Shown: piece by piece, positions 1 through 64,000 of the stretch
Numbering within the stretch: position 1 is the stretch's first letter
Layout: each line of letters opens with the position of its first letter
NCBI RefSeq assembly: GCF_017357225.1
Contig: NZ_CP071604.1
Location: forward strand, 1,429,001 to 1,493,000
Source: Rhizobium binae
GTDB lineage: Bacteria > Pseudomonadota > Alphaproteobacteria > Rhizobiales > Rhizobiaceae
Direction: 5' to 3'
Length of the DNA: 64,000 nucleotides
The notes under the pieces: model-generated
Seen by the model: only the letters and a program-made list of their open reading frames with translations
Database searches by the model: none
Told to the model about the DNA's origin: nothing
Made by a program: the position numbers and the translations under genes

Positions 1-2351
1 ACGTGGGCGAAGTTCGACAGCGGCACTAGGCTGCCATTGGAGGAGGCGACACGGATTTCCGCCAGTTTCTGGTCGTCCCAGGGTTTGCTGGTGTCGTATT
101 CGACGATGACGTCGTAGCTGTCGCCAGTCGACTGGATCTCGGCCGCCGTATATCCGCTGAAGGATTCCTGCAGCGTCGTGCGCAGCGAATCGTTGTCGAT
201 CCCGTAGGCGGCCGCCCGCTCGGTATCGATGACGATATCGGCCTGCAGGGCGTTATTCTGGGCGTCCGAGGTGACGTCGGTGAACAACCGGTCCTTGCGC
301 ATTGCCGCCTGAATCTTGCCGGCCCAGAGGTTGGTTTGATCGGCACTCAGCGCCTGGATGACCAGCTGATACTGGCTGGCGGTCTGACGTCCGCCGAAGC
401 GCAGGCTCTGGTTCGGCGTCACGAAGGCCCGCAATCCGGGGATCCTGTTGATGGCGGCGCGCAGCTCGCGCAGCGTCTGGTCAAGCGGCGGCCGCTCCTT
501 TTTGTCTTTGAGTTCGACGAACATCGAGCCGTTGTTCTGCGGTTTGTTCGGGTTGCCGCCGATCGTCGACATCACGTGGTTGACCGCCGGGTTCGCCTGG
601 ACGACGGCCGCCGCCTGCCGCTGCAGCGCCTCCATGGCAATATAGGAAATATCCTGGCGGGCCTGGGTACTGATCGTCAGGCGGCCGATATCTTCCTGCG
701 GGAAGAAGCTCGTCGGCAGCGTCATGAAGAAATAGACCGTCAGCGCCACCGAGCCGAGGAACACGCCGAGGATGGTGACGCGATGACGCAGGCACCAGCC
801 GACCGACCGGTCATAGCCGCGGAGTGTCCGCTCGAATCCGGCATCGAAGATGCGGATCAAAAGCGGCGGGCGCCTGTGATTGTTGGAGAGGCGCGAACCG
901 AGCATCGGTGTCACGGTCAGCGAGACGATGGCCGACGAGATGATGGCGATGGCGACTACCATGCCGAACTCGTTGAACACCCGGCCGACGACGCCGCCCA
1001 TCAGGAGGATCGGGATGAAGACCGCGATCAGCGAAACCGACATGGAGATGATGGTGTAGCTGACTTCGCCAGCCCCCTTGATCGCCGCCTCGCGCACCGG
1101 CATGCCCTCCTCGACATGGCGCAGGATGTTTTCCAGCATGACGATCGCGTCGTCGACGACCAGCCCCACCGCGAGCGTCAGCCCGAGCAGCGAAATATTG
1201 TCGATGCTGTAGCCGAGCACATACATCATGCCGAAGGTCGAGATCAGCGACAGCGGAACGGCAAGCCCGGGAATGATCGTCGCGGTCGGATGGCCGGTGA
1301 AGAGGTAGATGACGAGAACGACGAGGCCGATCGTCAGGAACAGCGTGAATTTCACGTCGGCGATGGCAGCGCGAATGGGTTTTGCGGCGTCGTTCATGAC
1401 CACAGTCGTGACCGAAGCCGGGATTTCGGCGTGAAGCTGTGGCAGCTTGGCATTGATCGCATCGACGACGTCGACCGTGTTGGCATCCGGCTGCCGCTGG
1501 ATGGCGAGAATGATGCCGCGCTGGCCGTCATACCAGCTGCCGGTATAAGGGTTTTCGACGCCATCCTGGACATCGGCGATATCGCCGAGATGAATCGGCG
1601 CACCGTTCGGATTGGCGATCACAAGCGAGCGAAACTGCTCGGCATTGGTGCGCTGCGTGTTCGCCGTGATGGTCATGCTCTGCGCATTGTTCTGCAGCGT
1701 GCCCACAGGCTGCTGGCTGTTGGAGGCAGAAAGCGCCTTGTTGACGGTGTCGATGCCGATGCCGCGGGTGAGCAGCTTGTTGGGATCGACCTCGACGCGC
1801 ACCGCATAGGTCTGCGCGCCGAAGACGCTGACCTGGGCGACGCCGGGGAGGGTGGAGAGCGACGGCGAGATGATGTCTTCGGCAATCGCGTCGAGCTTGC
1901 TGCGCGGCATGGTGTTGCTCTGCACGGAGAGCAGCATCACCGGCGCATCGGCCGGGTTGGTCTTGCGGTAGCTCGGCGGCGTCGTCAGATTGTCGGGCAG
2001 CTGCCGGGTCGCGTGCGAGATCGCCGCCTGCACGTCGGCCGCGGCCGCGTCGATATTGCGATTGAGGTCGAACTGCAGCACGATGCTGGTGCTGCCGAGC
2101 GAACTCGAGGCGCTGATCTCGCTGATGCCGGGAATGGTCTCGAACTGCTTGATCAGCGGCGTGGCGACCGACGTCGCCATCGTCTGCGGCGAGGCGCCGC
2201 TCAATTGCGCCGAAACATTGATCGTCGGAAAATCGACCTGGGGCAGGGCCGCGACCGGCACGAGCCGGTAACCGGCAAGACCGGCCAGAATGACGCCGAT
2301 GGCAAGCAGCGTCGTCGCGACGGGGCGCTGAATACAGAAATTGGGGATCAT
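1..2351 (-). CDS. RND efflux pump inner-membrane permease (AcrB/MexF-type), 3' end cut by window edge
   Basis: This is a proton-driven inner-membrane drug or solute exporter of the hydrophobe/amphiphile efflux (HAE1) RND family. The reverse-strand frame is open from an ATG at 2351 to the window edge, about 783 codons. It begins MIPNFCIQRPVATTLLAIG, the usual RND first membrane helix. Porter-domain sequence follows, then a membrane segment with the family motif GLVVDDAIVMLENILRH, in which the paired Asp residues carry protons. About 250 C-terminal residues lie outside the window. The start ATG overlaps the TGA of the upstream fusion-protein gene (ATGA), so translation is probably coupled. Substrate cannot be predicted. 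No outer-membrane channel gene is seen here. Confidence 0.93.
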   Translation of the reverse strand, partial: MIPNFCIQRPVATTLLAIGVILAGLAGYRLVPVAALPQVDFPTINVSAQLSGASPQTMATSVATPLIKQFETIPGISEISASSSLGSTSIVLQFDLNRNIDAAAADVQAAISHATRQLPDNLTTPPSYRKTNPADAPVMLLSVQSNTMPRSKLDAIAEDIISPSLSTLPGVAQVSVFGAQTYAVRVEVDPNKLLTRGIGIDTVNKALSASNSQQPVGTLQNNAQSMTITANTQRTNAEQFRSLVIANPNGAPIHLGDIADVQDGVENPYTGSWYDGQRGIILAIQRQPDANTVDVVDAINAKLPQLHAEIPASVTTVVMNDAAKPIRAAIADVKFTLFLTIGLVVLVIYLFTGHPTATIIPGLAVPLSLISTFGMMYVLGYSIDNISLLGLTLAVGLVVDDAIVMLENILRHVEEGMPVREAAIKGAGEVSYTIISMSVSLIAVFIPILLMGGVVGRVFNEFGMVVAIAIISSAIVSLTVTPMLGSRLSNNHRRPPLLIRIFDAGFERTLRGYDRSVGWCLRHRVTILGVFLGSVALTVYFFMTLPTSFFPQEDIGRLTISTQARQDISYIAMEALQRQAAAVVQANPAVNHVMSTIGGNPNKPQNNGSMFVELKDKKERPPLDQTLRELRAAINRIPGLRAFVTPNQSLRFGGRQTASQYQLVIQALSADQTNLWAGKIQAAMRKDRLFTDVTSDAQNNALQADIVIDTERAAAYGIDNDSLRTTLQESFSGYTAAEIQSTGDSYDVIVEYDTSKPWDDQKLAEIRVASSNGSLVPLSNFAH

Positions 2352-3655
2352 TGCTGCGCTCCCGCCGTAATCGTCTCGGACTGCTGCGGCTGCCGAGGCG
2401 TGTCGGCGGAAGCGACATCCAGCGCCTTTTCGTCGAACTGCTCGTGGATTGCTTGTTGATCGCTGAGCTGCCCTTGGCCCTCGACGACGACATGGTCGCC
2501 TTCTGAAAGGCCTGATTCAATCGCGGTGAAGCCGCCATTGGCGCGGGCGATGGTCACCGGCGTCAGCCGCGATTTGCCGTCCTTGGCGACGAAGGCGAAG
2601 AAGCCGTCCGGGCCGGGGCTGACGGCAACCGTCGGCACGAATACTTGCTCTTCACTGCTGTTGAAATGCACCACGATATTGACCGACTGGCCGGGCCAGA
2701 GGGCGCCAGAGGCATTCTCGAACTTCGCCTTGGCAAGGATCGTGCCCGAGGCGGTATCGACCGAGTTGTCGTAGAAACTGATCTCGCCCTTGCGGACCTG
2801 CCCCTTGGTGGAGTTTGGAGTCGTGCTGACCTCGACCGGACCGGCAGCCAGAGCTTTCTTCAGCACCCGCAGATAACGCTCCTGCAGGTGGAATTTCACA
2901 TAGATCGGATCGTATTTGGCGATGGTGACGATGGCCGCGCCTGCATTGAGGAAGGCGCCCCTGCTGATGGCGATGTCGCCGAGCCGCCCGTCGAAGGGCG
3001 CGCGGATATCGGTATGCTCGAGGAGGATCTGATCGGAGGCAAGGGTCGCCTTGTCCGCGTCGACGGTCGCTGCGGCGGTGTCGCGGGCCGCTCTCGCCTG
3101 ATCGAGGCTCTGCTGGGTGCCGGCTTTCTGGTCGAACAGGTCCTGCGCGCGTACCAGCGCGGTCCCTGCTTCCGAAAGCGTCGCCGTGTCGCGCACGATC
3201 ATCGCGTTGTCCTTGTCGACGGCAGCCTTGGCCGTCCGGTCGTCGAGCTTGGCGATCAGGTCGCCGGCCTTGACGGTCGCTCCGTCCTGCGTAGCGATGC
3301 TGACGATCAGCCCCTGTTCCTGTGCGGCGATGGTGGTGTTGTCATCCGCGTCGGCCCAGCCGGACGCCGTCACATCCATCGGCAGTGTCGTTTTGACAGC
3401 TGCGACGGTCTTGACGACGGTCGGGCCGCCGCCGCGCCGGCCGCCGCCGCGCTGACGTTGACCGCCATCTTGCGATGGTTCGGCCTGTGCCTGGCCGCCC
3501 TCAGCCTGCTGGCCGCTGCCATTGCCGCCGGCCGGCTGCCTGATCAGCTGCGAGAGATAGGGAATGCGCGAGGCGTAGGGGATCATATTGCCGAACTGCC
3601 AGAGGCCGATGGCGGCAACGGCGATAATACTGACGGTGATCCAAAATTTCTTCAT
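2348..3655 (-). CDS. RND efflux periplasmic adaptor (membrane fusion protein)
   Basis: The protein (435 aa) links the RND permease to an outer-membrane channel. I chose the start at 3655 because MKKFWITVSIIAVAAIGLWQ is a typical signal anchor; the frame stays open 31 codons further upstream. A Gly/Gln/Arg-rich linker follows (about residues 50-80), then the lipoyl/barrel-sandwich half-motif (VKTTLPMDVTASGWADAD), an alpha-hairpin rich in Ala, Asp and Gln, the returning lipoyl half (LEHTDIRAPFDGRLGDIAIS) and a beta-barrel domain. This order is the HlyD/AcrA adaptor layout. It is the first gene of a two-gene operon, overlapping the permease by 4 bp. The low-complexity linker after the anchor is longer than in many AcrA homologues. 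Confidence 0.93.
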   Translation of the reverse strand: MKKFWITVSIIAVAAIGLWQFGNMIPYASRIPYLSQLIRQPAGGNGSGQQAEGGQAQAEPSQDGGQRQRGGGRRGGGPTVVKTVAAVKTTLPMDVTASGWADADDNTTIAAQEQGLIVSIATQDGATVKAGDLIAKLDDRTAKAAVDKDNAMIVRDTATLSEAGTALVRAQDLFDQKAGTQQSLDQARAARDTAAATVDADKATLASDQILLEHTDIRAPFDGRLGDIAISRGAFLNAGAAIVTIAKYDPIYVKFHLQERYLRVLKKALAAGPVEVSTTPNSTKGQVRKGEISFYDNSVDTASGTILAKAKFENASGALWPGQSVNIVVHFNSSEEQVFVPTVAVSPGPDGFFAFVAKDGKSRLTPVTIARANGGFTAIESGLSEGDHVVVEGQGQLSDQQAIHEQFDEKALDVASADTPRQPQQSETITAGAQQ

Positions 3656-3780
3656 GGCGAGACCGGTTGAGCAGAGTTCAGAATTTATGCTTGATTGAGC
3701 CACTTTTATTGCGGCGCAAAAAAGACACAATTCCCGGGCTGCGATCACTAAGTGGTTATAACGGCTTAAATTTTTGTAAT

Positions 3781-3798
3781 GAATATTCCGTAATATTC
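3781..3798. promoter_or_regulatory. AT-rich palindrome, candidate repressor operator
   Basis: GAATATT-CCGT-AATATTC is a perfect 7-bp inverted repeat with a 4-nt spacer, in the AT-rich gap between the divergent RND operon and the APH-like gene. It has the size and symmetry of a TetR-type operator, but no TetR gene is adjacent, so the regulator is unknown. The rest of the 271-bp gap shows no gene. Confidence 0.45.
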
Positions 3799-3926
3799 AA
3801 ATTATACTAATATAACAGGAGTGCGCTTGACGCGCCTAAGAGGCGGCGTTTCCGGCAGGCCGACGCCGCTCCCGCATGCGGGTCGCTGCACGCAAGGAAT
3901 AGCGGAAACAGAGAAGGCAGCTCGTC

Positions 3927-4808
3927 ATGACTGAGTTGGACACCAGCGAACTTCGCACTCTCATCACAAGCGTGTTTCCCCAGCTGACGGCCTCCGTCTT
4001 CAAGCTGTCTGCAAGAAGCTGGGATTCGATAGCGGTCGATGTCGACGACACGCTGATCTTCAAGTTTCCCCGCCATCTCAGCGCCGAAAGAGCGCTGGTG
4101 AAGGAAGCGGCTTTGCTCGAAATCGTTCGGCCGTCGCTGTCGATGGCTGTTCCCGACATGCGCATCCACGACGGGCCGCCGATCTTCTCCAGCCACGCCA
4201 AGCTGGAGGGCGAGCATCTCATTGCCGAAGATTATGAGGCGCTCGGGGAGGGCGTACGCCAACGCCTGGCGGATGATCTCGCGCGTTTCTACGCCGAGCT
4301 GCATGCGATTGACGCCGAGCGCCTGCGCGCGGCCGGCGCATCAGCGATCCAACCGTGGCAATCGCCGGACGTGGTGCGAGCGAAGGCCTTGCCGCTGCTG
4401 CCGGCTGATATCCAGCGCTTTGCGGAGACCGTCGTTTCGGATTTCGAATTCCTACCGCCGGATCCTTACGGCAACGTCTACGGCTTTTTCGCCGGCCACG
4501 GCTGGAACATGGCCTTCGATTTTCGGCAGGGCAGGCTCAACGGCATTTACGATTTCGCCGATTCCGGTTTCGGGCCGTTGCACCAGGAGTTCATCTATTC
4601 GAACTTCATCTCGCCCGATCTGACCGCACGCATCGTCTCGGCCTATGAAATCCTGACCGGGCGCCGGCTTGACCGGCGGCGCATCGCGATCATGACCGGC
4701 TTCCACCGGCTTTCCGAGGTCGCCGAACTTGCCGACGATCCGGTCAATGTTGAACAGATGATCCGCAGTGCCGCGAACTGGGCCGCCGCCGCAGCCCGCC
4801 TCGTCTGA
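3927..4808 (+). CDS. APH-family phosphotransferase homologue with altered catalytic loop
   Basis: The protein (293 aa) has the aminoglycoside/choline-kinase (APH) fold. The N-lobe contains the nucleotide-binding lysine region (DDTLIFKFPRHLSAERALVKE), the central part a helical segment, and the C-lobe the metal-binding stretch GIYDFADSG, equivalent to the family's IDFGDA. The catalytic loop reads FFAGHGWN where the family has HGDxxxxN. Aligned on the conserved Asn194, the catalytic Asp position is Ala189 and the His position is Phe. The protein may therefore be an inactive or divergent kinase. It is transcribed away from the RND operon and followed by a convergent SDR gene. Substrate is unknown; calling it an antibiotic-resistance enzyme would not be justified. 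Confidence 0.75.
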   Translation: MTELDTSELRTLITSVFPQLTASVFKLSARSWDSIAVDVDDTLIFKFPRHLSAERALVKEAALLEIVRPSLSMAVPDMRIHDGPPIFSSHAKLEGEHLIAEDYEALGEGVRQRLADDLARFYAELHAIDAERLRAAGASAIQPWQSPDVVRAKALPLLPADIQRFAETVVSDFEFLPPDPYGNVYGFFAGHGWNMAFDFRQGRLNGIYDFADSGFGPLHQEFIYSNFISPDLTARIVSAYEILTGRRLDRRRIAIMTGFHRLSEVAELADDPVNVEQMIRSAANWAAAAARLV

Positions 4809-4820
4809 GCGGAGAATCGA

Positions 4821-5609
4821 TTAGACGGATCGTGCCGCGCCGCCGTCGCAGCGGATGAGCGAGCCGGTGATGTAGCTTGCCGGCTGGCTGCACAGGAAGG
4901 CCGCTGTTGCGGCAAACTCCTCCACCCGGCCGTACCGGCCGATCGGAATGCGGGCCTCCTTGTCGGCGCGGATTTCCGCCATGCTTTTGCCCGTCCGCTT
5001 TGCCGCGGCGCCATCGAGATCGTCGAGCCGCGCCGTCAGAATGCTGCCCGGCAGGAGCAGGTTGGTGGTGATGCCGAAACGCGCCACTTCGGAGGCAAGC
5101 GTCTTGCTCCAGCCAGCAAGCGCAGGGCGCAGCGTATTCGACAGCGCCAGGTTGGCGATCGGCTCGATCACGCCCGATGAGGCGACCGTCAGGATGCGGC
5201 CCCAGCCCTGCGCCTTCATATCAGGCAATAGCGCATTGGTTAGGGTGATCACCCGGGCGACCATGGAGAGAAAATAGGTTTCGAGTCTCTCGGCCGTCAT
5301 GTCCTCGGTGGTGCCGGGCGTCGGGCCGCCGGTATTGTTGACGAGGATATCGATGCCGCCGAACTTGTCCTTCACGGCCGTCGTCGCCGTCGCGACGAAG
5401 CGCTCGTCAGCGAGGTCGGCCCAGATCCAGTCGGCCCGGCCGTTGCCCTCGCTGTTGATCGCCTTGCAATTGGCCTCCAGTTGCTCGCCGCTGCGCCCGC
5501 AGAGCAGCACGTTTGCGCCCTCCCGCGCCAGCGCGAAGGCGATGCCGAGGCCAAGCCCGCGCGAGGAGGCCAGAACGAGCGCTCTTTTGCCCTTGATGCC
5601 GAGATCCAT
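4821..5609 (-). CDS. Atypical short-chain dehydrogenase/reductase (FabG-like fold)
   Basis: The protein (262 aa) has SDR length and fold. The N-terminal nucleotide-binding loop reads ASSRGLGLG instead of the classical TGxxxGIG. NNTGG (residues 91-95) matches the NNAG motif, and Ser144/145 occupy the catalytic Ser position. The active-site YxxxK is missing: the aligned positions are Ser157 and Arg161 (SNTLRPALAGWSK). This fits the BKR-like SDR subgroup known to lack a perfect cofactor motif and tetrad, so activity and substrate are uncertain. The start at 5609 has GGAGA 6 nt upstream. It is divergent from the ETF-ubiquinone oxidoreductase gene, with a possible shared regulatory site between them. 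Confidence 0.85.
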   Translation of the reverse strand: MDLGIKGKRALVLASSRGLGLGIAFALAREGANVLLCGRSGEQLEANCKAINSEGNGRADWIWADLADERFVATATTAVKDKFGGIDILVNNTGGPTPGTTEDMTAERLETYFLSMVARVITLTNALLPDMKAQGWGRILTVASSGVIEPIANLALSNTLRPALAGWSKTLASEVARFGITTNLLLPGSILTARLDDLDGAAAKRTGKSMAEIRADKEARIPIGRYGRVEEFAATAAFLCSQPASYITGSLIRCDGGAARSV

Positions 5610-5692
5610 GATTTTCTCCGATGACGTTCAGCGATGTATAAGGCGCAGACGACGAAAAAGGAAAGATAGGGGTGGCGATATCGCTTTCGTAA

Positions 5693-5708
5693 TTGACGTT
5701 GACGTAAG
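5693..5708. promoter_or_regulatory. Candidate LiuR/MerR-type operator
   Basis: TTGACGTTGACGTAAG fits the palindromic pattern TTnACGTnnACGTnAA reported for LiuR, a MerR-family regulator of branched-chain amino acid and acyl-CoA oxidation genes in proteobacteria, with one mismatch. It lies between the divergent SDR and ETF-ubiquinone oxidoreductase genes. ETF and its oxidoreductase are known LiuR-type regulon members. The assignment is by pattern from memory. The remaining 245-bp gap holds no gene. Confidence 0.45.
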
Positions 5709-5854
5709 CGTTATCGTAAATCTCGGATCGGCGGAGAGATCGTTGTGCGAATTGGAGATTGGCTGTCGCATCCCGGCTCGACAATGCTTCGCCGTTTTGA
5801 CAAGAAAGTCCCCCAAGGGATGATGGCCGCAGACGGCCAAGCGGAGACGAGTGA

Positions 5855-7519
5855 ATGACCGAGACGACTGAGCTGCCCGAACGCGAGAGCATGGAATTCG
5901 ACGTCGTGATCGTCGGCGCAGGCCCTGCCGGTCTTGCGGCGGCGATCCGGCTGAAGCAGGTCAATCCGGAATTGTCGGTCGTCGTGCTGGAGAAGGGCGC
6001 GGAAGTCGGCGCCCATATTCTCTCGGGCGCCGTCGTCGATCCCATCGGCATCGACCGGCTGCTGCCCGGCTGGCGCGATGAGGCCGACCATCCCTTCAAG
6101 ACGGAAGTGACGGCCGATCACTTCCTGCTGCTCGGGCCGGCCGGCTCGATCCGCCTGCCGAACTTCATGATGCCGCCGCTGATGAACAATCACGGCAACT
6201 ACATCGTGTCGCTCGGCAACGTCTGTCGCTGGCTGGCCGGCAAGGCCGAGGAGCTCGGCGTCGAAATCTATCCGGGCTTTGCCGCTGCCGAAGTGCTCTA
6301 TGACGACAAGGGTGCGGTCATCGGCGTCGCCACCGGCGACATGGGCATCGAGAAGAACGGCGAGCCCGGCCCGAACTACACCCGCGGCATGGAGTTGCGC
6401 GGCAAATATACGCTGATCGGTGAAGGCGTGCGCGGTTCGCTCGCCAAGCAGCTGATCGCCAAGTTCGATTTGCAGAAGGATCGCGAGCCGCAGAAATTCG
6501 GCATCGGCATCAAGGAGCTCTGGGAGGTCAAGCCGGAGAACCACAAGCCGGGCCTGGTGCAGCACTCCTTCGGCTGGCCGCTCGGCATGAAGACCGGCGG
6601 CGGTTCCTTCCTCTATCACCTCGAAGACAATCTGGTGGCGGTCGGTTTCGTCGTCCACCTCAATTACAAGAACCCCTACCTCTACCCCTTCGAGGAATTC
6701 CAGCGCTTCAAGACGCATCCGGCGATCCGCGGCACCTTCGAGGGCGGCAAGCGGCTCTCCTATGGCGCGCGCGCCATCACCGAGGGCGGTTACCAGTCGG
6801 TGCCGAAGCTGTCCTTCCCCGGCGGGGCGCTGATCGGCTGTTCGGCCGGTCTGGTCAACGTGCCGCGCATCAAGGGCAGCCACAATGCGGTGCTGTCGGG
6901 TATGCTGGCGGCCGAGAAGCTGGCGGCGGCGATTGTATCGGGCCGCAGCCATGACGAGGTCGTCGAGATTGAGAGCGACTGGCGCAAGGGTGACATCGGC
7001 AAGGACCTGAAGCTTGTCCGTAACGTCAAGCCGCTGTGGTCGAAGTTCGGCACGGCGCTCGGCGTGGCGCTCGGCGGTCTCGACATGTGGGTGAACACGC
7101 TGTTCGGCTTCTCCTTTTTCGGCACGTTGAGACACGGCAAGACCGATGCGCAGTCGCTGGAGCCGGCCGCGCAGCACAAGCCCATCGCCTATCCGAAACC
7201 GGATGGTATTTTGACCTTCGACCGCCTGTCCTCGGTGTTCCTGTCGAACACCAATCACGAGGAAGACCAGCCGGTGCATCTGCAGGTCAAGGACATGGCG
7301 CTGCAGAAGGCCTCCGAACTCGGCATCTATGCCGGCCCGTCGACGCGCTACTGTCCGGCCGGCGTCTATGAATGGGTGGAGAAGGACGGCGACAAGACCT
7401 TCGTCATCAACGCCCAGAACTGCGTGCACTGCAAGACCTGCGACATCAAGGACCCGAACCAGAACATCAACTGGGTGCCGCCGCAGGGCGGCGAGGGGCC
7501 GGTCTATCCGAATATGTAA
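5855..7519 (+). CDS. Electron transfer flavoprotein-ubiquinone oxidoreductase (ETF-QO)
   Basis: The enzyme (554 aa) is the membrane-associated flavoprotein that passes electrons from reduced ETF to ubiquinone, linking acyl-CoA and amino-acid dehydrogenases to respiration. FAD is bound by VIVGAGPAGLAAAIRL near residue 17. The C-terminal 4Fe-4S domain is complete: Cys in RYCPAGVYEW, then NCVHCKTCDIKDPNQNINW, ending in a PPQGGEGPVYPNM tail typical of the family. Length matches bacterial and mitochondrial ETF-QO. It differs from nitrogen-fixation FixC, which is shorter and sits with fixABX. It stands alone here, with no etfAB adjacent, behind a possible LiuR-type site. Confidence 0.97.
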   Translation: MTETTELPERESMEFDVVIVGAGPAGLAAAIRLKQVNPELSVVVLEKGAEVGAHILSGAVVDPIGIDRLLPGWRDEADHPFKTEVTADHFLLLGPAGSIRLPNFMMPPLMNNHGNYIVSLGNVCRWLAGKAEELGVEIYPGFAAAEVLYDDKGAVIGVATGDMGIEKNGEPGPNYTRGMELRGKYTLIGEGVRGSLAKQLIAKFDLQKDREPQKFGIGIKELWEVKPENHKPGLVQHSFGWPLGMKTGGGSFLYHLEDNLVAVGFVVHLNYKNPYLYPFEEFQRFKTHPAIRGTFEGGKRLSYGARAITEGGYQSVPKLSFPGGALIGCSAGLVNVPRIKGSHNAVLSGMLAAEKLAAAIVSGRSHDEVVEIESDWRKGDIGKDLKLVRNVKPLWSKFGTALGVALGGLDMWVNTLFGFSFFGTLRHGKTDAQSLEPAAQHKPIAYPKPDGILTFDRLSSVFLSNTNHEEDQPVHLQVKDMALQKASELGIYAGPSTRYCPAGVYEWVEKDGDKTFVINAQNCVHCKTCDIKDPNQNINWVPPQGGEGPVYPNM

Positions 7520-7524
7520 GGGCG

Positions 7525-7549
7525 ATTGCCGGCTGCGGCCGGCAATTTC
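7525..7549 (+). terminator. Hairpin after ETF-QO, probable terminator
   Basis: ATTGCCGGC-TGCG-GCCGGCAAT is a perfect 9-bp stem with a 4-nt loop, 5 nt after the stop codon, followed by only a short T run (TTTC). It is likely a terminator of moderate strength. Confidence 0.6.
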
Positions 7550-7633
7550 GTATTCCCACTGCCGCCCTTAGCGATTCATTAACCATAATTTCCTTAGCTT
7601 GCGACATCATCTTGACGCACTAAGGACACATTC

Positions 7634-8248
7634 ATGACGATCTCCCGCCGGGGCTTTCTGATTGCTCTGCCGTTTGTCGTGGCCGGTTGCTCTTCGACAG
7701 GCTTGAACAGCCAGACCAACTACGCCGCACTCCCGGATGAAAAATTTCCGTTGAAGCAAGTGCCGATCGATAGGATCAAGCGGGAGCTGCGTCGCCAGGA
7801 AGTGGCCTACGAAACCACGCATGCAGCAGGCACGATCGTCGTCGATACACCGGCGCGCCGCGCTTACTATGTCCTCGGCGACGGCAGAGCGATGCGCTAC
7901 GGCGTCGGTGTCGGCCGCGAAGGGATGGCATTTGCCGGAAACGCCTATATCGGCCGCAAGGCCGAGTGGCCGAGCTGGACGCCGACGGAAAACATGCAGC
8001 GTCGCGAGGAGCGCTATCGCAGGCTTGCGGGCGGCATGCCGGGCGGCCCGAACAACCCGCTCGGCGCGCGGGCGATGTATCTCTATCGGGGCGGCAACGA
8101 CACGCATTTCCGTATTCACGGCACCAATCAGCCGGAATCGATCGGGCTCGCCATGTCGAGCGGCTGTATCCGCATGATGAACCATGACGTGATCGACCTC
8201 TATAGCCGAGTCGATGTCGGCGCCAGGGTTGTCGTCATCCAGGCTTGA
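7634..8248 (+). CDS. L,D-transpeptidase (ErfK/YbiS family), lipoprotein or secreted
   Basis: The protein (204 aa) is a periplasmic peptidoglycan cross-linking or lipoprotein-anchoring L,D-transpeptidase. The N-terminus has a twin-Arg-like start and a hydrophobic stretch ending in VVAGCSS, a good lipobox. The YkuD domain carries IHGTNQPESIG and the catalytic signature SSGCIRMMNHDVIDLY, with His and Cys both present. The middle region contains GRKAEWPSWTPT, usual in rhizobial family members. Start at 7634 is preceded by AAGGA. Rhizobiales use many L,D-transpeptidases for polar growth; which one this is cannot be told. It converges on the exporter gene across a shared terminator. Confidence 0.93.
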   Translation: MTISRRGFLIALPFVVAGCSSTGLNSQTNYAALPDEKFPLKQVPIDRIKRELRRQEVAYETTHAAGTIVVDTPARRAYYVLGDGRAMRYGVGVGREGMAFAGNAYIGRKAEWPSWTPTENMQRREERYRRLAGGMPGGPNNPLGARAMYLYRGGNDTHFRIHGTNQPESIGLAMSSGCIRMMNHDVIDLYSRVDVGARVVVIQA

Positions 8249-8273
8249 GCAGCCAAAGTCAGGCCCATTGAAA

Positions 8274-8304
8274 AAGCCGCCGCAGCGATAGCTGCCGGCG
8301 GCTT
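8274..8304. terminator. Bidirectional terminator hairpin
   Basis: AAGCCGCCGCAGC pairs with GCTG-C-CGGCGGCTT around a GATA loop: 13 bp with one bulged C. A's precede the stem on the left, so it can terminate the reverse-strand exporter gene. It lies between two convergent genes. Confidence 0.7.
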
Positions 8305-8328
8305 CGTCATATTGGTCGCAGCTGATCG

Positions 8329-9231
8329 TCAACGACGTGCCGCGATGCCGGTGGAAAGCGCCACGCCGATGCCGGTGATGACTGCGGCGCTGACCTCGGC
8401 AATGCCGACCGCTTCGCCGAGCAGGAAGCCGCCACCCAGCGTCGCCAGCACCGGCGTCAGCGCCGTGAAGGCGGCGGCCTGCGTGCCGCCGAGGGTTCTC
8501 ACCGCGGTGCCGTAGGCGAGCATCGCTACGAGGCCGGAAAGAACGCCCTGGCTCAGCGCCTGCAGGCCGATTTCCTGCAGGGGCGCCTGCGGCAACGAGG
8601 TGCCGAAGATCAGCGCCAGCGTTCCCATGATCAGGAAGGACCAGACGGCGATGAGCGCGCTCGCCTGCACGGCCGTCAGGCCGGAGCGACGGAAAGCATG
8701 CGTATAGCTCGCCCACAGAAGAGCGCCGGCGGGCAACAGCACGAAGCTTGTCCATGGCAGCGAGGCGTCGGCAAGGCTGCGCGCCAGCAGGATCAGCACG
8801 CCCGCGACGATTGCGACCAGCCCGGCAATACGTGTGCGGTCAGGTCTCTCGGCAAACAGCGCAGCCCCGATCAGGGCGGTGGCGAGCGGCATGGAGCCGC
8901 CGAGCAGAATGCCTGACGAGGCAGCCGGCGTCGAATGGATTGCGAAGGTGGTCAGCAGGAAGAAGACGGCGCCGGAACCGGACACCATGATCGCGAGCAG
9001 ATGAACCGGCAGGCCCTTCGGCAGCAGTCCCGTCCTCAGCCAGACGGGCGAAAGCACGAGGGCCGGAATGCCGAAGCGGATCAGCCCGATATCGATCGAG
9101 CCGAGCGGCGTTGCCGCGCTGTGGCGGGTGACAAGAAACCATGTCGCCCAGATCAGCACGGTGACGGTACCGCCGGCATAACCCAGCGTCTGCGACGGCG
9201 ACTTGTCGTTCGAAAATGCGATGGTGGTCAT
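8329..9231 (-). CDS. EamA/DMT-family exporter
   Basis: The protein (300 aa) is an inner-membrane transporter of the drug/metabolite superfamily with ten predicted helices in two EamA repeats, starting at about IWATWFLVTRHSA and at LLPAGALLWASYTHAF. Such proteins export amino acids or related metabolites. The start at 9231 has AAAGGA nearby. It is divergent from an Lrp/AsnC regulator gene, the usual pairing of an amino-acid exporter with its sensor, so an amino acid substrate is a fair guess but not proven. Confidence 0.88.
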   Translation of the reverse strand: MTTIAFSNDKSPSQTLGYAGGTVTVLIWATWFLVTRHSAATPLGSIDIGLIRFGIPALVLSPVWLRTGLLPKGLPVHLLAIMVSGSGAVFFLLTTFAIHSTPAASSGILLGGSMPLATALIGAALFAERPDRTRIAGLVAIVAGVLILLARSLADASLPWTSFVLLPAGALLWASYTHAFRRSGLTAVQASALIAVWSFLIMGTLALIFGTSLPQAPLQEIGLQALSQGVLSGLVAMLAYGTAVRTLGGTQAAAFTALTPVLATLGGGFLLGEAVGIAEVSAAVITGIGVALSTGIAARR

Positions 9232-9344
9232 CGTCTTATCCTTTCTCCGTCCGGAGCCTCTCCGGTTGAAGAAAAGACTAGCGCTGAAGGCCGAGGCATG
9301 TCCTTGCTATCTGTGGCTCGAAAACCATGATAAACGCAATCTTC

Positions 9345-9359
9345 TGCCAATTGGTGGCA
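9345..9359. promoter_or_regulatory. Candidate Lrp-type operator
   Basis: TGCCAATTGGTGGCA is a 15-bp inverted repeat (TGCCA/TGGCA) just upstream of the Lrp-type gene start and in the region shared with the divergent exporter gene. It may be the autoregulatory site. Evidence is position and symmetry only. Confidence 0.35.
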
Positions 9360-9374
9360 ACGAGGGTGATGAAA

Positions 9375-9848
9375 ATGCCAAACTTCGATAAATTCGATAT
9401 CGCCATTCTGAAATGCCTGCAGGAAGATGCGCGCGCCACCAATGTCGAGATTGCCGAGAAGGTCAACCTCTCGCCGTCGCCCTGCCTGCGCCGCATCCGC
9501 AATCTTGAACGCTCCGGCATTATCCGCGGCTACACCGCCGATATCGACCGCAAGGAGGTCGGCCTCGGCCTGACGGTTTTCGTCGAATTCAAGGTCGTCC
9601 ACCACAGCCGCGAGAATTCCGAGGCGCAGCAGAAGGCACTGCTTGCCATTCCCGAGATCGTTTCCTGTTTCCTGATCTCGGGCACGGCCGATTTCCTCGC
9701 CGAAGTGGTGGTGGAGGATCTCGCCGCCTATGAACGGCTGCTGACCGAAACGCTGCTGACCTTGCCGAATGTCAGCGACATCCGCTCGAACTTCGCCATC
9801 CGCAGCATCAAGACGCACGGACCGCTGAAGCTACCCGAGGGAAAGTAA
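9375..9848 (+). CDS. Lrp/AsnC-family transcriptional regulator
   Basis: The protein (157 aa) has an N-terminal winged helix-turn-helix (FDIAILKCLQEDARATNVEIAEKV, then SPSPCLRRIRNLE) and a C-terminal RAM ligand-binding domain (TVFVEFKVV to SIKTHGPLKLPE). Length is normal for Lrp/AsnC. I chose the ATG at 9375 because GAGG lies 9 nt upstream; the in-frame ATG at 9369 leaves too short a spacer. It is divergent from the EamA exporter gene, which it probably controls in response to an amino acid. Confidence 0.92.
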   Translation: MPNFDKFDIAILKCLQEDARATNVEIAEKVNLSPSPCLRRIRNLERSGIIRGYTADIDRKEVGLGLTVFVEFKVVHHSRENSEAQQKALLAIPEIVSCFLISGTADFLAEVVVEDLAAYERLLTETLLTLPNVSDIRSNFAIRSIKTHGPLKLPEGK

Positions 9849-9893
9849 TTTTCCTCGGGGCTTGTGCCTTTTCTCGGCCTGGCGCCCGGAGCC

Positions 9894-9953
9894 GCCCCTC
9901 ATCCGCCTGCCGGCACCGGGTCTCGACCCCCGGTAAGGGTTAGGGTGAGGGGC
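9894..9953. repeat. Intergenic palindromic element, CCCCTCATCC family
   Basis: A 60-bp element bounded by GCCCCTCA and TGAGGGGC, with a GC-rich interior containing ACCGGG/CCCGGT-like arms. It resembles the copy at 38741-38843, sharing CCCTCATCC at its left end, so these look like members of one mobile or mosaic repeat family. It lies between convergent genes. Confidence 0.6.
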
Positions 9954-9965
9954 AAATTCCAGGCG

Positions 9966-11339
9966 TTACAGCAGCGTCCCGCTGAGGATGAGCAGCGCCA
10001 CCGAGAAGTAGATGACGAGCCCGGTGACGTCGACCAGCGTGGCGACGAAGGGGGCCGAGGCGCTGGCCGGGTCGAGCCGCAGCTTCTGCAGCACGAAGGG
10101 CAGCATCGAGCCGCAGATCGAGCCGAAGGTGACGATCCCGATAAGGGCGGCAAACACCGTGATGGCGACCATCTGCCAGTGCGGACCGTAATCATAGAGC
10201 CCGGCCGACTGCCAGAAGACGATGCGGATGAAGCCGACGAGACCAAGGATCGCGCCGAGCACGATGCCGGTCGGCAGTTCGCGGAACAGCACCTTCCACC
10301 AATCCGAAAGCTTCAGCTCGCCGAGCGCCAATGCCCGGATGATCAGCGATGTCGCCTGCGACCCGGAATTGCCGCCCGAGCTCATGATCAGCGGGATGAA
10401 CAGCGTCAGCACCACAGCCTTTTCCAGTTCGCCCTCGAAATGCTGCATGGCGCTCGCCGTCAGCATCTCGCCGAGGAACAGGGCGGCAAGCCAGCCGGCG
10501 CGCTTGCGGATCATCCCGGCGAAGTTGATCTTCATATAGGGCTGGCCGAGCGCCTCCATGCCGCCGAACTTCTGGGCCGCTTCCGTCGTGTCTGCGATCA
10601 TCGTATCGATCACGTCGTCGACGGTGACGATGCCGAGCATCTGCCCATGGTCGTCGGTCACCGGCAAGGCGAGGAGGTCGTGCTTGCGGATCAGCCGGGC
10701 GACATCCTCCTGCTTCATCAGCGGATCGGCCGAAACCGGCGCGCCCTTCTGGGCGACCGAGAGGATGGAGGCCTCCGGCTCGCCGGTGATCAGGCGGCGC
10801 AGCGTCACCACGTGCATGAGCGCATGGCTTGCCTCGCCGAGCACATAGATGGCGTAGACGGTCTCGCGCGAGCGTTCGACCTGGCGCACATGATCGAGCG
10901 TCTGGGCAACGGTCCAGCTGTCGGGCACGCTGACGAATTCCGTCGTCATGATGCTGCCGGCGGTGCGCGGCGGATAGCCCATCAGGTGCTGGATCGCGAT
11001 GCGCACCGGCTCGTCGAGGCTGGCGAACAGCCGGGCGCGGGTCTCACCGTCGAGCTCGAGCAGCACGTCGGCGACGCGGTCGTTCGACATGCCGTGCAGC
11101 AGCCGTGCGGCATCCTCGGCGCCCATCAGCGCGAGGATTTCGGCGGCGTTGCGAAGCTCCGGCCGGTCGAGAATGTTGACGGCATAGTCGAGCGGCATGC
11201 CGGTCAGAACGCGCCCGGCGTCCTGGACTGCGAGCGCATTCAGCGCCTCGACGCGTTCGGCGATGGTTGCACCGCGGCTGTTGTTGATGAAGGCACGGGC
11301 GGCATGGCCTGCCCGAAGAGGGAAGCGATTGATATTCAT
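9966..11339 (-). CDS. mgtE: Magnesium transporter MgtE
   Basis: The protein (457 aa) is a Mg2+ channel/transporter. It has an N-terminal MgtE helical domain (about residues 30-130), two CBS domains with MGYPPRTAGSIMTTEFVSV and later LLALPVTDDHGQMLGIVTVDD, and five C-terminal membrane helices containing LTLFIPLIMSSGGNSGSQA, the pore signature. I preferred the ATG at 11339 (MNINRFPLRAG) over one six codons upstream. The CBS and N domains sense cytoplasmic Mg2+ and gate the pore. The leader has inverted repeats close to the start codon that may affect translation (see separate entry). Confidence 0.95.
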   Translation of the reverse strand: MNINRFPLRAGHAARAFINNSRGATIAERVEALNALAVQDAGRVLTGMPLDYAVNILDRPELRNAAEILALMGAEDAARLLHGMSNDRVADVLLELDGETRARLFASLDEPVRIAIQHLMGYPPRTAGSIMTTEFVSVPDSWTVAQTLDHVRQVERSRETVYAIYVLGEASHALMHVVTLRRLITGEPEASILSVAQKGAPVSADPLMKQEDVARLIRKHDLLALPVTDDHGQMLGIVTVDDVIDTMIADTTEAAQKFGGMEALGQPYMKINFAGMIRKRAGWLAALFLGEMLTASAMQHFEGELEKAVVLTLFIPLIMSSGGNSGSQATSLIIRALALGELKLSDWWKVLFRELPTGIVLGAILGLVGFIRIVFWQSAGLYDYGPHWQMVAITVFAALIGIVTFGSICGSMLPFVLQKLRLDPASASAPFVATLVDVTGLVIYFSVALLILSGTLL

Positions 11340-11342
11340 TGA

Positions 11343-11399
11343 GGCTCGCCTTTCCATCGATCCGCCGTAGCGTCCGACGGGCGAGCCGACAGGAGTCGG
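11343..11399 (-). promoter_or_regulatory. mgtE leader with competing hairpins
   Basis: Read on the transcribed strand, GGCTCGCC (11387-11380) pairs perfectly with GGCGAGCC (11350-11343), which ends 3 nt before the mgtE ATG. A second hairpin, CCGAC-loop-GTCGG (11399-11386), shares two bases with the first stem, so both cannot form fully. The arrangement could hide the ribosome binding region. No match to a known Mg2+ riboswitch class was recognised. Confidence 0.4.
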
Positions 11400-11603
11400 T
11401 CAGCGCACGAGGGCCGCGTACGGCAAAGGCAATCGACTGCTACTGTCGCTTGGCATCGCTAAGATGGCTCCGTTAAAATCCGTGGCAGGACGAGTGTCAT
11501 CCACGTGTCATGCTAAGTGGTCCCGAACGCGAAAAAAGTCAAGCGGAGTAAATGCTTAACGCCAGAATGTCGCACCCGCGCGCGACCTGCCTCGCCAATG
11601 GCT

Positions 11604-12833
11604 TCAGAGGGCCGGTGCGGTCCGGCCGCGGCGCTCCAGGCGTAGCGAGGCTGCGAAGACGAAAAGGCCGAGGAAGGACAGCGCGGCGCCGACATAGCCG
11701 GTTGCCGCAAAGCCGTAGCCCCAGGCGATGACGAGGCCGCCAAGCCAGGCGCCGAGCGCATTGGCGATGTTGAAGGCGGAATGGTTGGAGGCGGCCGCCA
11801 GCGTCTGCGCATCGGCGGCGACATCCATCAGCCGCGTCTGCAGCGCCGGCCCGGCGGCAAAACCGCAGCCGACGAGGAAGACCGAAAGGCCGAGCATATA
11901 GGGGTTGGCGGCGGTCAGCGCGAAGGTGGTCAGCACCACGATATTATAGATGAGCGAGCCGCCGATCGTGCCGAGCAGCGATTTGTCGGCCAGCCACGAG
12001 CCGATGAAATTGCCGGCGTTCATGCCGACGCCGAACAGGACCAGCATGATCGGAACCGCGCTTTCCGGCAGCATCGCCACCTTCGTCGTGGTCGAGGCGA
12101 TATAGCTGAACATGGCGAACATGCCGCCATAGCCGACGGCGGCGATGCCGAGCGTCAGCCAGACCTGTGGCCGGCGGAAGGCGCCGAGCTCGCGCAGGAA
12201 GCTCGCCTCTTCGGAGACCCTGTCTTTCGGAACGTGGAACCAGATCAGCGCCACTGTCAGCAGGCCGACGATGCCGACCGATAAAAACGCCACCTGCCAG
12301 TCGAGCGACTGACCGAAGAGCGTCGTCACCGGGGTGCCGAGGAGCGTGGCGATGGTCAGGCCGAGCATCACCCGCCCGACCGCGCGTGCCCGCCGATGCA
12401 CCGGCACCATCGAGGCAGCGACGAGGGCGGCAACGCCGAAATAGGCGCCGTGCGGCAGGCCGCTGACGAAGCGCAGCAGAGTGAACGTCTCGAAGGTCGG
12501 CGCCACGGCGCTGAGGATGTTGCCAATGGCAAAGACCAGCATCAGCATCAGAAGCAGCGTGCGGCGCGCCATCTTGGCCGCGAGCACGGCGATGACCGGC
12601 GCGCCGACGACGACGCCGAGCGCATAGGCGCTGATGACGTAGCCGGCCTGCGGCGTCGTGACCGAGAAGGTTTCGGCGACGTTGGGCAGCAGGCCCATGA
12701 TGGCGAATTCGCCGGTGCCGATGCCGAAGCCGCCGCAGGCCAGCGCCAGCTGAACCAGCGCGACGGTCGTCGACGACGGCAGCGCGGCCTCCGGCTGGCT
12801 TTCGATGGGTTCATTGATCGCGATCTGGCTCAC
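11604..12833 (-). CDS. MFS exporter, AraJ/YdhP-like
   Basis: The protein (409 aa) is a 12-helix major facilitator of the drug:H+ antiporter-1 type. It begins with a cytoplasmic stretch and then LVQLALACGGFGIGTGEFAIMGLLPNVAETF cut across the first helix, a hallmark of AraJ/YdhP-like exporters. The motif AAKMARRTLL fits the loop 2-3 signature. I chose the GTG at 12833 because AAGGAG sits 5-6 nt upstream; the frame extends 39 codons further without a better site. The substrate may be sugars or drugs. No regulator is adjacent except the divergent lipid-kinase gene across a 290-bp gap. Confidence 0.9.
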   Translation of the reverse strand: MSQIAINEPIESQPEAALPSSTTVALVQLALACGGFGIGTGEFAIMGLLPNVAETFSVTTPQAGYVISAYALGVVVGAPVIAVLAAKMARRTLLLMLMLVFAIGNILSAVAPTFETFTLLRFVSGLPHGAYFGVAALVAASMVPVHRRARAVGRVMLGLTIATLLGTPVTTLFGQSLDWQVAFLSVGIVGLLTVALIWFHVPKDRVSEEASFLRELGAFRRPQVWLTLGIAAVGYGGMFAMFSYIASTTTKVAMLPESAVPIMLVLFGVGMNAGNFIGSWLADKSLLGTIGGSLIYNIVVLTTFALTAANPYMLGLSVFLVGCGFAAGPALQTRLMDVAADAQTLAAASNHSAFNIANALGAWLGGLVIAWGYGFAATGYVGAALSFLGLFVFAASLRLERRGRTAPAL

Positions 12834-13123
12834 GAGAGCTCCTTGAGACGGTTCTCTGCTTGGCAAGGGCCTTGGCGCGGACGCGGGCCGATCGTTCGGA
12901 ATGGCAGGATGCGGAGGGGTAGTGGAACCTCCATCTATCCGCAACGCCACGGCCTGCGTCGAGTGCGTTTTTTGCAGTGCAGCGTCCTGTTATGTGCATA
13001 TGTCTGTTGCAATTTTTGCCTCTCCGGCGCTTCTGGGGAAAAGCGGCGGCGCTTGAAATCGCCGATACCGCAACCATCTCAGAGGCAAGGCAGGATCAGT
13101 TCACGCCAGAGACGGGAGCCCTC

Positions 13124-14068
13124 ATGAAGCTTGTAGGCTTTTTCAATCGCGACGGCGGCACATTCAGGACCACGGATATGCTGGCCTATGAGAAGAGGGC
13201 GGAGGCGGCTTTCCGGGATGCAGGTCACGATTTCGAAGCCATCGTTTTCTCCGGCAAGGAGATCATTCCGGCCATGGAGCGGGCCGCCAGGCGTGATGAT
13301 ATCGATGGCATCGTCGCCGGCGGCGGCGACGGCACGATTTCGGCGGCGGCATCGATTGCCTGGAAAAACGGCATTTCACTCGGTGTCGTGCCCGCTGGTA
13401 CGATGAACCTCTTTGCCCGCTCGCTGCGCGTGCCGCTCGATATCTGGCAGGCGCTCGATGTGCTCGCGACCGGCGAGATCGATAATGTCGATATTGCCAG
13501 CGCCAATGGCCGGCCCTTCATTCACCAGTTTTCCGCTGGCCTGCATGCCCGCATGGTGCGCTACCGCAATGCCTACAGCTATCGCTCCCGGCTGGGCAAG
13601 ATCCGGGCGAGCACCAAGGCCGCCCTCGGCGTCGTGTTCAATCCGCCGGAATTCGAGGTCGAATTCGAGGCGGCCGGCATGCGCGAGCGCCGCTGGGTGT
13701 CGGCGATCTCAGTCTCCAACAACCCCTTCGGCGAGAATGTGCTGCTCTACGCCGATAATCTCAGAAGCGGCGAACTCGGCTTCTATACGGCAAAACCGCT
13801 GAAGCCGCTCGGCGTCGCCCGCCTCGCCATCGACATGCTGCGTGGCAAGGTTCGCGAGAATGCCGATGTCATGGTCATGCACCCGGCCGAGGTACACCTG
13901 CATTTCCCGAAACTGCGGCGTAAGGCCAATTGTGTCATGGACGGCGAATTGTCGCCGCTCGCACGCGACGTTTCCCTCCGGCTGCATCCGCGCGAGCTGA
14001 AGGTCCTCGTCAAGCAAGGGCTCGCCGCTCAGGTGGACGCCGTCGAACGCCGTGAGCCTGCAGCCTGA
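13124..14068 (+). CDS. Diacylglycerol kinase-family (DAGKc) lipid kinase
   Basis: The protein (314 aa) has the DAGK/sphingosine-kinase catalytic domain: GIVAGGGDGTISAAAS (nucleotide-binding GGGDGT) followed by GVVPAGTMNLFARSL. The C-terminal half is the second beta domain with VMDGELSPLARDVSLRLHP near the end. Such enzymes phosphorylate diacylglycerol or related lipids at the membrane. Start at 13124 has GGGAG 7 nt upstream; the frame is open for 49 more codons but without start signals. The exact lipid is unknown, and the family also contains YegS-like members with other substrates. Confidence 0.88.
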   Translation: MKLVGFFNRDGGTFRTTDMLAYEKRAEAAFRDAGHDFEAIVFSGKEIIPAMERAARRDDIDGIVAGGGDGTISAAASIAWKNGISLGVVPAGTMNLFARSLRVPLDIWQALDVLATGEIDNVDIASANGRPFIHQFSAGLHARMVRYRNAYSYRSRLGKIRASTKAALGVVFNPPEFEVEFEAAGMRERRWVSAISVSNNPFGENVLLYADNLRSGELGFYTAKPLKPLGVARLAIDMLRGKVRENADVMVMHPAEVHLHFPKLRRKANCVMDGELSPLARDVSLRLHPRELKVLVKQGLAAQVDAVERREPAA

Positions 14069-14081
14069 GACCCGGAAGGCT

Positions 14082-15431
14082 TCAGAGCCGTGGCAGATAG
14101 GTGCGGTAGTCGAAATCCGAGACGGTGCGCAGATGCGCTAGCGCTTCCTTGCGTTTGGTGTCGCCATAAAGCGCCTGATAACGCGGGCCGACGATATCGG
14201 CGATGAAGGGCGAGGTGCGGAAGGTCTCGACCGCGCTCAGGAAATCATGCGTCAGCCGCGTCGTATTTTCCGGCGTATGCGAGGGTGTCGTCTCTTCGCC
14301 GGGATTGAGGTCGCCGTCGAGGCCGATGAGCATGCCGCCGAGGATCGCTGCAAGCAGTAGATAGGGATTGGCATCGGCGCCGGCGACGCGATGTTCGATG
14401 CGCGCGCCCGGCCCGTCCTTGTCGGGTATGCGGATCGCGGTTCCGCGATGGCCGCTGCCCCAGGTGAGATCGACCGGTGCGAAGGAGCCCGGCTGGAAGC
14501 GCCGGTAGGAGTTGGCGAAAGGGGCGAAGATCAGCTGCGCCTCGCGCATGGTCTTGAGCAGGCCTGCCGTCACCGATTTCAGCAATGTCGGCTCGCCGCC
14601 CTTGGCATCGAGGATGTTGCGGCCCTGCCGGTCGACGACGCTGGCATGGACATGCAGGCCGGAGCCGGCATGGTCGGAATAGGGTTTTGCCATGCAGGTC
14701 GATTTCAGCCCATGTCGGCGTGCCGCCTGCTCGGCGATGCGCTTCAGATAGAGGCAATCGTCGGCAGCCGCCAGCGCATCGGCGCGGTGCAGCAGATTGA
14801 CTTCGAACTGGCCGGGGCCGAACTCCGCCGTCGTCGCATCCGCCGGCAGCCCCTGGGCGGCCGCATAAGCCCGCAGCGTCTGCAGGTAGCCGTCGAGCGC
14901 ATCGACGGCGCTCATGTCGTAGAGCTGGAAACCATTCGGCTCGCCGCGATAGGTCAGGCTTTCCGGCGGGGAGGGGCGGCCGGTTTCGCGCCAGTCGCCC
15001 GACATCACATAGAATTCCAGCTCGGTGGCGACGACAGGCGTCAACCCGCGGCTGCGATAACGCTCGACCACGGAAGCGAGAATGGCGCGCGGATCCATGA
15101 AGCTCGGGCTGCCGTCGAATTCATGCATGGTGGCGAGCACCTGCATCGAGCCCTCCGGGGCCCAGGGCATCGGCGCGAGGCTGCGCCGGTCGGGAACGAC
15201 CATGCCGTCGGGATCGCCGATCGTCAGCGACAGGCCGGTGATATCGTCATTGTCGTCGCCCCAGATGTCGAGCGATTGCGTCGAGGTCGGCAGGCGGATC
15301 TCACCGGCCCAGGCCTTGCTTTCGGCGGCGGGCGGCAGCTGCTTGCCGCGCAGGTCGCCGTTCATGCCGACGATCAGGATCTCGAAACGCGGGTCGCCGC
15401 CGGCCTTGCCGTCCATCCTGCCGCTCGCCAT
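14082..15431 (-). CDS. Glutamine synthetase-family ligase, gamma-glutamylpolyamine type
   Basis: The protein (449 aa) belongs to the GS family but is closer to PuuA/SpuI-type gamma-glutamyl-amine ligases than to GlnA. It shows ATELEFYVMSG (metal-binding Glu), AEFGPGQFEVN, the GSGLHVHASV stretch and GARIEHRVAGADANPYLLLAAILGG. It probably glutamylates putrescine or another amine for catabolism, supported by the divergent SpuC-like aminotransferase 83 bp away. The start is uncertain: I use the ATG at 15431, but in-frame TTG codons at 15461 and 15455 also follow an AGGAG. Confidence 0.85.
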   Translation of the reverse strand: MASGRMDGKAGGDPRFEILIVGMNGDLRGKQLPPAAESKAWAGEIRLPTSTQSLDIWGDDNDDITGLSLTIGDPDGMVVPDRRSLAPMPWAPEGSMQVLATMHEFDGSPSFMDPRAILASVVERYRSRGLTPVVATELEFYVMSGDWRETGRPSPPESLTYRGEPNGFQLYDMSAVDALDGYLQTLRAYAAAQGLPADATTAEFGPGQFEVNLLHRADALAAADDCLYLKRIAEQAARRHGLKSTCMAKPYSDHAGSGLHVHASVVDRQGRNILDAKGGEPTLLKSVTAGLLKTMREAQLIFAPFANSYRRFQPGSFAPVDLTWGSGHRGTAIRIPDKDGPGARIEHRVAGADANPYLLLAAILGGMLIGLDGDLNPGEETTPSHTPENTTRLTHDFLSAVETFRTSPFIADIVGPRYQALYGDTKRKEALAHLRTVSDFDYRTYLPRL

Positions 15432-15514
15432 GACCTTGAAAATCCTCCGGGACAAGGCCAAGCTCCTATCCCATCAATAGCAGCCTTTCAATCCGCGAGG
15501 GTCTTTTACCAGCC

Positions 15515-16882
15515 ATGCCCGATACTCACCCGCCCTCGAACGTTGCCGCGATCGACGCAGCCCATCATCTGCACCCCTTCGCCGACATGAAAAAGCTGAA
15601 CGCCGATGGCGCCCGCATCATCCAGCGCGGCGAGGGCGTCCATATCTTCGATGATCGCGGCCGGAAATATCTCGATGGATTCGCCGGCCTCTGGTGCGTC
15701 AATATTGGCTATGGCCGCCGCGAGATCGCTGAGGCCGTCGCAAGGCAGATGAACGAGCTGCCCTATTATAACACCTTCTTCGGCACGACCTCGACGCCGA
15801 CGGCGTTGCTTGCGCAGAAGGTGACGTCGCACGCGGGCGCGCGTTTCAACCATATCTTCTTCACCGGCTCCGGTTCGGAGGCGAACGACACCTGGTTCCG
15901 CATGGCCCGCGTCTACTGGAGCGTCGTCGGCAGGCCGTCGAAGAAGATCGTCATCGCAAGGAAGAACGGCTATCACGGCTCGACCGTCGCCGGCGCCAGC
16001 CTCGGCGGCATGAAATACATGCACGAGCAGGGCGACCTGCCAATATCGGGCATCGTCCATATCGGCCAGCCCTACTGGTACGGCGAGGGCGGCGATCTCT
16101 CGCCTGATGAATTCGGTCTCAAGGTCGCCCGCGAGCTCGAAGCGAAGATCGACGAGCTCGGCGAGGAGAACGTCGCCGCCTTCGTCGCCGAGCCGGTGCA
16201 GGGAGCCGCCGGCGTCATCATCCCGCCCGAAACCTACTGGCCGGAGATCGACAGCATCTGCAAGGCGCGCAATATCCTGCTGGTGACCGACGAGGTGATC
16301 TGCGGTTTCGGCCGGTTGGGCGCCTGGTTCGGCCATCAGCATTTCGGCGTCGAGCCGGATCTGGCGCCGATTGCCAAGGGGCTCTCCTCCGGTTACCTGC
16401 CGATCGGCGGCGTGCTCGTCAGCGACAAGATCGCCGACGTGCTGATCAACGACGTCGGCGAGTTCAACCACGGCTTCACCTATTCCGGTCATCCCGTCTG
16501 TGCGGCCGCCGCCCTCGAGAACCTGCGCATCATCGAGGAGGAAAGGCTGGTCGAGCGCGTACGTGACGACATTGGCCCCTATTTCGGCAAGGCGTGGGCA
16601 GCGCTCGCCGATCATGACCTGGTCGGCGAGGCCGTCAGCATTGGCCTGATGGGCGGACTGCAGCTTGCTGCCGACAAGAGCACACGAACGCGTTATGAGA
16701 AGCCTGACCCGGTCGGGGCGCTGGTGCGCAATCACGCGCTGGCAAACGGCCTCGTGCTGCGCGCCACCGGAGACCGCATGCTGGCCTCGCCGCCACTCGT
16801 CATCAGCCACGCGGAGGTGGACGAGATGGCCAGGATTACCAAGCTGGCGCTGGATGCGGCCTGGAAGGAGCTGAAATCCTGA
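15515..16882 (+). CDS. spuC: Class III PLP aminotransferase, putrescine-pyruvate type
   Basis: The protein (455 aa) is a class III omega-aminotransferase closest to SpuC, which moves the amino group of putrescine or related amines to pyruvate. It shows FTGSGSEANDTWFRMAR (cofactor phosphate binding), NGYHGSTVAGASLGG, the Asp in LLVTDEVICGFGRLG and the PLP lysine in APIAKGLSSGYLPIG. Length is as expected. The divergent gamma-glutamyl ligase-like gene and this gene suggest a polyamine-catabolic locus. Beta-alanine or GABA as amino donor remains possible. Confidence 0.88.
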   Translation: MPDTHPPSNVAAIDAAHHLHPFADMKKLNADGARIIQRGEGVHIFDDRGRKYLDGFAGLWCVNIGYGRREIAEAVARQMNELPYYNTFFGTTSTPTALLAQKVTSHAGARFNHIFFTGSGSEANDTWFRMARVYWSVVGRPSKKIVIARKNGYHGSTVAGASLGGMKYMHEQGDLPISGIVHIGQPYWYGEGGDLSPDEFGLKVARELEAKIDELGEENVAAFVAEPVQGAAGVIIPPETYWPEIDSICKARNILLVTDEVICGFGRLGAWFGHQHFGVEPDLAPIAKGLSSGYLPIGGVLVSDKIADVLINDVGEFNHGFTYSGHPVCAAAALENLRIIEEERLVERVRDDIGPYFGKAWAALADHDLVGEAVSIGLMGGLQLAADKSTRTRYEKPDPVGALVRNHALANGLVLRATGDRMLASPPLVISHAEVDEMARITKLALDAAWKELKS

Positions 16883-16987
16883 TGTCTTTTGGCCGACCGG
16901 GTCTATTGCGGATGGTCGATAAGCAGGCTGTTCGCAACGCTCCTCGCGCTTCCGGCCATTCGGTCCCCAGCGACCGCCTTTTCCAGT

Positions 16988-18478
16988 TCACTCAGCTGGC
17001 CGGTCGAGCCAGGCATATCCGAATCGGTAACGGTCGTCGCCGCGCTGATAGAAATAGGGCACGTCGATGAACGACGCCTCAGGTTGGGATGCGCCGAGAT
17101 TGGCCTGCAGCCATTCAGCCATGACCGGCGGGAGCCCATCGCTTGCCGCTTTCGGCGGGATCAGCCACACGAGAAGCAGCGGTTGCCGGCCCGCAAGATC
17201 CGGATGGAAGCCGGGATAGTCAACCGAGAGGACCGGTACATCGGGAATATCCTGCCTGAGATTGCCGGCAAGCAGGCTGTCGCCGGCAAGGATCGCCGCC
17301 GGTTCGGCCTGTTTGCGCAAGCTTTCGAGCATCGTGGCATAGGGTCTGTTCAGCCGTTCGTAATGGCCGGTGAAGCGTGCAGCCGCGACGCTGCCGTAAA
17401 GGGCGGCCGGCACGCCAATCATGATGACGGCGACGACAGCCATGAAACGACGGGACGCCCTGGCTGTCGCAACGCCGGCGGCATCGATTTTCAGGCAGAA
17501 ATAGAGCGGCAGGATGAAGAGCATCGGCACCAGCCAGCGATCCTTGATGCCGGTGGCTCCGCCGAAGACGATCAACAGCAGGATGCCGGCCAGGAAGACG
17601 AACATCATCCGCTCGATGAGCCGCGTCCAGTCCGAGCCGGCGGCAAGCGCCGGACGAAGCCCCTTGCCGAAGACGAGCGCAAACACCGCCACTGTCAATC
17701 CGGCAAAGCTGATGATGGCGAGAGCAAGCGAGCCGATACCCATGGCCACCTGCATGAGATAGCTGGCATGGCCGCTCGCGGTCATCTTCTCCAGCGTGCG
17801 GGCGGTGGCGAAATTGAGATTATCCTTCAGCCAGAAGAGATGCGGCAGGGTGAGGATAAGCGCCACGGCAATGGTCACCACCAGCCGCCGGTCGAAGATC
17901 CGCGGCCGCAGGCGCGCATCGGCCAAGGCGGCGATCAGGGCGGCAGCCGGCAGGATGGCAAAGTTATATTTGGCAAGCAGGCCGAAACCGATGCCGATGC
18001 CTGTTATCAGATAGGAGGCAAGGCTCGACTGCTTCAGGCTGCGGATGAAGCCGTAGAAGAAGATGCTGGCCGAGAAGAACACCGCCACCGTGTGCGTCAG
18101 ATCGCGCTGCATCTCGAAAGCCATCTGCGGAATCGTCAGCAGCCCGAGCGTCGCCATCGCCACCAGCGCCTTGTCGCGCAGGATAAGTCGCGCCGTCAGG
18201 CCGTAGAGCAGATAGGAAATGAACAGCAGGAGGTTCTTCACCACCGAAAGCGCGGTAAGCGAGACCCCGGCAACCTGGAAGACGCTATATTGCAGCCAGT
18301 TGTAGAAGGGCGGTTGCGGGCCGTAGCCGGCGGCCAGCCATTGCGACCGGAAGACCTGCTCGGCCTCGTCGAGATCGAGCGAATGCGAGGTCGCCAGCCG
18401 CACGCCGATCTGAAGCGTGAAATAGGCCGCCAGCAGCGCGAAAATCCATCGCATGTCGCGAAGGTTGGTTTCGGTCAT
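16988..18478 (-). CDS. ArnT/RgtA-like polyprenyl-phosphate glycosyltransferase (paralogue 1)
   Basis: The protein (496 aa) is a GT39/GT83-type integral membrane transferase that uses a polyprenyl-phosphate sugar at the periplasmic face. After the first helix it carries LDLDEAEQ (the catalytic acidic motif) and [16 protein letters not shown], both shared with the two paralogues nearby. About ten further helices precede a periplasmic C-terminal domain ending YRFGYAWLDRP. Three such genes plus a GT2 gene match the rhizobial rgtA, rgtB, rgtC and rgtE set that adds galacturonic acid to the LPS core. From remembered gene order this may be rgtB, but sequence alone cannot assign it. Its ATG directly follows the TAG of the upstream paralogue, so translation is coupled. 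Confidence 0.85.
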   Translation of the reverse strand: MTETNLRDMRWIFALLAAYFTLQIGVRLATSHSLDLDEAEQVFRSQWLAAGYGPQPPFYNWLQYSVFQVAGVSLTALSVVKNLLLFISYLLYGLTARLILRDKALVAMATLGLLTIPQMAFEMQRDLTHTVAVFFSASIFFYGFIRSLKQSSLASYLITGIGIGFGLLAKYNFAILPAAALIAALADARLRPRIFDRRLVVTIAVALILTLPHLFWLKDNLNFATARTLEKMTASGHASYLMQVAMGIGSLALAIISFAGLTVAVFALVFGKGLRPALAAGSDWTRLIERMMFVFLAGILLLIVFGGATGIKDRWLVPMLFILPLYFCLKIDAAGVATARASRRFMAVVAVIMIGVPAALYGSVAAARFTGHYERLNRPYATMLESLRKQAEPAAILAGDSLLAGNLRQDIPDVPVLSVDYPGFHPDLAGRQPLLLVWLIPPKAASDGLPPVMAEWLQANLGASQPEASFIDVPYFYQRGDDRYRFGYAWLDRPAE

Positions 18479-19978
18479 CTATCTAGCCCCCGGCCGAACC
18501 CATGCGTAACCGAGCGCGAAGTTGTCGCCCTGGCGGCCGAAATAATAGGGAAGCGACAGCGAGCCCATCTCCTGCGGCACGATGCCCGCTGCCGCCAGCG
18601 CCGATGAAAACCGCTCCGGCATAACCGCATCCGCAGCCGCCGCCGCCTTCTTGCCGCGCCAGACGATTAGCACCGGTCCGCCTGCTATTGTGTAGGCCGG
18701 AATGCCCGCAACGGGAAAATCGGGGATGACAACCGGCACGTCGGGAAGCTGCAGACGCATGTTCCCGGCGACATAGGGGTCCGAAGCAATCACCAGCGCG
18801 GGTTCGGCCGGTCGGGTCATTTCGCGGACGAGATCGGCCATTGGCACATTCGGTCGGCTGTAGGTGCCGATCAGCCCGGCGCCGACCACGCGGAAGCAGA
18901 GCGCGACTAGCACACAGGCCATCAGCACCGGAACGACCGGCCGGAAGCGGCGCAGCCCGGCGGAAAGATCGAGCCCGGCCGCCTGCATCTTTGCCAGGAA
19001 ATAGATCGGTAGCACCAGCAGGAACGGGTCGAGCCATCGCTCACGCACCGTGGTGGAACCGGTGAACAGCACGATCAGAACGATGCCGGCAAGGCTTGCC
19101 AGCATCATCCGCTCCATCATCGTGGTCCAGCGGTTTCCTGCCGAAAGCATCAGGACAAAATCCCGCCGGAAGGCGGCTGCGAAGATGGCCACCGGGAGCG
19201 CCGCAAAGGCGATGATGGCGATGAGAAAGGCGAGGAGGCCTTTGCCAACCCGGGCGATGCCGGCGGGTTCGTTACCGGCGGCCATCTTGACCAGAGTATC
19301 GGAGGAGGCGAATGCGAGATTGCCCTGCAGCCAGATTGCGTGCGGCAGGACGATGACGAGCGCGACGGCAATCGCGATGAGCATACGCCAGTCGAGCGTC
19401 CTGCGCCGCCAGTCGGCGTCAGGCAGGATGGCAATCAGCGCGACGATCGGCATCAGCGCGAAATTGTACTTCGAGATCAGCCCGATGCCGGTCGCAAGCC
19501 CGAGCAGCAGGTAACTGCCGGTATCCGGCCGCTCGAGCGTGCGGAAGAAGCCGTAGAGGAAGAGCGAGCTTGCAAAGAGCAGCGCCGTCGTGTGGGTCAG
19601 ATCCTGCTGCGCCATGTAGGAGACCTGGGGCAGGGTGATAAGCGCCATCATCCCGACGGCGGCAAGCTTCTGGTCCTTCAGCGCCTCGCGTCCGGCGAGG
19701 CCGTAAAAGAGGTAACACAGGAAGAGCAGGATATTCTTCGGCACGATCAGCGCGCCGATCGACATGCCCGTCACCGAAACGATGGCATATTGCATCCAGT
19801 TGTAGAAGGGCGGCTGCGGGCCGTAGCCCGCCAGCAGATATTGCGAGAAGAAGGATTGCTCGGCCTCGTCGAGCTCCAGCGAATGCGGAAGCGCGATGCG
19901 CAACGCGATATTCAGCACGAAATAGGCTGCAAGCAGCAGCGCCGCGGTTCTGATCGTCCTCGTCGCGCGTTCCAGCAT
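18479..19978 (-). CDS. ArnT/RgtA-like polyprenyl-phosphate glycosyltransferase (paralogue 2)
   Basis: The protein (499 aa) has the same architecture as paralogue 1: [20 protein letters not shown] start, [20 protein letters not shown] with the acidic catalytic residues near 37-40, [19 protein letters not shown], multiple helices, and a C-terminal periplasmic domain ending [11 protein letters not shown]. It is closer to paralogue 3 than to paralogue 1. It probably transfers galacturonic acid from dodecaprenyl phosphate to the LPS inner core; it may correspond to rgtA. It starts 12 nt after the GT2 gene stop, in the same operon, and abuts the next gene with no spacer. Confidence 0.86.
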
Positions 19979-19990
19979 CGTGCTGCCAGC

Positions 19991-21007
19991 TTAGGCTTGG
20001 CTTTGATCGTCGAAGATCTGCCGTACGATATAATTCGGAGAAGCGTCGTCACGATAATAGGTGCGCGCGATCATTTCCGCCAGAATGCCGGTCGTGATCA
20101 TCTGCACCGACGACAGCAGCAGCACGACGCCGACCATCAGCATCGGCCTCGTGCCGATATCATTTCCCATGATGAACTTGTCGAAACCGAGGTAAAGCAG
20201 GATCAGCATGGCGACGGCGCCGAGGCCGAGACCCAGCGAGCCGAAGAAATGCCCCGGCCGCGCCTTGTAGCGCATGAAGAACATCACCGACAGCAGGTCG
20301 AGGATGACGCGGAAGGTGCGCGAAATACCGTATTTCGAAACGCCGTGCTCGCGGGCATGGTGGGTGACGGCCATCTCGCCGATGCGCGAGCTCGGGACGA
20401 CACCGGCCACCCAGGCCGGGATGAAGCGGTGCATCTCGCCCATCAGCTTCACCTGCTTGATGATCGAGGCCCGGTAGATCTTCAGGCTGCAGCCGTAGTC
20501 GTGCAGCTTGACGCCGGTGATGCGGCCGATCAGGTAGTTGGCGCACCATGAGGGAATCTTGCGCAGAAACAGACCATCCTTGCGGTTCTTGCGCCAGCCA
20601 ACCAGCAGGTCGAGTTCGCGTCTTTCGAGCTCCGAGACCATCGCAGGGATGTCCTTGGGGTCGTTCTGCAGATCGCCGTCCATCGTCGCGATCAGCCGGC
20701 CCCGGGCGGTGTCGATGCCGGCCTGCATGGCGGCGGTCTGGCCGAAATTGCGCTGCAGCTCAACGATTCTGAGCGCCAGCCCGTTTCGCCCGACAAATTT
20801 GCGGGCGTTGACGAGCGTCGCATCGGTGCTGCCGTCGTCAACGAGGATCAGTTCCCAGCGATGAGGATATTGGGCCATCGCAGCGAGGATGCGTTCGACC
20901 AGTGGGCCGACGCTTTCCTCTTCGTTGAAAACCGGCACGACCAGCGACAGCTCGAGCGATTGTACCGGATCATTCGTGCCACGAATGGGCTCTACCGTTG
21001 TCTGCAA
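19991..21007 (-). CDS. rgtE: GT2 polyprenyl-phosphate glycosyltransferase, probable dodecaprenyl-phosphate-GalA synthase
   Basis: The protein (338 aa) is a DPM1/ArnC-like GT2 enzyme. It shows VVPVFNEEESVGPLVERI, ILVDDGSTDATL, ATMDGDLQNDPKDIPAMV (DxD metal site) and GWRKNRKDGLFLRKIPSWCAN, then two C-terminal membrane helices. It should charge a polyprenyl phosphate on the cytoplasmic face with a sugar from a nucleotide donor. Placement between RgtA-like paralogues matches RgtE, which makes dodecaprenyl-phosphate galacturonic acid in R. leguminosarum. The start is TTG at 21007 with GGAG 7 nt upstream; an ATG just before it is out of frame. Confidence 0.88.
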   Translation of the reverse strand: MQTTVEPIRGTNDPVQSLELSLVVPVFNEEESVGPLVERILAAMAQYPHRWELILVDDGSTDATLVNARKFVGRNGLALRIVELQRNFGQTAAMQAGIDTARGRLIATMDGDLQNDPKDIPAMVSELERRELDLLVGWRKNRKDGLFLRKIPSWCANYLIGRITGVKLHDYGCSLKIYRASIIKQVKLMGEMHRFIPAWVAGVVPSSRIGEMAVTHHAREHGVSKYGISRTFRVILDLLSVMFFMRYKARPGHFFGSLGLGLGAVAMLILLYLGFDKFIMGNDIGTRPMLMVGVVLLLSSVQMITTGILAEMIARTYYRDDASPNYIVRQIFDDQSQA

Positions 21008-21103
21008 CTTTCATCTCCAAAAGCCGGGCGGCCTGGCAATCCTTACTGCCGCCACCGCGTTTGCGGAAGCCTACTACATGAAGTGTCCGTCCGTTGCCAG
21101 CGG
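20993..21103 (+). repeat. Degenerate direct repeat, left copy, with flippase-gene remnant
   Basis: This stretch resembles 22733-22842 in the same order and orientation. Shared blocks are CCGTTGT, CTCC, AAAA, GCCTGGCAAT (21031) and the 15-mer GCCTACTACATGAAG (21069-21083). In the right copy the ATGAAG is the start of the flippase-like gene. Here the same ATG (21078) opens a short frame that reads MKCPSVASGQYRF against MKSSIVESQQSWF, then degenerates. It looks like the broken 5' end of a former flippase copy. Confidence 0.65.
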
Positions 21104-21116
21104 ACAATACCGGTTT
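21078..21116 (+). pseudogene. Remnant of flippase gene 5' end
   Basis: Thirteen codons resembling the start of the intact flippase-like gene at 22817 (shared M, K, V, S, Q, F in register), followed by unrelated sequence running into the end of the neighbouring transferase gene. Not expected to be functional. Confidence 0.45.
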
Positions 21117-21139
21117 CCCTCGCCCGAGCTGCCGCAACG

Positions 21140-22633
21140 CTATAGCGCGCCGCCCTCCACCCAGGAGTAGCCGATGGAAAAGGTATGTTTGCCGTCGCCG
21201 AAAAGATAGGGCAGCGTCAGCGTATTTATCTCTTTCAGACGAATACCCGATTTGACGAGATTGTCGGCGAATTCGGGCGAAATGGTTGGATCATTTGCGG
21301 TTTCGCCCCGCCAGACGACGAGCACAGGACCCTTCGCGGCCGCATATTCGGGCACCCCTCGCCCTGGAAAGAAGGGGATTACGACGGGAACGTCGGGGAA
21401 TTCCAGCTTCATGTTGCCGGCCACGAACTTGCTTCCCGCGACGATCAGCACCGGCTTGCGTGTCGCGGTCAGTTCGTCAACGAAATTCGCGAACGGCACA
21501 TTCGTTCTCGTATAAACGCCGGTATATTGCATCGCGACGATCCTGAGCAGGAGGATCGCCAGGATGACGACCATGAAGACCGGCACTACTGGCCGGAAGC
21601 GCGCCAGGCCAGCGGAAAGATCGAAGCCGGCGGTTTCGAGCTTCAGGAAAAGATAGATCAGCATGACGAGCAGGCACGGGTCGAGCCAGCGCTCGTGGAT
21701 GTCGCTCGCGCCGGCGACGATGACGACACCGACGAAGGCCAGCAGGCTGACAATCATCATCCGCTCGATGACCCGGATCATCGGACTGGACGCGGAAAGT
21801 GCACGGAAGAAATCCCGTCGGAAGGCTGCTGCGAAGAAAACGATCGGCAATGCGACGAAACCGAGGACGGCGATGACGAGGGAGAGCAGTCCCTGTCCGA
21901 TGCGGGGGAGGCCAGCGGCCGCTTCGTGCTCGGCGGTCATCCGCTCCATGGTCGGGGCCGAAGCGCTGACGAGGTTATCGGGCAGCCAGAGCGCATGCGG
22001 CAGAACGACCACAATGGCGATTGCGAACGCCGGCAGCAGACGCCAGTCCAACAGACGGCTGCGCCACTTTCGGTCCACCAGGACCGCGACGAAGGCGGCA
22101 AACGGCAGAATGGCGAAATTGTATTTGGAGATGAGGCCGATGCCGGTGGCGATGCCGATGACGAGGTAGCTGCCGATCGTCGGCTGCCGAAGTGTGCGAA
22201 AAAAGCCGAAGAGGAAGAGCGAGGTCGCAAACAGCAGGGCAACGGTATGGGTCAGTTCGCGCTGCGCCATGAGGCCGACCTGCGGCAGGGTAATCAGGCT
22301 CAGCATGGCGATGGGCGGGAGAAGACGGCTCTTCAGCACCTCGCGCGCAGCAAGCCCATAGAACAGATAGCAGCCGAAGAGAATGATGTTCTTCGGAACC
22401 GAGAGCGCCCACATCGTGATCCCGGTGACCGAGACGATGGCGTATTGGATCCAGTTGTAGAAGGGCGGTTGCGGGCCGTAGCCGGCCAGAAGATATTGCG
22501 AGTAGAAAGATTGTTCCGCCTCGTCGAGATCGAGCGTATGGGGCAGCGCGATGCGGAGCACGATGTTCAGCAGGAAATAGACTGCCAGAAAAATGCTCGC
22601 GCTCGTAATATTTCTCGTAATGCGCTCCAACAT
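21140..22633 (-). CDS. ArnT/RgtA-like polyprenyl-phosphate glycosyltransferase (paralogue 3)
   Basis: The protein (497 aa) begins [20 protein letters not shown] and has [20 protein letters not shown] and [20 protein letters not shown], nearly identical to paralogue 2. The C-terminal domain ends [14 protein letters not shown] chose the ATG at 22633 to match paralogue 2; the open frame runs 46 codons further upstream. It is the first gene of the transferase cluster and probably another LPS galacturonosyl transferase, perhaps rgtC by gene order. It is flanked by degenerate direct repeats, which suggests it arrived in this spot by local duplication. Confidence 0.86.
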
Positions 22634-22732
22634 CGATCTCCAAGTCAAACCGGCAAGGTGCCGTCGTCCATCGGTCTGCCGCCGGATCGTCGGCCTTAAA
22701 GCGATCGCGCCGCCACCGCCATCAACTCCGCC

Positions 22733-22842
22733 GTTGTGCCCAACCGCCATTTCTCCTAAAACGCCTGGCAATAGAGCCGGGGCTCATGCCGACGCCAAGC
22801 GAGGAATGCCTACTACATGAAGAGTTCGATCGTTGAAAGCCA
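22733..22842 (+). repeat. Degenerate direct repeat, right copy
   Basis: Partner of the repeat at 20993-21103; contains GCCTGGCAAT at 22763 and GCCTACTACATGAAG at 22808-22822. The second block includes the start codon of the flippase-like gene. Confidence 0.6.
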
Positions 22843-23779
22843 GCAGTCCTGGTTTATGCGCAATCGCATGACGGCGCTGACGGTCGTAATTGTCGCAGCC
22901 TATGCGCTCTTCGTGCAATGGTTCTGGGGTTGGCCCGTTATCATTCGCCAGTGGGCCGATGTCGGGGCAGGCCCGGTGATCGGAGCGCTCGTGGCGCTGA
23001 CCGGCACCTATTTCCTGCGCACATGGCGCATCTACGACTATTTTCCGAAGGAGACCGCGGGCCGGTTCGCGACCCTTTTCCGTGTCACGCAGATCCACAA
23101 TCTCCTGAACATCATGCTGCCCTTCCGGACCGGCGAGACCAGCTTTCCGCTGTTGATGCGCACCGAATTCGGCATTCCGCTGACGCGCGGAACCTCGGCG
23201 CTCTTCGTCATGCGGCTGCTCGACCTGCATGCTCTGCTGGCGGCTGCCGGCATCGGCTTTGCGCTCGCTGCGGCCGATGCTCTCGTCGCATGGTCGCTTT
23301 GGGCGGTCTTCCTGCTGCTGCCGGTCGCAGCCTTCGCCGCGCGCAAGCCGCTGTTGCGCGGCGCCGCCAGGCTGTTGCCTGCAAAGGCGCAGAAATTGGT
23401 CGTCGAGATCGAAAACGGCTTGCCGCTCGGCGCCGCGGCCTTTGCGCGCGCCTGGGCGATGACCATCGTCAACTGGCTGGTGAAGGTGATCGTGCTCGCC
23501 TGGGCACTCGGCCTGATGGGCGTTGTGCCGATGGCGGCAAGCTTCGGCGGCGCGCTTGGCGGCGAACTCTCCTCCGTCCTGCCGGCGCATGCGCCGGGCG
23601 GGGTCGGCACCTACCCAGCCGGCATCACTGCCGGCGCCATTGCGCTCGGGGCGTCGAGCGAGCGGGCGGCTCTGGCTGCACTGGCGCAGGCGAGCGTCAA
23701 TGCCCATCTGCTGATCATCGTCTCGGCACTGACGGGCACGGCGATCTCACTGCCGCTCGGACGCCGCGGCAAGCGCTGA
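22817..23779 (+). CDS. Flippase-like integral membrane protein (LPG synthase TM-region family)
   Basis: The protein (320 aa) has about eight helices of the lysylphosphatidylglycerol synthetase transmembrane family (AglD/YbhN-like, formerly UPF0104), without the C-terminal aminoacyl-transfer domain. Family hallmarks are FRVTQIHNLLNIMLPFRTGE near residues 85-110 and LSSVLPAHAPGGVGTYPAG near 250-270. Such proteins are proposed lipid or lipid-sugar flippases. Its place divergent from the rgt-like transferases makes it a candidate for moving dodecaprenyl-phosphate galacturonic acid across the inner membrane, an inference. The 3' end overlaps the convergent sigma factor gene by 33 bp. Confidence 0.85.
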   Translation: MKSSIVESQQSWFMRNRMTALTVVIVAAYALFVQWFWGWPVIIRQWADVGAGPVIGALVALTGTYFLRTWRIYDYFPKETAGRFATLFRVTQIHNLLNIMLPFRTGETSFPLLMRTEFGIPLTRGTSALFVMRLLDLHALLAAAGIGFALAAADALVAWSLWAVFLLLPVAAFAARKPLLRGAARLLPAKAQKLVVEIENGLPLGAAAFARAWAMTIVNWLVKVIVLAWALGLMGVVPMAASFGGALGGELSSVLPAHAPGGVGTYPAGITAGAIALGASSERAALAALAQASVNAHLLIIVSALTGTAISLPLGRRGKR

Positions 23780-24988
23780 AATCCGTTTCCTCAAGAATGC
23801 CTGCTCCGGCTCCTGCCGGCAGAGCGACAAGGCCGTCTGATAGGATGCGATCGCCTCTTCTCTCCGTCCCAGCCGTCGCAGGAAATCGGCGCGCGCCGAA
23901 TGGGCAAGGTGATAGGCCTGCAGCTCCCGGCGCCCCAGAATGGCATCGATGAGATCCAGCCCCTTTGCCGGCCCTTCGGCCATCGAAATCGCCACCGCCC
24001 GGTTGAGCTCGACGACCGGTGAGGGCTGGGCTGCCAGAAGTAGGTCGTAAAAGAAGGCAATTCGCCGCCAGTCGGTTTCCTCGGCGGTCGGCGCCTTCGC
24101 ATGTTCGGCGGCAATCGCCGCCTGCACCGTATAGGTGCCGATCTCTTCCGTCCGCATTGCCTTGGCGAGGAATGCCAGGCCTTCCGAGATCTTGGCGCGG
24201 TCCCAGAGCGAGCGGTCCTGATCGGCCAGCAGCACCAGCGCTTCCTCCTCGCTGCTGCGGGCGCTGCGGCGGGAATCCTGCAGCAGCATCAGCGCCATAA
24301 GTCCGCAAACATCAGGATGCGGCAGCAGCGCCAGGAGCAGCCGCGCCAACCGGATGGCCTCGCCGGTCAGGTCGGCGCGAACGACCGCGTCTCCCGAAGA
24401 GGCGGAATAGCCTTCGTTGAAAACGAGATAGATGACGTGCAGCACCCGGTCGAGCCGCTCGGGCAATGCCTCGCGGCCCGGCACTTCATAAGGGATGTTC
24501 GCAGCCCGGATCCTGTTTTTGGCGCGCACGATCCGCTGAGCGACCGTCGGCGCCGGAATGAGGAAGGCATGGGCGATCTCTTCGGTGGTCAGTCCGCAGA
24601 TTTCCCGAAGCGCCATCGCCGTCTGCGCATCCGCGGGGATAGCCGGGTGGCAGCAGGTGAAGATCAGCCGCAGCATGTCGTCCTCGATCGCTTCCATGTC
24701 GCCCGTCTCCGTTTCGTCGACGCTATAGAGGCTGTCCTCGATGTGCTGCTGCGCGGCATCGAAACGCGCACGCCGCCGGATCGCGTCGATCGCCTTGAAG
24801 CGGCCGGTCGAGACAAGCCAGCCGGCGGGGTTGGCGGGAACGCCATCGACCGGCCATGTTCGTGCGGCGGCCGCAAAGGCATCGTGCAGCGCCTCCTCCG
24901 CGCGGTCGAAATCGCCGAGCAGTCGGATCAGCGTCGCCAGCACCCGGCGAGACTGGGTTCGGTAGATCTCCTCGATGACGCTTTCCAA
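23747..24988 (-). CDS. ECF42-type RNA polymerase sigma factor with C-terminal TPR-like extension
   Basis: The protein (413 aa) is an extracytoplasmic-function sigma factor much longer than the usual 180-200 residues. Sigma-2 region: IEEIYRTQSRRVLATLIRLLGDFDRAEEALHDAF. Sigma-4 region: AMALREICGLTTEEIAHAFLIPAPTVAQRIVRAKNRI. The C-terminal 220 residues form a helical TPR/SnoaL-free extension ending in tetratricopeptide-like repeats (DRSLWDRAKI to QEPEQAFLRKR). This layout with adjacent DGPF proteins defines the ECF42 group, which has no anti-sigma factor; the extension is needed for activity. The start is TTG at 24988 with GAGG 6 nt upstream. It is the last gene of a four-gene operon, 8 bp after the DGPF gene. 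Confidence 0.92.
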   Translation of the reverse strand: MESVIEEIYRTQSRRVLATLIRLLGDFDRAEEALHDAFAAAARTWPVDGVPANPAGWLVSTGRFKAIDAIRRRARFDAAQQHIEDSLYSVDETETGDMEAIEDDMLRLIFTCCHPAIPADAQTAMALREICGLTTEEIAHAFLIPAPTVAQRIVRAKNRIRAANIPYEVPGREALPERLDRVLHVIYLVFNEGYSASSGDAVVRADLTGEAIRLARLLLALLPHPDVCGLMALMLLQDSRRSARSSEEEALVLLADQDRSLWDRAKISEGLAFLAKAMRTEEIGTYTVQAAIAAEHAKAPTAEETDWRRIAFFYDLLLAAQPSPVVELNRAVAISMAEGPAKGLDLIDAILGRRELQAYHLAHSARADFLRRLGRREEAIASYQTALSLCRQEPEQAFLRKRISALAAASERQ

Positions 24989-24996
24989 GGGGCACC

Positions 24997-25356
24997 TCAG
25001 TTTGGAAGGGTGAGCGTTCGCACCGGCCTCAGTTCGACCGCGCCGTAGCGGGCCGACGGAATTCGCCCGGCGATTTCCGTCGCCGTCTCAATGCCAGGCG
25101 CCTCGATGACGTAGAAGCCGGCCAGATGCTCCTTCGTCTCGACATAGGGGCCGTCTGTGGCGGAGAGCTCATTGTTTCGAACCCGCAGCACGCTTGCTCG
25201 GTCAGGCATTTCGAGCGCATCAGAATGGATCATGAAGCCGTCGCGGCGCAATTCCTCGTCGAAGGCGAAATGCGCCTTGATGAGTTCGTCGGTTTCATCA
25301 GCTGTCAGTCTGCCGTCGGTATCGGCGCTGTTATAGATCAGGCAGATATAGCGCAT
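24997..25356 (-). CDS. DGPF-domain (YCII-related) protein 1
   Basis: The protein (119 aa) has the YCII-related/DGPF fold: MRYICLIYNSADTDGRLT at the start, RVRNNELSATDGPYVETKEH with the name motif changed to DGPY, and GFYVIEAPGIETATEIAGRI. The biochemical role of DGPF proteins is unknown; they are the standard companions and targets of ECF42 sigma factors. AAGGAGGAG precedes the ATG at 25356. It lies 3 bp from the preceding DGPF gene in the operon. Its sequence differs most from the other two copies. Confidence 0.9.
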   Translation of the reverse strand: MRYICLIYNSADTDGRLTADETDELIKAHFAFDEELRRDGFMIHSDALEMPDRASVLRVRNNELSATDGPYVETKEHLAGFYVIEAPGIETATEIAGRIPSARYGAVELRPVRTLTLPN

Positions 25357-25359
25357 CGC

Positions 25360-25719
25360 TCAGCACTCCTCCTTGATCGAATAGGCCGGGCGCACCTCGA
25401 TCGCGCCATAGCGCGCCACGGGAAAGGTCGCGGCGATCGCGGTTGCTTCCTGCATATCCTTGGCCTCGATCAGCACGAAGCCGCCGAGATGTTCCTTGAT
25501 TTCGGCGAAAGGGCCGTCCGTGGCCGTCACCCCGTTGCTGCGAACCCTGACCGTCACGGCCGTTGACGGCTCGCGCAGCGCCAAGGCCACGAGCAGATGG
25601 CCGCTGTCTCGCAGCCGGTCGTCGTTGACGACCGAATCCTTCGTCAGCTCTTCGCCTTCCTCGGGGGAAATGGCATTGATCTTCGCGGTTTCGAACCAGA
25701 CCTGGCACAGATATTTCAT
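25360..25719 (-). CDS. DGPF-domain (YCII-related) protein 2
   Basis: The protein (119 aa) starts MKYLCQVWFETAKINAIS and contains RVRSNGVTATDGPFAEIKEH and GGFVLIEAKDMQEATAIAA, a canonical DGPF protein. I chose the ATG at 25719, which matches the length of the other two copies; the frame is open 23 codons upstream. It is a close paralogue of the third copy. Second gene of the DGPF-DGPF-DGPF-ECF42 operon, beginning 10 bp after the preceding stop. Confidence 0.92.
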   Translation of the reverse strand: MKYLCQVWFETAKINAISPEEGEELTKDSVVNDDRLRDSGHLLVALALREPSTAVTVRVRSNGVTATDGPFAEIKEHLGGFVLIEAKDMQEATAIAATFPVARYGAIEVRPAYSIKEEC

Positions 25720-25729
25720 CGCCGTCTCC

Positions 25730-26089
25730 TCACGCTTCTTTTCCGAAAGAATGAATGGGCCGGACCTCGATCGCACCGAGCTTTGCAAGCGGGATGCCGG
25801 CGGCGATGCGGATCGCTTCGTTGAGGTCCTTGGCCTCGATCAGGATGAAGCCGCCGAGCGCTTCCTTCGTCTCTGCGAAGGGGCCGTCCGTCACCGATAT
25901 CTCGCCACTGCGCACCCGCACGGTCACCGCCGATGTCGGCGGCTGCAGCGCCTGGGCGACGATCATGTGGCCGCTTTCGGCAAGGTCCTTGTCGTAGTTC
26001 AAGGAATTCGCGTCGAGTTCGGCCTTCTGCTCTTTCGTCATCGCGTCGAGCACTGCGCCGTCGAACCAGACCTGACAGAGATAATTCAT
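25730..26089 (-). CDS. DGPF-domain (YCII-related) protein 3, first gene of the ECF42 operon
   Basis: The protein (119 aa) starts MNYLCQVWFDGAVLDAMT, contains RVRSGEISVTDGPFAETKEA and GGFILIEAKDLNEAIRIAA, and ends HSFGKEA. It has the same length as its two operon neighbours, so the trio looks like tandem duplication followed by divergence. An ECF42-like promoter lies 37-63 nt upstream of the ATG, so this operon is probably self-activated by the sigma factor it encodes. Confidence 0.92.
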   Translation of the reverse strand: MNYLCQVWFDGAVLDAMTKEQKAELDANSLNYDKDLAESGHMIVAQALQPPTSAVTVRVRSGEISVTDGPFAETKEALGGFILIEAKDLNEAIRIAAGIPLAKLGAIEVRPIHSFGKEA

Positions 26090-26125
26090 CGCGGACAGCC
26101 TCCTTGGGGTGTTTCAATGACTCTG

Positions 26126-26152
26126 GACGATCGAGCTTCACATTTTTCGACA
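26126..26152 (-). promoter_or_regulatory. Candidate ECF42-dependent promoter for the DGPF-sigma operon
   Basis: On the reverse strand TGTCGA (26152-26147), 17 nt, then CGTC (26129-26126), 37 nt before the first DGPF start codon. The reported ECF42 consensus is TGTCGA at -35 and CG(A/T)C at -10. Recalled consensus, exact match by eye. Confidence 0.65.
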
Positions 26153-26182
26153 GCGACCGAAAAAATCTTTGTCGCCGCCGGC

Positions 26183-26208
26183 TGTCGAAATCGCAAGGCG
26201 CGCTCGAC
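26183..26208 (+). promoter_or_regulatory. Candidate ECF42-dependent promoter, divergent copy
   Basis: TGTCGA (26183-26188), 16 nt, then CGAC (26205-26208), 35 nt before the ATG of the 70-residue membrane protein gene. Same pattern as the divergent promoter, so both transcription units are probably controlled by the same sigma factor. A further TGTCGA occurs at 26226. Confidence 0.6.
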
Positions 26209-26242
26209 AAGGCTTCATCGAAACCTGTCGAGGAGAACGGCA

Positions 26243-26455
26243 ATGTCTATTCTTGAAATCGCGCTCGCAAGCCAGATACGGGCCCGCCGCCATGACAACC
26301 GTCGCCAGGAATTCGACGAAAGCGATGGGCGGAAGGTCCTGCTGCGCACCGCTTTCGCCTTTGCCGCCTTCACCCTGCTGATAGCAGGGCTGAACCTTGC
26401 CGGCAGACCGCAGGAGGTTGCGCAGCAAAGAGCGCCCGTCGTTGCAGGCAGATGA
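26243..26455 (+). CDS. Small single-pass membrane protein, likely ECF42 regulon member
   Basis: The protein (70 aa) is not a recognised family. It has a charged N-terminal region (ASQIRARRHDNRRQEFDESD), one predicted membrane helix (TAFAFAAFTLLIAGLNLAG) and a short tail ending VVAGR. AGGAG lies 7 nt upstream of the ATG, and a TGTCGA-N16-CGAC promoter-like sequence lies just before that. It is divergent from the DGPF-sigma operon. The strong ribosome site and promoter support a real gene; the function is unknown. Confidence 0.65.
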   Translation: MSILEIALASQIRARRHDNRRQEFDESDGRKVLLRTAFAFAAFTLLIAGLNLAGRPQEVAQQRAPVVAGR

Positions 26456-26503
26456 GGAACCTGCCCAGAGCAACTCCAGTAAAACTGCGCAGCGGCTTTG
26501 CCA

Positions 26504-26527
26504 GGCAAAGCGCGAAGCGCTTTTGCC
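26504..26527. terminator. Strong hairpin between convergent genes
   Basis: GGCAAAGCGC-GAA-GCGCTTTTGCC: 10 bp with one extra T, between the small membrane protein gene and amn. It can act as a terminator in both directions. The GCGCTTTTGCC arm recurs at 63281-63291, so it may also belong to a repeat family. Nothing else is seen between 26456 and 26583. Confidence 0.5.
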
Positions 26528-26583
26528 GGGAATGTGTGAAAACAAAGAGATAGAGCATTTTCCGTTAGCAAAACGGGAATATT

Positions 26584-28086
26584 CTATTGGAAGGCCGTTT
26601 CGAAGAAGCTGCGCAGCTTGCGCGAATGCAGCGCTTCCTTCGGCATAGCGGCAAGCTTCTGCACGGCGCGGATGCCGATCTGGAGATGCTGGTTGACCTG
26701 CGTGCGGTAGAAGGCGGTTGCCATGCCCGGCAGCTTCAATTCGCCGTGCAGCGGCTTGTCGGAGACGCAGAGCAGCGTGCCGTAAGGCACGCGGAAGCGG
26801 AAGCCGTTGGCTGCGATCGTTGCCGATTCCATGTCGAGTGCGATGGCGCGCGCCTGCGACAGCCGCTTTACCGGTCCGAGCTGATCGCGCAGTTCCCAGT
26901 TGCGGTTGTCGATCGTGCCGACGGTGCCGGTGCGCATGATGCGCTTCAACTCGAAGCCCTCGTAGCCGGTAATTTCGGCAACGGCGGCCTCCAGCGCTAC
27001 CTGCACTTCGGCGAGCGCCGGGATCGGCACCCAGACCGGCAGGTCGTCGTCGAGCACATGGTCCTCGCGCATATAGGCATGGGCTAGAACATAATCGCCG
27101 AGCCGCTGGCTGTTGCGCAGACCGGCGCAATGGCCGAGCATCAGCCAGGCATGCGGGCGCAGCACGGCGACATGGTCGGTGATCGTCTTGGCGTTGGAGG
27201 GGCCGACGCCGATATTGATCATGGTGATCCCGGCATGGCCCTTCTTCTTCAGATGATAGGCCGGCATCTGCGGCAGGCGTGCGAGTGTCACATCCGTTTC
27301 CGGCACGCTCGAGCCGGGCAGTGTGACGACATTGCCGGGCTCGACGAAGGCGGTATAACCGTCGCCGCCCTCGGCCATCAGCTTGCGCGCCCAGTTGCAG
27401 AATTCGTCGATATAGAACTGGTAGTTCGTGAACAGCACGAAATTCTGGAAATGCTCGGCATGCGTCGCGGTATAATGCGACAGCCGGGCCAGCGAATAAT
27501 CGATACGCTGGGCGGTGAACGGCGCAAGCGGCGAGGGCTCGCCCGGCGGCGGGATATATTCGCCGTTGGCGATCTCGTCGTCGGTGGTGTTGAGGTCCGG
27601 CGTGTCGAAGATATCGCGCATCGGGACGTCGACGAAGGCGGAGGCCGATGCTTCCACATGCGCGCCCTCGCCAAAGGCGAAATGCAGTGGAATCGGCGTC
27701 GTCGATTCCGAGACGATCACCGGAACATTGTGGCTCTTCATCAGAAGCGACAGCTGCTCCTTCAGGTAATGCTTGAAGAGCTTCGGCCGGGTGACCGTCG
27801 TCGTGTAGATGCCGGGCGCCGTGACGTGGCCGTAGGAGAGGCGCGAATCGACATGGCCGAAGCTGGTCGTCTCGATGCTTACCTGCGGATAGAAGGCGCG
27901 GTAGCGCGAGGCGATGGGAGCGCCTTGGGCAAGCTCGGTGAAGCTCTCGATCAGGAACGCCGTATTGCGCTCGTAAAGTGCGATCAGCGTCTCGACAGCC
28001 CTGGCGGGATCATCGAAGCTCTGCGGCTGGAAAGGGGATGGAGAGGAAATGTCGAGGGGCGACAAAGGGGAGATTCGTTTGTTCAT
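26584..28086 (-). CDS. amn: AMP nucleosidase
   Basis: The enzyme (500 aa) hydrolyses AMP to adenine and ribose-5-phosphate in the cytoplasm, helping set adenylate levels. It has the Amn N-terminal domain (RYRAFYPQVSIETTSFGHVDSRLSYGHV cut across residues 60-90) and a C-terminal phosphorylase-fold domain with INIGVGPSNAKTITDHVAVL, MLGHCAGLRNSQRLGDYVLA and the catalytic region IALDMESATIAANGFRFRVP. Length is normal for Amn. It stands alone, with convergent and divergent neighbours. Confidence 0.96.
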   Translation of the reverse strand: MNKRISPLSPLDISSPSPFQPQSFDDPARAVETLIALYERNTAFLIESFTELAQGAPIASRYRAFYPQVSIETTSFGHVDSRLSYGHVTAPGIYTTTVTRPKLFKHYLKEQLSLLMKSHNVPVIVSESTTPIPLHFAFGEGAHVEASASAFVDVPMRDIFDTPDLNTTDDEIANGEYIPPPGEPSPLAPFTAQRIDYSLARLSHYTATHAEHFQNFVLFTNYQFYIDEFCNWARKLMAEGGDGYTAFVEPGNVVTLPGSSVPETDVTLARLPQMPAYHLKKKGHAGITMINIGVGPSNAKTITDHVAVLRPHAWLMLGHCAGLRNSQRLGDYVLAHAYMREDHVLDDDLPVWVPIPALAEVQVALEAAVAEITGYEGFELKRIMRTGTVGTIDNRNWELRDQLGPVKRLSQARAIALDMESATIAANGFRFRVPYGTLLCVSDKPLHGELKLPGMATAFYRTQVNQHLQIGIRAVQKLAAMPKEALHSRKLRSFFETAFQ

Positions 28087-28172
28087 GACGCATTATAGAG
28101 AGTTGTTTTTGACAAGCAAACGACGTGCGCCGGCGGAAATCGATTTTTTAGCTTCTTCCGTGTCTGTACCGC

Positions 28173-28352
28173 TCACCGCACCGTCGGCGCGCAGAAGATC
28201 CCGTTACTCTCCAGGCAGGTGTAGCTCGCACCGAAATGCGACTGCATGCCGCCGCCGCCCTCATGCACGACGACCGCCGAAAACGTGATCGCGAAGATCG
28301 CTGCAAACAGCGTGATGATGCTGAAACGCCTTGCCAGAATGTAGAGGTTCAT
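28173..28352 (-). CDS. Small membrane or secreted protein, unknown
   Basis: The protein (59 aa) begins MNLYILARRFSIITLFAAIF, a signal-anchor-like helix, followed by a Gly-rich stretch and two Cys residues (YTCLESNGIFCAPTVR). I chose the ATG at 28352 because it places the hydrophobic segment at the N-terminus; the frame is open 15 codons upstream. Ribosome site is weak. Family not recognised. Two closely spaced Cys after a signal-like helix suggest a periplasmic disulfide. Confidence 0.5.
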   Translation of the reverse strand: MNLYILARRFSIITLFAAIFAITFSAVVVHEGGGGMQSHFGASYTCLESNGIFCAPTVR

Positions 28353-28567
28353 CTCATGCCCCGATACGCAACCTAACCATGACATGAGTTTTGCCATGCG
28401 GCGGCTGAACGAGTGCTGAGATGCCGGTTCATCCAGCGTTCAGCTTGCGGGGGCAGGGACCGGCGGTTGTCGTGAAGATCGGCGAGCCGAGAAAGTTCGA
28501 GAAATGCCGGCACTTCGGCCGGCATACTCGGCCATTTTGCGACGCTTGCGGTGTCGGCCTTACCGCG

Positions 28568-28906
28568 TCAGAGCCGCGTCCAGGTCTGCGACTTGCAGAG
28601 GACTTTCAGGACGCAGCCCTGCATCCGCAGCGAATCGCCGGAAACCTTGCCCGAGCCGCTATAGGTCTTGTCGGCGGCCGGATCGGTGATCTCGCCAGCG
28701 TAGCTGCCGCCGGTGCCGGCAAGCGTACCGATCTTCCGGCCGCTGTATTTGCCGGTTTTCAGCGTCACGCAGTAGCTGCCGCCGCAGGCCGCGATCACCG
28801 CCGTTTCGCCCGAGGCGGTTTTCCAATTGCCGACGATCGGCTCTTCGGCATGCGCCGTGCCCGCGAGCACTGCGATGGCGCCGGCGAGTATGAAGCTGCG
28901 GATCAT
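28568..28906 (-). CDS. DUF2147-family periplasmic protein
   Basis: The protein (112 aa) has a signal peptide (MIRSFILAGAIAVLAGTAHA, cut after AHA) and a single small beta domain: IVGNWKTASGETAVIAACGG then CVTLKTGKYSGRKIG. The start WKT..G..A.I..C and the C-terminal pair of Cys (MQGCVLKVLCKSQTW) match DUF2147 proteins, which are common in Rhizobiales and resemble lipocalin-like periplasmic proteins. Function unknown. GGAGG lies 5 nt before the ATG at 28906; an ATG four codons upstream would overlap that site. Confidence 0.85.
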   Translation of the reverse strand: MIRSFILAGAIAVLAGTAHAEEPIVGNWKTASGETAVIAACGGSYCVTLKTGKYSGRKIGTLAGTGGSYAGEITDPAADKTYSGSGKVSGDSLRMQGCVLKVLCKSQTWTRL

Positions 28907-29355
28907 CTTTTCCTCCATGGTGTCCTTTTGACCGGGCGCGAAAATAACTAACGCGAACGTAAAGGTAAATATGGGTATCGCTATCGCGCCGCGATCGCTG
29001 AACGTAGGCCAAATCCGAGAGTTCGTTCGAAGCTCTTAGAGCAGATGTCTGCTGATTTCATGATGAACGATCCGTTTATTTTCGAATCTGAATTTTTTGT
29101 AAAATTTGAGCGAAACCCCCTCAGTCGCAACGAATCCCATGTTTAACAAAAATCCAATTTTACCAAGCGTTTGCACTTTGTTTGTCTCAAATTAATCATG
29201 CATTTTAGGCGTTTTTTGAAGGCCGTTTGGCATAGTGATGCCATCAAACGAGCGGGGCAAACCCGCCGGACCGAAAGGGCCGTAAGCCGCGATAGACGGC
29301 AAGGCCCGGAGGTAAAACAGGGTAAGTCATAAACAGGCTAACAGGGATAAAACCG
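28907..29355. other. AT-rich intergenic region with regulatory elements
   Basis: This 449-bp gap separates the divergent DUF2147 and Sel1-like genes. It holds a LiuR-like imperfect palindrome near 28948-28963 (TAACGCGAACGTAAA), an AT-rich stretch at 29060-29215 likely to contain promoters, and the structured leader listed separately. No convincing open reading frame is present. Confidence 0.6.
29225..29307 (+). ncRNA. Structured 5' leader of the Sel1-like gene, unidentified family
   Basis: Four inverted repeats in 83 nt: GTTTG/CAAAC (29225/29245) enclosing GCAT-AGTG-ATGC; GCGGG-GCAAA-CCCGC (29252-29266); CGGACC-GAAA-GGGCCG (about 29267-29282); and GGGCC (29277-29281) with GGCCC (29303-29307) enclosing GCCG-loop-CGGC. 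The third and fourth share the GGGCC arm, so they exclude each other. The region ends 48 nt before the ATG. Hairpin density and a switchable arm are typical of cis-regulatory RNA. It has superficial likeness to GEMM (GGGCAAACC, GAAA) but does not fit its core. Confidence 0.5.
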
Positions 29356-29622
29356 ATGGCACGCTTTGAAATGCACAATGCTGAAACGGCCACCATGGGT
29401 GGCGACAACAGCGCCGATGTCTTCTGCGAAATGGGTCTGATGTATGCGACCGGCCGCGGCTGCGCCGTCGATCTCGTCGCTGCCCACAAATGGCTGAACA
29501 TTGCCGCAATCAAGGGCAACGACCGCGCCGCCGAGCTTCGCGCCGACGTGGCCGCCAGCATGAACAAGATGCAGCTCGTGGAAGCGTTGCGCGCTGCCCG
29601 CGAATGGATGACGGTTCACTGA
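29356..29622 (+). CDS. Sel1-repeat mini-protein
   Basis: The protein (88 aa) has one to two Sel1-like (TPR-type) helical repeats: ADVFCEMGLMYATGRGCAVD then LVAAHKWLNIAAIKGNDRAA, and a C-terminal helix ending EWMTVH. Small proteins of this kind are widespread and conserved in Rhizobiales, but the role is not known; Sel1 repeats usually mediate protein contacts. It has no signal peptide, so it is probably cytoplasmic. The long AT-rich upstream region and structured leader suggest it is regulated at RNA level. Confidence 0.8.
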   Translation: MARFEMHNAETATMGGDNSADVFCEMGLMYATGRGCAVDLVAAHKWLNIAAIKGNDRAAELRADVAASMNKMQLVEALRAAREWMTVH

Positions 29623-29758
29623 AACCGTCTCCTGCTCGCGGTTCGACAGAAATAACAACCTCGAAAGAGGGGCTGGCGGGCGATTGAAACGCCGATGCCG
29701 GGAGAAGAGAGCCGCGGCCGGATATCCTCCACCGGCCGCGGTTCTTCGTTGAATTATC

Positions 29759-29806
29759 AGCATGATGTCGTCCGAAAACCGCTCACGGATTTCGGCATCG
29801 TGCTGG
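29759..29806. repeat. REP-like palindrome (GCATGATGTCGTCC type)
   Basis: CAGCATGATGTCGTCCGAAAA then an inverted arm TTTCGGCATCGTGCTG, 48 bp. A second copy with the same left arm lies at 59643-59689. This palindrome is common between genes in rhizobia. It lies directly after the aminotransferase stop codon. Confidence 0.75.
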
Positions 29807-29807
29807 A

Positions 29808-30920
29808 TCAACCGATCGCCTTCAGCACGTGCGGCAGCGTTTCCTCGAGGAGCGCCATTTCGGCCTCCGGTCCGACGCTGACGCGGATGCAGCGATTGAG
29901 CGGCGCCACCCCGGGCATGCGGATGAAAACCCCATGCTCCATCAGCCCGTCGACGATCGCCCGCGCGTAGGCGCCGTCGCGGCCGGCGTCGATCGCCACG
30001 AAATTCGTCGCCGAGGGCAGCGGCTCAAGGCCATTTGCCCGCGCGATGCGGCCGATCCGCTCCCGCGCCGCATGGATCCTGCCGATCACCTCGGTGAGAT
30101 AGGCCTGGTCCTTGAGGGCGGCAAGTGCGGCGGCCGTCGCCAGCCGGTTCATGCCGAAATGATTGCGAATCTTGTCAAAGGCCTGCGCCGTGCCCGGCGT
30201 CGAGATCACGTAACCGGTGCGTGAGCCGGCAAGTCCGTAGGCCTTGGAAAAGGTGCGGGTGCGCACGATGTTCGGCAGATCGATAAGCGCGGCGATCGAC
30301 GGCAGCGAACTTGCCGGCCCCGTCTCGCTATAGGCTTCGTCGAGCACCATCAGCGTCGTCTCGGGCAGTGCCCGGGCGAAAGCGACGATGCTGTCGGCGT
30401 CCCACCAGCTTCCCATCGGATTGTCGGGATTGGCGAAATAGACGAGCGGCGCATTCTCGCGCTTGACGGCCTCGAGCAGTCCGTCGAGATCCTCGCGGTC
30501 CTTCACATAGGGCACGGTCACCAGCCGGCCGCCGAAGCCGGCGACATGGAAGTTGAAGGTCGGATAGGCGCCGAGCGAGGTGACCACCGGTGCGCCGGCT
30601 TCGATGACCAGCCGGACGATCTGGCCGAGCAACTCGTCGATGCCGCCGCCGATGGCGATATTGGCGGGGGAGGTGCCGAGATGGGTGCCGAGCGCCTCCC
30701 TCAGCGCGAAATTCTCCGGATCATTGTATTTCCAGATATTGCCGGCCTCCTCGCTTATCGCCGCAAGCACGGAAGGGGCCGGGCCGAAGCCGTTCTCATT
30801 GGCGCCGATGCGGGCAAGAACGGCACGTCCGCGTTGGCGCTCAATGGCCTCGGGGCCGACGAAGGGCACTGTGGAGGGCAGGGCGCTGATGAGGGGCGTG
30901 AAGCGCGAAAAGGCGGACAT
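29808..30920 (-). CDS. HisC-like class I/II PLP aminotransferase
   Basis: The protein (370 aa) is a fold-type I aminotransferase of the histidinol-phosphate aminotransferase subfamily. It shows RIGANENGFGPAPSVLAAI, YFANPDNPMGSWWD (PLP-contact Asn/Pro), VLDEAYSE, and the lysine in RTRTFSKAYGLAGSRTGYV. The end VSVGPEAEMALLEETLP fits HisC. It is not in a his operon, so it may be a second copy serving aromatic or other amino acids. The start is the ATG at 30920; the frame continues 22 codons upstream. Substrate is unproven. Confidence 0.85.
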   Translation of the reverse strand: MSAFSRFTPLISALPSTVPFVGPEAIERQRGRAVLARIGANENGFGPAPSVLAAISEEAGNIWKYNDPENFALREALGTHLGTSPANIAIGGGIDELLGQIVRLVIEAGAPVVTSLGAYPTFNFHVAGFGGRLVTVPYVKDREDLDGLLEAVKRENAPLVYFANPDNPMGSWWDADSIVAFARALPETTLMVLDEAYSETGPASSLPSIAALIDLPNIVRTRTFSKAYGLAGSRTGYVISTPGTAQAFDKIRNHFGMNRLATAAALAALKDQAYLTEVIGRIHAARERIGRIARANGLEPLPSATNFVAIDAGRDGAYARAIVDGLMEHGVFIRMPGVAPLNRCIRVSVGPEAEMALLEETLPHVLKAIG

Positions 30921-30992
30921 GCGAAGGCAATTTCCCGGACATGTTGACGGTTGGCGCAACAATAGGCCGGGGTGCGGCCAAGGCAAGGAAGA

Positions 30993-31424
30993 TTATTTCG
31001 ACAGCAGACTGGTGGGCGACGCTTGCGGGCGGAACATCGGCGTCCGCCGTGCGTCGATCGCTTCCATGTTGCCGACAAGGAAATCGGTGCGCACGACACG
31101 GCGCAGGACGTCGGGATCCATCAGGTTGATGAACCGCACGCCGATGCGTTCCTTGTGGCGATAGACCTCCGCACATCCGATCCGGTAGGCGAGGCCGAGG
31201 ATATTGAGATAATAATGTTTCGGCAGACCGGCGGTGGTCGACACGATGAAAGTCGCGCCGCCTTGCGAGATATCGATGATCTCGGCGCTTCGCATCGACA
31301 CGCCGGTGAGACACGGCCGGACGGCAACGATACGGGCCGGTCGCTTGACGTGGAACTCTTCCCAGCGCTGGTCGTAAATGGCGGATTTGACCGTGGCAAG
31401 GTGTGTGGCGCGGAGCATAGTCAT
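30993..31424 (-). CDS. PilZ-domain protein 1
   Basis: The protein (143 aa) is a single PilZ domain of the kind that binds cyclic di-GMP. The second motif is intact (DISQGGATFIV, matching [DN]xSxxG). The first arginine motif is less regular (KRPARIVAV, with Lys in place of the leading Arg). I chose MTMLRATHLA at 31424 because GGAG lies 8 nt upstream; the frame is open 17 codons further. No partner domain is present, so it probably acts by protein contact. It lies near a second, more degenerate PilZ gene. Confidence 0.82.
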   Translation of the reverse strand: MTMLRATHLATVKSAIYDQRWEEFHVKRPARIVAVRPCLTGVSMRSAEIIDISQGGATFIVSTTAGLPKHYYLNILGLAYRIGCAEVYRHKERIGVRFINLMDPDVLRRVVRTDFLVGNMEAIDARRTPMFRPQASPTSLLSK

Positions 31425-31622
31425 CTCACATTCTCCGTCAGGCAGGGCACAATTGGGGTTCTTGCGCTGGAGCAAACTGATCTTGCTCCGGCCAAGCTCA
31501 CATGAATGTTTTGCACATTCGTCAAATATGAAATGACAATTTTAACGAGTCTGAAATTTGTGCCCAAGCGGGACGGTCGATGATTCCGATCGGGACGCTC
31601 GGCTGACTCCCGACTGTTCGGT

Positions 31623-32024
31623 TCAGCCGAAGGTCCTTGCGGCGAGATATCCACCGGCGGCGGTCAGCGCCGTCAGCAGTGTGCCCCAAGCCATGTCGAT
31701 GAGGCTCATGGCAAGTGGCCAGTTCCGAAGCGTGGCGAGGTTCGTGATGTCATAGGTGCCATAGGCCGCCAGTCCCAAAATGGCACCGTAGACAATCGCG
31801 CTGGCGAGCGAGCCTGCAGATAATGCCGGCTGAACCGCCAGGACGATCACCGCAGCGGCGAAGAAAAGGTAAAATAGTGCCGCTACCGCAAGATTCGGCG
31901 AGGGCAGCATCAGCGTTCCGAGCTGGTCGCGATAGAAGCTGCGGGCGACAAGGCCAAGCCATATGGCATCGCAGACGAGGAGGGTAAGGAGGCTGCCGGC
32001 ATAGGCGAACACAGCTGTCTTCAT
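31623..32024 (-). CDS. DUF2177-family membrane protein
   Basis: The protein (133 aa) has four predicted helices: SLLTLLVCDAIWLGLVARSF, a second FYLFFAAAVIVLAVQPAL, a third with YGAILGLAAYGTYDITNLAT, and a final LIDMAWGTLLTALTAAGGYL. The DxIWLG, YDxTN and DxxWG motifs are the DUF2177 signature. The function is unknown. Ribosome site GGGAG lies 7 nt before the ATG at 32024. It is divergent from the host-attachment-type gene. Confidence 0.85.
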   Translation of the reverse strand: MKTAVFAYAGSLLTLLVCDAIWLGLVARSFYRDQLGTLMLPSPNLAVAALFYLFFAAAVIVLAVQPALSAGSLASAIVYGAILGLAAYGTYDITNLATLRNWPLAMSLIDMAWGTLLTALTAAGGYLAARTFG

Positions 32025-32186
32025 CGTCGATCTCCCGAGCTTGCCTTTCTTCTACGGGAGAGAAGCCGGAGTGGATCGCCGCTCCGTCGATTTCGGCACA
32101 ATTTCTCGAACTCTTTAAAAGGCCGGACGTTCTGTCTTGATCGATGAAGCATGGCGCGCGTCGATGACGACAGCGAGGAGTTGAAG

Positions 32187-32633
32187 ATGACCGACGTCAA
32201 AATTCCCTGGAAATCATGGGTCGTAGCCTGCAATGGCGCCAAGGCCTTGATCATGCAGAATGCCGGCGATGCCCAATTGATGAACCTCAAGGTGCTGGAA
32301 ACCCTGACGCAGCCGAACGAGCCAGATCGCGAGATCGGTGCCGACAAGCCTGGCCGCAGCCATGCCGCCGATGGGTTCAGCCGCAGCGCTGTCGAAGAGA
32401 CGAGCTGGCAGGAGCAGGCGGAAGCTCAATTTCTGAAACATGTGGCGGAACGAATGGACGAGTTGACCCAAGCCAACGATGCGCACCACATCGTCCTCAT
32501 CGCGCCGCCGAAGGCGCTCGGCACCTTGCGGCCGGCACTCAGTGCCGAAACGCAGGCAGCGATTTCGGCGGAATTGGCGAAAGACTATACCAATCTGCCG
32601 ATCGACGAGATCGAGCGACATCTCGCCGCCTGA
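32187..32633 (+). CDS. Host-attachment family protein (baeRF family 12-like)
   Basis: The protein (148 aa) matches the alphaproteobacterial family annotated as required for attachment to host cells, now seen as release-factor-1-like (baeRF) domains. It has WKSWVVACNGAKALIMQNAG at the N-terminus, KPGRSHAADGFSRSAVEETSW in the middle and HHIVLIAPPKALGTLRPALS before a C-terminal KDYTNLPIDEIERHL. These are the family's usual conserved blocks. GAGGAG lies 6 nt before the ATG at 32187. Direct evidence for a role in attachment in this family is thin. Confidence 0.85.
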   Translation: MTDVKIPWKSWVVACNGAKALIMQNAGDAQLMNLKVLETLTQPNEPDREIGADKPGRSHAADGFSRSAVEETSWQEQAEAQFLKHVAERMDELTQANDAHHIVLIAPPKALGTLRPALSAETQAAISAELAKDYTNLPIDEIERHLAA

Positions 32634-32675
32634 TTCGAGAGAGCGTAGGTCGCCGACCCGCATTTCCTGCTTGCC

Positions 32676-33542
32676 TCACCCTGACGATCGGAGCCCGGCA
32701 AACAGATCTTCATGATCGGCAAACAGCGCCGCCAGGCGGTCGATGACGGTCCTGACCTGCGGCCGTTGCCGCTCGTCGTCATGCGCGACGATCCACATCT
32801 CGTAGGTCAGATCGTCGATGACAGGCCCGGCGCGCACGAGCTTGCGCTCCTGATCGCCGATGAAGCAAGGCAGCACGCCGCGGCCGGCACCGCCACGGAT
32901 CAGGTAAAAGAGCATATGCGGCGTGTTTGTCCAGCTGGTGATCCAATAATCCGGCTGTTCGAACGTCCATTTGTCCGCCGGCGTGATCGCGGTGTCGGTG
33001 CCAAGCGAAATCCAGTTGCAATTGCTCTCGGCGAATTCGGTCGCCTGGTAAGCGGCATGGGCCACCTTGACCGAACGGCGGATCGCGACGTTGCCGCTGT
33101 CCGGCCGGCTGTGGCGAATGGCGATATGCGCCTCGCGATAGGTGAAGTCGACGTTCGCATCACAGCTCTTGTAGCACATGCGGAAACTGTCGCTCGGCGT
33201 CCAGACGCCGGCCAGATGGTCGGCGATGAATCGCAGGGTCCAGCTGTCGGCGGCCGTCGAGACGATCGGCAGCATCAGCACTTCGCCGCGCCAGTCGGAG
33301 ATCGCCTGCGCCGCATCCTGCATCCGCCGGACGCGATCAAGCAGTTCCTGACCATCCCTGGCCAGCAGGTAACCGGTGGGGCCGCGGCTGAACAGCGACC
33401 GGCCGGTCGTCCGTTCCAGCGCCAGCATGCGCCGTCCGATCGTCGGCGCGCTGAGGCCGGTGCGTGCTGCCGCCGCCGAAAGCCCGCCGCCGGTCGCGAC
33501 GTGGAAGAAGAGTTGCAGATCGTCCCAGCTTGCATCTTTCAT
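32676..33542 (-). CDS. LysR-family transcriptional regulator
   Basis: The protein (288 aa) has an N-terminal LysR helix-turn-helix (DDLQLFFHVATGGGLSAAAA, then TGLSAPTIGRRMLALER) and a substrate-binding domain. The N-terminal LSAPTIGRRMLALE variant is typical of a LysR subgroup that acts on nearby genes. Ligand unknown. It is divergent from a small gene of unknown function and converges on the host-attachment gene. Confidence 0.9.
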   Translation of the reverse strand: MKDASWDDLQLFFHVATGGGLSAAAARTGLSAPTIGRRMLALERTTGRSLFSRGPTGYLLARDGQELLDRVRRMQDAAQAISDWRGEVLMLPIVSTAADSWTLRFIADHLAGVWTPSDSFRMCYKSCDANVDFTYREAHIAIRHSRPDSGNVAIRRSVKVAHAAYQATEFAESNCNWISLGTDTAITPADKWTFEQPDYWITSWTNTPHMLFYLIRGGAGRGVLPCFIGDQERKLVRAGPVIDDLTYEMWIVAHDDERQRPQVRTVIDRLAALFADHEDLFAGLRSSG

Positions 33543-33631
33543 GGATGAAAACCCCCTTTCTCCGGCGCCTCTACATAGCCAGCGCGTGAAGGCCTAGCTC
33601 AAGTGCTCCAGCAATAGATGGAGGATAAGCA

Positions 33632-33877
33632 ATGCTTCTCAACTGGGTCGTCCTTTTCGAGGAAGTCGAAACCCGCAATCGCCGCATGCGCCGCGATCCC
33701 ATGGCCGACCCGCTCGATGGCCCGGAATGGCGCGGGCTTCTTTGGATCATTCCGATCATCGCGTATCTCTCCTCGAGAAGAGGCGAGACGAGGCCGCGCC
33801 GCGATAAGGCGCGGATTGAAGGCAGCCTCAGGTTTCGAAGCTCAGTCGCAGCACGTGGTGCAGGAATTCCGGATTGA
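33632..33877 (+). CDS. Small protein of unknown function
   Basis: The predicted protein (81 aa) begins MLLNWVVLFEEVETRNRRMR, has a short hydrophobic segment (GLLWIIPIIAYLSS) and a basic C-terminus. The ATG has GGAGG 7 nt upstream, the main reason to believe it. It is divergent from the LysR gene, the place where a LysR target often lies. The last 50 bp overlap the convergent second PilZ gene, so the true product may be questioned. No family recognised. Confidence 0.5.
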   Translation: MLLNWVVLFEEVETRNRRMRRDPMADPLDGPEWRGLLWIIPIIAYLSSRRGETRPRRDKARIEGSLRFRSSVAARGAGIPD

Positions 33878-34160
33878 GCAGCATGTTGAAGCTGATCGTC
33901 ACCAATTCGCCTTCGCGCTTGACCATGGTGGCACCGATCTCGTCGTGGATGCCGAGGATTTCGAGAAAGAAATGGCTCGGCATCTCCAGGCTCGGGCTAA
34001 CTTCGAGCGCCGCGCCGGCCAGCGTGATCGTGCGGATCAGGCAGCGCACCTGCGTTCCGGTGCTGAGGTGATGGCCGACGAAGATGATATTGCCGGGCCT
34101 GTCGAGGTTGAATTCCCTGTAAGCGCGTTCCGGCTTGGGGTGTTCCGTGTCGAGGTGCAT
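33828..34160 (-). CDS. PilZ-domain protein 2, degenerate ligand site
   Basis: The protein (110 aa) has the same fold as PilZ protein 1 and shares the blocks FFLEILG/LNILG and ATMVKREGELVTISFNMLLNP. The cyclic di-GMP motif [DN]xSxxG reads TITLAG, so Asp and Ser are both replaced by Thr, and ligand binding may be lost. It is probably a paralogue adapted to protein interaction. Start at 34160. Confidence 0.75.
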   Translation of the reverse strand: MHLDTEHPKPERAYREFNLDRPGNIIFVGHHLSTGTQVRCLIRTITLAGAALEVSPSLEMPSHFFLEILGIHDEIGATMVKREGELVTISFNMLLNPEFLHHVLRLSFET

Positions 34161-34512
34161 CTGAAAGGCCCTTTTAGCCTCCGCTTATCATATGAGAAAA
34201 TTAGCACGCGATTACTGATAGCTGCTGAAGAACATTGTTAACATTTAAATCTTTTTGGGAGAACGCCGGAGAATCGCATCGATTTCGGGCAGATTTGCCC
34301 CAAAATTGTTCATTCCCGCTGCATATTGGCCATTCTTGACATGTCGGCGGCCTTCGCGCATACAAAGGCCGGTTCGAGGCACCGGCCGCTCGCGGATGAA
34401 AATCCATGGTGAAGCCCTCGCGATCATGGTCACGGCCCCTTGTGCATGCTGACTGACGGCAATGCGAGCTCCCATTTGCAGTCGAAGAGCATGCCTTGCG
34501 AAGGCTCACTCC
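34161..34512. other. Intergenic region without gene
   Basis: This 352-bp gap between divergent genes holds an AT-rich stretch at 34195-34260 and a sigma-70-like promoter pointing right (listed separately). No convincing reading frame is seen. Confidence 0.5.
34336..34364 (+). promoter_or_regulatory. Candidate sigma-70 promoter
   Basis: TTGACA (34336), 17-nt spacer, CATACA (34359). It points toward the glyoxalase-superfamily gene starting at 34513. Confidence 0.45.
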
Positions 34513-34950
34513 ATGACGACCTATCCCGGTATTGACGAATTGAAGGCCCAGGCCAAACGCCTGCGTCAGGCGATGAACGATCGCGGCGCCGCGCTGACCC
34601 ATAGTGCCGCGCTCGAAATGATTGCCCGCCAGCACGGCGCGCGCGACTGGAACACGCTGGCAGCGCTGGCGGCAAAGCCCAATGTGGCTGCGAAGACGCC
34701 GCTTTTCGTCGGCGCACATATTCGCGGCCGCTATCTCAATCAGCCGTTCACCGGCGAAATCCTCTCACTCTCGGCGCTGCCGGGCGGCGAGTTCCACAGG
34801 ATCACCATCCATTTCGACGAAGCGGTGGATGTCGTCACCTTCGAGAGCTTTTCAGCCTTTCGCCGGCGTGTCAGCGCGCAGATCGATGCCGACGGCGTCT
34901 CTCCGAGGAAGACCTCGAATGGCGTGCCGCATCTGGTGCTCGATCTGTAA
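34513..34950 (+). CDS. Glyoxalase-superfamily (Glyoxalase_8-type) protein
   Basis: The protein (145 aa) starts MTTYPGIDELKAQAKRLRQA and continues HSAALEMIARQHGARDWNT, the conserved start of a small family labelled glyoxalase superfamily in databases. The rest (LFVGAHIRGRYLNQPFTGEI, ITIHFDEAVDVVTFESFSAF) is predicted beta-rich. Substrate and reaction are unknown; the classical metal-binding glyoxalase residues cannot be seen. It probably acts in the cytoplasm and is followed by the MATE gene 85 bp later, which may be co-transcribed. Confidence 0.75.
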   Translation: MTTYPGIDELKAQAKRLRQAMNDRGAALTHSAALEMIARQHGARDWNTLAALAAKPNVAAKTPLFVGAHIRGRYLNQPFTGEILSLSALPGGEFHRITIHFDEAVDVVTFESFSAFRRRVSAQIDADGVSPRKTSNGVPHLVLDL

Positions 34951-35035
34951 ATCGTCTCCAATTGCTTTTGCGGCCGTCTGAATCCGGATGATTTCAACCC
35001 GGATCGGACCTCACTGATATCACACGGATTTTTCC

Positions 35036-36400
35036 ATGACCGATCTTTCCCAGGGCAATGCCTTTCTCATCGGCTGGCTGCCGGGCGTCTTTGCCAGAAC
35101 GGCGGCGCCGATTGTGGCGATCACCACGCTCAACGGCCTCTTCTCCGTCATCGACGCTTATTTCCTCGGCGCCTATGTCGGCCCCGAGGCGCTCTCTGCA
35201 GTCAGTCTCATCTTCCCGGGGCTGATGCTGTTGATTGCTCTGCAATCGCTCGTCTCGAACGGCATGGCGAGCATCCTCGCCCGCCGGCTCGGCGCCGGCG
35301 ATCGCCAAGGCGCGGGCAAGGTATTTGCCGGCGCCCATGCGCTGGCGCTGGCCGTCACTCTCATCCTCAACATCGTCTTTTGGAGCCTCGGCCGACAGAT
35401 CATCGCCGCCGGTGCCGGCGCGGCCGCCGTAGCCGATGGCGCCATGCTGTTCATGGGTACGATGATCGCCGGTGCGCCTGTGAGCTTCTTCCTGTCGCTG
35501 CATCTCGACGGGTTGCGCTGCGAAGGCAAGATCGGGTTCATGACGCTGGCCACCTTGTCGGCCTCGCTGCTCAACATCTTCGCCAACTGGCTGTTCATGG
35601 CGGTGATGCATTGGGGTGTGTTCGGTTCGGCGGCCGGCTCCATCGCCTCACAATTCGCCTGTCTCACTGCCGTGTTGGCCCATCGCGGGCGCCGGCCGGC
35701 GGCACTCAGGCCTTATCGGGGATTAGCACTTGGCGAATGGCCCGGCATCATCGCCTTCGGCGCGCCGATGAGCCTCGGCTTCATCGGCATATCGCTGGCA
35801 TCCGCCGCCATTCTCGTCAATATCTCGCTCTGGGGCACGCGTGATCATGTCGCGACGGTTGCCGCCTACGGCATCATCACCCGGATCATGACCTTCACGT
35901 ATCTGCCGCTGCTTGGCCTCAGCATCGCGTTGCAGACGATTGCCGGCAACAATCACGGCGCCGGCTTCGGGCTGCGGGTCGGCCGCAGCCTGCAGATCGC
36001 CATGGGCACAGCGCTCGTCTATTGCAGCCTGGTGGAGATCGCTGTCGAACTTTTGGCTGGCCGCCTCGGCGCTGTCTTCGTCGCCGACCCCGACATTGTC
36101 GCCGAGGTCAGGCGAATTCTGCCCTGGACGATCGGCGCCTATTTTCTCTTCGGGCAGATGCTGATCCTGTCGTCCTATTTCCAGTCGATCGGCGATGCGC
36201 CGCGTGCGGCGATCTTCGGTCTGTCGCGGCCCTATCTGCTCACCCTGCCGCTCACCTTCCTGCTGCCTTTCGTCTTCGGGGAGCAGGGGATCTGGATGGT
36301 GCCGGTCTTTGCCGAGGCAGGCATGCTTGTTCTTGCCGTGCTGGTGCTGTCGCAAAACGCCAGACGCCGCGGCTGGCGCTACGGGCTTCTGCCAGCTTGA
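35036..36400 (+). CDS. MATE-family efflux transporter
   Basis: The protein (454 aa) has about twelve helices in two MatE repeats: TTLNGLFSVIDAYFLGAYVG and ALSAVSLIFPGLMLLIALQS in the first, and AYGIITRIMTFTYLPLLGLS in the second. It exports cationic compounds in exchange for Na+ or H+. It may share a transcript with the glyoxalase-type gene. Ribosome site weak. Substrate not predictable. Confidence 0.9.
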   Translation: MTDLSQGNAFLIGWLPGVFARTAAPIVAITTLNGLFSVIDAYFLGAYVGPEALSAVSLIFPGLMLLIALQSLVSNGMASILARRLGAGDRQGAGKVFAGAHALALAVTLILNIVFWSLGRQIIAAGAGAAAVADGAMLFMGTMIAGAPVSFFLSLHLDGLRCEGKIGFMTLATLSASLLNIFANWLFMAVMHWGVFGSAAGSIASQFACLTAVLAHRGRRPAALRPYRGLALGEWPGIIAFGAPMSLGFIGISLASAAILVNISLWGTRDHVATVAAYGIITRIMTFTYLPLLGLSIALQTIAGNNHGAGFGLRVGRSLQIAMGTALVYCSLVEIAVELLAGRLGAVFVADPDIVAEVRRILPWTIGAYFLFGQMLILSSYFQSIGDAPRAAIFGLSRPYLLTLPLTFLLPFVFGEQGIWMVPVFAEAGMLVLAVLVLSQNARRRGWRYGLLPA

Positions 36401-36405
36401 GAGCG

Positions 36406-36432
36406 GAAGCCGCGCCTCGCTGGCGCGGCTTC
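36406..36432. terminator. Bidirectional hairpin between convergent genes
   Basis: GAAGCCGCGC and GCGCGGCTTC form a perfect 10-bp stem with a 7-nt loop, 5 nt after the MATE stop and before the convergent Cys-rich gene. Confidence 0.6.
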
Positions 36433-36448
36433 TGTCGATGGCCGTCTA

Positions 36449-36607
36449 TTCCTTGCCGCTCTGAGCGGCCGAGGTCGCGGCTTCCGCTTCGTTTAGCGCC
36501 TGAGCGCATTCCTGGCAGCAGACTTCGACGGTCTTGCCACCGAGCTTGACGGTGATGGTTTCCGCGCCGAGTTCACAGTCGCAGGCAGCGCAGGTCGTCT
36601 TCTTCAT
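36449..36607 (-). CDS. Cys-rich mini-protein, TRASH/zinc-ribbon-like
   Basis: The protein (52 aa) starts MKKTTCAACDCELGAETITV and continues EVCCQECAQALNEAE. Cys6, Cys9, Cys11, Cys30, Cys31 and Cys34 give a CxxCxC and a CCxxC pair, likely binding one metal ion, as in TRASH or zinc-ribbon proteins. It resembles small heavy-metal-binding proteins. GGAGG is 8 nt before the ATG at 36607. It lies just downstream of an AraC gene whose N-terminus is also Cys-rich, so the pair may form a metal- or redox-linked unit. The stop codon is taken as within the 36446-36451 region. Confidence 0.75.
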
Positions 36608-36702
36608 TGGATGATCCTCCGATTGATCGTCCCGCGATCGGGACAGGCTCATAAGATCATCGAAGGCCGCATTGCCGCTGTCGAAATCTTTAGCGATCGA
36701 CC

Positions 36703-37539
36703 TTACCGGCGTCGCAATTCCGCCGCGCGCTGGAATTCGCCAGGGCTCTGCCCAAAGGCCTGCTTGAAGGAAGCGCTGAAATGGCTGTGGCTGGAAAAGC
36801 CGAGATCGAGGCCGAGCGCCGTCAGATCCTCGTACTGGCCGAGCAGGTCGAGGGCGCGGGCAAGCCGCAGCCGCAACTGATAGCGGTAAAGCGGTGTGGC
36901 TTCGACCTGTTGGAAAACCTGGGTGAGATAAACCGGCGAGACGCCCACTTCGGCGGCGATTTCCCCGAGCGTCCAGCGTCGGGCGAGATCAGAGGTGAGC
37001 ACCAGCTTTGCCCGGTCGACGAGTTTCTGCCGGCCGACGCTGGCGCCTGCCGCATGTGATGTGCGCTCGCCGAGCGAGCGGCGCACCAGCGTCAGCGCCA
37101 GTGTCTCCGCCTCCAGTGTTTCAGCGACATTGCGGCTGAGACCGTGCCGAAGCAGCGCGACCAGCGCCTGTGCGCGCGGATCGATCCGCCGGCGCTGTCG
37201 ACGGAAGGAAAAGGCTGGGCCCGGCTGCACCTGTTCTTTCGGCGCTAGCTCTTCGAGCATGGCTTCGTCGATTGCCAGATCGATACAGGCATCGCCGCCC
37301 TCGATCGGATGGCTGATGCGATACCCTTGGCCGGCATTGAAGAACAGCACCTGATTGGCTTCGGCCACCGTATCATTGCGGCCGACATGCCGCATGAAGA
37401 CGCCGCGATAGGGGTAAACGAGGCTTGTCTTGTGGGTGCATTCCTCGTCGCTCTTATGGCGGCACTCGCCGTTACAGACGATATCACGAATGGTGACCAT
37501 CTTCGTTTTCAGGAGCGGTGCTGTTGAAAACTGCGACAT
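36703..37539 (-). CDS. AraC-family regulator with Cys/His-rich N-terminus
   Basis: The protein (278 aa) has a C-terminal AraC DNA-binding domain (WTLGEIAAEVGVSPVYLTQV, then ALGLDLGFSSHSHFSASFKQ) and an N-terminal sensing domain. Cys22, Cys26, His28, Cys34 and His36 lie in one short stretch (IVCNGECRHKSDEECTHKTS), unusual for AraC proteins and suggestive of metal or redox sensing. Start at 37539, with GGGAA upstream; the frame runs 15 codons further. It probably controls the Cys-rich mini-protein next to it, an inference. Confidence 0.9.
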   Translation of the reverse strand: MSQFSTAPLLKTKMVTIRDIVCNGECRHKSDEECTHKTSLVYPYRGVFMRHVGRNDTVAEANQVLFFNAGQGYRISHPIEGGDACIDLAIDEAMLEELAPKEQVQPGPAFSFRRQRRRIDPRAQALVALLRHGLSRNVAETLEAETLALTLVRRSLGERTSHAAGASVGRQKLVDRAKLVLTSDLARRWTLGEIAAEVGVSPVYLTQVFQQVEATPLYRYQLRLRLARALDLLGQYEDLTALGLDLGFSSHSHFSASFKQAFGQSPGEFQRAAELRRR

Positions 37540-37608
37540 CTGATGTTCCCGGCCACACAGGCCGCCAGGAGGCGGCCCGGGCACAATATCACAACGGATG
37601 CTGATGTT

Positions 37609-37818
37609 TCAGTACCGGCTGTAGACGTGAACGTCGCTTTCCGTCTGCCCTCGGGAAAGGCCGATATCCTTCAATTGCTCGTCGGACAGCTCCATCAGGG
37701 CATTGCAGTTGCGTCGTTCGTTCATCTTGCGTGCCAGCCAGTGTGCTGCGGCAACTATTGCAGGGAACAGGCCGGGCCGCATATTGCGAGCCGAGATTGT
37801 GGAATTCGAGCTATGCAT
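37609..37818 (-). CDS. DUF1127-family small protein
   Basis: The protein (69 aa) ends with the DUF1127 motif NALMELSDEQLKDIGLSRGQ after a short hydrophobic stretch (PGLFPAIVAAAHWLARKMN). Such small proteins are abundant in alphaproteobacteria and in some cases affect RNA turnover and phosphate or carbon responses. GGAGG precedes the ATG at 37818. Standalone gene downstream of the iol operon. Confidence 0.88.
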   Translation of the reverse strand: MHSSNSTISARNMRPGLFPAIVAAAHWLARKMNERRNCNALMELSDEQLKDIGLSRGQTESDVHVYSRY

Positions 37819-37907
37819 GGTGATCCTCCATCCGTGTTTGGATGGAGGCAGTGAACCATCAGCGGCGGCTTGGCGCTGTCAGATTATTTAGCGATCGAAC
37901 GAGACCG

Positions 37908-38705
37908 TTACGCCTTCACCAGCCACTCGTGCTCGGCGGCATTGTGGAATTTCCAAATCCGCTTCGGTCCGGCCATGACGTTGAGGTAATAAAGATCGTA
38001 ACCATGGCAGGCCGCGCAGGGGTGATAACCCTTCGGCACCAGCGTCACGTCGCCGTCCTCGATCGCCATCGCCTCGTCGAGCGAGCGATCGTCGGTGTAG
38101 ACTCGCTGGAAACCGAAGCCCTGCGGCGGGTTGAGCCGATGGTAATAGGTCTCTTCCAGGAAGCTCTCGTTCGGCAGGTCGTCCTGGTCGTGCTTGTGCG
38201 GCGGATAGGAGGAGGTATGGCCGCCGGGCGTGATCACTTCGACGACCAGCAGCGAATGCGCCGAGTTGTCGTCCTCAGGCATGATATTGTTGACGTAGCG
38301 CACATTCGTGCCCTTGCCGCGCGTCACCTGCGGATGTGTGCCGGGCGGAATTTCCTTCGCCTCATAGGTGCCGCCGCCGGGCGCCGAGCAGACGGCGAGC
38401 TCGAGATCGGTCTCCGCCGTGACGGACCATGTCGATTCCATCGGGATGTAGAGCGCATGCGGCGCGCCTTCGAACGGGCTCATGCGGCCGCCGAGCGTGC
38501 CGAAATCCTTCGTCCCGGCAGAAGCCTTTCCCTTGCCGGCAACCCAGACGAGGCAGACTTCCCGATCGCCGGTTTCCCCTGAAACCGTCTCGCCGGGCTT
38601 CAAGCGATGCAGATCGAAACCGACATAGGTCCAGCCGGCGCTTTCAGGGCTGATATGCGTGACGCGGCCATGCGTGCCGGATGGTTTGACCTTGAGGTTT
38701 GGCAT
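37908..38705 (-). CDS. iolB: 5-deoxy-glucuronate isomerase
   Basis: The enzyme (265 aa) converts 5-deoxy-glucuronate to 5-dehydro-2-deoxy-D-gluconate in myo-inositol degradation. The bicupin metal site is visible in SYPPHKHDQDDLPNESFLEE and further in YHRLNPPQGFGFQRVYTDD and LVPKGYHPCAACHGYDLYYL. GAGGAG precedes the ATG at 38705. It is the last gene of iolCDEB, separated from iolE by a 193-bp gap holding a repeat element, so it may have a weaker or separate transcript. Confidence 0.97.
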   Translation of the reverse strand: MPNLKVKPSGTHGRVTHISPESAGWTYVGFDLHRLKPGETVSGETGDREVCLVWVAGKGKASAGTKDFGTLGGRMSPFEGAPHALYIPMESTWSVTAETDLELAVCSAPGGGTYEAKEIPPGTHPQVTRGKGTNVRYVNNIMPEDDNSAHSLLVVEVITPGGHTSSYPPHKHDQDDLPNESFLEETYYHRLNPPQGFGFQRVYTDDRSLDEAMAIEDGDVTLVPKGYHPCAACHGYDLYYLNVMAGPKRIWKFHNAAEHEWLVKA

Positions 38706-38740
38706 TGGTGTTTTCTCCTCGTAACGTAAGCCGGGCGCGG

Positions 38741-38843
38741 CCCCCTCATCCAGCTGCCGCCACCTTCTCCCCGAGGGGGCCGTTGGACGGGTCGAGACAC
38801 ATAGCTCGACCCCGGCAAGGTGCCCGAAGGGCGGATGAGGGGG
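38741..38843. repeat. Intergenic palindromic element between iolE and iolB
   Basis: 103 bp with perfect 11-bp terminal inverted repeats CCCCCTCATCC and GGATGAGGGGG. It is related to the element at 9894-9953 through the CCCCTCATCC end. The interior has further GC-rich arms (CTCCCCGAGGGGG). Probably a rhizobial mosaic or miniature mobile element. Confidence 0.7.
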
Positions 38844-38898
38844 CTTCCGGCCCCGGCGATGCTGTTAAGCCTCCTGGCGGGAGGGGTCTTTCGTCACG

Positions 38899-39816
38899 TT
38901 ATCCCTTCGGAAAGCCTTCGGTTTCTACGGTATAACCAGCCGCCGTCATCACCCGCATCAGTTCGGCATGGCCGATCTCGGCCATCTTCTGCGGCGGCGC
39001 CTTGCGCGGATCCTGTTCGGCTTCGACGACGAACCAGCCCTCATAGCCGTAGTCGGCGAACCGCTGGACGATGGCGCCGAAGTCGAGCGAGCCGTCACCC
39101 GGCACAGTGAAGGCGCCGAGCGCCACCGCATCGAGGAAGGACTGCCGGCTGCGGTCGAGACCGTCGACCACAGCTTTGCGGATGTCCTTGACGTGGACGT
39201 GGTTGATCCGGGCATGATGATTGTCGATGGCGCGCAGCACGTCGCCGCCGGCAAAGGCGAGATGGCCGGCATCGAGCAGCAGCGGAATGCCTTCACCCGA
39301 GGAGCGCATGAAGGCATCGAGTTCCGGTTCGGTCTCGACCACGGCAGCCATGTGGTGGTGGTAGGAGAGTGGCATGCCCTGTTCGGCGCACCATTCGCCG
39401 AACTCGGTGACGCGCCGCGCATAGGCCTTCATCTCGTCGTCGGAAAGACGCGGCTTGGTCGCGAGCGGCTTGGAGCGGTCGCCCTGGATGGAGCGGCCGA
39501 CCTCGCCGTAGACGATGCAGGGCGCATTGACCGCCTTGAAGAGCTCGATCATCGGCGCGATGCGGTCCTTGTTGGCCGCAAGCTCCTCGATAACAAGCGT
39601 GCCGGAGAACCAGCCGCCGCAGAGCGTCACGTCGGCAGCGCGCAGAATGGGCAGCATCTCCTCAGGGTTGCTGGGGAAACGGCGGCCCTGCTCCATGCCG
39701 GTAAAGCCGGCGCCGCGCGACTGCCGCAGGCATTCTTCGAGGGACACATCATCGCTGAGTTCAGGAAGATCGTCGTTCCACCATGCGATGGGCGACATGC
39801 CGAGTTTGGCCTTCAT
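38899..39816 (-). CDS. iolE: Inosose dehydratase
   Basis: The enzyme (305 aa) removes water from 2-keto-myo-inositol (inosose). It is a xylose-isomerase-fold TIM barrel: MKAKLGMSPIAWWNDDLPEL at the start, then GWFSGTLVIEELAANKDRIA, SYHHHMAAVVETEPELDAFM, LLLDAGHLAFAGGD with metal-binding His/Asp, and NHVHVKDIRK. AAGGAG lies 7 nt before the ATG at 39816. An upstream open frame on this strand is a shadow of iolD. Part of the iolCDEB operon. Confidence 0.97.
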   Translation of the reverse strand: MKAKLGMSPIAWWNDDLPELSDDVSLEECLRQSRGAGFTGMEQGRRFPSNPEEMLPILRAADVTLCGGWFSGTLVIEELAANKDRIAPMIELFKAVNAPCIVYGEVGRSIQGDRSKPLATKPRLSDDEMKAYARRVTEFGEWCAEQGMPLSYHHHMAAVVETEPELDAFMRSSGEGIPLLLDAGHLAFAGGDVLRAIDNHHARINHVHVKDIRKAVVDGLDRSRQSFLDAVALGAFTVPGDGSLDFGAIVQRFADYGYEGWFVVEAEQDPRKAPPQKMAEIGHAELMRVMTAAGYTVETEGFPKG

Positions 39817-39881
39817 CAATATTCTCCTTAAAGACATTGCGGAGGAGCGGGTAGGCTCCTCCTGAAAATGGCGGTAACTGT

Positions 39882-41732
39882 TCAGCCGATGCGCTGGGAA
39901 GCGCGGGCTTCGACATAGTTCTTGCGCGCCTTGTTGACTTCTTCGCGCGGGCTGACTTCCGGCACCGCGACGTCCCACCAGTGGCCGCCGGCCTCCGTGG
40001 TGATCAAGGGATCGGTGTCGATGACGAAGACCGAGGTGCGGTCGTTCTTTTTCGAATCGATGATCGCCTGCTCCAATTCCGCGATCGAGGAGACCTTGAC
40101 GGCGATGGCCCCCATGCTTTCGGCATGCGCGCGGAAATCGATCTCCGGCATCACCTCGTGATAGGAGTCCTTCAGCAGATTGTTGAAGTTGGCTCCGCCG
40201 GTTCCCATCTGCAGCCGGTTGATGCAGCCATAGCCGCGATTGTCGAGCACGATGATGTTCAGTTTGAGGCCGAGCATGACGGAGGTCGCGATCTCCGAAT
40301 TCATCATCATGTAGGAGCCATCGCCGACCATGACGACGACATCGCGTTCGGGACGCGCCATTTTGGCGCCGAGGCCGCCGGCGATCTCGTAACCCATGCA
40401 GGAAAAGCCGTATTCCATGTGATAGCTGCCAGGCGCCGTCGCCGGCCAGAGCTTGTGCAATTCGCCGGGAAGGCCGCCGGCGGCGCAAAGCAGCGTCGTA
40501 TTTTCGCCGCCGATCGTGCGCGCCACTGCGCCGATCACCTGCGCATCGGAGGGCAGGGCGGCATTGGTCGTCGCCATCGCCTTCGCCGCAGCCTCCATCC
40601 AGACCTTCTTCTCGGCCGCGGCCTTCTCGGCCAGCGCCGCCGGCGCCTTCCAGCCGGAAAGCCCTGCCGAAAGCGCCTTCAGCCCTTCGCGGGCATCGGC
40701 CACAACGGGATGGCTGTCGTGCTTCACCGCGTCATAGGCGGCGATATTGAGCCCGATCATCTTGAGGCTGTCGTTCTTGAACAGCGCCCAGGAGCCGGTG
40801 GTGAAATCCTGGCAGCGTGTGCCGATGGCGATGACGAGGTCCGTCTCTTCGGCGATCGCATTCGCTGCCGATGTGCCGGTGACGCCGACCGAGCCGAGCG
40901 CCAGCGGCAGGGTTTCGTCAATGGAAGACTTGCCGGCCTGGGTGACGACGACGGGAATGGCGTGGGCCTCGGCAAAGGCGGCAAGCTCTTTCGTCGCCTG
41001 CGAGTAAAGCACGCCGCCGCCGGCAACGATCACCGGCTTCTGCGAGGCTTTAATCAGCGCGATGGCGTTGGCGAGCTCATCGGCATCCGGCTGCGGCCGG
41101 CGGGTTGCCCAAACCTTTTCTTCAAACAGGCTCTCTGGATAATCGAAGGCTTCCGCCTGAACATCCTGGCAGAGCGACAAGGTCACCGGACCGCAATCCA
41201 GGGGATCGGTCAGGACCTGCATGGCGCGCTTCAGCGCCGAAATGATCTGCTCCGGCCGGGTGATCCGGTCGAAATAGCGCGAAACTGGACGGAAGGCGTC
41301 ATTGGCCGATACCGTGCCGTCGCCGAAGTCCTCGATCTGCTGCAGCACCGGATCGGGCGCGCGGTTGGCGAAGACGTCGCCCGGCAGGAAGAGGACGGGG
41401 ATGCGGTTGACATGCGCCACACCGGCAGCCGTCACCATGTTCAGCGCGCCGGGACCGATCGAGGTCGTGCAGGCCATGAAGCGCGTGCGGAAATTCGCTT
41501 TGGCGTAGGCAATGGCGGCATGCGCCATGCCCTGTTCGTTATGAGCGCGATAGGTCGTCAGTTCGCCACGCACCTGATAAAGCGCCTCGCCGATGCCGGC
41601 GACGTTGCCGTGACCGAAGATCGCCCAGACGCCGCCGAAGATCGGCACTTTCCTGCCGTTGACAACAGTCATCTGCTTTTTGAGGAAATGCGCGACGGCC
41701 TGCGCCATCGTCAACCGAATCGTCTTGCCCAT
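39882..41732 (-). CDS. iolD: 3D-(3,5/4)-trihydroxycyclohexane-1,2-dione hydrolase
   Basis: The enzyme (616 aa) is thiamine diphosphate-dependent and opens the inositol-derived ring to 5-deoxy-glucuronate. The N-terminal domain holds the ThDP Glu in YRAHNEQGMAHAAIAYAK, the middle domain has VVTQAGKSSIDETLPLALGS, and the C-terminal ThDP motif is VGDGSYMMMNSEIATSVM with IVLDNRGYGCINR. GGGAGG precedes the ATG at 41732 by 5 nt. Length is normal. Between it and iolC is a 195-bp gap with a repeat element. Confidence 0.97.
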   Translation of the reverse strand: MGKTIRLTMAQAVAHFLKKQMTVVNGRKVPIFGGVWAIFGHGNVAGIGEALYQVRGELTTYRAHNEQGMAHAAIAYAKANFRTRFMACTTSIGPGALNMVTAAGVAHVNRIPVLFLPGDVFANRAPDPVLQQIEDFGDGTVSANDAFRPVSRYFDRITRPEQIISALKRAMQVLTDPLDCGPVTLSLCQDVQAEAFDYPESLFEEKVWATRRPQPDADELANAIALIKASQKPVIVAGGGVLYSQATKELAAFAEAHAIPVVVTQAGKSSIDETLPLALGSVGVTGTSAANAIAEETDLVIAIGTRCQDFTTGSWALFKNDSLKMIGLNIAAYDAVKHDSHPVVADAREGLKALSAGLSGWKAPAALAEKAAAEKKVWMEAAAKAMATTNAALPSDAQVIGAVARTIGGENTTLLCAAGGLPGELHKLWPATAPGSYHMEYGFSCMGYEIAGGLGAKMARPERDVVVMVGDGSYMMMNSEIATSVMLGLKLNIIVLDNRGYGCINRLQMGTGGANFNNLLKDSYHEVMPEIDFRAHAESMGAIAVKVSSIAELEQAIIDSKKNDRTSVFVIDTDPLITTEAGGHWWDVAVPEVSPREEVNKARKNYVEARASQRIG

Positions 41733-41771
41733 CGGGGCCTCCCGAAGTTTTAACTCTTTGTCTTTTCCCTT

Positions 41772-41915
41772 GCCCAAACCCTCGCCACAAGGGGGAGGGG
41801 CTAACCTGTTCAGCTTTTGCCTTCCCGCCGCAACGTTTCATCCAGAGGATGCTCGATGATGACGTGAGGCGGAGCCTCAAGCTAAGTCTATCCCCTTGTG
41901 GGGAGGGGTTGGAGA
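41772..41915. repeat. Inverted-repeat element between iolC and iolD
   Basis: About 144 bp. The left end AACCCTCGCCACAAGGGGGA matches the reverse complement of the right end (TCCCCTTGTGGGGAGGGGTT) with a few mismatches. It is similar in position and style to the other GC-rich palindromic elements, but with a different end. It lies inside the iol operon without a terminator-like T run. Confidence 0.6.
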
Positions 41916-41927
41916 GGGGCTTAATTC

Positions 41928-43862
41928 CTACTGAAGCCCGCGCGTCTTCAGCCACGCCTCTGTCAGCTGCTGGAAGCGGCCGGCCATGTCGGCGATCGCC
42001 TCCTCGTCGTTCATGGCGCCGGAAAGCCAGGCGCGCGCCGCATCGGCAAAGATTGTCCGGCCGACGGCGAAGCCCTTCACGGAAGGGGCCGCCAGCGTCG
42101 CCTCGAAGCAGGAGATCAGCTCCTCGGCGGGTGCCTCGAGCCCGAGCAGCACGACACCGCGACACCATGGATCATTTTTAGCGATGACGGCATCGATCTT
42201 CTTCCAGGCTTCGCCGGAGGCTTGCGGCTCCAGCTTCCACCAGTCCGGCTTGATCCCGAGCGCATAAAGTTCTCCGAGCGCGGTCGCGATCGTATCATCG
42301 GTGAGCGATCCGTTCTTGCCGGCGATGATTTCCACCAGCAGCTCGCGGCCGACCTTGCGCGCGGCTTCGAACAGCGTGCGCAGCTTCTCCTGCTGCTCCG
42401 TTTTCAGGTCAGCCGGATCATCGGGATGATAGAAGCACAGGCACTTGATGCAATGGCCGAGCGGCCATTCCACAAGCTGGGAGCCGATATCCTGGCTGAA
42501 TTCGAAGCGCAGCGGTTTCGAGCCCGGCAGCTCGACCGGCCGGCCGATCCAGGAGAAATTCTTCGTCGCCGCATCGAAGAAGGCGTCGCGGCCGAAACGT
42601 TCGTCGATCAGCATGCCGTAACCGTCGCGGCCGTCCGAAACCCGCGCTGCCGCCGAGACCGCCAGCCGCTTGAAGGCGATGATCTTCTCATGGCCGACGC
42701 CGAGTTCGTCGGCGACGCTGACGAGCTGCGAACGGTGATCGATCGCCAGCGCCATCAGCAGCGGAATTTCGCCGCGCCGGGTCGATGCCCAATGAATATG
42801 GTTGATCGCCTCGTCCTTGCGCAGCGCCCGGTATTTGCTGCCGGTCTTCAGAAAGTACTCGAGTTCCGCCCAGGTCGGATATTCCGGCGAGCAGAGCAGG
42901 CGGGAGACGGCGAAAGCGCCGCAGGCATTGGCCCAGGTGGCACAGGTCTGCAGCGGCTCGTCGCGCAGGAAGCCGCGCAGGAAGCCGGACATGAAGGCAT
43001 CACCGGCACCGAGCACGTTGAAGACCTCGATCGGGAAACCCTGGCCGACGATGCCGGCTTCGAGGTCGTCGGCGATCGGGCCGTCATAGACGATGCAGCC
43101 CATGGCGCCGCGCTTGAGCACGATCGTCGCCTGCGTCAGGCGACGAATTTCCTTCAGCGCGCCGAGCACGTCGTCGGCGCCGGACGCGATCAGGATTTCC
43201 TCTTCAGTGCCGACGATGAGATCGCAATCGGGCAGCGTCTCCTTCATCTTCGAGGAAACCCGATCGGATTTCACGTAGCGTTCGAACCCTTCGGCATGGC
43301 CGGCGAGACCCCAGAGGTTCGGCCGGTAGTCGATGTCGAAGATCACCTTGCGGCCGTTCGCCTTGGCGATGCGGATCGCCTTGCGTTGCGCTGCCTCGGT
43401 GTTCGGCCGGGAGAAATGAGTGCCGGACACCAGGACGGCGCGCGACGACTTGATGAAATTCTCGTCGATATCTCCCTCGTCGAGCGCCATGTCGGCGCAG
43501 TCGGAGCGATAGAAGATCATCGGTGATACACCCTCGGCCTCCACTGCCAGCAGCACCAGCGCCGTCAGCCGCTCCTTGTCGGTGATAATGCCGTCGGTCG
43601 CGACACCTTCGCGCGCTGCCTGCTCGCGGATGAAGCGTCCCATCTGCTCGTCGCCGACGCGGGTGATGAGGCCGGATTTGAGACCGAGCCGCGCCGTGCC
43701 GATGGCGATGTTGGACGGGCAGCCGCCGACCGATTTGGCGAAGGAGGCGATATCCTCCAGCCGCGAGCCGATCTGCTGGCCGTAAAGATCGACCGAGGAG
43801 CGGCCGATGGTGATTACATCAAGCGCCGGCTCCGGCTGTGAACCCGGATTCGATTGTACCAT
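41928..43862 (-). CDS. iolC: 5-dehydro-2-deoxygluconokinase fused to DUF2090 aldolase-like domain
   Basis: The protein (644 aa) joins a PfkB-family sugar kinase (residues 1-330; GRSSVDLYGQQIGSRLEDIA, GCPSNIAIGTARLG, and the ATP/anion motif NVLGAGDAFMSGFLRGF) to a C-terminal DUF2090 TIM-barrel-like domain (LLMALAIDHRSQLV with the aldolase-like start, ending VKGFAVGRTIFADAARAWLS). The kinase phosphorylates 5-dehydro-2-deoxygluconate; the second domain is thought to cleave or handle the phosphorylated product. This fusion is usual in rhizobia. GGGAGGA precedes the ATG at 43862. Preceded by an IolR-type operator. Confidence 0.95.
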   Translation of the reverse strand: MVQSNPGSQPEPALDVITIGRSSVDLYGQQIGSRLEDIASFAKSVGGCPSNIAIGTARLGLKSGLITRVGDEQMGRFIREQAAREGVATDGIITDKERLTALVLLAVEAEGVSPMIFYRSDCADMALDEGDIDENFIKSSRAVLVSGTHFSRPNTEAAQRKAIRIAKANGRKVIFDIDYRPNLWGLAGHAEGFERYVKSDRVSSKMKETLPDCDLIVGTEEEILIASGADDVLGALKEIRRLTQATIVLKRGAMGCIVYDGPIADDLEAGIVGQGFPIEVFNVLGAGDAFMSGFLRGFLRDEPLQTCATWANACGAFAVSRLLCSPEYPTWAELEYFLKTGSKYRALRKDEAINHIHWASTRRGEIPLLMALAIDHRSQLVSVADELGVGHEKIIAFKRLAVSAAARVSDGRDGYGMLIDERFGRDAFFDAATKNFSWIGRPVELPGSKPLRFEFSQDIGSQLVEWPLGHCIKCLCFYHPDDPADLKTEQQEKLRTLFEAARKVGRELLVEIIAGKNGSLTDDTIATALGELYALGIKPDWWKLEPQASGEAWKKIDAVIAKNDPWCRGVVLLGLEAPAEELISCFEATLAAPSVKGFAVGRTIFADAARAWLSGAMNDEEAIADMAGRFQQLTEAWLKTRGLQ

Positions 43863-43916
43863 GATGTCCTCCCGCTAGATTTTGCGCGGCTTCCAGTGCC
43901 TGCGAATTCCAATAAT

Positions 43917-43930
43917 GAAACATCGGTTCC
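43917..43930. promoter_or_regulatory. IolR-type half-perfect operator upstream of iolC
   Basis: GAAACATCGGTTCC fits GGAA-N6-TTCC with one mismatch. It lies 55 nt before the iolC start. Confidence 0.5.
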
Positions 43931-43946
43931 GATATTTTGTCAATTC

Positions 43947-43960
43947 GGAATGTTTATTCC
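43947..43960. promoter_or_regulatory. IolR-type operator GGAA-N6-TTCC upstream of iolC
   Basis: GGAATGTTTATTCC matches the recalled rhizobial IolR motif GGAA-N6-TTCC perfectly and overlaps the stop codon of iolR. It would let the RpiR-type repressor control iolCDEB. Confidence 0.75.
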
Positions 43961-44829
43961 ATTTTCGCTTTTCCCATTTTTGCGTGCTGGCGCTTGCGCC
44001 GCCGCTCGGCGATGGCGACCGGCAGAGCCATGGTGAGCGCCATCGAGGCCGACAGCGAGCGGAAGCCGGCGAAATCGGCCTCCGCCACCTCGAACCAATG
44101 CGTAGCGCAGGCGGCAAGCGGCGAAAAGGCCGAATCGGTGATCGCTATGATCGGGACGCCGCGGTCGGCAAGCTCCTGGCTCTGGCTGAGGCTGTCGGCC
44201 GCGTAAGGCGAGAAGCTCGCCGCGATCGCCGCATCCTTCGGCGTGGCGAACTGCACCATTTCAGGGTCGACGCCGTTCGGGGAGGCGACGATCTGATGGC
44301 GGATGTTGAGCTTGGAAAAAGCATAGGTCATATGCGCCGTCAGCGGGTAGGAACGCCGTTTGGCGATCAGATAGATCGTTTCGGCGGCGGCCAGGATATC
44401 CACCGCTTTGGTGAACGTATCGCTCTGCACCGTTGCCGCCAGCCGGTTGACCGACTGGCTTGCCGCGGCGATGAAGCCGGAAAGCAGATTGGCGTCCTCG
44501 TCGTCGCCGCTCGCCTTCTCCAGCGTGACGAGCCGTTCTTCATAACTCAGTGTCCGGTCGCGCAGCCTTTCGCGGAAGATGCTCTGCAGATCGGAAAAGC
44601 CTTCATAGCCCAGATGGTGCGCCAGACGCACCAGCGTCGAGGGCTGAACGTCGGAGGCGGCGGCGATGCTCGCCGTCGTGCCGAAGGCGATTTCGTCGGG
44701 ATTGCCGAGCGCGAAGGCGGCGACCTGCGCCAGCCGCTTCGGCATGCTCGCCTTGCGCTCGATGATGGTGCTGCGCAGGCTTTCGAAATCGCGCGGCACA
44801 CGCGCTTGCCTCTTGGGGTCATTATCCAT
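43954..44829 (-). CDS. iolR: RpiR-family regulator of inositol catabolism
   Basis: The protein (291 aa) has an N-terminal RpiR helix-turn-helix (TASIAAASDVQPSTLVRLAH, then HLGYEGFSDLQSIFRERLRD) and a C-terminal SIS domain (AAETIYLIAKRRSYPLTAHM, and GVPIIAITDSAFSPLAA) that binds a phosphorylated sugar. It represses the iol genes in rhizobia until an inositol breakdown product appears. It lies just upstream of iolC, same strand, with an IolR site in each flanking region. Confidence 0.95.
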   Translation of the reverse strand: MDNDPKRQARVPRDFESLRSTIIERKASMPKRLAQVAAFALGNPDEIAFGTTASIAAASDVQPSTLVRLAHHLGYEGFSDLQSIFRERLRDRTLSYEERLVTLEKASGDDEDANLLSGFIAAASQSVNRLAATVQSDTFTKAVDILAAAETIYLIAKRRSYPLTAHMTYAFSKLNIRHQIVASPNGVDPEMVQFATPKDAAIAASFSPYAADSLSQSQELADRGVPIIAITDSAFSPLAACATHWFEVAEADFAGFRSLSASMALTMALPVAIAERRRKRQHAKMGKAKME

Positions 44830-44847
44830 GCTTGCGGCTCACTGGAT

Positions 44848-44861
44848 GAAACAAATATTCC
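44848..44861. promoter_or_regulatory. IolR-type operator upstream of iolR
   Basis: GAAACAAATATTCC fits GGAA-N6-TTCC with one mismatch, 19 nt before the iolR start. The half CAAATATTCC recurs at 44994-45003, upstream of the divergent oxidoreductase gene. Confidence 0.5.
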
Positions 44862-45036
44862 ATATTGTCGAGCATAGACGATTTCAAACGACACGCCTAA
44901 TTGTTTTTAATCGCCTGTAATTCAAGGCTTTTAAACAGTCAGGCAGGGAAGGGACGCCGAAATGCCGGTAAACGGTCTCTTGTCAAAATGATCCAAATAT
45001 TCCAAAAATCTCCGCACAGTCCTGGAGGAGACGGAA

Positions 45037-46152
45037 ATGAAGCCACTTGGCATCGGTTTGATCGGCACGGGTTATATGGGCAAGTGTCATGCGCTGGCGT
45101 GGAATGCGGTGAAGACCGTGTTCGGCGATGTCGAGCGTCCCCGGCTCGTGCATCTGGCGGAAGCCAATGCCGGGCTTGCTGAGGCGCGCGCCTCCGAATT
45201 CGGCTTCGAGAAGGCAACCGCCGACTGGCGGACACTGATCGCCGACCCCGAGGTCGACGTCGTTTCCGTCACCACACCCAATCAGTTCCACGCCGAGATG
45301 GCGATTGCAGCCCTCGAAGCCGGCAAGCACGTCTGGTGCGAAAAGCCGATGGCGCCGGCCTATGCCGATGCCGAGCGGATGCTGGAAACGGCCGAGCGTT
45401 CCGGCAAGGTGGCCGTCCTTGGCTATAACTATATCCAGAACCCCGTCATGCAGCACATCAAGACCCTTCTCGGCGAGGGCGCCATCGGTACGGTCAATCA
45501 TGTCCGCGTCGAAATGGACGAGGATTTCATGGCCGATCCCGACGTCTACTTCTATTGGAAGAGCGAGCTTGCCGCCGGCTATGGTGCGCTCGACGATTTC
45601 GCCGTGCACCCGCTGTCCTTGCTCTGGTATCTTTTCGGCCACGTCGAGGCCGTCACCACAGACATGGTGAAGCCCTATGCCGACCGTCCGCTCAGCGGCG
45701 GCGGTCGCCGTGCCGTCGAAAATCACGACGCTGCCAGCGTGCTGATGCGGCTTGGCGGCGGCATCTCCGCCGTGTTGATGGCGAATCGCGCCGCCTGGGG
45801 GCGCAAGGGCCGCATCGCCCTGCAGATTTACGGCTCGAAAGGCTCGATCCTCTATGATCAGGAGCGGATGAACGAATTTGAACTCTATCAGGCCGAGGGA
45901 CGTGGCTCGGAACAGGGTTTTCGCAAGATACTGGCGGCACCCGCCCATCGGCCATATGATCGGTTCATTCCGGCGCCTGGCCATGGCCTCGGCTTCAATG
46001 ATCTCAAGATCATCGAATGCCGCGAGCTGATCCGGGCGATTTCAGGCGAGCCGTCGTCGATTGTAACATTTAAAGACGGTCTCAGGATAGAGAAGTCGGT
46101 GCATGCCATGGCACAGTCCTTCCACGAGCGTCGCTGGATCGAAATCGGCTGA
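45037..46152 (+). CDS. iolY: Gfo/Idh/MocA-family inositol-type dehydrogenase
   Basis: The enzyme (371 aa) is an NAD(P)-dependent oxidoreductase with an N-terminal Rossmann fold (LGIGLIGTGYMGKCHALAWN) and the family's catalytic EKP (VWCEKPMAPAYADA), then the C-terminal GFO domain with the substrate His region (DDFAVHPLSLLWYLFGHVEA). GGAGGAG lies 7 nt before the ATG. It is divergent from iolR and has CAAATATTCC upstream, so it is probably part of the regulon. By position it corresponds to iolY of Sinorhizobium, which acts on an inositol isomer; the exact isomer is unknown. Confidence 0.85.
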   Translation: MKPLGIGLIGTGYMGKCHALAWNAVKTVFGDVERPRLVHLAEANAGLAEARASEFGFEKATADWRTLIADPEVDVVSVTTPNQFHAEMAIAALEAGKHVWCEKPMAPAYADAERMLETAERSGKVAVLGYNYIQNPVMQHIKTLLGEGAIGTVNHVRVEMDEDFMADPDVYFYWKSELAAGYGALDDFAVHPLSLLWYLFGHVEAVTTDMVKPYADRPLSGGGRRAVENHDAASVLMRLGGGISAVLMANRAAWGRKGRIALQIYGSKGSILYDQERMNEFELYQAEGRGSEQGFRKILAAPAHRPYDRFIPAPGHGLGFNDLKIIECRELIRAISGEPSSIVTFKDGLRIEKSVHAMAQSFHERRWIEIG

Positions 46153-46239
46153 ATGTAAGAGGCCACTTTCCGTTGACGGCGCTCAGGGCAGGGGATAGGC
46201 CTTGACGCGGTTGTCGAGCGCAGTTTCGGGAGTGAGATC

Positions 46240-47457
46240 GTGACAGATAGATTGGTGATCATCGGCGCGGGGCAGGCAGGTTTCGCATTGGCGGCCAAGC
46301 TGCGAGCATTGAAGGATACGCGCCCGATCACCCTTATCGGCGCCGAGGATGTGGCGCCCTATCAGCGTCCGCCGCTTTCGAAGAAATACCTTCTCGGCGA
46401 AATGAGCTTCGACCGCCTGCTGTTCCGCCCGGAGCATTGGTATCCCGACAACGATGTCGATCTTCGTGTTTCGACCTGGGCCGAACAGATCCAGCGGGAT
46501 AGCAAGCAGGTCTTGCTGCAGGACGGCTCCGTTCTCGACTACGGCACGCTGGTGCTCGCCACCGGTTCGACGCCGCGCCGGCTGCCGGCGGCAATCGGCG
46601 GCGATCTCGAAGGTGTCTATGTCGCCCGCGACAAGCGCGATGCCGATCTGCTCGCTGACGAGATGCGCCCCGGTCGCCGTGTCCTCATCATCGGTGGCGG
46701 TTATATCGGTCTTGAGGCGGCGGCCGTTGCCCGCCATCGCGGCCTGGAAGTAACCGTCATCGAGATGGCCGACCGCATCCTGCAGCGCGTTGCGGCAAAG
46801 GAGACGGCCGACATCATGCGCGGGATCCATGAGGGCCACGACGTGGTGATTCGCGAGAAGACCGGGCTCAAGCATCTGATCGGCAAGGATGGCCGCGTTT
46901 CCGGCGCCGCTCTGTCCGACGGCTCGGTGATCGACGTCGATTTCGTCGTCGTCGGCATCGGCGTCGTGCCGAACGATCAGCTTGCCAAGGAAGCCGGCCT
47001 CGAAGTCGCCAACGGCATCATCGTCGACGAATTTGCCCGCACCTCCGATCCGGCGATTTTCGCGGCTGGCGATTGCGCAGCCCTTCCCTGGCAGGGCGGC
47101 CGTATCCGGCTCGAATCGGTGCAGAATGCCGTCGACCAGGCGGAAGCGGCGGCAGCCGTTATCGCCGGCGGCAATGAGCCCTATGAGCCGATGCCGTGGT
47201 TTTGGTCTGACCAATATGACGTCAAACTGCAGATCGCCGGCTTCAATCTCGGTTATGACGATACGTTGCTGCGCCCCGGTGCCCGCGAAGGTGCCCATTC
47301 GGTCTGGTACTTCAGGGAAGGCCGGCTGATCGCTGTCGACGCGATCAACGACGCGAAAGCCTATGTGACTGGCAAGAAACTACTGGAATCCGGAACCAAC
47401 CCCGACCGATCGATTCTCGCCGACCCCGCCGCCGATCTCAAGAGCCTGCTGAACTGA
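46240..47457 (+). CDS. FAD-dependent ferredoxin-reductase-type oxidoreductase
   Basis: The protein (405 aa) is of the putidaredoxin/rhodocoxin reductase family. FAD motif: LVIIGAGQAGFALAAKLRAL; NAD motif: VLIIGGGYIGLEAAAVARHR; and FAAGDCAALPWQ for the second FAD contact. It should pass electrons from NAD(P)H to a 2Fe-2S ferredoxin serving an oxygenase or P450. No partner ferredoxin or oxygenase is in the window. The start is GTG at 46240 with GGGAG upstream. Confidence 0.93.
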   Translation: MTDRLVIIGAGQAGFALAAKLRALKDTRPITLIGAEDVAPYQRPPLSKKYLLGEMSFDRLLFRPEHWYPDNDVDLRVSTWAEQIQRDSKQVLLQDGSVLDYGTLVLATGSTPRRLPAAIGGDLEGVYVARDKRDADLLADEMRPGRRVLIIGGGYIGLEAAAVARHRGLEVTVIEMADRILQRVAAKETADIMRGIHEGHDVVIREKTGLKHLIGKDGRVSGAALSDGSVIDVDFVVVGIGVVPNDQLAKEAGLEVANGIIVDEFARTSDPAIFAAGDCAALPWQGGRIRLESVQNAVDQAEAAAAVIAGGNEPYEPMPWFWSDQYDVKLQIAGFNLGYDDTLLRPGAREGAHSVWYFREGRLIAVDAINDAKAYVTGKKLLESGTNPDRSILADPAADLKSLLN

Positions 47458-47637
47458 GCCGGCGTTCGCATATCGCCTCTTACCTGCAGCGGCACGAATG
47501 CGGCCGCACGACCGCTGTTTCATGTTGAAAGACGCGCGATCGAATTATGCATATCATGGGCGGGCAGCAATGCCGCGTGCCCGACTGGGTGGAAATGCCG
47601 GCCGTTGCATTTCTTCTCGTGAAAACTCAAAAAACCC

Positions 47638-47666
47638 TTGCATTCACAGACCGGTCACCATAGTTA
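47638..47666 (+). promoter_or_regulatory. Candidate tRNA promoter
   Basis: TTGCAT, 17 nt, TAGTTA, about 10 nt before the tRNA gene. Spacing is right; the hexamers are imperfect. Confidence 0.4.
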
Positions 47667-47675
47667 GGCCGCACC

Positions 47676-47766
47676 GGAGAGGTGGCCGAGTGGTCGAAGG
47701 CGCTCCCCTGCTAAGGGAGTATACGTCAAAAGCGTATCGTGGGTTCGAATCCCATCTTCTCCGCCA
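47676..47766 (+). tRNA. tRNA-Ser (anticodon GCT)
   Basis: The 91-nt gene has acceptor GGAGAGG pairing with CTTCTCC, D arm GGCCGAGTGGTCGAAGGC, anticodon stem CTCCC/GGGAG with anticodon GCT at 47710-47712, a long variable arm typical of tRNA-Ser, TPsiC loop GGGTTCGAATCCC, discriminator G and an encoded CCA. It reads AGC/AGU codons. Confidence 0.96.
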
Positions 47767-48335
47767 TTTCGATTTCCACAGCGCATGTCGTGTCTTAGCC
47801 TCTGGCGGGGAATTCTGGTCGCTTAGTCGGCTATCCCTTCCCAATTGCGCGGTCGAGAAATTTCTTCCCTGCGAAGAGAGAAGCGCCGGCGGGAATCACT
47901 TCCCGCGTTCCTGCACTTGGCGGTCGGCGAAAGCGGATCGGTGAACGGCCGGTTACGCTTCGGGGCACCCCGATGCCGTCCCGCAATAATCGGATTTCGT
48001 CAGAAAAACGTCCCAAATGTGTCGAAAGGCGCATGTCCAGCGCTTTGTCGATCTCGCCTAAGCCTCCGCAAAATCAGGCTTTTCTTAACAAACTATAAAG
48101 GAAATCCGGGCCGGTTGCCCGACTTGTGTCCTTTCAGCAACAGAATGCGGGGAAGGCTCCCTCAAACCCCGCGTTGGAGTAAGTTGGTGATTGCGTGACA
48201 GCCGCCGTCTTGTATTTTCACCCTCGGAAGCAAGGGCGACGGATCGTCCACTTCTTGAAACACGGGGATGGGGCAGGGAACGCTGCTCAGCGAAAGATCC
48301 CAAACCCGATCGAAACTTTGAATTGGAGGTCATTT
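47767..48335. other. Intergenic region and porin leader
   Basis: This 569-bp gap holds no convincing gene. It must contain the porin promoter. A hairpin with GCGGGG (48147-48152) and CCCCGC (48167-48172) lies about 165 nt before the porin start and may be part of a long leader or a small RNA. No terminator is clear after the tRNA. Confidence 0.5.
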
Positions 48336-49364
48336 ATGAACATCAAGAGCCTTCTTCTCGGCTCCGCTGCTGCTCTGGCAGTAGTATCCGGCGCTCAGGC
48401 TGCCGACGCTATCGTCGCTGCCGAGCCGGAACCGGTTGAATATGTTCGCGTCTGCGACGCATACGGCACCGGCTACTTCTATATCCCGGGCACTGAAACC
48501 TGCCTCAAGATCAACGGTTACATCCGTTTCCAGGTTAACGTCGGCGACCAGCCAGGTGGTGACAACGATTCTGACTGGGATGCAGTCACCCGTGGTCAGG
48601 TTCAGTTCACGGCCAAGAGCGACACCGAGTATGGTCCGCTGACCGGCGTCATCGTCATGCAGTTCAATGCTGACAATGCCACCGATCAGACTTCAAAGCT
48701 CGACTCCGCTTACATCGACATCGCCGGCCTCCGCGCTGGTCTGTTCTACAGCTGGTGGGACGATGGCCTCTCCGGCGAAACCGACGACATCGGTTCGGTT
48801 GTAACGCTGCACAACTCCATCCGTTATCAGTATGAGACCCCCGACTTCTACGCCGGCCTCAGCGTCGACGAACTGGAAGACGGCGTTTTCAAGGCCGATG
48901 AAGATCCGAACAACGTTGGCGTTGCCATCGGTCTCGGCGGCAAGGCTGGTGCATTCAGCTACCAGATTACCGCTGGCTACGACTTCGACAACGAAGATGG
49001 TGCTGTTCGTGCCATGGGCACGGTTGACATTGGTCCCGGCACGCTCGGCCTTGCTGGCGTATACTCGTCGGGCCCGAACTCCTACTACTCTGCAGCCGAA
49101 TGGGCTGTCGCTGCCGAATACGCCATCAAGGCAACTGACAAGCTGAAGATCACCCCGGCTGTTCAGTACTACGGCAACTACTTCGGCGGCAGCAAGGCTG
49201 TTCCGGATGACTTCGACGGTCTCGGCGATGCCTGGAAGGTCGGTCTGACAGTCGATTACCAGATCGTCGACAACTTCTACGCCAAGGCTTCGGTTCAGTA
49301 CCTCGATCCGGATGATGGCGACGACTCCACGACGGGCTACTTCCGCCTGCAGCGTGCATTCTAA
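48336..49364 (+). CDS. ropA: Outer-membrane porin, RopA/Omp2b family
   Basis: The protein (342 aa) is a beta-barrel general porin of the alphaproteobacterial type. It has a signal peptide (MNIKSLLLGSAAALAVVSGA, cut at AQA) and the family start VRVCDAYGTGYFYIPGTETC, then LKINGYIRFQVNVGD. It ends with the C-terminal Phe (RLQRAF) needed for barrel assembly. GGAGGT lies 6 nt before the ATG; codon use is strongly biased, fitting high expression. Rhizobium carries several ropA copies, so the paralogue number is unknown. Confidence 0.94.
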   Translation: MNIKSLLLGSAAALAVVSGAQAADAIVAAEPEPVEYVRVCDAYGTGYFYIPGTETCLKINGYIRFQVNVGDQPGGDNDSDWDAVTRGQVQFTAKSDTEYGPLTGVIVMQFNADNATDQTSKLDSAYIDIAGLRAGLFYSWWDDGLSGETDDIGSVVTLHNSIRYQYETPDFYAGLSVDELEDGVFKADEDPNNVGVAIGLGGKAGAFSYQITAGYDFDNEDGAVRAMGTVDIGPGTLGLAGVYSSGPNSYYSAAEWAVAAEYAIKATDKLKITPAVQYYGNYFGGSKAVPDDFDGLGDAWKVGLTVDYQIVDNFYAKASVQYLDPDDGDDSTTGYFRLQRAF

Positions 49365-49391
49365 TCTGATCTGACTTCGGTCAATCAGGAA

Positions 49392-49417
49392 AGCCCGGCT
49401 CTCGAGCCGGGCTTTTT
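49392..49417 (+). terminator. Rho-independent terminator after porin
   Basis: AGCCCGGCT-CTCG-AGCCGGGCT followed by TTTTT: perfect 9-bp stem, 4-nt loop, T run, 28 nt after the stop. Confidence 0.93.
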
Positions 49418-49559
49418 GTATTTGTACGAAAGGCCTGAAGGCAGTTGGCGCATCGGCCCGAAATCGGAGCCGATTTCGGAAAGCACTTTGGCTTGCAAGC
49501 TTATGGCTCCCTTGCGCCTCTCAAAAGGCGCGCGGCCATGCCTGAGGGGTCTCAATCAG

Positions 49560-50447
49560 CTATCGGCAGCTGGCAAGGAAAGCTCCAATGGCTGCAGGAA
49601 TATTGCCAAGATGGAGGAGGGGCGCATGACCTTGTCCCTGAGCGGCATGCAGGATCAGGCTCGGATGCCGGCGGACCATTTCCTCGGCCGTTTCCTGTGA
49701 GAGCAGAGCGGTATTCTCGCCGCGGATCAGCATCAGCGGAAACTGGCTCAGGCTTTCGAATTGCTCCCAGAGCTCGGGGAGCGGCTGGCTGAAATCGATC
49801 GATTGCAGCGCCTCTGCGATTGCCGGATCAAAGTCGGCGACCGGTCTTCCATCAATGTCGCGGTGAAGCGCGAACGCCATCTCACGCCAGTCTTCCTCGG
49901 CAAGGGCGGTAAACGAAGCGCCGTGCTTCTGCTGCAGTATATCGGTCGCCTCCTTCCAGTCAGCCGGCTTCCTGCCGCTGTTCAAGTGGTCGCGAATGAG
50001 TAGAAGCCCTCCGGCCTCGATCGCAGGGCCGATGTCGTTGAGGATGACGGCCTCGAGAAGATCCGGCCTCGTCGCTGCGATTAAATGCAGGATCAGTCCG
50101 CCACGTGATGTGCCGATGAAAATCGCCCGTTCGATGCCGAAAGCCGCGCAGGCGGCAATGACGTCAGCGGTTTCGACGGCGAGAGTGTAATTGGCCTTGT
50201 TCTCGTCCCACGCGGAATTTCCGCGACCGCGCGAATCGAGCGAGATCACCCGGCGTGGAGCAGTCTCGTCGCGGCAGAGAAGCAGCGCAAGCGGGTGAAA
50301 ATCCCGGCTATTGCGGGTCAGGCCGGGCAGGCAGATCACCGGCAGCCGTCCGGCGGCTGCCGGCCCCTCGGGCCGGTAGTCGCGGGCATAAATCATCAGT
50401 CCGTCGGCTGAAGAGTAATATCGTTCCTGGAAACCGCCTGCATCCAT
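49560..50447 (-). CDS. Alpha/beta hydrolase
   Basis: The protein (295 aa) has the alpha/beta hydrolase fold: ICLPGLTRNSRDFHPLALLL with the oxyanion-hole region, the nucleophile elbow IGTSRGGLI (Ser of GTSRG) and a C-terminal His in AAQGQGHAPLLH. Substrate unknown. I start at the ATG at 50447, which puts RYYSSADGLMIYARDYRPEG at the N-terminus; the frame continues upstream into the end of the transglycosylase gene. It follows that gene at 73 bp on the same strand and may share its transcript. Confidence 0.85.
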   Translation of the reverse strand: MDAGGFQERYYSSADGLMIYARDYRPEGPAAAGRLPVICLPGLTRNSRDFHPLALLLCRDETAPRRVISLDSRGRGNSAWDENKANYTLAVETADVIAACAAFGIERAIFIGTSRGGLILHLIAATRPDLLEAVILNDIGPAIEAGGLLLIRDHLNSGRKPADWKEATDILQQKHGASFTALAEEDWREMAFALHRDIDGRPVADFDPAIAEALQSIDFSQPLPELWEQFESLSQFPLMLIRGENTALLSQETAEEMVRRHPSLILHAAQGQGHAPLLHLGNIPAAIGAFLASCR

Positions 50448-50520
50448 GTCCGCCACCGCATCATCAAGACCTATCTGAGCTCGAAGATGTAGCCTGCTTT
50501 TCCAGTCGCGCCAAACGACT

Positions 50521-52596
50521 TCAGGAGGCGCTGCGTCCGCCAATCAGGTCGCGCTCGATATCGGTCGGCTGGCCGAGGCGAGCCTTGTAGACTTCGTAAT
50601 TCTCCATCACCCGCTGCACATAGTTGCGCGTCTCGGGGAAGGGGATGCGCTCGATCCAGTCGACGATCTCGTCGATCGGCCGGCCACGTGGGTCACCATA
50701 GCGGCCGATCCATTCCGGCACCCGCTTCGGCCCGGCATTATAGGCGATGAAGGTGAGGATATAGGAACCGCCGAAGGCCTCGATCTGCTCGCCGAGATAA
50801 TGCGCGCCGAGGGTCGCATTATAACCGGCATCGGCCGTCAGCTTGTCCTTCGAAAAGGTGATGTTGTGGCGCTTGGCCACCGCCTGGGCCGTGCCGGGCA
50901 GAAGCTGCAGCAGACCGCGCGCATTTGCTGCCGAAACGGCGGCCGGGTTGAAGGCGCTTTCCTGTCGGGCGATGGCATAGGCGAGCGCCTTGCCGGAGCC
51001 TGATATATTGGCATTCGCCGGGATCACCCCGACGGGAAAGGCAAGCGCTGCGACGTCGATGCCACGGCCGTAGGCGATCTTGCCGATCTGCAGCGACAGA
51101 TGGTGATTGCCCGATTGCTCGGCCCGTGCGGCGAGGATCGCCAGCTCACCCGGGCTCTGCAGCTGGTCGGCAAGCGCGAGATAGAGAATGTCGGCGCGCC
51201 ATCCGTGACCTGCCGCCTCGAGGCGGCTGATCGCCTGCACGGCTTCGCGAGCCTGAAAGTGCTGGCGGTCGGCCGTGCTCGGCGCCGGATAGGTGACATT
51301 GAGCGTCTTCCGTCCCAGCCTTTCTGCCGCGAGCTGACCGTAGAAGGTGCCGGGAAAATTGGCGGCCTTGCCGTAGAATTCGCCTGAATTGCCGGGGCCG
51401 CCGGCCTCGGCCGCCCGCCCGAGCCAATACCAGGCGCGGGAAACCGAGATCGGTCCGTTCGACGTCGCCAGAATCTTGCGAAAATGTCTTTCCGCCGTTG
51501 TTGGATCCTGCAGGCCGCGAAGCGCATACCATCCGGCATGGAACTCGGCCTCGACGATGTCAGTCGGGCTGGTTGCAGCGTAGTTTGCGACAATGCGGTA
51601 GGCCGGTTTGAATTGCCCCTGATCGACGAGGCCGCGGCTGACGATCCGCTGCTCGTTCCACCATTCGCCGGAATTGACGAGTTCGCCGGCTTCGCGCGGC
51701 ATTGTCTCAAGAAGTGCTGCCGCCTCGGCATATTTGTCCTGTTTGCGCAGATATTCGATGCGCGCGAACAGCAGGCCGGCATCGCTTCGCCATTTCGCGT
51801 CGACGCTATTGATCAGCGCGCCGGCATTGGCGGCTTTGGCGTCGACGGCGGCCCAGGCCTTGTAGAGCGATTGCGCCTCGCCCATGTCGCCGAACCGCTT
51901 GGCCTGCGCCACCCGGCCCCGATACATCAGGTAGTCCATCCGCGCCTTATGATCGGCCGGCGTCAGCAGGGCGGAAAATTCAATCAGTATCTTGTCTTCG
52001 GCCGGCTTGTCGAGCGCCTCCGTGCGCCAGAGCTTGCGGATATATTTGGCCGCCTGGGCCTGCTTGCCTGATGCGACCAGCGCCCGCCCGAGAATGACGG
52101 CGCCCTGCATCGTCTCGGGCGCGGTATCGCCGAAGGCGGCGAGCACGGCTGACGGGGCGGGGTTTTCATCGTAGAGCGCCCGTTCGGAATAGGCGCGCAG
52201 CCGAGAAAGGCCGGGCCACCCCTTGAGCTCCTGCGCTGCGCTGGCGATCTCATAGGAGGGAACGCCCTTCAATCCGGACACGGCGATCGCCCAGGTGAGG
52301 ATATGGCGGTCGAGCGCCCCCTCCCGCATGCTGTCGCGAATCGACAGAGCCAGTTGCGGATTCTTGGCGGTAAGCGCGTCGAGGCCGCTTTTCAGATCAC
52401 TGGCGACAGGCGCCACGGCAGGATTGCGCGGGATGGCGCCGGTGGTCAGCGCCTCCGGTATCGATGTCTCGGGAACGAATCCGATCGGCTTGATGTCAGC
52501 GGACGGAAGGTTTTCGCCCGCAAGCGGCGACGCAACGCTGCCCCACGCGGCGGCAACGAAGCCGAAGGCGGTCAGAATCAGGACAGCTTTCTTCAT
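50521..52596 (-). CDS. Soluble lytic transglycosylase (Slt70-like)
   Basis: The protein (691 aa) cuts peptidoglycan in the periplasm. It has a signal peptide (MKKAVLILTAFGFVAAAWGS), a long alpha-superhelical U/L domain, and a C-terminal SLT domain with the catalytic Glu in AIARQESAFNPAAVS, GLLQLLPGTAQAVAKRH, and AYNAGPKRVPEWIGRYGDP. Start at 52596; the frame runs 16 codons further. It is divergent from dapA. Confidence 0.94.
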   Translation of the reverse strand: MKKAVLILTAFGFVAAAWGSVASPLAGENLPSADIKPIGFVPETSIPEALTTGAIPRNPAVAPVASDLKSGLDALTAKNPQLALSIRDSMREGALDRHILTWAIAVSGLKGVPSYEIASAAQELKGWPGLSRLRAYSERALYDENPAPSAVLAAFGDTAPETMQGAVILGRALVASGKQAQAAKYIRKLWRTEALDKPAEDKILIEFSALLTPADHKARMDYLMYRGRVAQAKRFGDMGEAQSLYKAWAAVDAKAANAGALINSVDAKWRSDAGLLFARIEYLRKQDKYAEAAALLETMPREAGELVNSGEWWNEQRIVSRGLVDQGQFKPAYRIVANYAATSPTDIVEAEFHAGWYALRGLQDPTTAERHFRKILATSNGPISVSRAWYWLGRAAEAGGPGNSGEFYGKAANFPGTFYGQLAAERLGRKTLNVTYPAPSTADRQHFQAREAVQAISRLEAAGHGWRADILYLALADQLQSPGELAILAARAEQSGNHHLSLQIGKIAYGRGIDVAALAFPVGVIPANANISGSGKALAYAIARQESAFNPAAVSAANARGLLQLLPGTAQAVAKRHNITFSKDKLTADAGYNATLGAHYLGEQIEAFGGSYILTFIAYNAGPKRVPEWIGRYGDPRGRPIDEIVDWIERIPFPETRNYVQRVMENYEVYKARLGQPTDIERDLIGGRSAS

Positions 52597-52811
52597 CCGG
52601 GATCTCGCAACGAAAACACGCCCTACCCATTTGGCTGGAGGCATCTTAACGAAACCTTACCGTACCAGGTAAAATTCATTCACATCTGCTATCGGAATTT
52701 CCCCTAAACCGAACTCTCCGCGCTTGTCGCGATGATTTCGGCGCTCTATGGTGCGCAACTCTTATTCATGGAATGCGGCCGAAGCAAGGATTTGGTCGTG
52801 AGGAGCTTCGC

Positions 52812-53696
52812 ATGTTCAATGGGTCCATTCCCGCCCTCGTTACCCCCTTCACCGATGCCGGACTGATCGACGAAGACAGCTTCGCCGCCCATGTCGACTG
52901 GCAGATCAAGGAAGGCAGCGGCGGTCTCGTTCCGGTCGGAACGACGGGCGAATCGCCGACACTGTCGCATGCCGAACACAAGCGGGTCGTGGAACTCTGC
53001 ATCGAAGTGGCCGCAAAACGCGTTCCCGTCATGGCCGGCGCCGGATCGAACAACACGCGTGAGGCGATCGAGCTTGCACAGCATGCCGAAAAGGTTGGCG
53101 CCGACGCCGTGCTGGTCGTCACGCCCTATTATAACAAGCCGACGCAGAAAGGGCTGATCGCGCATTTTTCTGCGATCGCCGAGGCCGTCGCTCTGCCGAT
53201 CTATATCTATAACATTCCCGGTCGCTCGGTTGTCGACATGACGCCGGAAACGATGGGCGCGCTTGTCAAGGCGCACAGGAATATCGTCGGCGTCAAGGAC
53301 GCGACGGGCAAGATCGAGCGTGTCTCCGAGCAACGCATCACCTGTGGCAAGGACTTCAGGCAATTGTCCGGTGAGGACGGCACGGCGCTCGGCTTCAACG
53401 CCCATGGCGGTGTTGGCTGCATCTCGGTGACGGCCAATGTCGCCCCGCGCCTCTGCGCCGATTTTCAGGCGGCAACGCTGGCCGGCGAATACGCCCGCGC
53501 GCTGGAATATCAGGACCGGTTGATGCCGCTGCATAAGGCGATCTTCCTTGAACCCGGTCTCTGTGGCGCCAAATACGGCCTCTCCAAGCTCGGCCGAATG
53601 AGCCGCAACGTTCGCTCGCCGTTGCTGTCGACGCTGGAACCGGCAACCGAAGCAGCGATCGACGCCGCTATGCGTCATGCAGGGCTGCTCAACTGA
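52812..53696 (+). CDS. dapA: 4-hydroxy-tetrahydrodipicolinate synthase
   Basis: The enzyme (294 aa) condenses pyruvate and aspartate semialdehyde in lysine and diaminopimelate synthesis. It shows the TIM-barrel start [16 protein letters not shown], the [14 protein letters not shown] motif, the Tyr of [11 protein letters not shown] and the Schiff-base Lys in [16 protein letters not shown] lies 6 nt before the ATG at 52812. Length is normal. Next is smpB, 96 bp downstream. Confidence 0.97.
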
Positions 53697-53701
53697 CGAG
53701 G

Positions 53702-53723
53702 CCGGCCGTCTTCACAAGGCCGG
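53702..53723 (+). terminator. Weak hairpin after dapA
   Basis: CCGGCC and GGCCGG with a 10-nt loop, just after the dapA stop. No T run follows, so it is a weak terminator or an attenuator before smpB. Confidence 0.35.
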
Positions 53724-53792
53724 ATCGTTCCCTTACATAAAGGGCAAGCAAGGAGGGCGCGGCTTTTCGCGCGCCTCGAAGGGAATATCGTC

Positions 53793-54272
53793 ATGGCCCC
53801 CAAAGGCAGTCAGCGCGTGGTGAACAAGGTCGTGGCCGAAAACCGCAAGGCCCGCTTCAACTACGAGATCATCGACACCTATGAGGCAGGTCTCGTGCTG
53901 AAGGGCACAGAGGTCAAGTCGTTGCGCGAGGGCAAGGCCAATATCGCCGAATCCTACGCCTCGGACGAAGACGGCGAGATCTGGCTGATCAATTCCTACC
54001 TGCCGGAATATCTGCAGGCGAACCGCTTCAATCACGAGCCGCGCCGGCGCCGCAAGCTCTTGCTGTCGGGCCGCGAAATCCATCGCTTGCGCTCAGCCGT
54101 CAACCGCGAAGGCATGACGCTGGTGCCGCTGAAGATCTATTTCAACGATCGGGGTCGGGCAAAGATGGAACTGGCGCTCGCCAAGGGCAAGAAGCTGCAC
54201 GACAAGCGCGAATCCGAGAAGGAGCGCGATTGGAACCGCCAGAAGAGCCGCCTATTGAAGGATAATGGCTGA
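53793..54272 (+). CDS. smpB: SsrA-binding protein (trans-translation)
   Basis: The protein (159 aa) binds tmRNA and brings it to stalled ribosomes. It has [39 protein letters not shown], and the basic C-terminal tail [20 protein letters not shown] that enters the mRNA channel. Length and pattern are standard. The tmRNA gene itself is not in the window. Confidence 0.97.
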
Positions 54273-54310
54273 GCCGCCATGCCGCAGCTGCGCAGTCCGC
54301 GGCGCTTTGA

Positions 54311-54892
54311 TCAGTCCTCGAAATCGCTGGCCGGGGCGACTTCGGCCGGACGCGGCGTCCGCTCCGATGGATCGCGACCGATCTCAGCCTTCAGCGACAA
54401 GAGGTCGATGAAATGATCGGCCTGGCGGCGTAGATCGTCGGCGATCATCGGCGGCTGGGTGGCCATCGTCGAGATCACCGAAACCTTGCGGCCCCTGCGC
54501 TGTAGCGCCTCGACCAGGTTGGTGAAGTCGCCGTCGCCGGAGAAGATAACGAGATGGTCGACGGTTTCGGATTGTTCCATCGCGTCAATCGCAAGCTCGA
54601 TGTCCATGTTGCCCTTGATTTTCCGCCGGCCCATGGAATCGGTGAATTCTTTGGCGGGTTTGGTGACGACTTTGTAGCCGTTGTAATCGAGCCAGTCGAT
54701 CAGGGGGCGGATCGATGAATATTCCTGATCTTCGATCAGAGCCGTATAATAATAGGCGCGCAGGAGGTAGCCGCGTTTCTGGAATGCTTTCAACAGCTTA
54801 CGGTAATCTATATCGAAACCGAGGCTCTTGGATGCAGCGTAGAGGTTGGCGCCGTCAATAAAGAGTGCAATTTTTTCGCGTGGGTCAAACAT
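54311..54892 (-). CDS. NYN-domain (LabA/DUF88) RNase-like protein
   Basis: The protein (193 aa) has a PIN-like NYN domain: ALFIDGANLYAASKSLGFDI (first acidic residue), KGNMDIELAIDAMEQS and LVIFSGDGDFTNLVEALQRR, giving the Asp cluster for metal binding. It probably cleaves or binds RNA in the cytoplasm. A C-terminal extension of about 25 residues is Pro/Glu-rich (TPRPAEVAPAS). Start at 54892; the frame runs 21 codons further. It is convergent with smpB and divergent from rpoZ. Confidence 0.9.
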   Translation of the reverse strand: MFDPREKIALFIDGANLYAASKSLGFDIDYRKLLKAFQKRGYLLRAYYYTALIEDQEYSSIRPLIDWLDYNGYKVVTKPAKEFTDSMGRRKIKGNMDIELAIDAMEQSETVDHLVIFSGDGDFTNLVEALQRRGRKVSVISTMATQPPMIADDLRRQADHFIDLLSLKAEIGRDPSERTPRPAEVAPASDFED

Positions 54893-55191
54893 CGCTTGCC
54901 AATTCCTAATGAGAGAAATTGAAATTCGCAGGGCATCAAATTTCAATAAATACAATGGCTTGTTGTGATTTTTGATTTGATCCTTACTTTAATAAGTGTT
55001 CATATAAGAGAGATTTAGGGCACGATTCGTCATATTCCAAGCAACCTTCGGTGGAATTGTGACATTCTCCATGGAAATTTAGCTCAGCCCCGGATAAAGA
55101 CGAGGGGAGCCGGAACGAAAAACTTGTATTTGCCCGGTTTTAATTGTATCGGGCGTGCTAATCCCGAAATGACGACCGTAAAGGACAGGCA

Positions 55192-55596
55192 ATGGCCCGT
55201 GTCACAGTTGAAGATTGCATTGACAAGGTAGAGAACCGCTTCGAGCTGGTTCTGCTCGCCAGCCACCGCGCCCGGCTGATTTCCCAGGGTGCCTCGATCA
55301 CCATCGATCGCGACAATGACAAGAATCCTGTTGTCGCCCTGCGCGAAATCGCCGACGAGACGCTTTCGCCCGACGATCTCAAGGAAGATCTGATCCATTC
55401 GCTGCAGAAGCACGTCGAAGTCGACGAGCCCGAGCCCGATCCGGCCAGCATGATCGCCGCCGGCGGCGCTGCCGCAGCCGACAGCGAGGAGCAGGACGAC
55501 CTGCCGGAGACGATTACCTTCGACCAGATGTCGGAGGAAGAGCTGCTTGCCGGCATCGAGGGCCTGGTCCCGCCGGAAAAAAGCGACGATTATTAA
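55192..55596 (+). CDS. rpoZ: RNA polymerase omega subunit
   Basis: The protein (134 aa) is the omega subunit of RNA polymerase. It starts [20 protein letters not shown] and continues [20 protein letters not shown] and [20 protein letters not shown], all conserved. The acidic C-terminus is typical of alphaproteobacteria. It is followed 142 bp later by the rel gene, a common gene pair. Confidence 0.97.
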
Positions 55597-55738
55597 GCGC
55601 GACGGCCGGATCCGACCCGGAAAAGAGCGACGATTACCAATCGTCAATCTTGCGCCTTTATTGCTTAGGCATATTATTGCCCATGTGTGCGCCAATCGTT
55701 GATTGGCGCGCTTTTATTTTTGTCGGAGTGGCTTTGGA

Positions 55739-57973
55739 ATGATGCGGCAGTACGAGCTCGTGGAGCGGGTTCAGCAATACAAGCCCGATGCCAATGAAGC
55801 ACTGCTGAACAAGGCCTATGTCTACGCCATGCAGAAGCACGGCCAGCAAAAGCGCGCGAGCGGCGATCCCTATATTTCCCATCCGCTAGAGGTCGCCGCC
55901 ATCCTCACCGACATGCATCTCGATGAATCGACGATCGCGGTGGCGCTTCTGCACGACACGATCGAGGATACGACGGCGACGCGCGCCGAGATCGACGAAC
56001 TCTTCGGCGAGGATATCGGCCGCCTTGTCGAGGGCCTGACGAAGATCAAGAAGCTCGATCTCGTCACCAAGAAGGCCAAGCAGGCGGAGAACCTGCGCAA
56101 GCTGCTACTCGCCATATCCGACGATGTGCGCGTGCTGCTCGTCAAGCTCGCTGACCGCCTGCACAATATGCGTACCCTCGATCACATGTCGGCCGACAAG
56201 CGGGCCCGCATCTCCGAGGAGACGATGGAAATCTATGCGCCGCTCGCCGGTCGCATGGGTATGCAGGACATGCGCGAGGAACTGGAGGAGCTTTCCTTCC
56301 GCCATATGAACCCGGAGGCCTACGAAACCGTCACGAGAAGGCTGGAAGAGCTCTCCAAGCGCAACGAGGGCATCGTCAAGAAGATCGAGGCCGAACTGCG
56401 CGACCTGCTGGTCGCCAGCGGCCTGACCAGCGCCTATGTCAAGGGCCGGCAGAAGAAGCCCTATTCGGTCTTTCGCAAGATGCAGTCGAAGTCACTGTCC
56501 TTCGAGCAGCTTTCTGACGTCTACGGCTTCCGTCTGATCGTGGAGGATATTCCCTCCTGTTATCGTGCGCTCGGTATCGTCCATACGCGCTGGCGCGTCG
56601 TGCCCGGCCGCTTCAAGGATTATATCTCGACGCCGAAGCAAAACGATTACCGCTCGCTGCACACCACCATCGTCGGTCCTTCGAGCCAGCGCATCGAGCT
56701 GCAGATCCGCACCAAGCGCATGCACGAAATCGCCGAATTCGGCATCGCCGCCCATACGCTCTACAAGGACGGCGCCAGCAATGCCGATGGCGACATCCTT
56801 TCGCGCGAATCCAATGCCTATTCCTGGCTGCGCCATACGATCGAGGCGCTCGCCGAGGGCGACAGCCCGGAAGAATTCCTCGAACACACCAAGCTCGAGC
56901 TCTTCCAGGATCAGGTCTTCTGCTTCACGCCGAAGGGCAAGCTCATTGCGCTGCCGCGCGGCGCCACGCCGATCGACTTTGCCTATGCAGTGCACACCAA
57001 TATCGGCGACACCACGGTCGGTGCCAAGATCAACGGCCGCATTATGCCGCTGGTGACGCGGCTCGCAAATGGCGACGAAGTCGAGATCATCCGCTCCGGC
57101 GTGCAGGTTCCGCCGGCCGCCTGGGAAGAAATCGTCGTCACCGGCAAGGCGCGCGCCGCCATCCGCCGCGCCACCCGCATGGCGATCCGCAAGCAATATG
57201 CCGGCCTCGGTCACCGCATTCTCGAGCGCACCTTCAACAGAGCCGGCAAGATCTTCTCACGCGAGGCGATGAAGCCGGCGCTGCACCGTCTCGGCCAGAA
57301 GGATGTCGAGGATGCAATCGCCGCCGTCGGCCGGGGCGAGATGTCCTCGCTCGATGTGCTGCGCGCCGTCTATCCCGACCATCAGGATGAGCGCGTCACC
57401 GTCAAGCCCTCCGGCGACGACGGCTGGTTCAACGTCCGCAGCGCTGCCGGCATGATCTTCAAGATCCCCGGCAAGACCAAGGCAGGAGCCGAGTCGGGCC
57501 ATTCCGAAGTCGATGCCGATGTTGATATCGGCCCGATCCGGGGTCTGTCCGGCAATGTCGACGTCAAGTTCGCCTCCACCGGCGCCGTGCCCGGCGACCG
57601 CATCGTCGGCATCATGGATCAGAGCAAGGGTATCACCATCTATCCGATCCAATCGCCGAGCCTGCAGCGTTTCGATGATCAGCCCGACCGTTGGATCGAC
57701 GTCCGCTGGGACCTCGACGAAGCCAACAAGTCGCGTTTCATGGCGCGCATCATGGTGAATGGATTGAACGAGCCCGGCACGCTTGCCAAGGTCGCCCAGA
57801 CGGTCGCAAGTCTTGACGTCAATATTCGCCTGCTGAACACCGTACGGGTGGCGGCCGATTTCACGGAGATGATGCTCGAGGTCGAGGTCTGGGACCTGCG
57901 TCAGCTCAACCAGCTGCTCGCCCAGCTGAAGGAACTCGACTGCATCGCCACGGTCCGGCGGCTCTACGAGTAG
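55739..57973 (+). CDS. rsh: Bifunctional (p)ppGpp synthetase/hydrolase, RelA/SpoT (Rsh)
   Basis: The protein (744 aa) makes and degrades the stringent-response signal (p)ppGpp. The HD hydrolase domain has ASGDPYISHPLEVA and ALLHDTIEDTTA, so hydrolase residues are intact. The synthetase domain shows KGRQKKPYSVFRKMQ, YGFRLIVEDIPSCYRALG and KDYISTPKQNDYRSLHTTI. TGS domain: FTPKGKLIALPRGATPIDF. A C-terminal ACT domain starts near ARIMVNGLNEPGTLAKVAQ. I start at MMRQYELVERVQQY (55739); the frame is open 12 codons upstream. Rhizobia usually have this single long RSH protein. Confidence 0.96.
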   Translation: MMRQYELVERVQQYKPDANEALLNKAYVYAMQKHGQQKRASGDPYISHPLEVAAILTDMHLDESTIAVALLHDTIEDTTATRAEIDELFGEDIGRLVEGLTKIKKLDLVTKKAKQAENLRKLLLAISDDVRVLLVKLADRLHNMRTLDHMSADKRARISEETMEIYAPLAGRMGMQDMREELEELSFRHMNPEAYETVTRRLEELSKRNEGIVKKIEAELRDLLVASGLTSAYVKGRQKKPYSVFRKMQSKSLSFEQLSDVYGFRLIVEDIPSCYRALGIVHTRWRVVPGRFKDYISTPKQNDYRSLHTTIVGPSSQRIELQIRTKRMHEIAEFGIAAHTLYKDGASNADGDILSRESNAYSWLRHTIEALAEGDSPEEFLEHTKLELFQDQVFCFTPKGKLIALPRGATPIDFAYAVHTNIGDTTVGAKINGRIMPLVTRLANGDEVEIIRSGVQVPPAAWEEIVVTGKARAAIRRATRMAIRKQYAGLGHRILERTFNRAGKIFSREAMKPALHRLGQKDVEDAIAAVGRGEMSSLDVLRAVYPDHQDERVTVKPSGDDGWFNVRSAAGMIFKIPGKTKAGAESGHSEVDADVDIGPIRGLSGNVDVKFASTGAVPGDRIVGIMDQSKGITIYPIQSPSLQRFDDQPDRWIDVRWDLDEANKSRFMARIMVNGLNEPGTLAKVAQTVASLDVNIRLLNTVRVAADFTEMMLEVEVWDLRQLNQLLAQLKELDCIATVRRLYE

Positions 57974-58168
57974 GCTTTTGTTAAGCCTATCTCGGCCTGA
58001 TTCTAGAGTTTGCACATTTTATGATCGTCCAAAGATCGATTCCGCGCATCGAATCGGCAATGCATGCGCTCAATGCATAGCTGTCTCCTTGTTGCGGCGG
58101 TGGTAATTAACCCTTGCCGGGCCTATCTTCTGCTTGTCGAAAACGTAAACAGAAGATGAGACAAGGAA

Positions 58169-58318
58169 ATGTTTGATCCTATCAGGAAAATCGCTCGCGC
58201 TCTTCGCGCTCCGACCACCCAGGAACGTGAAATGGCCTATTTGAACGGCTCGTTCGATCGTATCGATCTCGAGTTTCGTCAGCGCCAAGTCGATCGCGGT
58301 CTGTTCCGCAGCCGCTAA
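58169..58318 (+). CDS. DUF3563-family small protein
   Basis: The protein (49 aa) reads MFDPIRKIARALRAPTTQER, EMAYLNGSFDRIDLEFRQRQ and a short tail VDRGLFRSR. This is the compact DUF3563 pattern (IRK, APTxQEREMAYLN, DLExRQRQVDRGLF) found in many rhizobia and bradyrhizobia. AAGGA lies just upstream of the ATG. The function is unknown. A good terminator follows at 58378. Confidence 0.85.
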   Translation: MFDPIRKIARALRAPTTQEREMAYLNGSFDRIDLEFRQRQVDRGLFRSR

Positions 58319-58377
58319 TAGCGCATTTATACTTGGACGAGTGGGGGACGTTGCGTTGCGAACGCCCCTCGGCATGA

Positions 58378-58414
58378 AGCCGCTGCTCTGCAGAGAAATT
58401 GAGCGGCTGTTTTT
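58378..58414 (+). terminator. Terminator after DUF3563 gene
   Basis: AGCCGCT (58378-58384) and AGCGGCT (58402-58408) form a 7-bp stem with a 17-nt loop, followed by GTTTTT. Confidence 0.7.
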
Positions 58415-58472
58415 CGGGTGGTATCATTTGCCGCTCTTGTCACGGTGCTGTGCGCTGCACTAAATAGCCGCC

Positions 58473-59063
58473 ATGTTGTTTCGCCGTCGCAAACCTGCGG
58501 GCTTCAAGGAAAAGATGCGGGAGCTACTGTGGCCCCGAAAAGGTTTCCTTCGCCCGATCCGTTACCTGACGATGCGCATTCTGCGCCTGAGCGCTTCGCC
58601 GCATGCGGTTGCCGCCGGCGTCGCCGCAGGCGTTTTCGTCTCGTGGACGCCGTTCATCGGTGTGCATTTCGTCATGGCTTTCGTCATCAGCTATTTCCTC
58701 TCCGGCAATATGGTGGCCGCCGCCCTCGGCTGCGCTGCCTTCGGCAATCCGCTGACCTATCCCTTCATCTGGGGCATTACCTGGGAGATCGGCCATCTGC
58801 TGTTGAGCCGCGAGGATCATCTGGCGGGTCAGGCGGTGGATCTCGCCACCCTCTTTCACAAGCTGAACTTCTCCGAATTATGGAGGCCGGTGCTGGAGCC
58901 GATGCTGATCGGCGCCATTCCGCCGGCCGCCGTGACCTCCGTTGCGCTCTATGCGTTGACGTTCTACACCGTCAAGGGGTTTCAGACGCGCCGCCGCACG
59001 CGCCTGATGGAGCGGGCACGCCTACGTCTGGCAAGGCCGGCCAGCGACATGCCGAGCGTATGA
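58473..59063 (+). CDS. DUF2062-family membrane protein
   Basis: The protein (196 aa) has three to four helices. The conserved DUF2062 block reads HAVAAGVAAGVFVSWTPFIG and then FVMAFVISYFLSGNMVAAAL and FGNPLTYPFIWGITWEIGHL. Its function is unknown. It sits between rel and acpS in a gene order typical of Rhizobiales; a role in envelope or lipid handling is often suggested but unproven. Confidence 0.92.
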   Translation: MLFRRRKPAGFKEKMRELLWPRKGFLRPIRYLTMRILRLSASPHAVAAGVAAGVFVSWTPFIGVHFVMAFVISYFLSGNMVAAALGCAAFGNPLTYPFIWGITWEIGHLLLSREDHLAGQAVDLATLFHKLNFSELWRPVLEPMLIGAIPPAAVTSVALYALTFYTVKGFQTRRRTRLMERARLRLARPASDMPSV

Positions 59064-59101
59064 AACCCGTGCAGAATGCTTAAGCGACGGAAGGGTCCGG
59101 C

Positions 59102-59512
59102 ATGATCATCGGCATTGGCAGCGATCTGATCGACATACGCCGTGTCGAAAAATCAATCGAGCGCTTCGGTGAGCGCTTCACCCATCGCTGTTTCACCGAG
59201 ATCGAGCGCGCCCGTTCCGACCGCCGGGCAAATCGTGCCGAATCCTACGCCAAGCGTTTCGCCGCCAAGGAAGCCTGTTCCAAGGCGCTCGGCACGGGCC
59301 TAGCCCAGGGTGTCTTCTGGAAGGACATGGGCGTCGTCAACCTGCCGAGCGGCAAGCCGACCATGGTTCTGTCAGGTGGTGCCGCCGTGATCCTCGAATC
59401 GATGCTGCCCGCCGGCCACAGGGCCGCCATTCATTTGACAATAACCGATGATTATCCCTTGGCGCAGGCCTTCGTTATCATCGAGGCGTTGCCCGAGAGC
59501 CTCGGATCGTGA
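59102..59512 (+). CDS. acpS: Holo-acyl-carrier-protein synthase
   Basis: The enzyme (136 aa) attaches phosphopantetheine from CoA to acyl carrier protein. It has [20 protein letters not shown] with the metal-binding Asp, and [20 protein letters not shown] (the WxxKEA-like signature with Glu and Lys). Length is standard. Confidence 0.96.
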
Positions 59513-59642
59513 CCTCGGGGAGCGTTGATCGCGACCTCTCGTCGCTTTTGACGTCGTCGCCATTGCCGCAACCGGCCGAAGCCGCTAGAACAGGGTGATC
59601 TGAAGCCGGTCGGCCTGAATCCTTTTCTGGATGGAAGAATTG

Positions 59643-59689
59643 GAGCATGATGTCGTCCAAAGCTGCTGACACTTTTCGGCATCATGCCC
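59643..59689. repeat. REP-like palindrome (GCATGATGTCGTCC type), second copy
   Basis: GAGCATGATGTCGTCCAAAG and, inverted, CTTTTCGGCATCATGCCC. Same family as 29759-29806. Confidence 0.75.
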
Positions 59690-59744
59690 TACAGCGCCGC
59701 GCGTCTCTTCAGGTGCGCAGAGGACGCCGTAGCACTTAGAATTG

Positions 59745-59788
59745 CTGCATAATTCCCTAAATCGATGTCGATCTAGGGAATTATGCAG
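59745..59788. repeat. Long palindrome CTGCATAATTCCCTA
   Basis: CTGCATAATTCCCTA (59745-59759) and TAGGGAATTATGCAG (59774-59788) are perfect 15-bp arms. Four of the five inner pairs also match, leaving an ATGT loop. The resulting 44-nt hairpin is very stable. A repeat of this type is common in Rhizobium intergenic DNA as I recall. Confidence 0.8.
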
Positions 59789-59844
59789 TAAGAGAACGAC
59801 AGAAAGAATTGCGCCTCTACGGCGTCTTGAAGGAATAAGACTGC

Positions 59845-60588
59845 GTGTCCGAAAAAGTCCAAACCAAGCCGAACGCCCTCTGGGAAAATATCAAGGTCAT
59901 CATTCAGGCGCTGATTTTGGCGATGGTGATCCGAACCGTGCTGTTCCAGCCCTTTACCATCCCGTCCGGCTCGATGATGCCGACGCTGCTCGTCGGCGAC
60001 TACATCTTCGTCAATAAGTTCGCTTACGGCTATTCGAAATATTCGCTGCCCTTCTCGCCCGACCTCTTCAGCGGTCGCCTGTTCGGTTCCGATCCGAAGC
60101 GTGGCGACATCGTCGTTTTCCGCTTCCCGCCCAATCCCGAAGTCGATTACATCAAGCGCTGCATCGGTCTGCCCGGCGACCACATCCAGGTCACCGACGG
60201 CGTGCTCTACGTCAACGGCAAGCCGGTTCCGAAGGTTGCCGACGGCAGCTTCACCTCGGATTACAAGCTCGATCCGGGTGAGGACGTGCCCGTGTTCCGC
60301 GAGACGCTGGACAATGGCAAGACCTACGACACGCTCGATCAGTCTCCGGTCTCGCGCGGCGACAACACCCGTGAATTCATCGTGCCGGAAGGCCATTATT
60401 TCATGATGGGCGACAACCGCGACAATTCGCTCGACAGCCGCTTCGATGTCGGCTTCGTGCCGGCTGAAAATCTCGTCGGCCGCGCCAGCGTCATCTTCTT
60501 CTCGCTCGGTAACGACACGTCGTTCCGCGAAATCTGGAAGTGGCCGACCAATATGCGCTGGGACCGTCTCTTCAAGGTTGTTGAATGA
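59845..60588 (+). CDS. lepB: Signal peptidase I
   Basis: The enzyme (247 aa) cuts signal peptides at the outer face of the inner membrane. It has one N-terminal helix (IIQALILAMVIRTVLFQPFT), the catalytic Ser in IPSGSMMPTLLVGDYIFVNK, the Lys in YIKRCIGLPGDHIQ, and MGDNRDNSLDSRFDVGFVPA. The start is GTG at 59845 with AAGGA 9 nt upstream. It overlaps rnc by 4 bp (ATGA). Confidence 0.96.
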   Translation: MSEKVQTKPNALWENIKVIIQALILAMVIRTVLFQPFTIPSGSMMPTLLVGDYIFVNKFAYGYSKYSLPFSPDLFSGRLFGSDPKRGDIVVFRFPPNPEVDYIKRCIGLPGDHIQVTDGVLYVNGKPVPKVADGSFTSDYKLDPGEDVPVFRETLDNGKTYDTLDQSPVSRGDNTREFIVPEGHYFMMGDNRDNSLDSRFDVGFVPAENLVGRASVIFFSLGNDTSFREIWKWPTNMRWDRLFKVVE

Positions 60589-61304
60589 GCAAGGCGCAGA
60601 CGCTTTCTGCGGCCGACCGCGCAAAGCTTGAAAGCCTGATCGGTCACGACTTCGCCGAAAAGGAACGCCTGGATCGCGCGCTGACGCATGCCAGCGCTCG
60701 GACGGAAAAGAGCGGCAATTACGAACGGCTTGAATTTCTCGGCGACAGGATCCTCGGGCTCTGCATCGCCGAACTCTTGTTCCGCACCTTCGGCACGGCG
60801 GGGGAAGGCGAGCTCTCTGTTCGTCTGAACCAGCTCGTCAGCGCCGAAACCTGCGCTGCGGTCGCCGACGAACTCAACCTTCACCTCTATATCCGCACCG
60901 GCGCCGATGTGAAGAAACTGACCGGCAAACGCATGATGAACGTCCGCGCCGATGTCGTCGAAAGCCTGATCGCCGCGATCTATCTCGACGGTGGCCTCGA
61001 GGTCGCGCGCCGCTTCATCCTGCGTTATTGGCAGGGCAGGGCGGTCAGGGCCGATGGCGCCAAGCGCGATGCCAAGACCGAGTTGCAGGAATGGTCACAC
61101 GCGAAGTTCGGCGTCACGCCGATCTACCGGGTTGATGAACGCAGCGGACCGGATCATGATCCGCGTTTCAGGGTGACGGTGGAAGTTGCTGGCATAAAGC
61201 CGGAAACCGGCGTAGAGCGGTCGAAGCGCGCCGCCGAACAGGTTGCGGCGACCAAGATGCTCGAGCGCGAAGGCATTTGGCAGCAATCGCCTGCCGGAAA
61301 CTGA
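60585..61304 (+). CDS. rnc: Ribonuclease III
   Basis: The enzyme (239 aa) cleaves double-stranded RNA, including rRNA precursors. It shows LTHASARTEKSGNYERLEFL, GDRILGLCIAELLFRTF, the second Asp/Glu set in DVVESLIAAIYLDGGLEVAR, and a C-terminal double-stranded RNA-binding domain (DAKTELQEWSHAKFG to ERSKRAAEQVAATKML). Translation is coupled to lepB. The next gene is era, 7 bp after the stop. Confidence 0.96.
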   Translation: MSKAQTLSAADRAKLESLIGHDFAEKERLDRALTHASARTEKSGNYERLEFLGDRILGLCIAELLFRTFGTAGEGELSVRLNQLVSAETCAAVADELNLHLYIRTGADVKKLTGKRMMNVRADVVESLIAAIYLDGGLEVARRFILRYWQGRAVRADGAKRDAKTELQEWSHAKFGVTPIYRVDERSGPDHDPRFRVTVEVAGIKPETGVERSKRAAEQVAATKMLEREGIWQQSPAGN

Positions 61305-61311
61305 CGGGACA

Positions 61312-62253
61312 ATGACACAAGAAGAAGATATCGCGGCTGAAGCTGCTGAAGAAACCCATGGTCCGACGCATTCGGGCTTCGTTGCGCTGATCGGACCGAC
61401 CAACGCCGGCAAGTCGACACTGGTCAATCGCCTCGTCGGCGCCAAGGTCTCGATCGTCAGCCACAAGGTGCAGACGACGCGCGCGATCGTGCGCGGCATT
61501 GCCATTCACGACAATGCCCAGATCGTCTTCATGGATACACCCGGCATTTTCAAACCGCGCCGCCGGCTCGACCGCGCCATGGTGACCTCGGCCTGGGGCG
61601 GCGCCAAGGATGCCGATCTGATCATGCTGTTGATCGACAGCGAGCGCGGCCTGCGCGGCGATGCAGAAGCCATCCTCGAAGGCCTCAAGGAAGTCCAGCA
61701 GCCGAAAATCCTGGTGCTCAACAAGATCGACCGCGTCAACCGCGAGGATCTGCTGGCGCTGGCCGCGAGCGCCAACGAGAAGATCGCTTTCGAACGCACC
61801 TTCATGATCTCGGCCGAAAACGGTTCCGGCTGCGACGACGTCATGGACTATCTGGCGGCGACCCTTCCCGAGGGGCCGTGGTACTATCCGGAAGACCAGA
61901 TCTCCGATCTGCCGATGCGTCAGCTCGCCGCCGAAATCACCCGCGAAAAGCTGTTTCTGCGCCTGCACCAGGAGCTTCCCTATTCCTCGCATGTCGAAAC
62001 GGAGAAGTGGGAAGAGCGCAAGGACGGCTCGGTGCGGATCGAGCAGGTGATCTATGTCGAACGCGACAGCCAGAAGAAGATCGCGCTCGGCAAAGGCGGC
62101 GAAACCATCAAGGCGATCTCGACGGCCTCCCGCAAGGAATTGTCGGAAATTCTCGAGCAGCAGGTTCACCTCTTCCTGTTCGTCAAGGTCCGCGAGAATT
62201 GGGGTGACGATCCCGAGCGGTTCCGTGAAATGGGTCTCGATTTTCCGAAATAG
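61312..62253 (+). CDS. era: GTPase Era
   Basis: The protein (313 aa) is the GTPase that assists 16S rRNA maturation and 30S assembly. GTP motifs: GPTNAGKSTLVNRLVG (G1), MDTPGIFKPRRR (G3), LNKIDRVNRED (G4). The C-terminal KH domain has ERDSQKKIALGKGGETIKAI for RNA binding. The start at 61312 gives an Ala/Glu-rich N-terminal extension of about 20 residues, common in rhizobia. Last gene of lepB-rnc-era. Confidence 0.96.
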   Translation: MTQEEDIAAEAAEETHGPTHSGFVALIGPTNAGKSTLVNRLVGAKVSIVSHKVQTTRAIVRGIAIHDNAQIVFMDTPGIFKPRRRLDRAMVTSAWGGAKDADLIMLLIDSERGLRGDAEAILEGLKEVQQPKILVLNKIDRVNREDLLALAASANEKIAFERTFMISAENGSGCDDVMDYLAATLPEGPWYYPEDQISDLPMRQLAAEITREKLFLRLHQELPYSSHVETEKWEERKDGSVRIEQVIYVERDSQKKIALGKGGETIKAISTASRKELSEILEQQVHLFLFVKVRENWGDDPERFREMGLDFPK

Positions 62254-62404
62254 CAGCGGCAGAAATTTCGTCGGGCAGGAGCCAGCCCTTTGTTTCCTTG
62301 GAAAAAAGTCGCTTCGTTGAGGAACGAATCCATGCCTCTGCGCATTCCTTGCCCGACGGTGCGTCGATGAGGGGCCGCCGGTTTGCAGGACCGCGGGAGC
62401 AGGC

Positions 62405-63157
62405 ATGGCAACGTCGAGACCCATCCATTCCTTCAAGACCCCTTGCGAGCAATGTCCCTTGCGGCCCCTGCCGCATTTCAGGGAGTTCAGCCGCGACGAG
62501 CTGGAATTCGTCTCCCACTTCAAGCGGGGCGAGTTAGCCGTCGACGCCGGTTCCACCATCCTCGTCGAAGGCGCCCACAGCGCCCATCTTTTCACTGTGC
62601 TTTCCGGTTGGGGCTTTCGCTACAAGATGCTGGAAGACGGCCGCCGCCAGATCCTGAATTACATCATGCCGGGCGACCTGATCGGCCTGCAGGGAACGAT
62701 TGCCGGCGAGATGCAGCATTCCATCGAAGCGCTTTCGCCCGTTTCCCTCTGCGTGTTCGAGCGCGACAGGCTGATGACGCTCTATAACAAACATCCCTCG
62801 CTCGCCTTCGACATCACCTGGATCGCCGCGCGAGAAGAGCGGATCTTGGATGAGCATCTCCTCAGCATCGGCCGCCGCACAGCACTGGAAAGAGCGGCCT
62901 ATCTGCTCGCTTTCCTGTTTGAGCGCGGCAGGAAGCTGGATCTATTCAACGGTCGCAAATTCATCCCCATCACGCAGCAGCACATCGCCGACACCCTCGG
63001 TCTTTCCATCGTTCACACCAACAAAACCTTGAAGAAGCTCAGCGAACGGGGATTGATCCGCTGGCAGGAGCGCGGTTGCGAGGTGCTGAACGGCGAAGAA
63101 TTGATGGCGATCGCCGGCTGGGAGGGGCTTGGAGAGGGCAAGCGCCCCTTCATCTAA
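62405..63157 (+). CDS. Crp/Fnr-family regulator
   Basis: The protein (250 aa) has an N-terminal cyclic-nucleotide-binding-type domain (GSTILVEGAHSAHLFTVLSG to MPGDLIGLQGTIAGEMQHSI), a dimer helix, and a C-terminal Crp helix-turn-helix (PITQQHIADTLGLSIVHTNK). Cys14 and Cys17 lie in TPCEQCPLRPL, and another Cys lies near residue 119, but the fourth Cys of a complete Fnr-type iron-sulfur set is not seen. It may be an oxygen or nitric oxide sensor, or ligand-free. It stands 151 bp after era. Confidence 0.9.
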   Translation: MATSRPIHSFKTPCEQCPLRPLPHFREFSRDELEFVSHFKRGELAVDAGSTILVEGAHSAHLFTVLSGWGFRYKMLEDGRRQILNYIMPGDLIGLQGTIAGEMQHSIEALSPVSLCVFERDRLMTLYNKHPSLAFDITWIAAREERILDEHLLSIGRRTALERAAYLLAFLFERGRKLDLFNGRKFIPITQQHIADTLGLSIVHTNKTLKKLSERGLIRWQERGCEVLNGEELMAIAGWEGLGEGKRPFI

Positions 63158-63625
63158 TACATCTCGCCCGGAAGTGCGCAGCGGTTCCGGGACAACGACA
63201 ATAAGAAGGGGCTAAAGCGCGTCGTCGCATGAAATCAAATTTGATGCTGCGCGCTTTAAAGCATGGCGCGCAAAAGTGCTTGGCGCTTTTGCCAAGGGGC
63301 ATGGGCAAAACACTCGACGCGCAAGGAGTAACCTGAAAGATCGGGTTTCGCGCCACGGCAATCCGACAGATGGCAGCATGGGTGCGTGCGGAAACGCACA
63401 GGCGCTCCTTCTATGTCTTTTTTAAATGCGCACTAGCCTCTGGGAAAATAAGGTCGGCCCTCGTCTTTCCTCCGATTTGATTCCTATTGGCCGGACAGGA
63501 AAATGGTTTATTCAGAAATGGTGGCGGAATTCACCGATAGCGTGCCATGCGGCGCACCGGGGGGCAATGATGTTGGCGAAACGGCCGGGGTGCTGCGACA
63601 GGCGCCCGACGAGGGGCACGGAATC
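63158..63625. other. Intergenic region with palindromic repeat
   Basis: This 468-bp gap holds the repeat at 63213-63258, further inverted arms around 63270-63291 and a possible upstream start for the response regulator (63503). No other gene is seen. Confidence 0.5.
63213..63258. repeat. Palindrome TAAAGCGCG...CGCGCTTTA
   Basis: A 46-nt imperfect palindrome: TAAAGCGCG then TCGCATGAAATCAAATTTGATG and CGCGCTTTA. It is a common rhizobial intergenic repeat type as I recall. The adjoining inverted arms GCAAAAGTGC/GCGCTTTTGC (63269-63290) resemble the hairpin at 26504-26527. Confidence 0.7.
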
Positions 63626-63988
63626 ATGAGCGCAAACCGTGTTCTGGTTCTTGAGGACAGCCTGATCATCGCCATGGAGGCGGAGGATATTCTGCGCCTG
63701 GCCGGCGTCGACGGCATTGATATCGTCGGCAGCCTGGAACAGGCGAGGGCGGCGATTGCTGCGGAAAGCTATGATTTCGCTCTTCTCGACGTCAATCTCG
63801 GCGAAGGCATGAGCTTCGGATTTGCCCGCCATCTTATCGATCTCGGCATCCCCTTCGGCTTCGTCAGCGGCTATTCCGATACACGCGATTTTCCGCCCGA
63901 TCTGCAGCATATACCGCTTCTGGTGAAGCCTTTCGACGAGAAGGCGATGCGCGAATTCCTGCAGAGGCTTTTTCCGGCTGCAGCTTGA
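63626..63988 (+). CDS. Single-domain response regulator
   Basis: The protein (120 aa from this start) is a CheY-like receiver: NRVLVLEDSLIIAMEAEDIL (acidic pair), YDFALLDVNLGEGMSF with the phospho-acceptor Asp, the Ser of GFVSGYSDTRDF, and the Lys of LLVKPFDEKAMREFL. No output domain follows, so it must act through a partner protein. The start is uncertain: an in-frame ATG at 63503 with AGGAAA nearby would add 41 residues without domain character. Histidine kinase not seen. Confidence 0.85.
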   Translation: MSANRVLVLEDSLIIAMEAEDILRLAGVDGIDIVGSLEQARAAIAAESYDFALLDVNLGEGMSFGFARHLIDLGIPFGFVSGYSDTRDFPPDLQHIPLLVKPFDEKAMREFLQRLFPAAA

Positions 63989-64000
63989 CCCGTCCGGACG

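Follow-up and report, generated by a model that had tools for sequence, protein, structure and literature searches.

A small membrane protein gene divergent from an ECF42-type sigma factor operon in Rhizobium: conservation and probable co-regulation

ECF42 sigma factors are widespread, and the group is poorly understood. In Sinorhizobium meliloti, the ECF42 sigma factor RpoE10, described together with SMc01151, carries a C-terminal TPR extension and is encoded behind a YCII gene, and the available part of the report identifies no anti-sigma factor nearby (PMC6180224). The RpoE10 targets described there are preceded by sites of the form TGTCGG-N17-CGTC; they are hypothetical and glyoxalase-like genes, and no small membrane gene in divergent position is among them (PMC6180224). 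Since overexpression of RpoE10 did not raise the YCII gene heading its own operon (PMC6180224), autoregulation is not a given in ECF42. A TPR extension and a neighbouring YCII protein are likewise found for Pseudomonas putida ECF-10 and Streptomyces venezuelae ECF42; in its available part, the 2022 review describing them states that for most of the ECF42 extension no interaction partner has been identified, and names the YCII protein as the likely one (PMC8999054). Sigma factors of the S. meliloti ECF26 group are linked to a gene for a single-span membrane protein, an anti-sigma factor encoded downstream of the sigma gene and equipped with anti-sigma and periplasmic domains (PMC6180224).

An ECF42-type operon and its divergent neighbour

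The window, a stretch of 64,000 nucleotides from Rhizobium binae, contains the following features.

23747..24988, minus strand: sigma factor of ECF42 architecture, 413 aa (Sigma70_r2, Sigma70_r4_2, DUF6596 and TPR matches)
24997..25356, minus strand: YCII/DGPF protein 3 of the operon, 119 aa (PF03795, 67.8 bits)
25360..25719, minus strand: YCII/DGPF protein 2 of the operon, 119 aa (PF03795, 56.9 bits)
25730..26089, minus strand: YCII/DGPF protein 1, first gene of the operon, 119 aa (PF03795, 82.4 bits)
26126..26152, minus strand: P1, operon promoter; TGTCGA (26152-26147), 17-bp spacer, CGTC (26129-26126); conserved in genus loci
26160..26169, no strand: A-rich tract between both -35 elements, conserved in 84 aligned intergenic regions; role putative
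26183..26208, plus strand: P2, small-gene promoter; TGTCGA (26183-26188), 16-bp spacer, CGAC (26205-26208); conserved in genus loci
26230..26235, plus strand: Shine-Dalgarno-like GAGGAG
26243..26455, plus strand: small single-span membrane protein gene, 70 aa, from the ATG at 26243 to the end of the stop codon at 26455 (kept in genus loci; pN/pS; structural model)

The whole operon spans 23747-26089 on the minus strand, with the sigma gene directly behind the three YCII/DGPF genes; for the middle one the ATG start was used in the Pfam search, the ORF list placing the start further upstream. Sigma regions 2 and 4 were both matched above the Pfam cut-off (Sigma70_r2, 33.4 bits; Sigma70_r4_2, 32.8 bits), followed by DUF6596 at residues 178-278 (124.2 bits) and by TPR matches at 361-396 that fall below the cut-off. 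The protein thus has the extension that marks ECF42, about 200 C-terminal residues with TPRs, together with the YCII-related neighbour genes, and P1 is a promoter of the TGTCG-N17-CGTC type when compared with the S. meliloti RpoE10 sites. The initial annotation had described an ECF42-type sigma factor in an operon with three DGPF paralogues, and all of these genes were found in place with their domains matched in Pfam. The locus differs from that of RpoE10 in having TGTCGA instead of TGTCGG as -35 element and three YCII genes instead of one; the TGTCGG promoter form occurs in the window genome with a separate, 46%-identical paralog.

The divergent gene encodes a protein with a single hydrophobic span, and an excess of K+R on the N-terminal side of the span was seen in 80 of its 86 members; the protein is predicted to insert in the membrane with the N-terminus inside. 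A predicted model of moderate confidence shows helices at residues 3-23 and 26-53. An amphipathic character of the N-terminal helix was considered and rejected, the hydrophobic moment not exceeding that of shuffles in the six members tried. Neither Pfam nor NCBIfam gave a family match or a recognised anti-sigma domain for the 70-aa protein, and 28 relatives yielded only scattered, weak Pfam matches, each in a single member. The earlier description of a single-span protein of 70 residues with a ribosome site and no family was therefore borne out. Whereas the ECF26-group anti-sigma factor has recognised domains and a downstream gene, the Rhizobium protein measures about 54-77 aa across loci (with classes of 54-55, 71 and 76 aa), is encoded divergently and matches no family. 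We found no mention of the gene in the available parts of the literature on ECF42 and on YCII proteins with ECF sigma factors in Rhizobium.

Conservation of the small gene and both promoters within the genus

The operon was found in 87 of 100 genomes of the genus, with a sigma factor match in all 87 loci and, within the stretch covered, three YCII copies in 85 and two in 2 of them. It was accompanied by one copy of the divergent small gene in 86 loci, the 87th being truncated at a contig end; the 13 genomes that lack the operon all lack the small gene as well. Operon and small gene are jointly present or absent in 99 of the 100 genomes, the remaining one being that cut by the contig end. The profile used here (A1) was built from 46 members that it later re-found, so that these counts bear on copy number and exclusivity and not on discovery. 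In some of the analyses the starts of L105 and L091 were moved to conserved start codons; the topology count (80/86) and the profile test of 32 against 54 members given below used L091 with its 52-aa form.

P1 ends in CGTC in 86 of 87 loci and in CGAC in one (L094). P2 is exact in 78 of 87 loci by the strict count (81 if three off-position matches are included) and one base off in the other 9. For L103, L106 and L107 the script placed the best one-off match some 25 nt downstream from where P2 lies; of these three, L103 alone was observed to have a one-off site at the P2 position itself. When 84 intergenic regions were aligned, leaving aside L060 and L061 with longer leaders and L069 with its contig end, the 20 element columns showed a mean identity of 0.994 against 0.631 for the other 133 columns, with values of 0.99-1.0 in the P1 element and 0.90-1.0 in the P2 element. 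Across its 7.06 Mb the genome has 96 + 101 sites of the pattern TGTCGA-N16/17-CGWC and 24 sites of the exact P1 form, and by our own arithmetic about 0.002 occurrences are expected by chance per strand of the 153-bp gap. Because of their conservation across the genus loci, both promoters are taken as real. The spacer is 17 bp in 76 of the 78 exact P2 sites and 16 bp in the window genome. The -10 elements differ, CGAC at P2 versus CGTC at P1; CGAC is also found as -10 at operon promoters of related loci, for instance L147, L150 and L190.

The motif TGTCGA-N16/17-CG(A/T)C, which had been noted before both the operon and the divergent gene, is thus matched in the sequence and kept genus-wide, and the conservation of small gene and promoter beside the operon, suggested at the time as a check, holds within the genus. 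Matching promoters, conservation and co-occurrence together make it very likely, as judged from sequence, that operon and small gene are co-regulated.

Distribution beyond the genus and search for further targets

In the more distant ECF42 loci of the family such a small gene was found in 0 of 31, which implies that the sigma group works without it. A non-rhizobial set of 69 loci, drawn from the best 80 of a capped match list and not a census, contained 29 loci with a located YCII gene, none with a convincing small divergent gene; the other 40 had no usable YCII position and are uninformative on this point. One of the 29, L335, gave an ORF match that lacks a promoter motif and was judged spurious. 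The small gene was absent from the examined RpoE10-like and Pseudomonas-type loci, the latter differing from the window in this respect. Its presence as a universal ECF42 feature is ruled out by the 31 and 29 loci, and the linkage of a small membrane gene to the ECF42 operon holds throughout the genus but finds no support in general: the arrangement is lineage-specific.

In two related genera a GFA-family gene occupies the divergent place, preceded by an exact P2-like site in L187 and by a site one base off in L188, and G051 (L189) has a P2-like site and no recognisable small membrane gene. Whether all look-alike genes share a single origin was approached through the sigma tree, in which G186, G208 and G343/G490 form branches separate from Rhizobium, and through scores against A1. 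A separate scoring step took in at most 14 candidates per genome. Scored against A1, the look-alikes of G184 (24.7 bits) and G208 (15.6) lie clearly above the best of 1000 shuffles (9.5), that of G343 (9.8) barely exceeds it, and those of G490 (7.2) and G186 (2.0) fall below.

A strict promoter pattern gave 32 sites in the window genome, of which 30 were examined under a poor coverage rule that called the window site itself covered. All 24 P1-type sites were examined; 19 lie inside coding-like ORFs and 5 outside, including the window site, and none of the 24 offered a second convincing target. P1-type sites just upstream of plausible genes at L120, L251 and L259 mark candidate targets.

Output gene or partner of the sigma factor

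We favour, with a probability of roughly 0.6, a self-contained, autoregulated ECF42 module in which the back-to-back promoters P1 and P2 are read by the same sigma factor. On activation, the sigma factor would transcribe from P1 its own operon, with the genes of the three YCII proteins and its own gene, and from P2 the gene of the small single-span inner-membrane protein. That protein would be a target specific to the lineage, in a divergent target slot whose content varies, acting as a membrane-located output or feedback component and not as an obligate anti-sigma factor. We infer that P2 is read by the ECF42-type sigma factor of the window, and the small protein is probably output rather than input; that two related genera have a GFA enzyme gene in this slot points to an output gene more than to an obligate partner. 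It is conceivable, if considerably less probable, that the sigma factor has in the small protein a membrane-tethered partner (anti-sigma factor, sensor or membrane-side input). The cytoplasmic N-terminal helix of the small protein would then bind a YCII protein or the TPR extension, linking sigma activity to the membrane, and production of the small protein from P2 would close a feedback loop. An obligate partner and an output would both fit the one-to-one occurrence of small gene and operon in the genus. The N-terminal part is conserved, with an invariant Arg preceding the span, and the outer tail is absent from the 54-55-aa class, which suggests that the conserved part faces the cytoplasm or the membrane; the partner that the review leaves unidentified would also leave room for such a role. 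Against it stand the distant loci without the gene, its replacement by the GFA gene, the lack of any match to a known anti-sigma family and the preference of the same review for the YCII protein.

An unlikely reading of P2 takes it as an operator-like inverted repeat for another regulator or as a second promoter of the operon on the opposite strand. Indeed, 53 of the 78 exact P2 loci, and likewise the window, contain an exact inverted repeat, TGTCGA-N15-TCGACA, but the plus-strand promoter reading is kept in the 25 of 78 in which the repeat is broken, and the position of P2 relative to the small-gene start is nearly fixed (30-35 nt to the start codon wherever P2 is exact). That the 70-aa ORF is no gene at all, with conservation limited to the promoter region, is very improbable. 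The ORF is short and without known family, and its frame is interrupted by a stop in L284, one of 11 named rhizobial loci; yet it recurs in 86 genus loci with pN/pS of 0.42 (71-aa class) and 0.53 (76-aa class) and third positions varying most, and a profile built from 32 members gives the remaining 54 a median score of 25.4 bits, with a minimum of 6.7, against a shuffle maximum of 9.6.

Across the genus, the sigma operon goes one-to-one with a small membrane gene whose promoter is a near-invariant copy of the operon's. If the small protein were a partner, it would be the missing membrane-side input or anti-sigma factor of the Rhizobium ECF42 sigma factor. Operon and small gene are very probably activated together, which makes the small protein a new lead to the role of this sigma factor; its gene offers a concrete handle on the role of ECF42 that is useful as input or output alike.

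Layout of the ECF42 locus

Domain matches bore out the initial annotation of a single operon of three YCII (DGPF family) genes and an ECF42-type sigma factor in the window (G000 C1:1429001-1493000, in a 7.06-Mb genome). The features discussed here are:

23747-26089, minus strand: three YCII (DGPF) genes, then the sigma factor (sequence and domain matches)
26243-26455, plus strand: small protein gene, 70 aa, one membrane span
26584-28086, minus strand: AMP nucleosidase, gene next after the small gene (domain match)

The sigma factor matched regions 2 and 4, DUF6596 and TPR, a predicted domain set that is the ECF42 architecture. The divergent product is a predicted single-span membrane protein of no recognised family, as had been claimed; searches of Pfam and NCBIfam both returned no match. 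Because the AMP nucleosidase gene lies on the minus strand, the small gene stands alone in this genome. Adjoining the 3' end of the operon, window positions 18479-23779 hold an envelope-modification cluster, which encodes an LPG_synthase_TM protein and two PMT_2-type glycosyltransferases that flank a GT2 glycosyltransferase.

Conservation of the small gene and both promoters within the genus

Among 100 genus genomes, 87 carry a gene closely related to the operon's first YCII gene and 13 lack one (E 1e-46 or better versus E 1e-11 or worse); all 87 loci were taken as the locus set. The window sigma factor was matched in every one of them (68-100% identity over the portion compared), and the small divergent ORF was detected in 86; in the remaining locus, L069, the contig ends right after the Shine-Dalgarno and ATG. 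Searched with a profile of the small gene, 86 of the 100 genomes gave a single match apiece, and the 13 that lack the operon gave none.

The proposed TGTCGA-N16/17-CG(A/T)C sequences were found ahead of both the operon (P1, minus strand, TGTCGA-N17-CGTC) and the divergent gene (P2, plus strand, TGTCGA-N16-CGAC, spacer 26189-26204), and are conserved in the genus. TGTCGA-N16/17-CGWC occurs 197 times in the genome, both strands summed, so that by our own arithmetic the chance of one such site per strand of the 153-bp gap is about 0.002; the regulon scan of the genome used strict site patterns and covered part of the sites. The P1 -10 is CGTC in 86 loci and CGAC in one. P2 is exact in 78, with a spacer of 17 bp in 76 and of 16 bp in two (the window genome and L056), and a one-base-off site is present in the other nine. 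In an alignment of the gap from 84 loci, the 20 element columns averaged 0.994 identity and the remaining 133 columns 0.631.

The small gene carries a coding signal, with pN/pS values of 0.42 in the 71-aa class and 0.53 in the 76-aa class (26 sequences each), codon third positions varying most. Scored with a profile of 32 members, the remaining 54 had a median of 25.4 bits and a minimum of 6.7. As the best shuffle reached 9.6, this profile does not tell a few distant members apart from shuffles. The proteins range from 54 to about 77 aa, the 54-55-aa class being without the outer tail. Nearly all have in common an M..LE start, the span and an Arg ahead of it, the last invariant among the 46 that were aligned. 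Positive-charge counts favour N-in in 80 of 86, with four ties. An AlphaFold2 model of moderate confidence (pLDDT 74.6, pTM 0.40) predicts helices at 3-23 and 26-53, and no amphipathicity was measurable in the N-terminal helix. Wherever an organism is named, database relatives carry the label Rhizobium, except two labelled Agrobacterium; where the protein is named, it is called hypothetical, membrane or transmembrane protein, and a single entry (P0030) is labelled F0F1-type ATP synthase assembly protein I.

ECF42 loci outside the genus

The strong evidence is drawn from one genus. The expectation that the small gene would accompany ECF42 operons held there (86/87 loci) and failed in the more distant loci of the family (0/31). 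Divergent small single-span ORFs adjoin related sigma factors in three genomes of the same family (G186, G184, G208) and two of a different family (G343, G490). Of these, only G184 and G208 have clear profile support, that for G343 being marginal. In an order-wide profile search, which speaks neither for nor against G186, G184 and G208, 7 of 397 genomes contained the gene, namely six of the genus and G343. Among the best 80 named loci listed, the small gene was present in 10 of 11 rhizobial ones, including R. phaseoli and R. sullae; in the eleventh (L284) an in-frame stop separates the N-terminal part of the frame from the membrane span. Of the other 69, the YCII position was usable in 29, with no convincing small gene in any of these. 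Beyond the small divergent gene, the adjacent gene encodes an endoribonuclease L-PSP (RidA-type) in L148:1568-2047, a dienelactone hydrolase in L147:1016-1885 and an M32 carboxypeptidase in L190:1206-2696.

In two further genera (G416 and G280) the divergent place is occupied by a GFA-family gene:

L187:590-1003: GFA-family gene, P2-like site exact
L188:1670-2080: GFA-family gene, P2-like site one base off

In a tree of 44 sigma factors, the Rhizobium loci formed one group (support 0.999), adjoined by G184/G152 (0.646); the GFA genera branch immediately outside these (0.927 and 0.593).

Regulation and role of the small protein

Most simply, the locus would be a local autoregulated module, in which one sigma factor would act at two back-to-back promoters flanking an A-rich tract and drive products in opposite directions from P1 and P2. 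Against autoregulation as a rule counts a report on RpoE10, the ECF42 sigma factor of Sinorhizobium meliloti, whose overexpression left the YCII gene at the operon head unresponsive (PMC6180224). The same report places TGTCGG-N17-CGTC sites at two RpoE10 target operons, whereas P1 and P2 carry TGTCGA (PMC6180224). A further ECF42-like sigma gene of the window genome (G000:C1:3321674-3322852; L185 upstream), 46% identical, has a TGTCGG-N17-CGTC site, and the two paralogs therefore probably read different -35 letters, to judge from these sequences. Another (G000:C1:3798921-3800117; L186 upstream) is 37% identical, with no TGTCG-type site in the stretch scanned.

The small protein might be a membrane-tethered partner of the sigma factor's TPR extension, a role that we consider rather unlikely. 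Two observations speak for a dedicated output or feedback role in the module, to which we assign a probability of about 0.6: the more distant ECF42 loci examined are without the small gene, and what occupies the divergent place varies between lineages.
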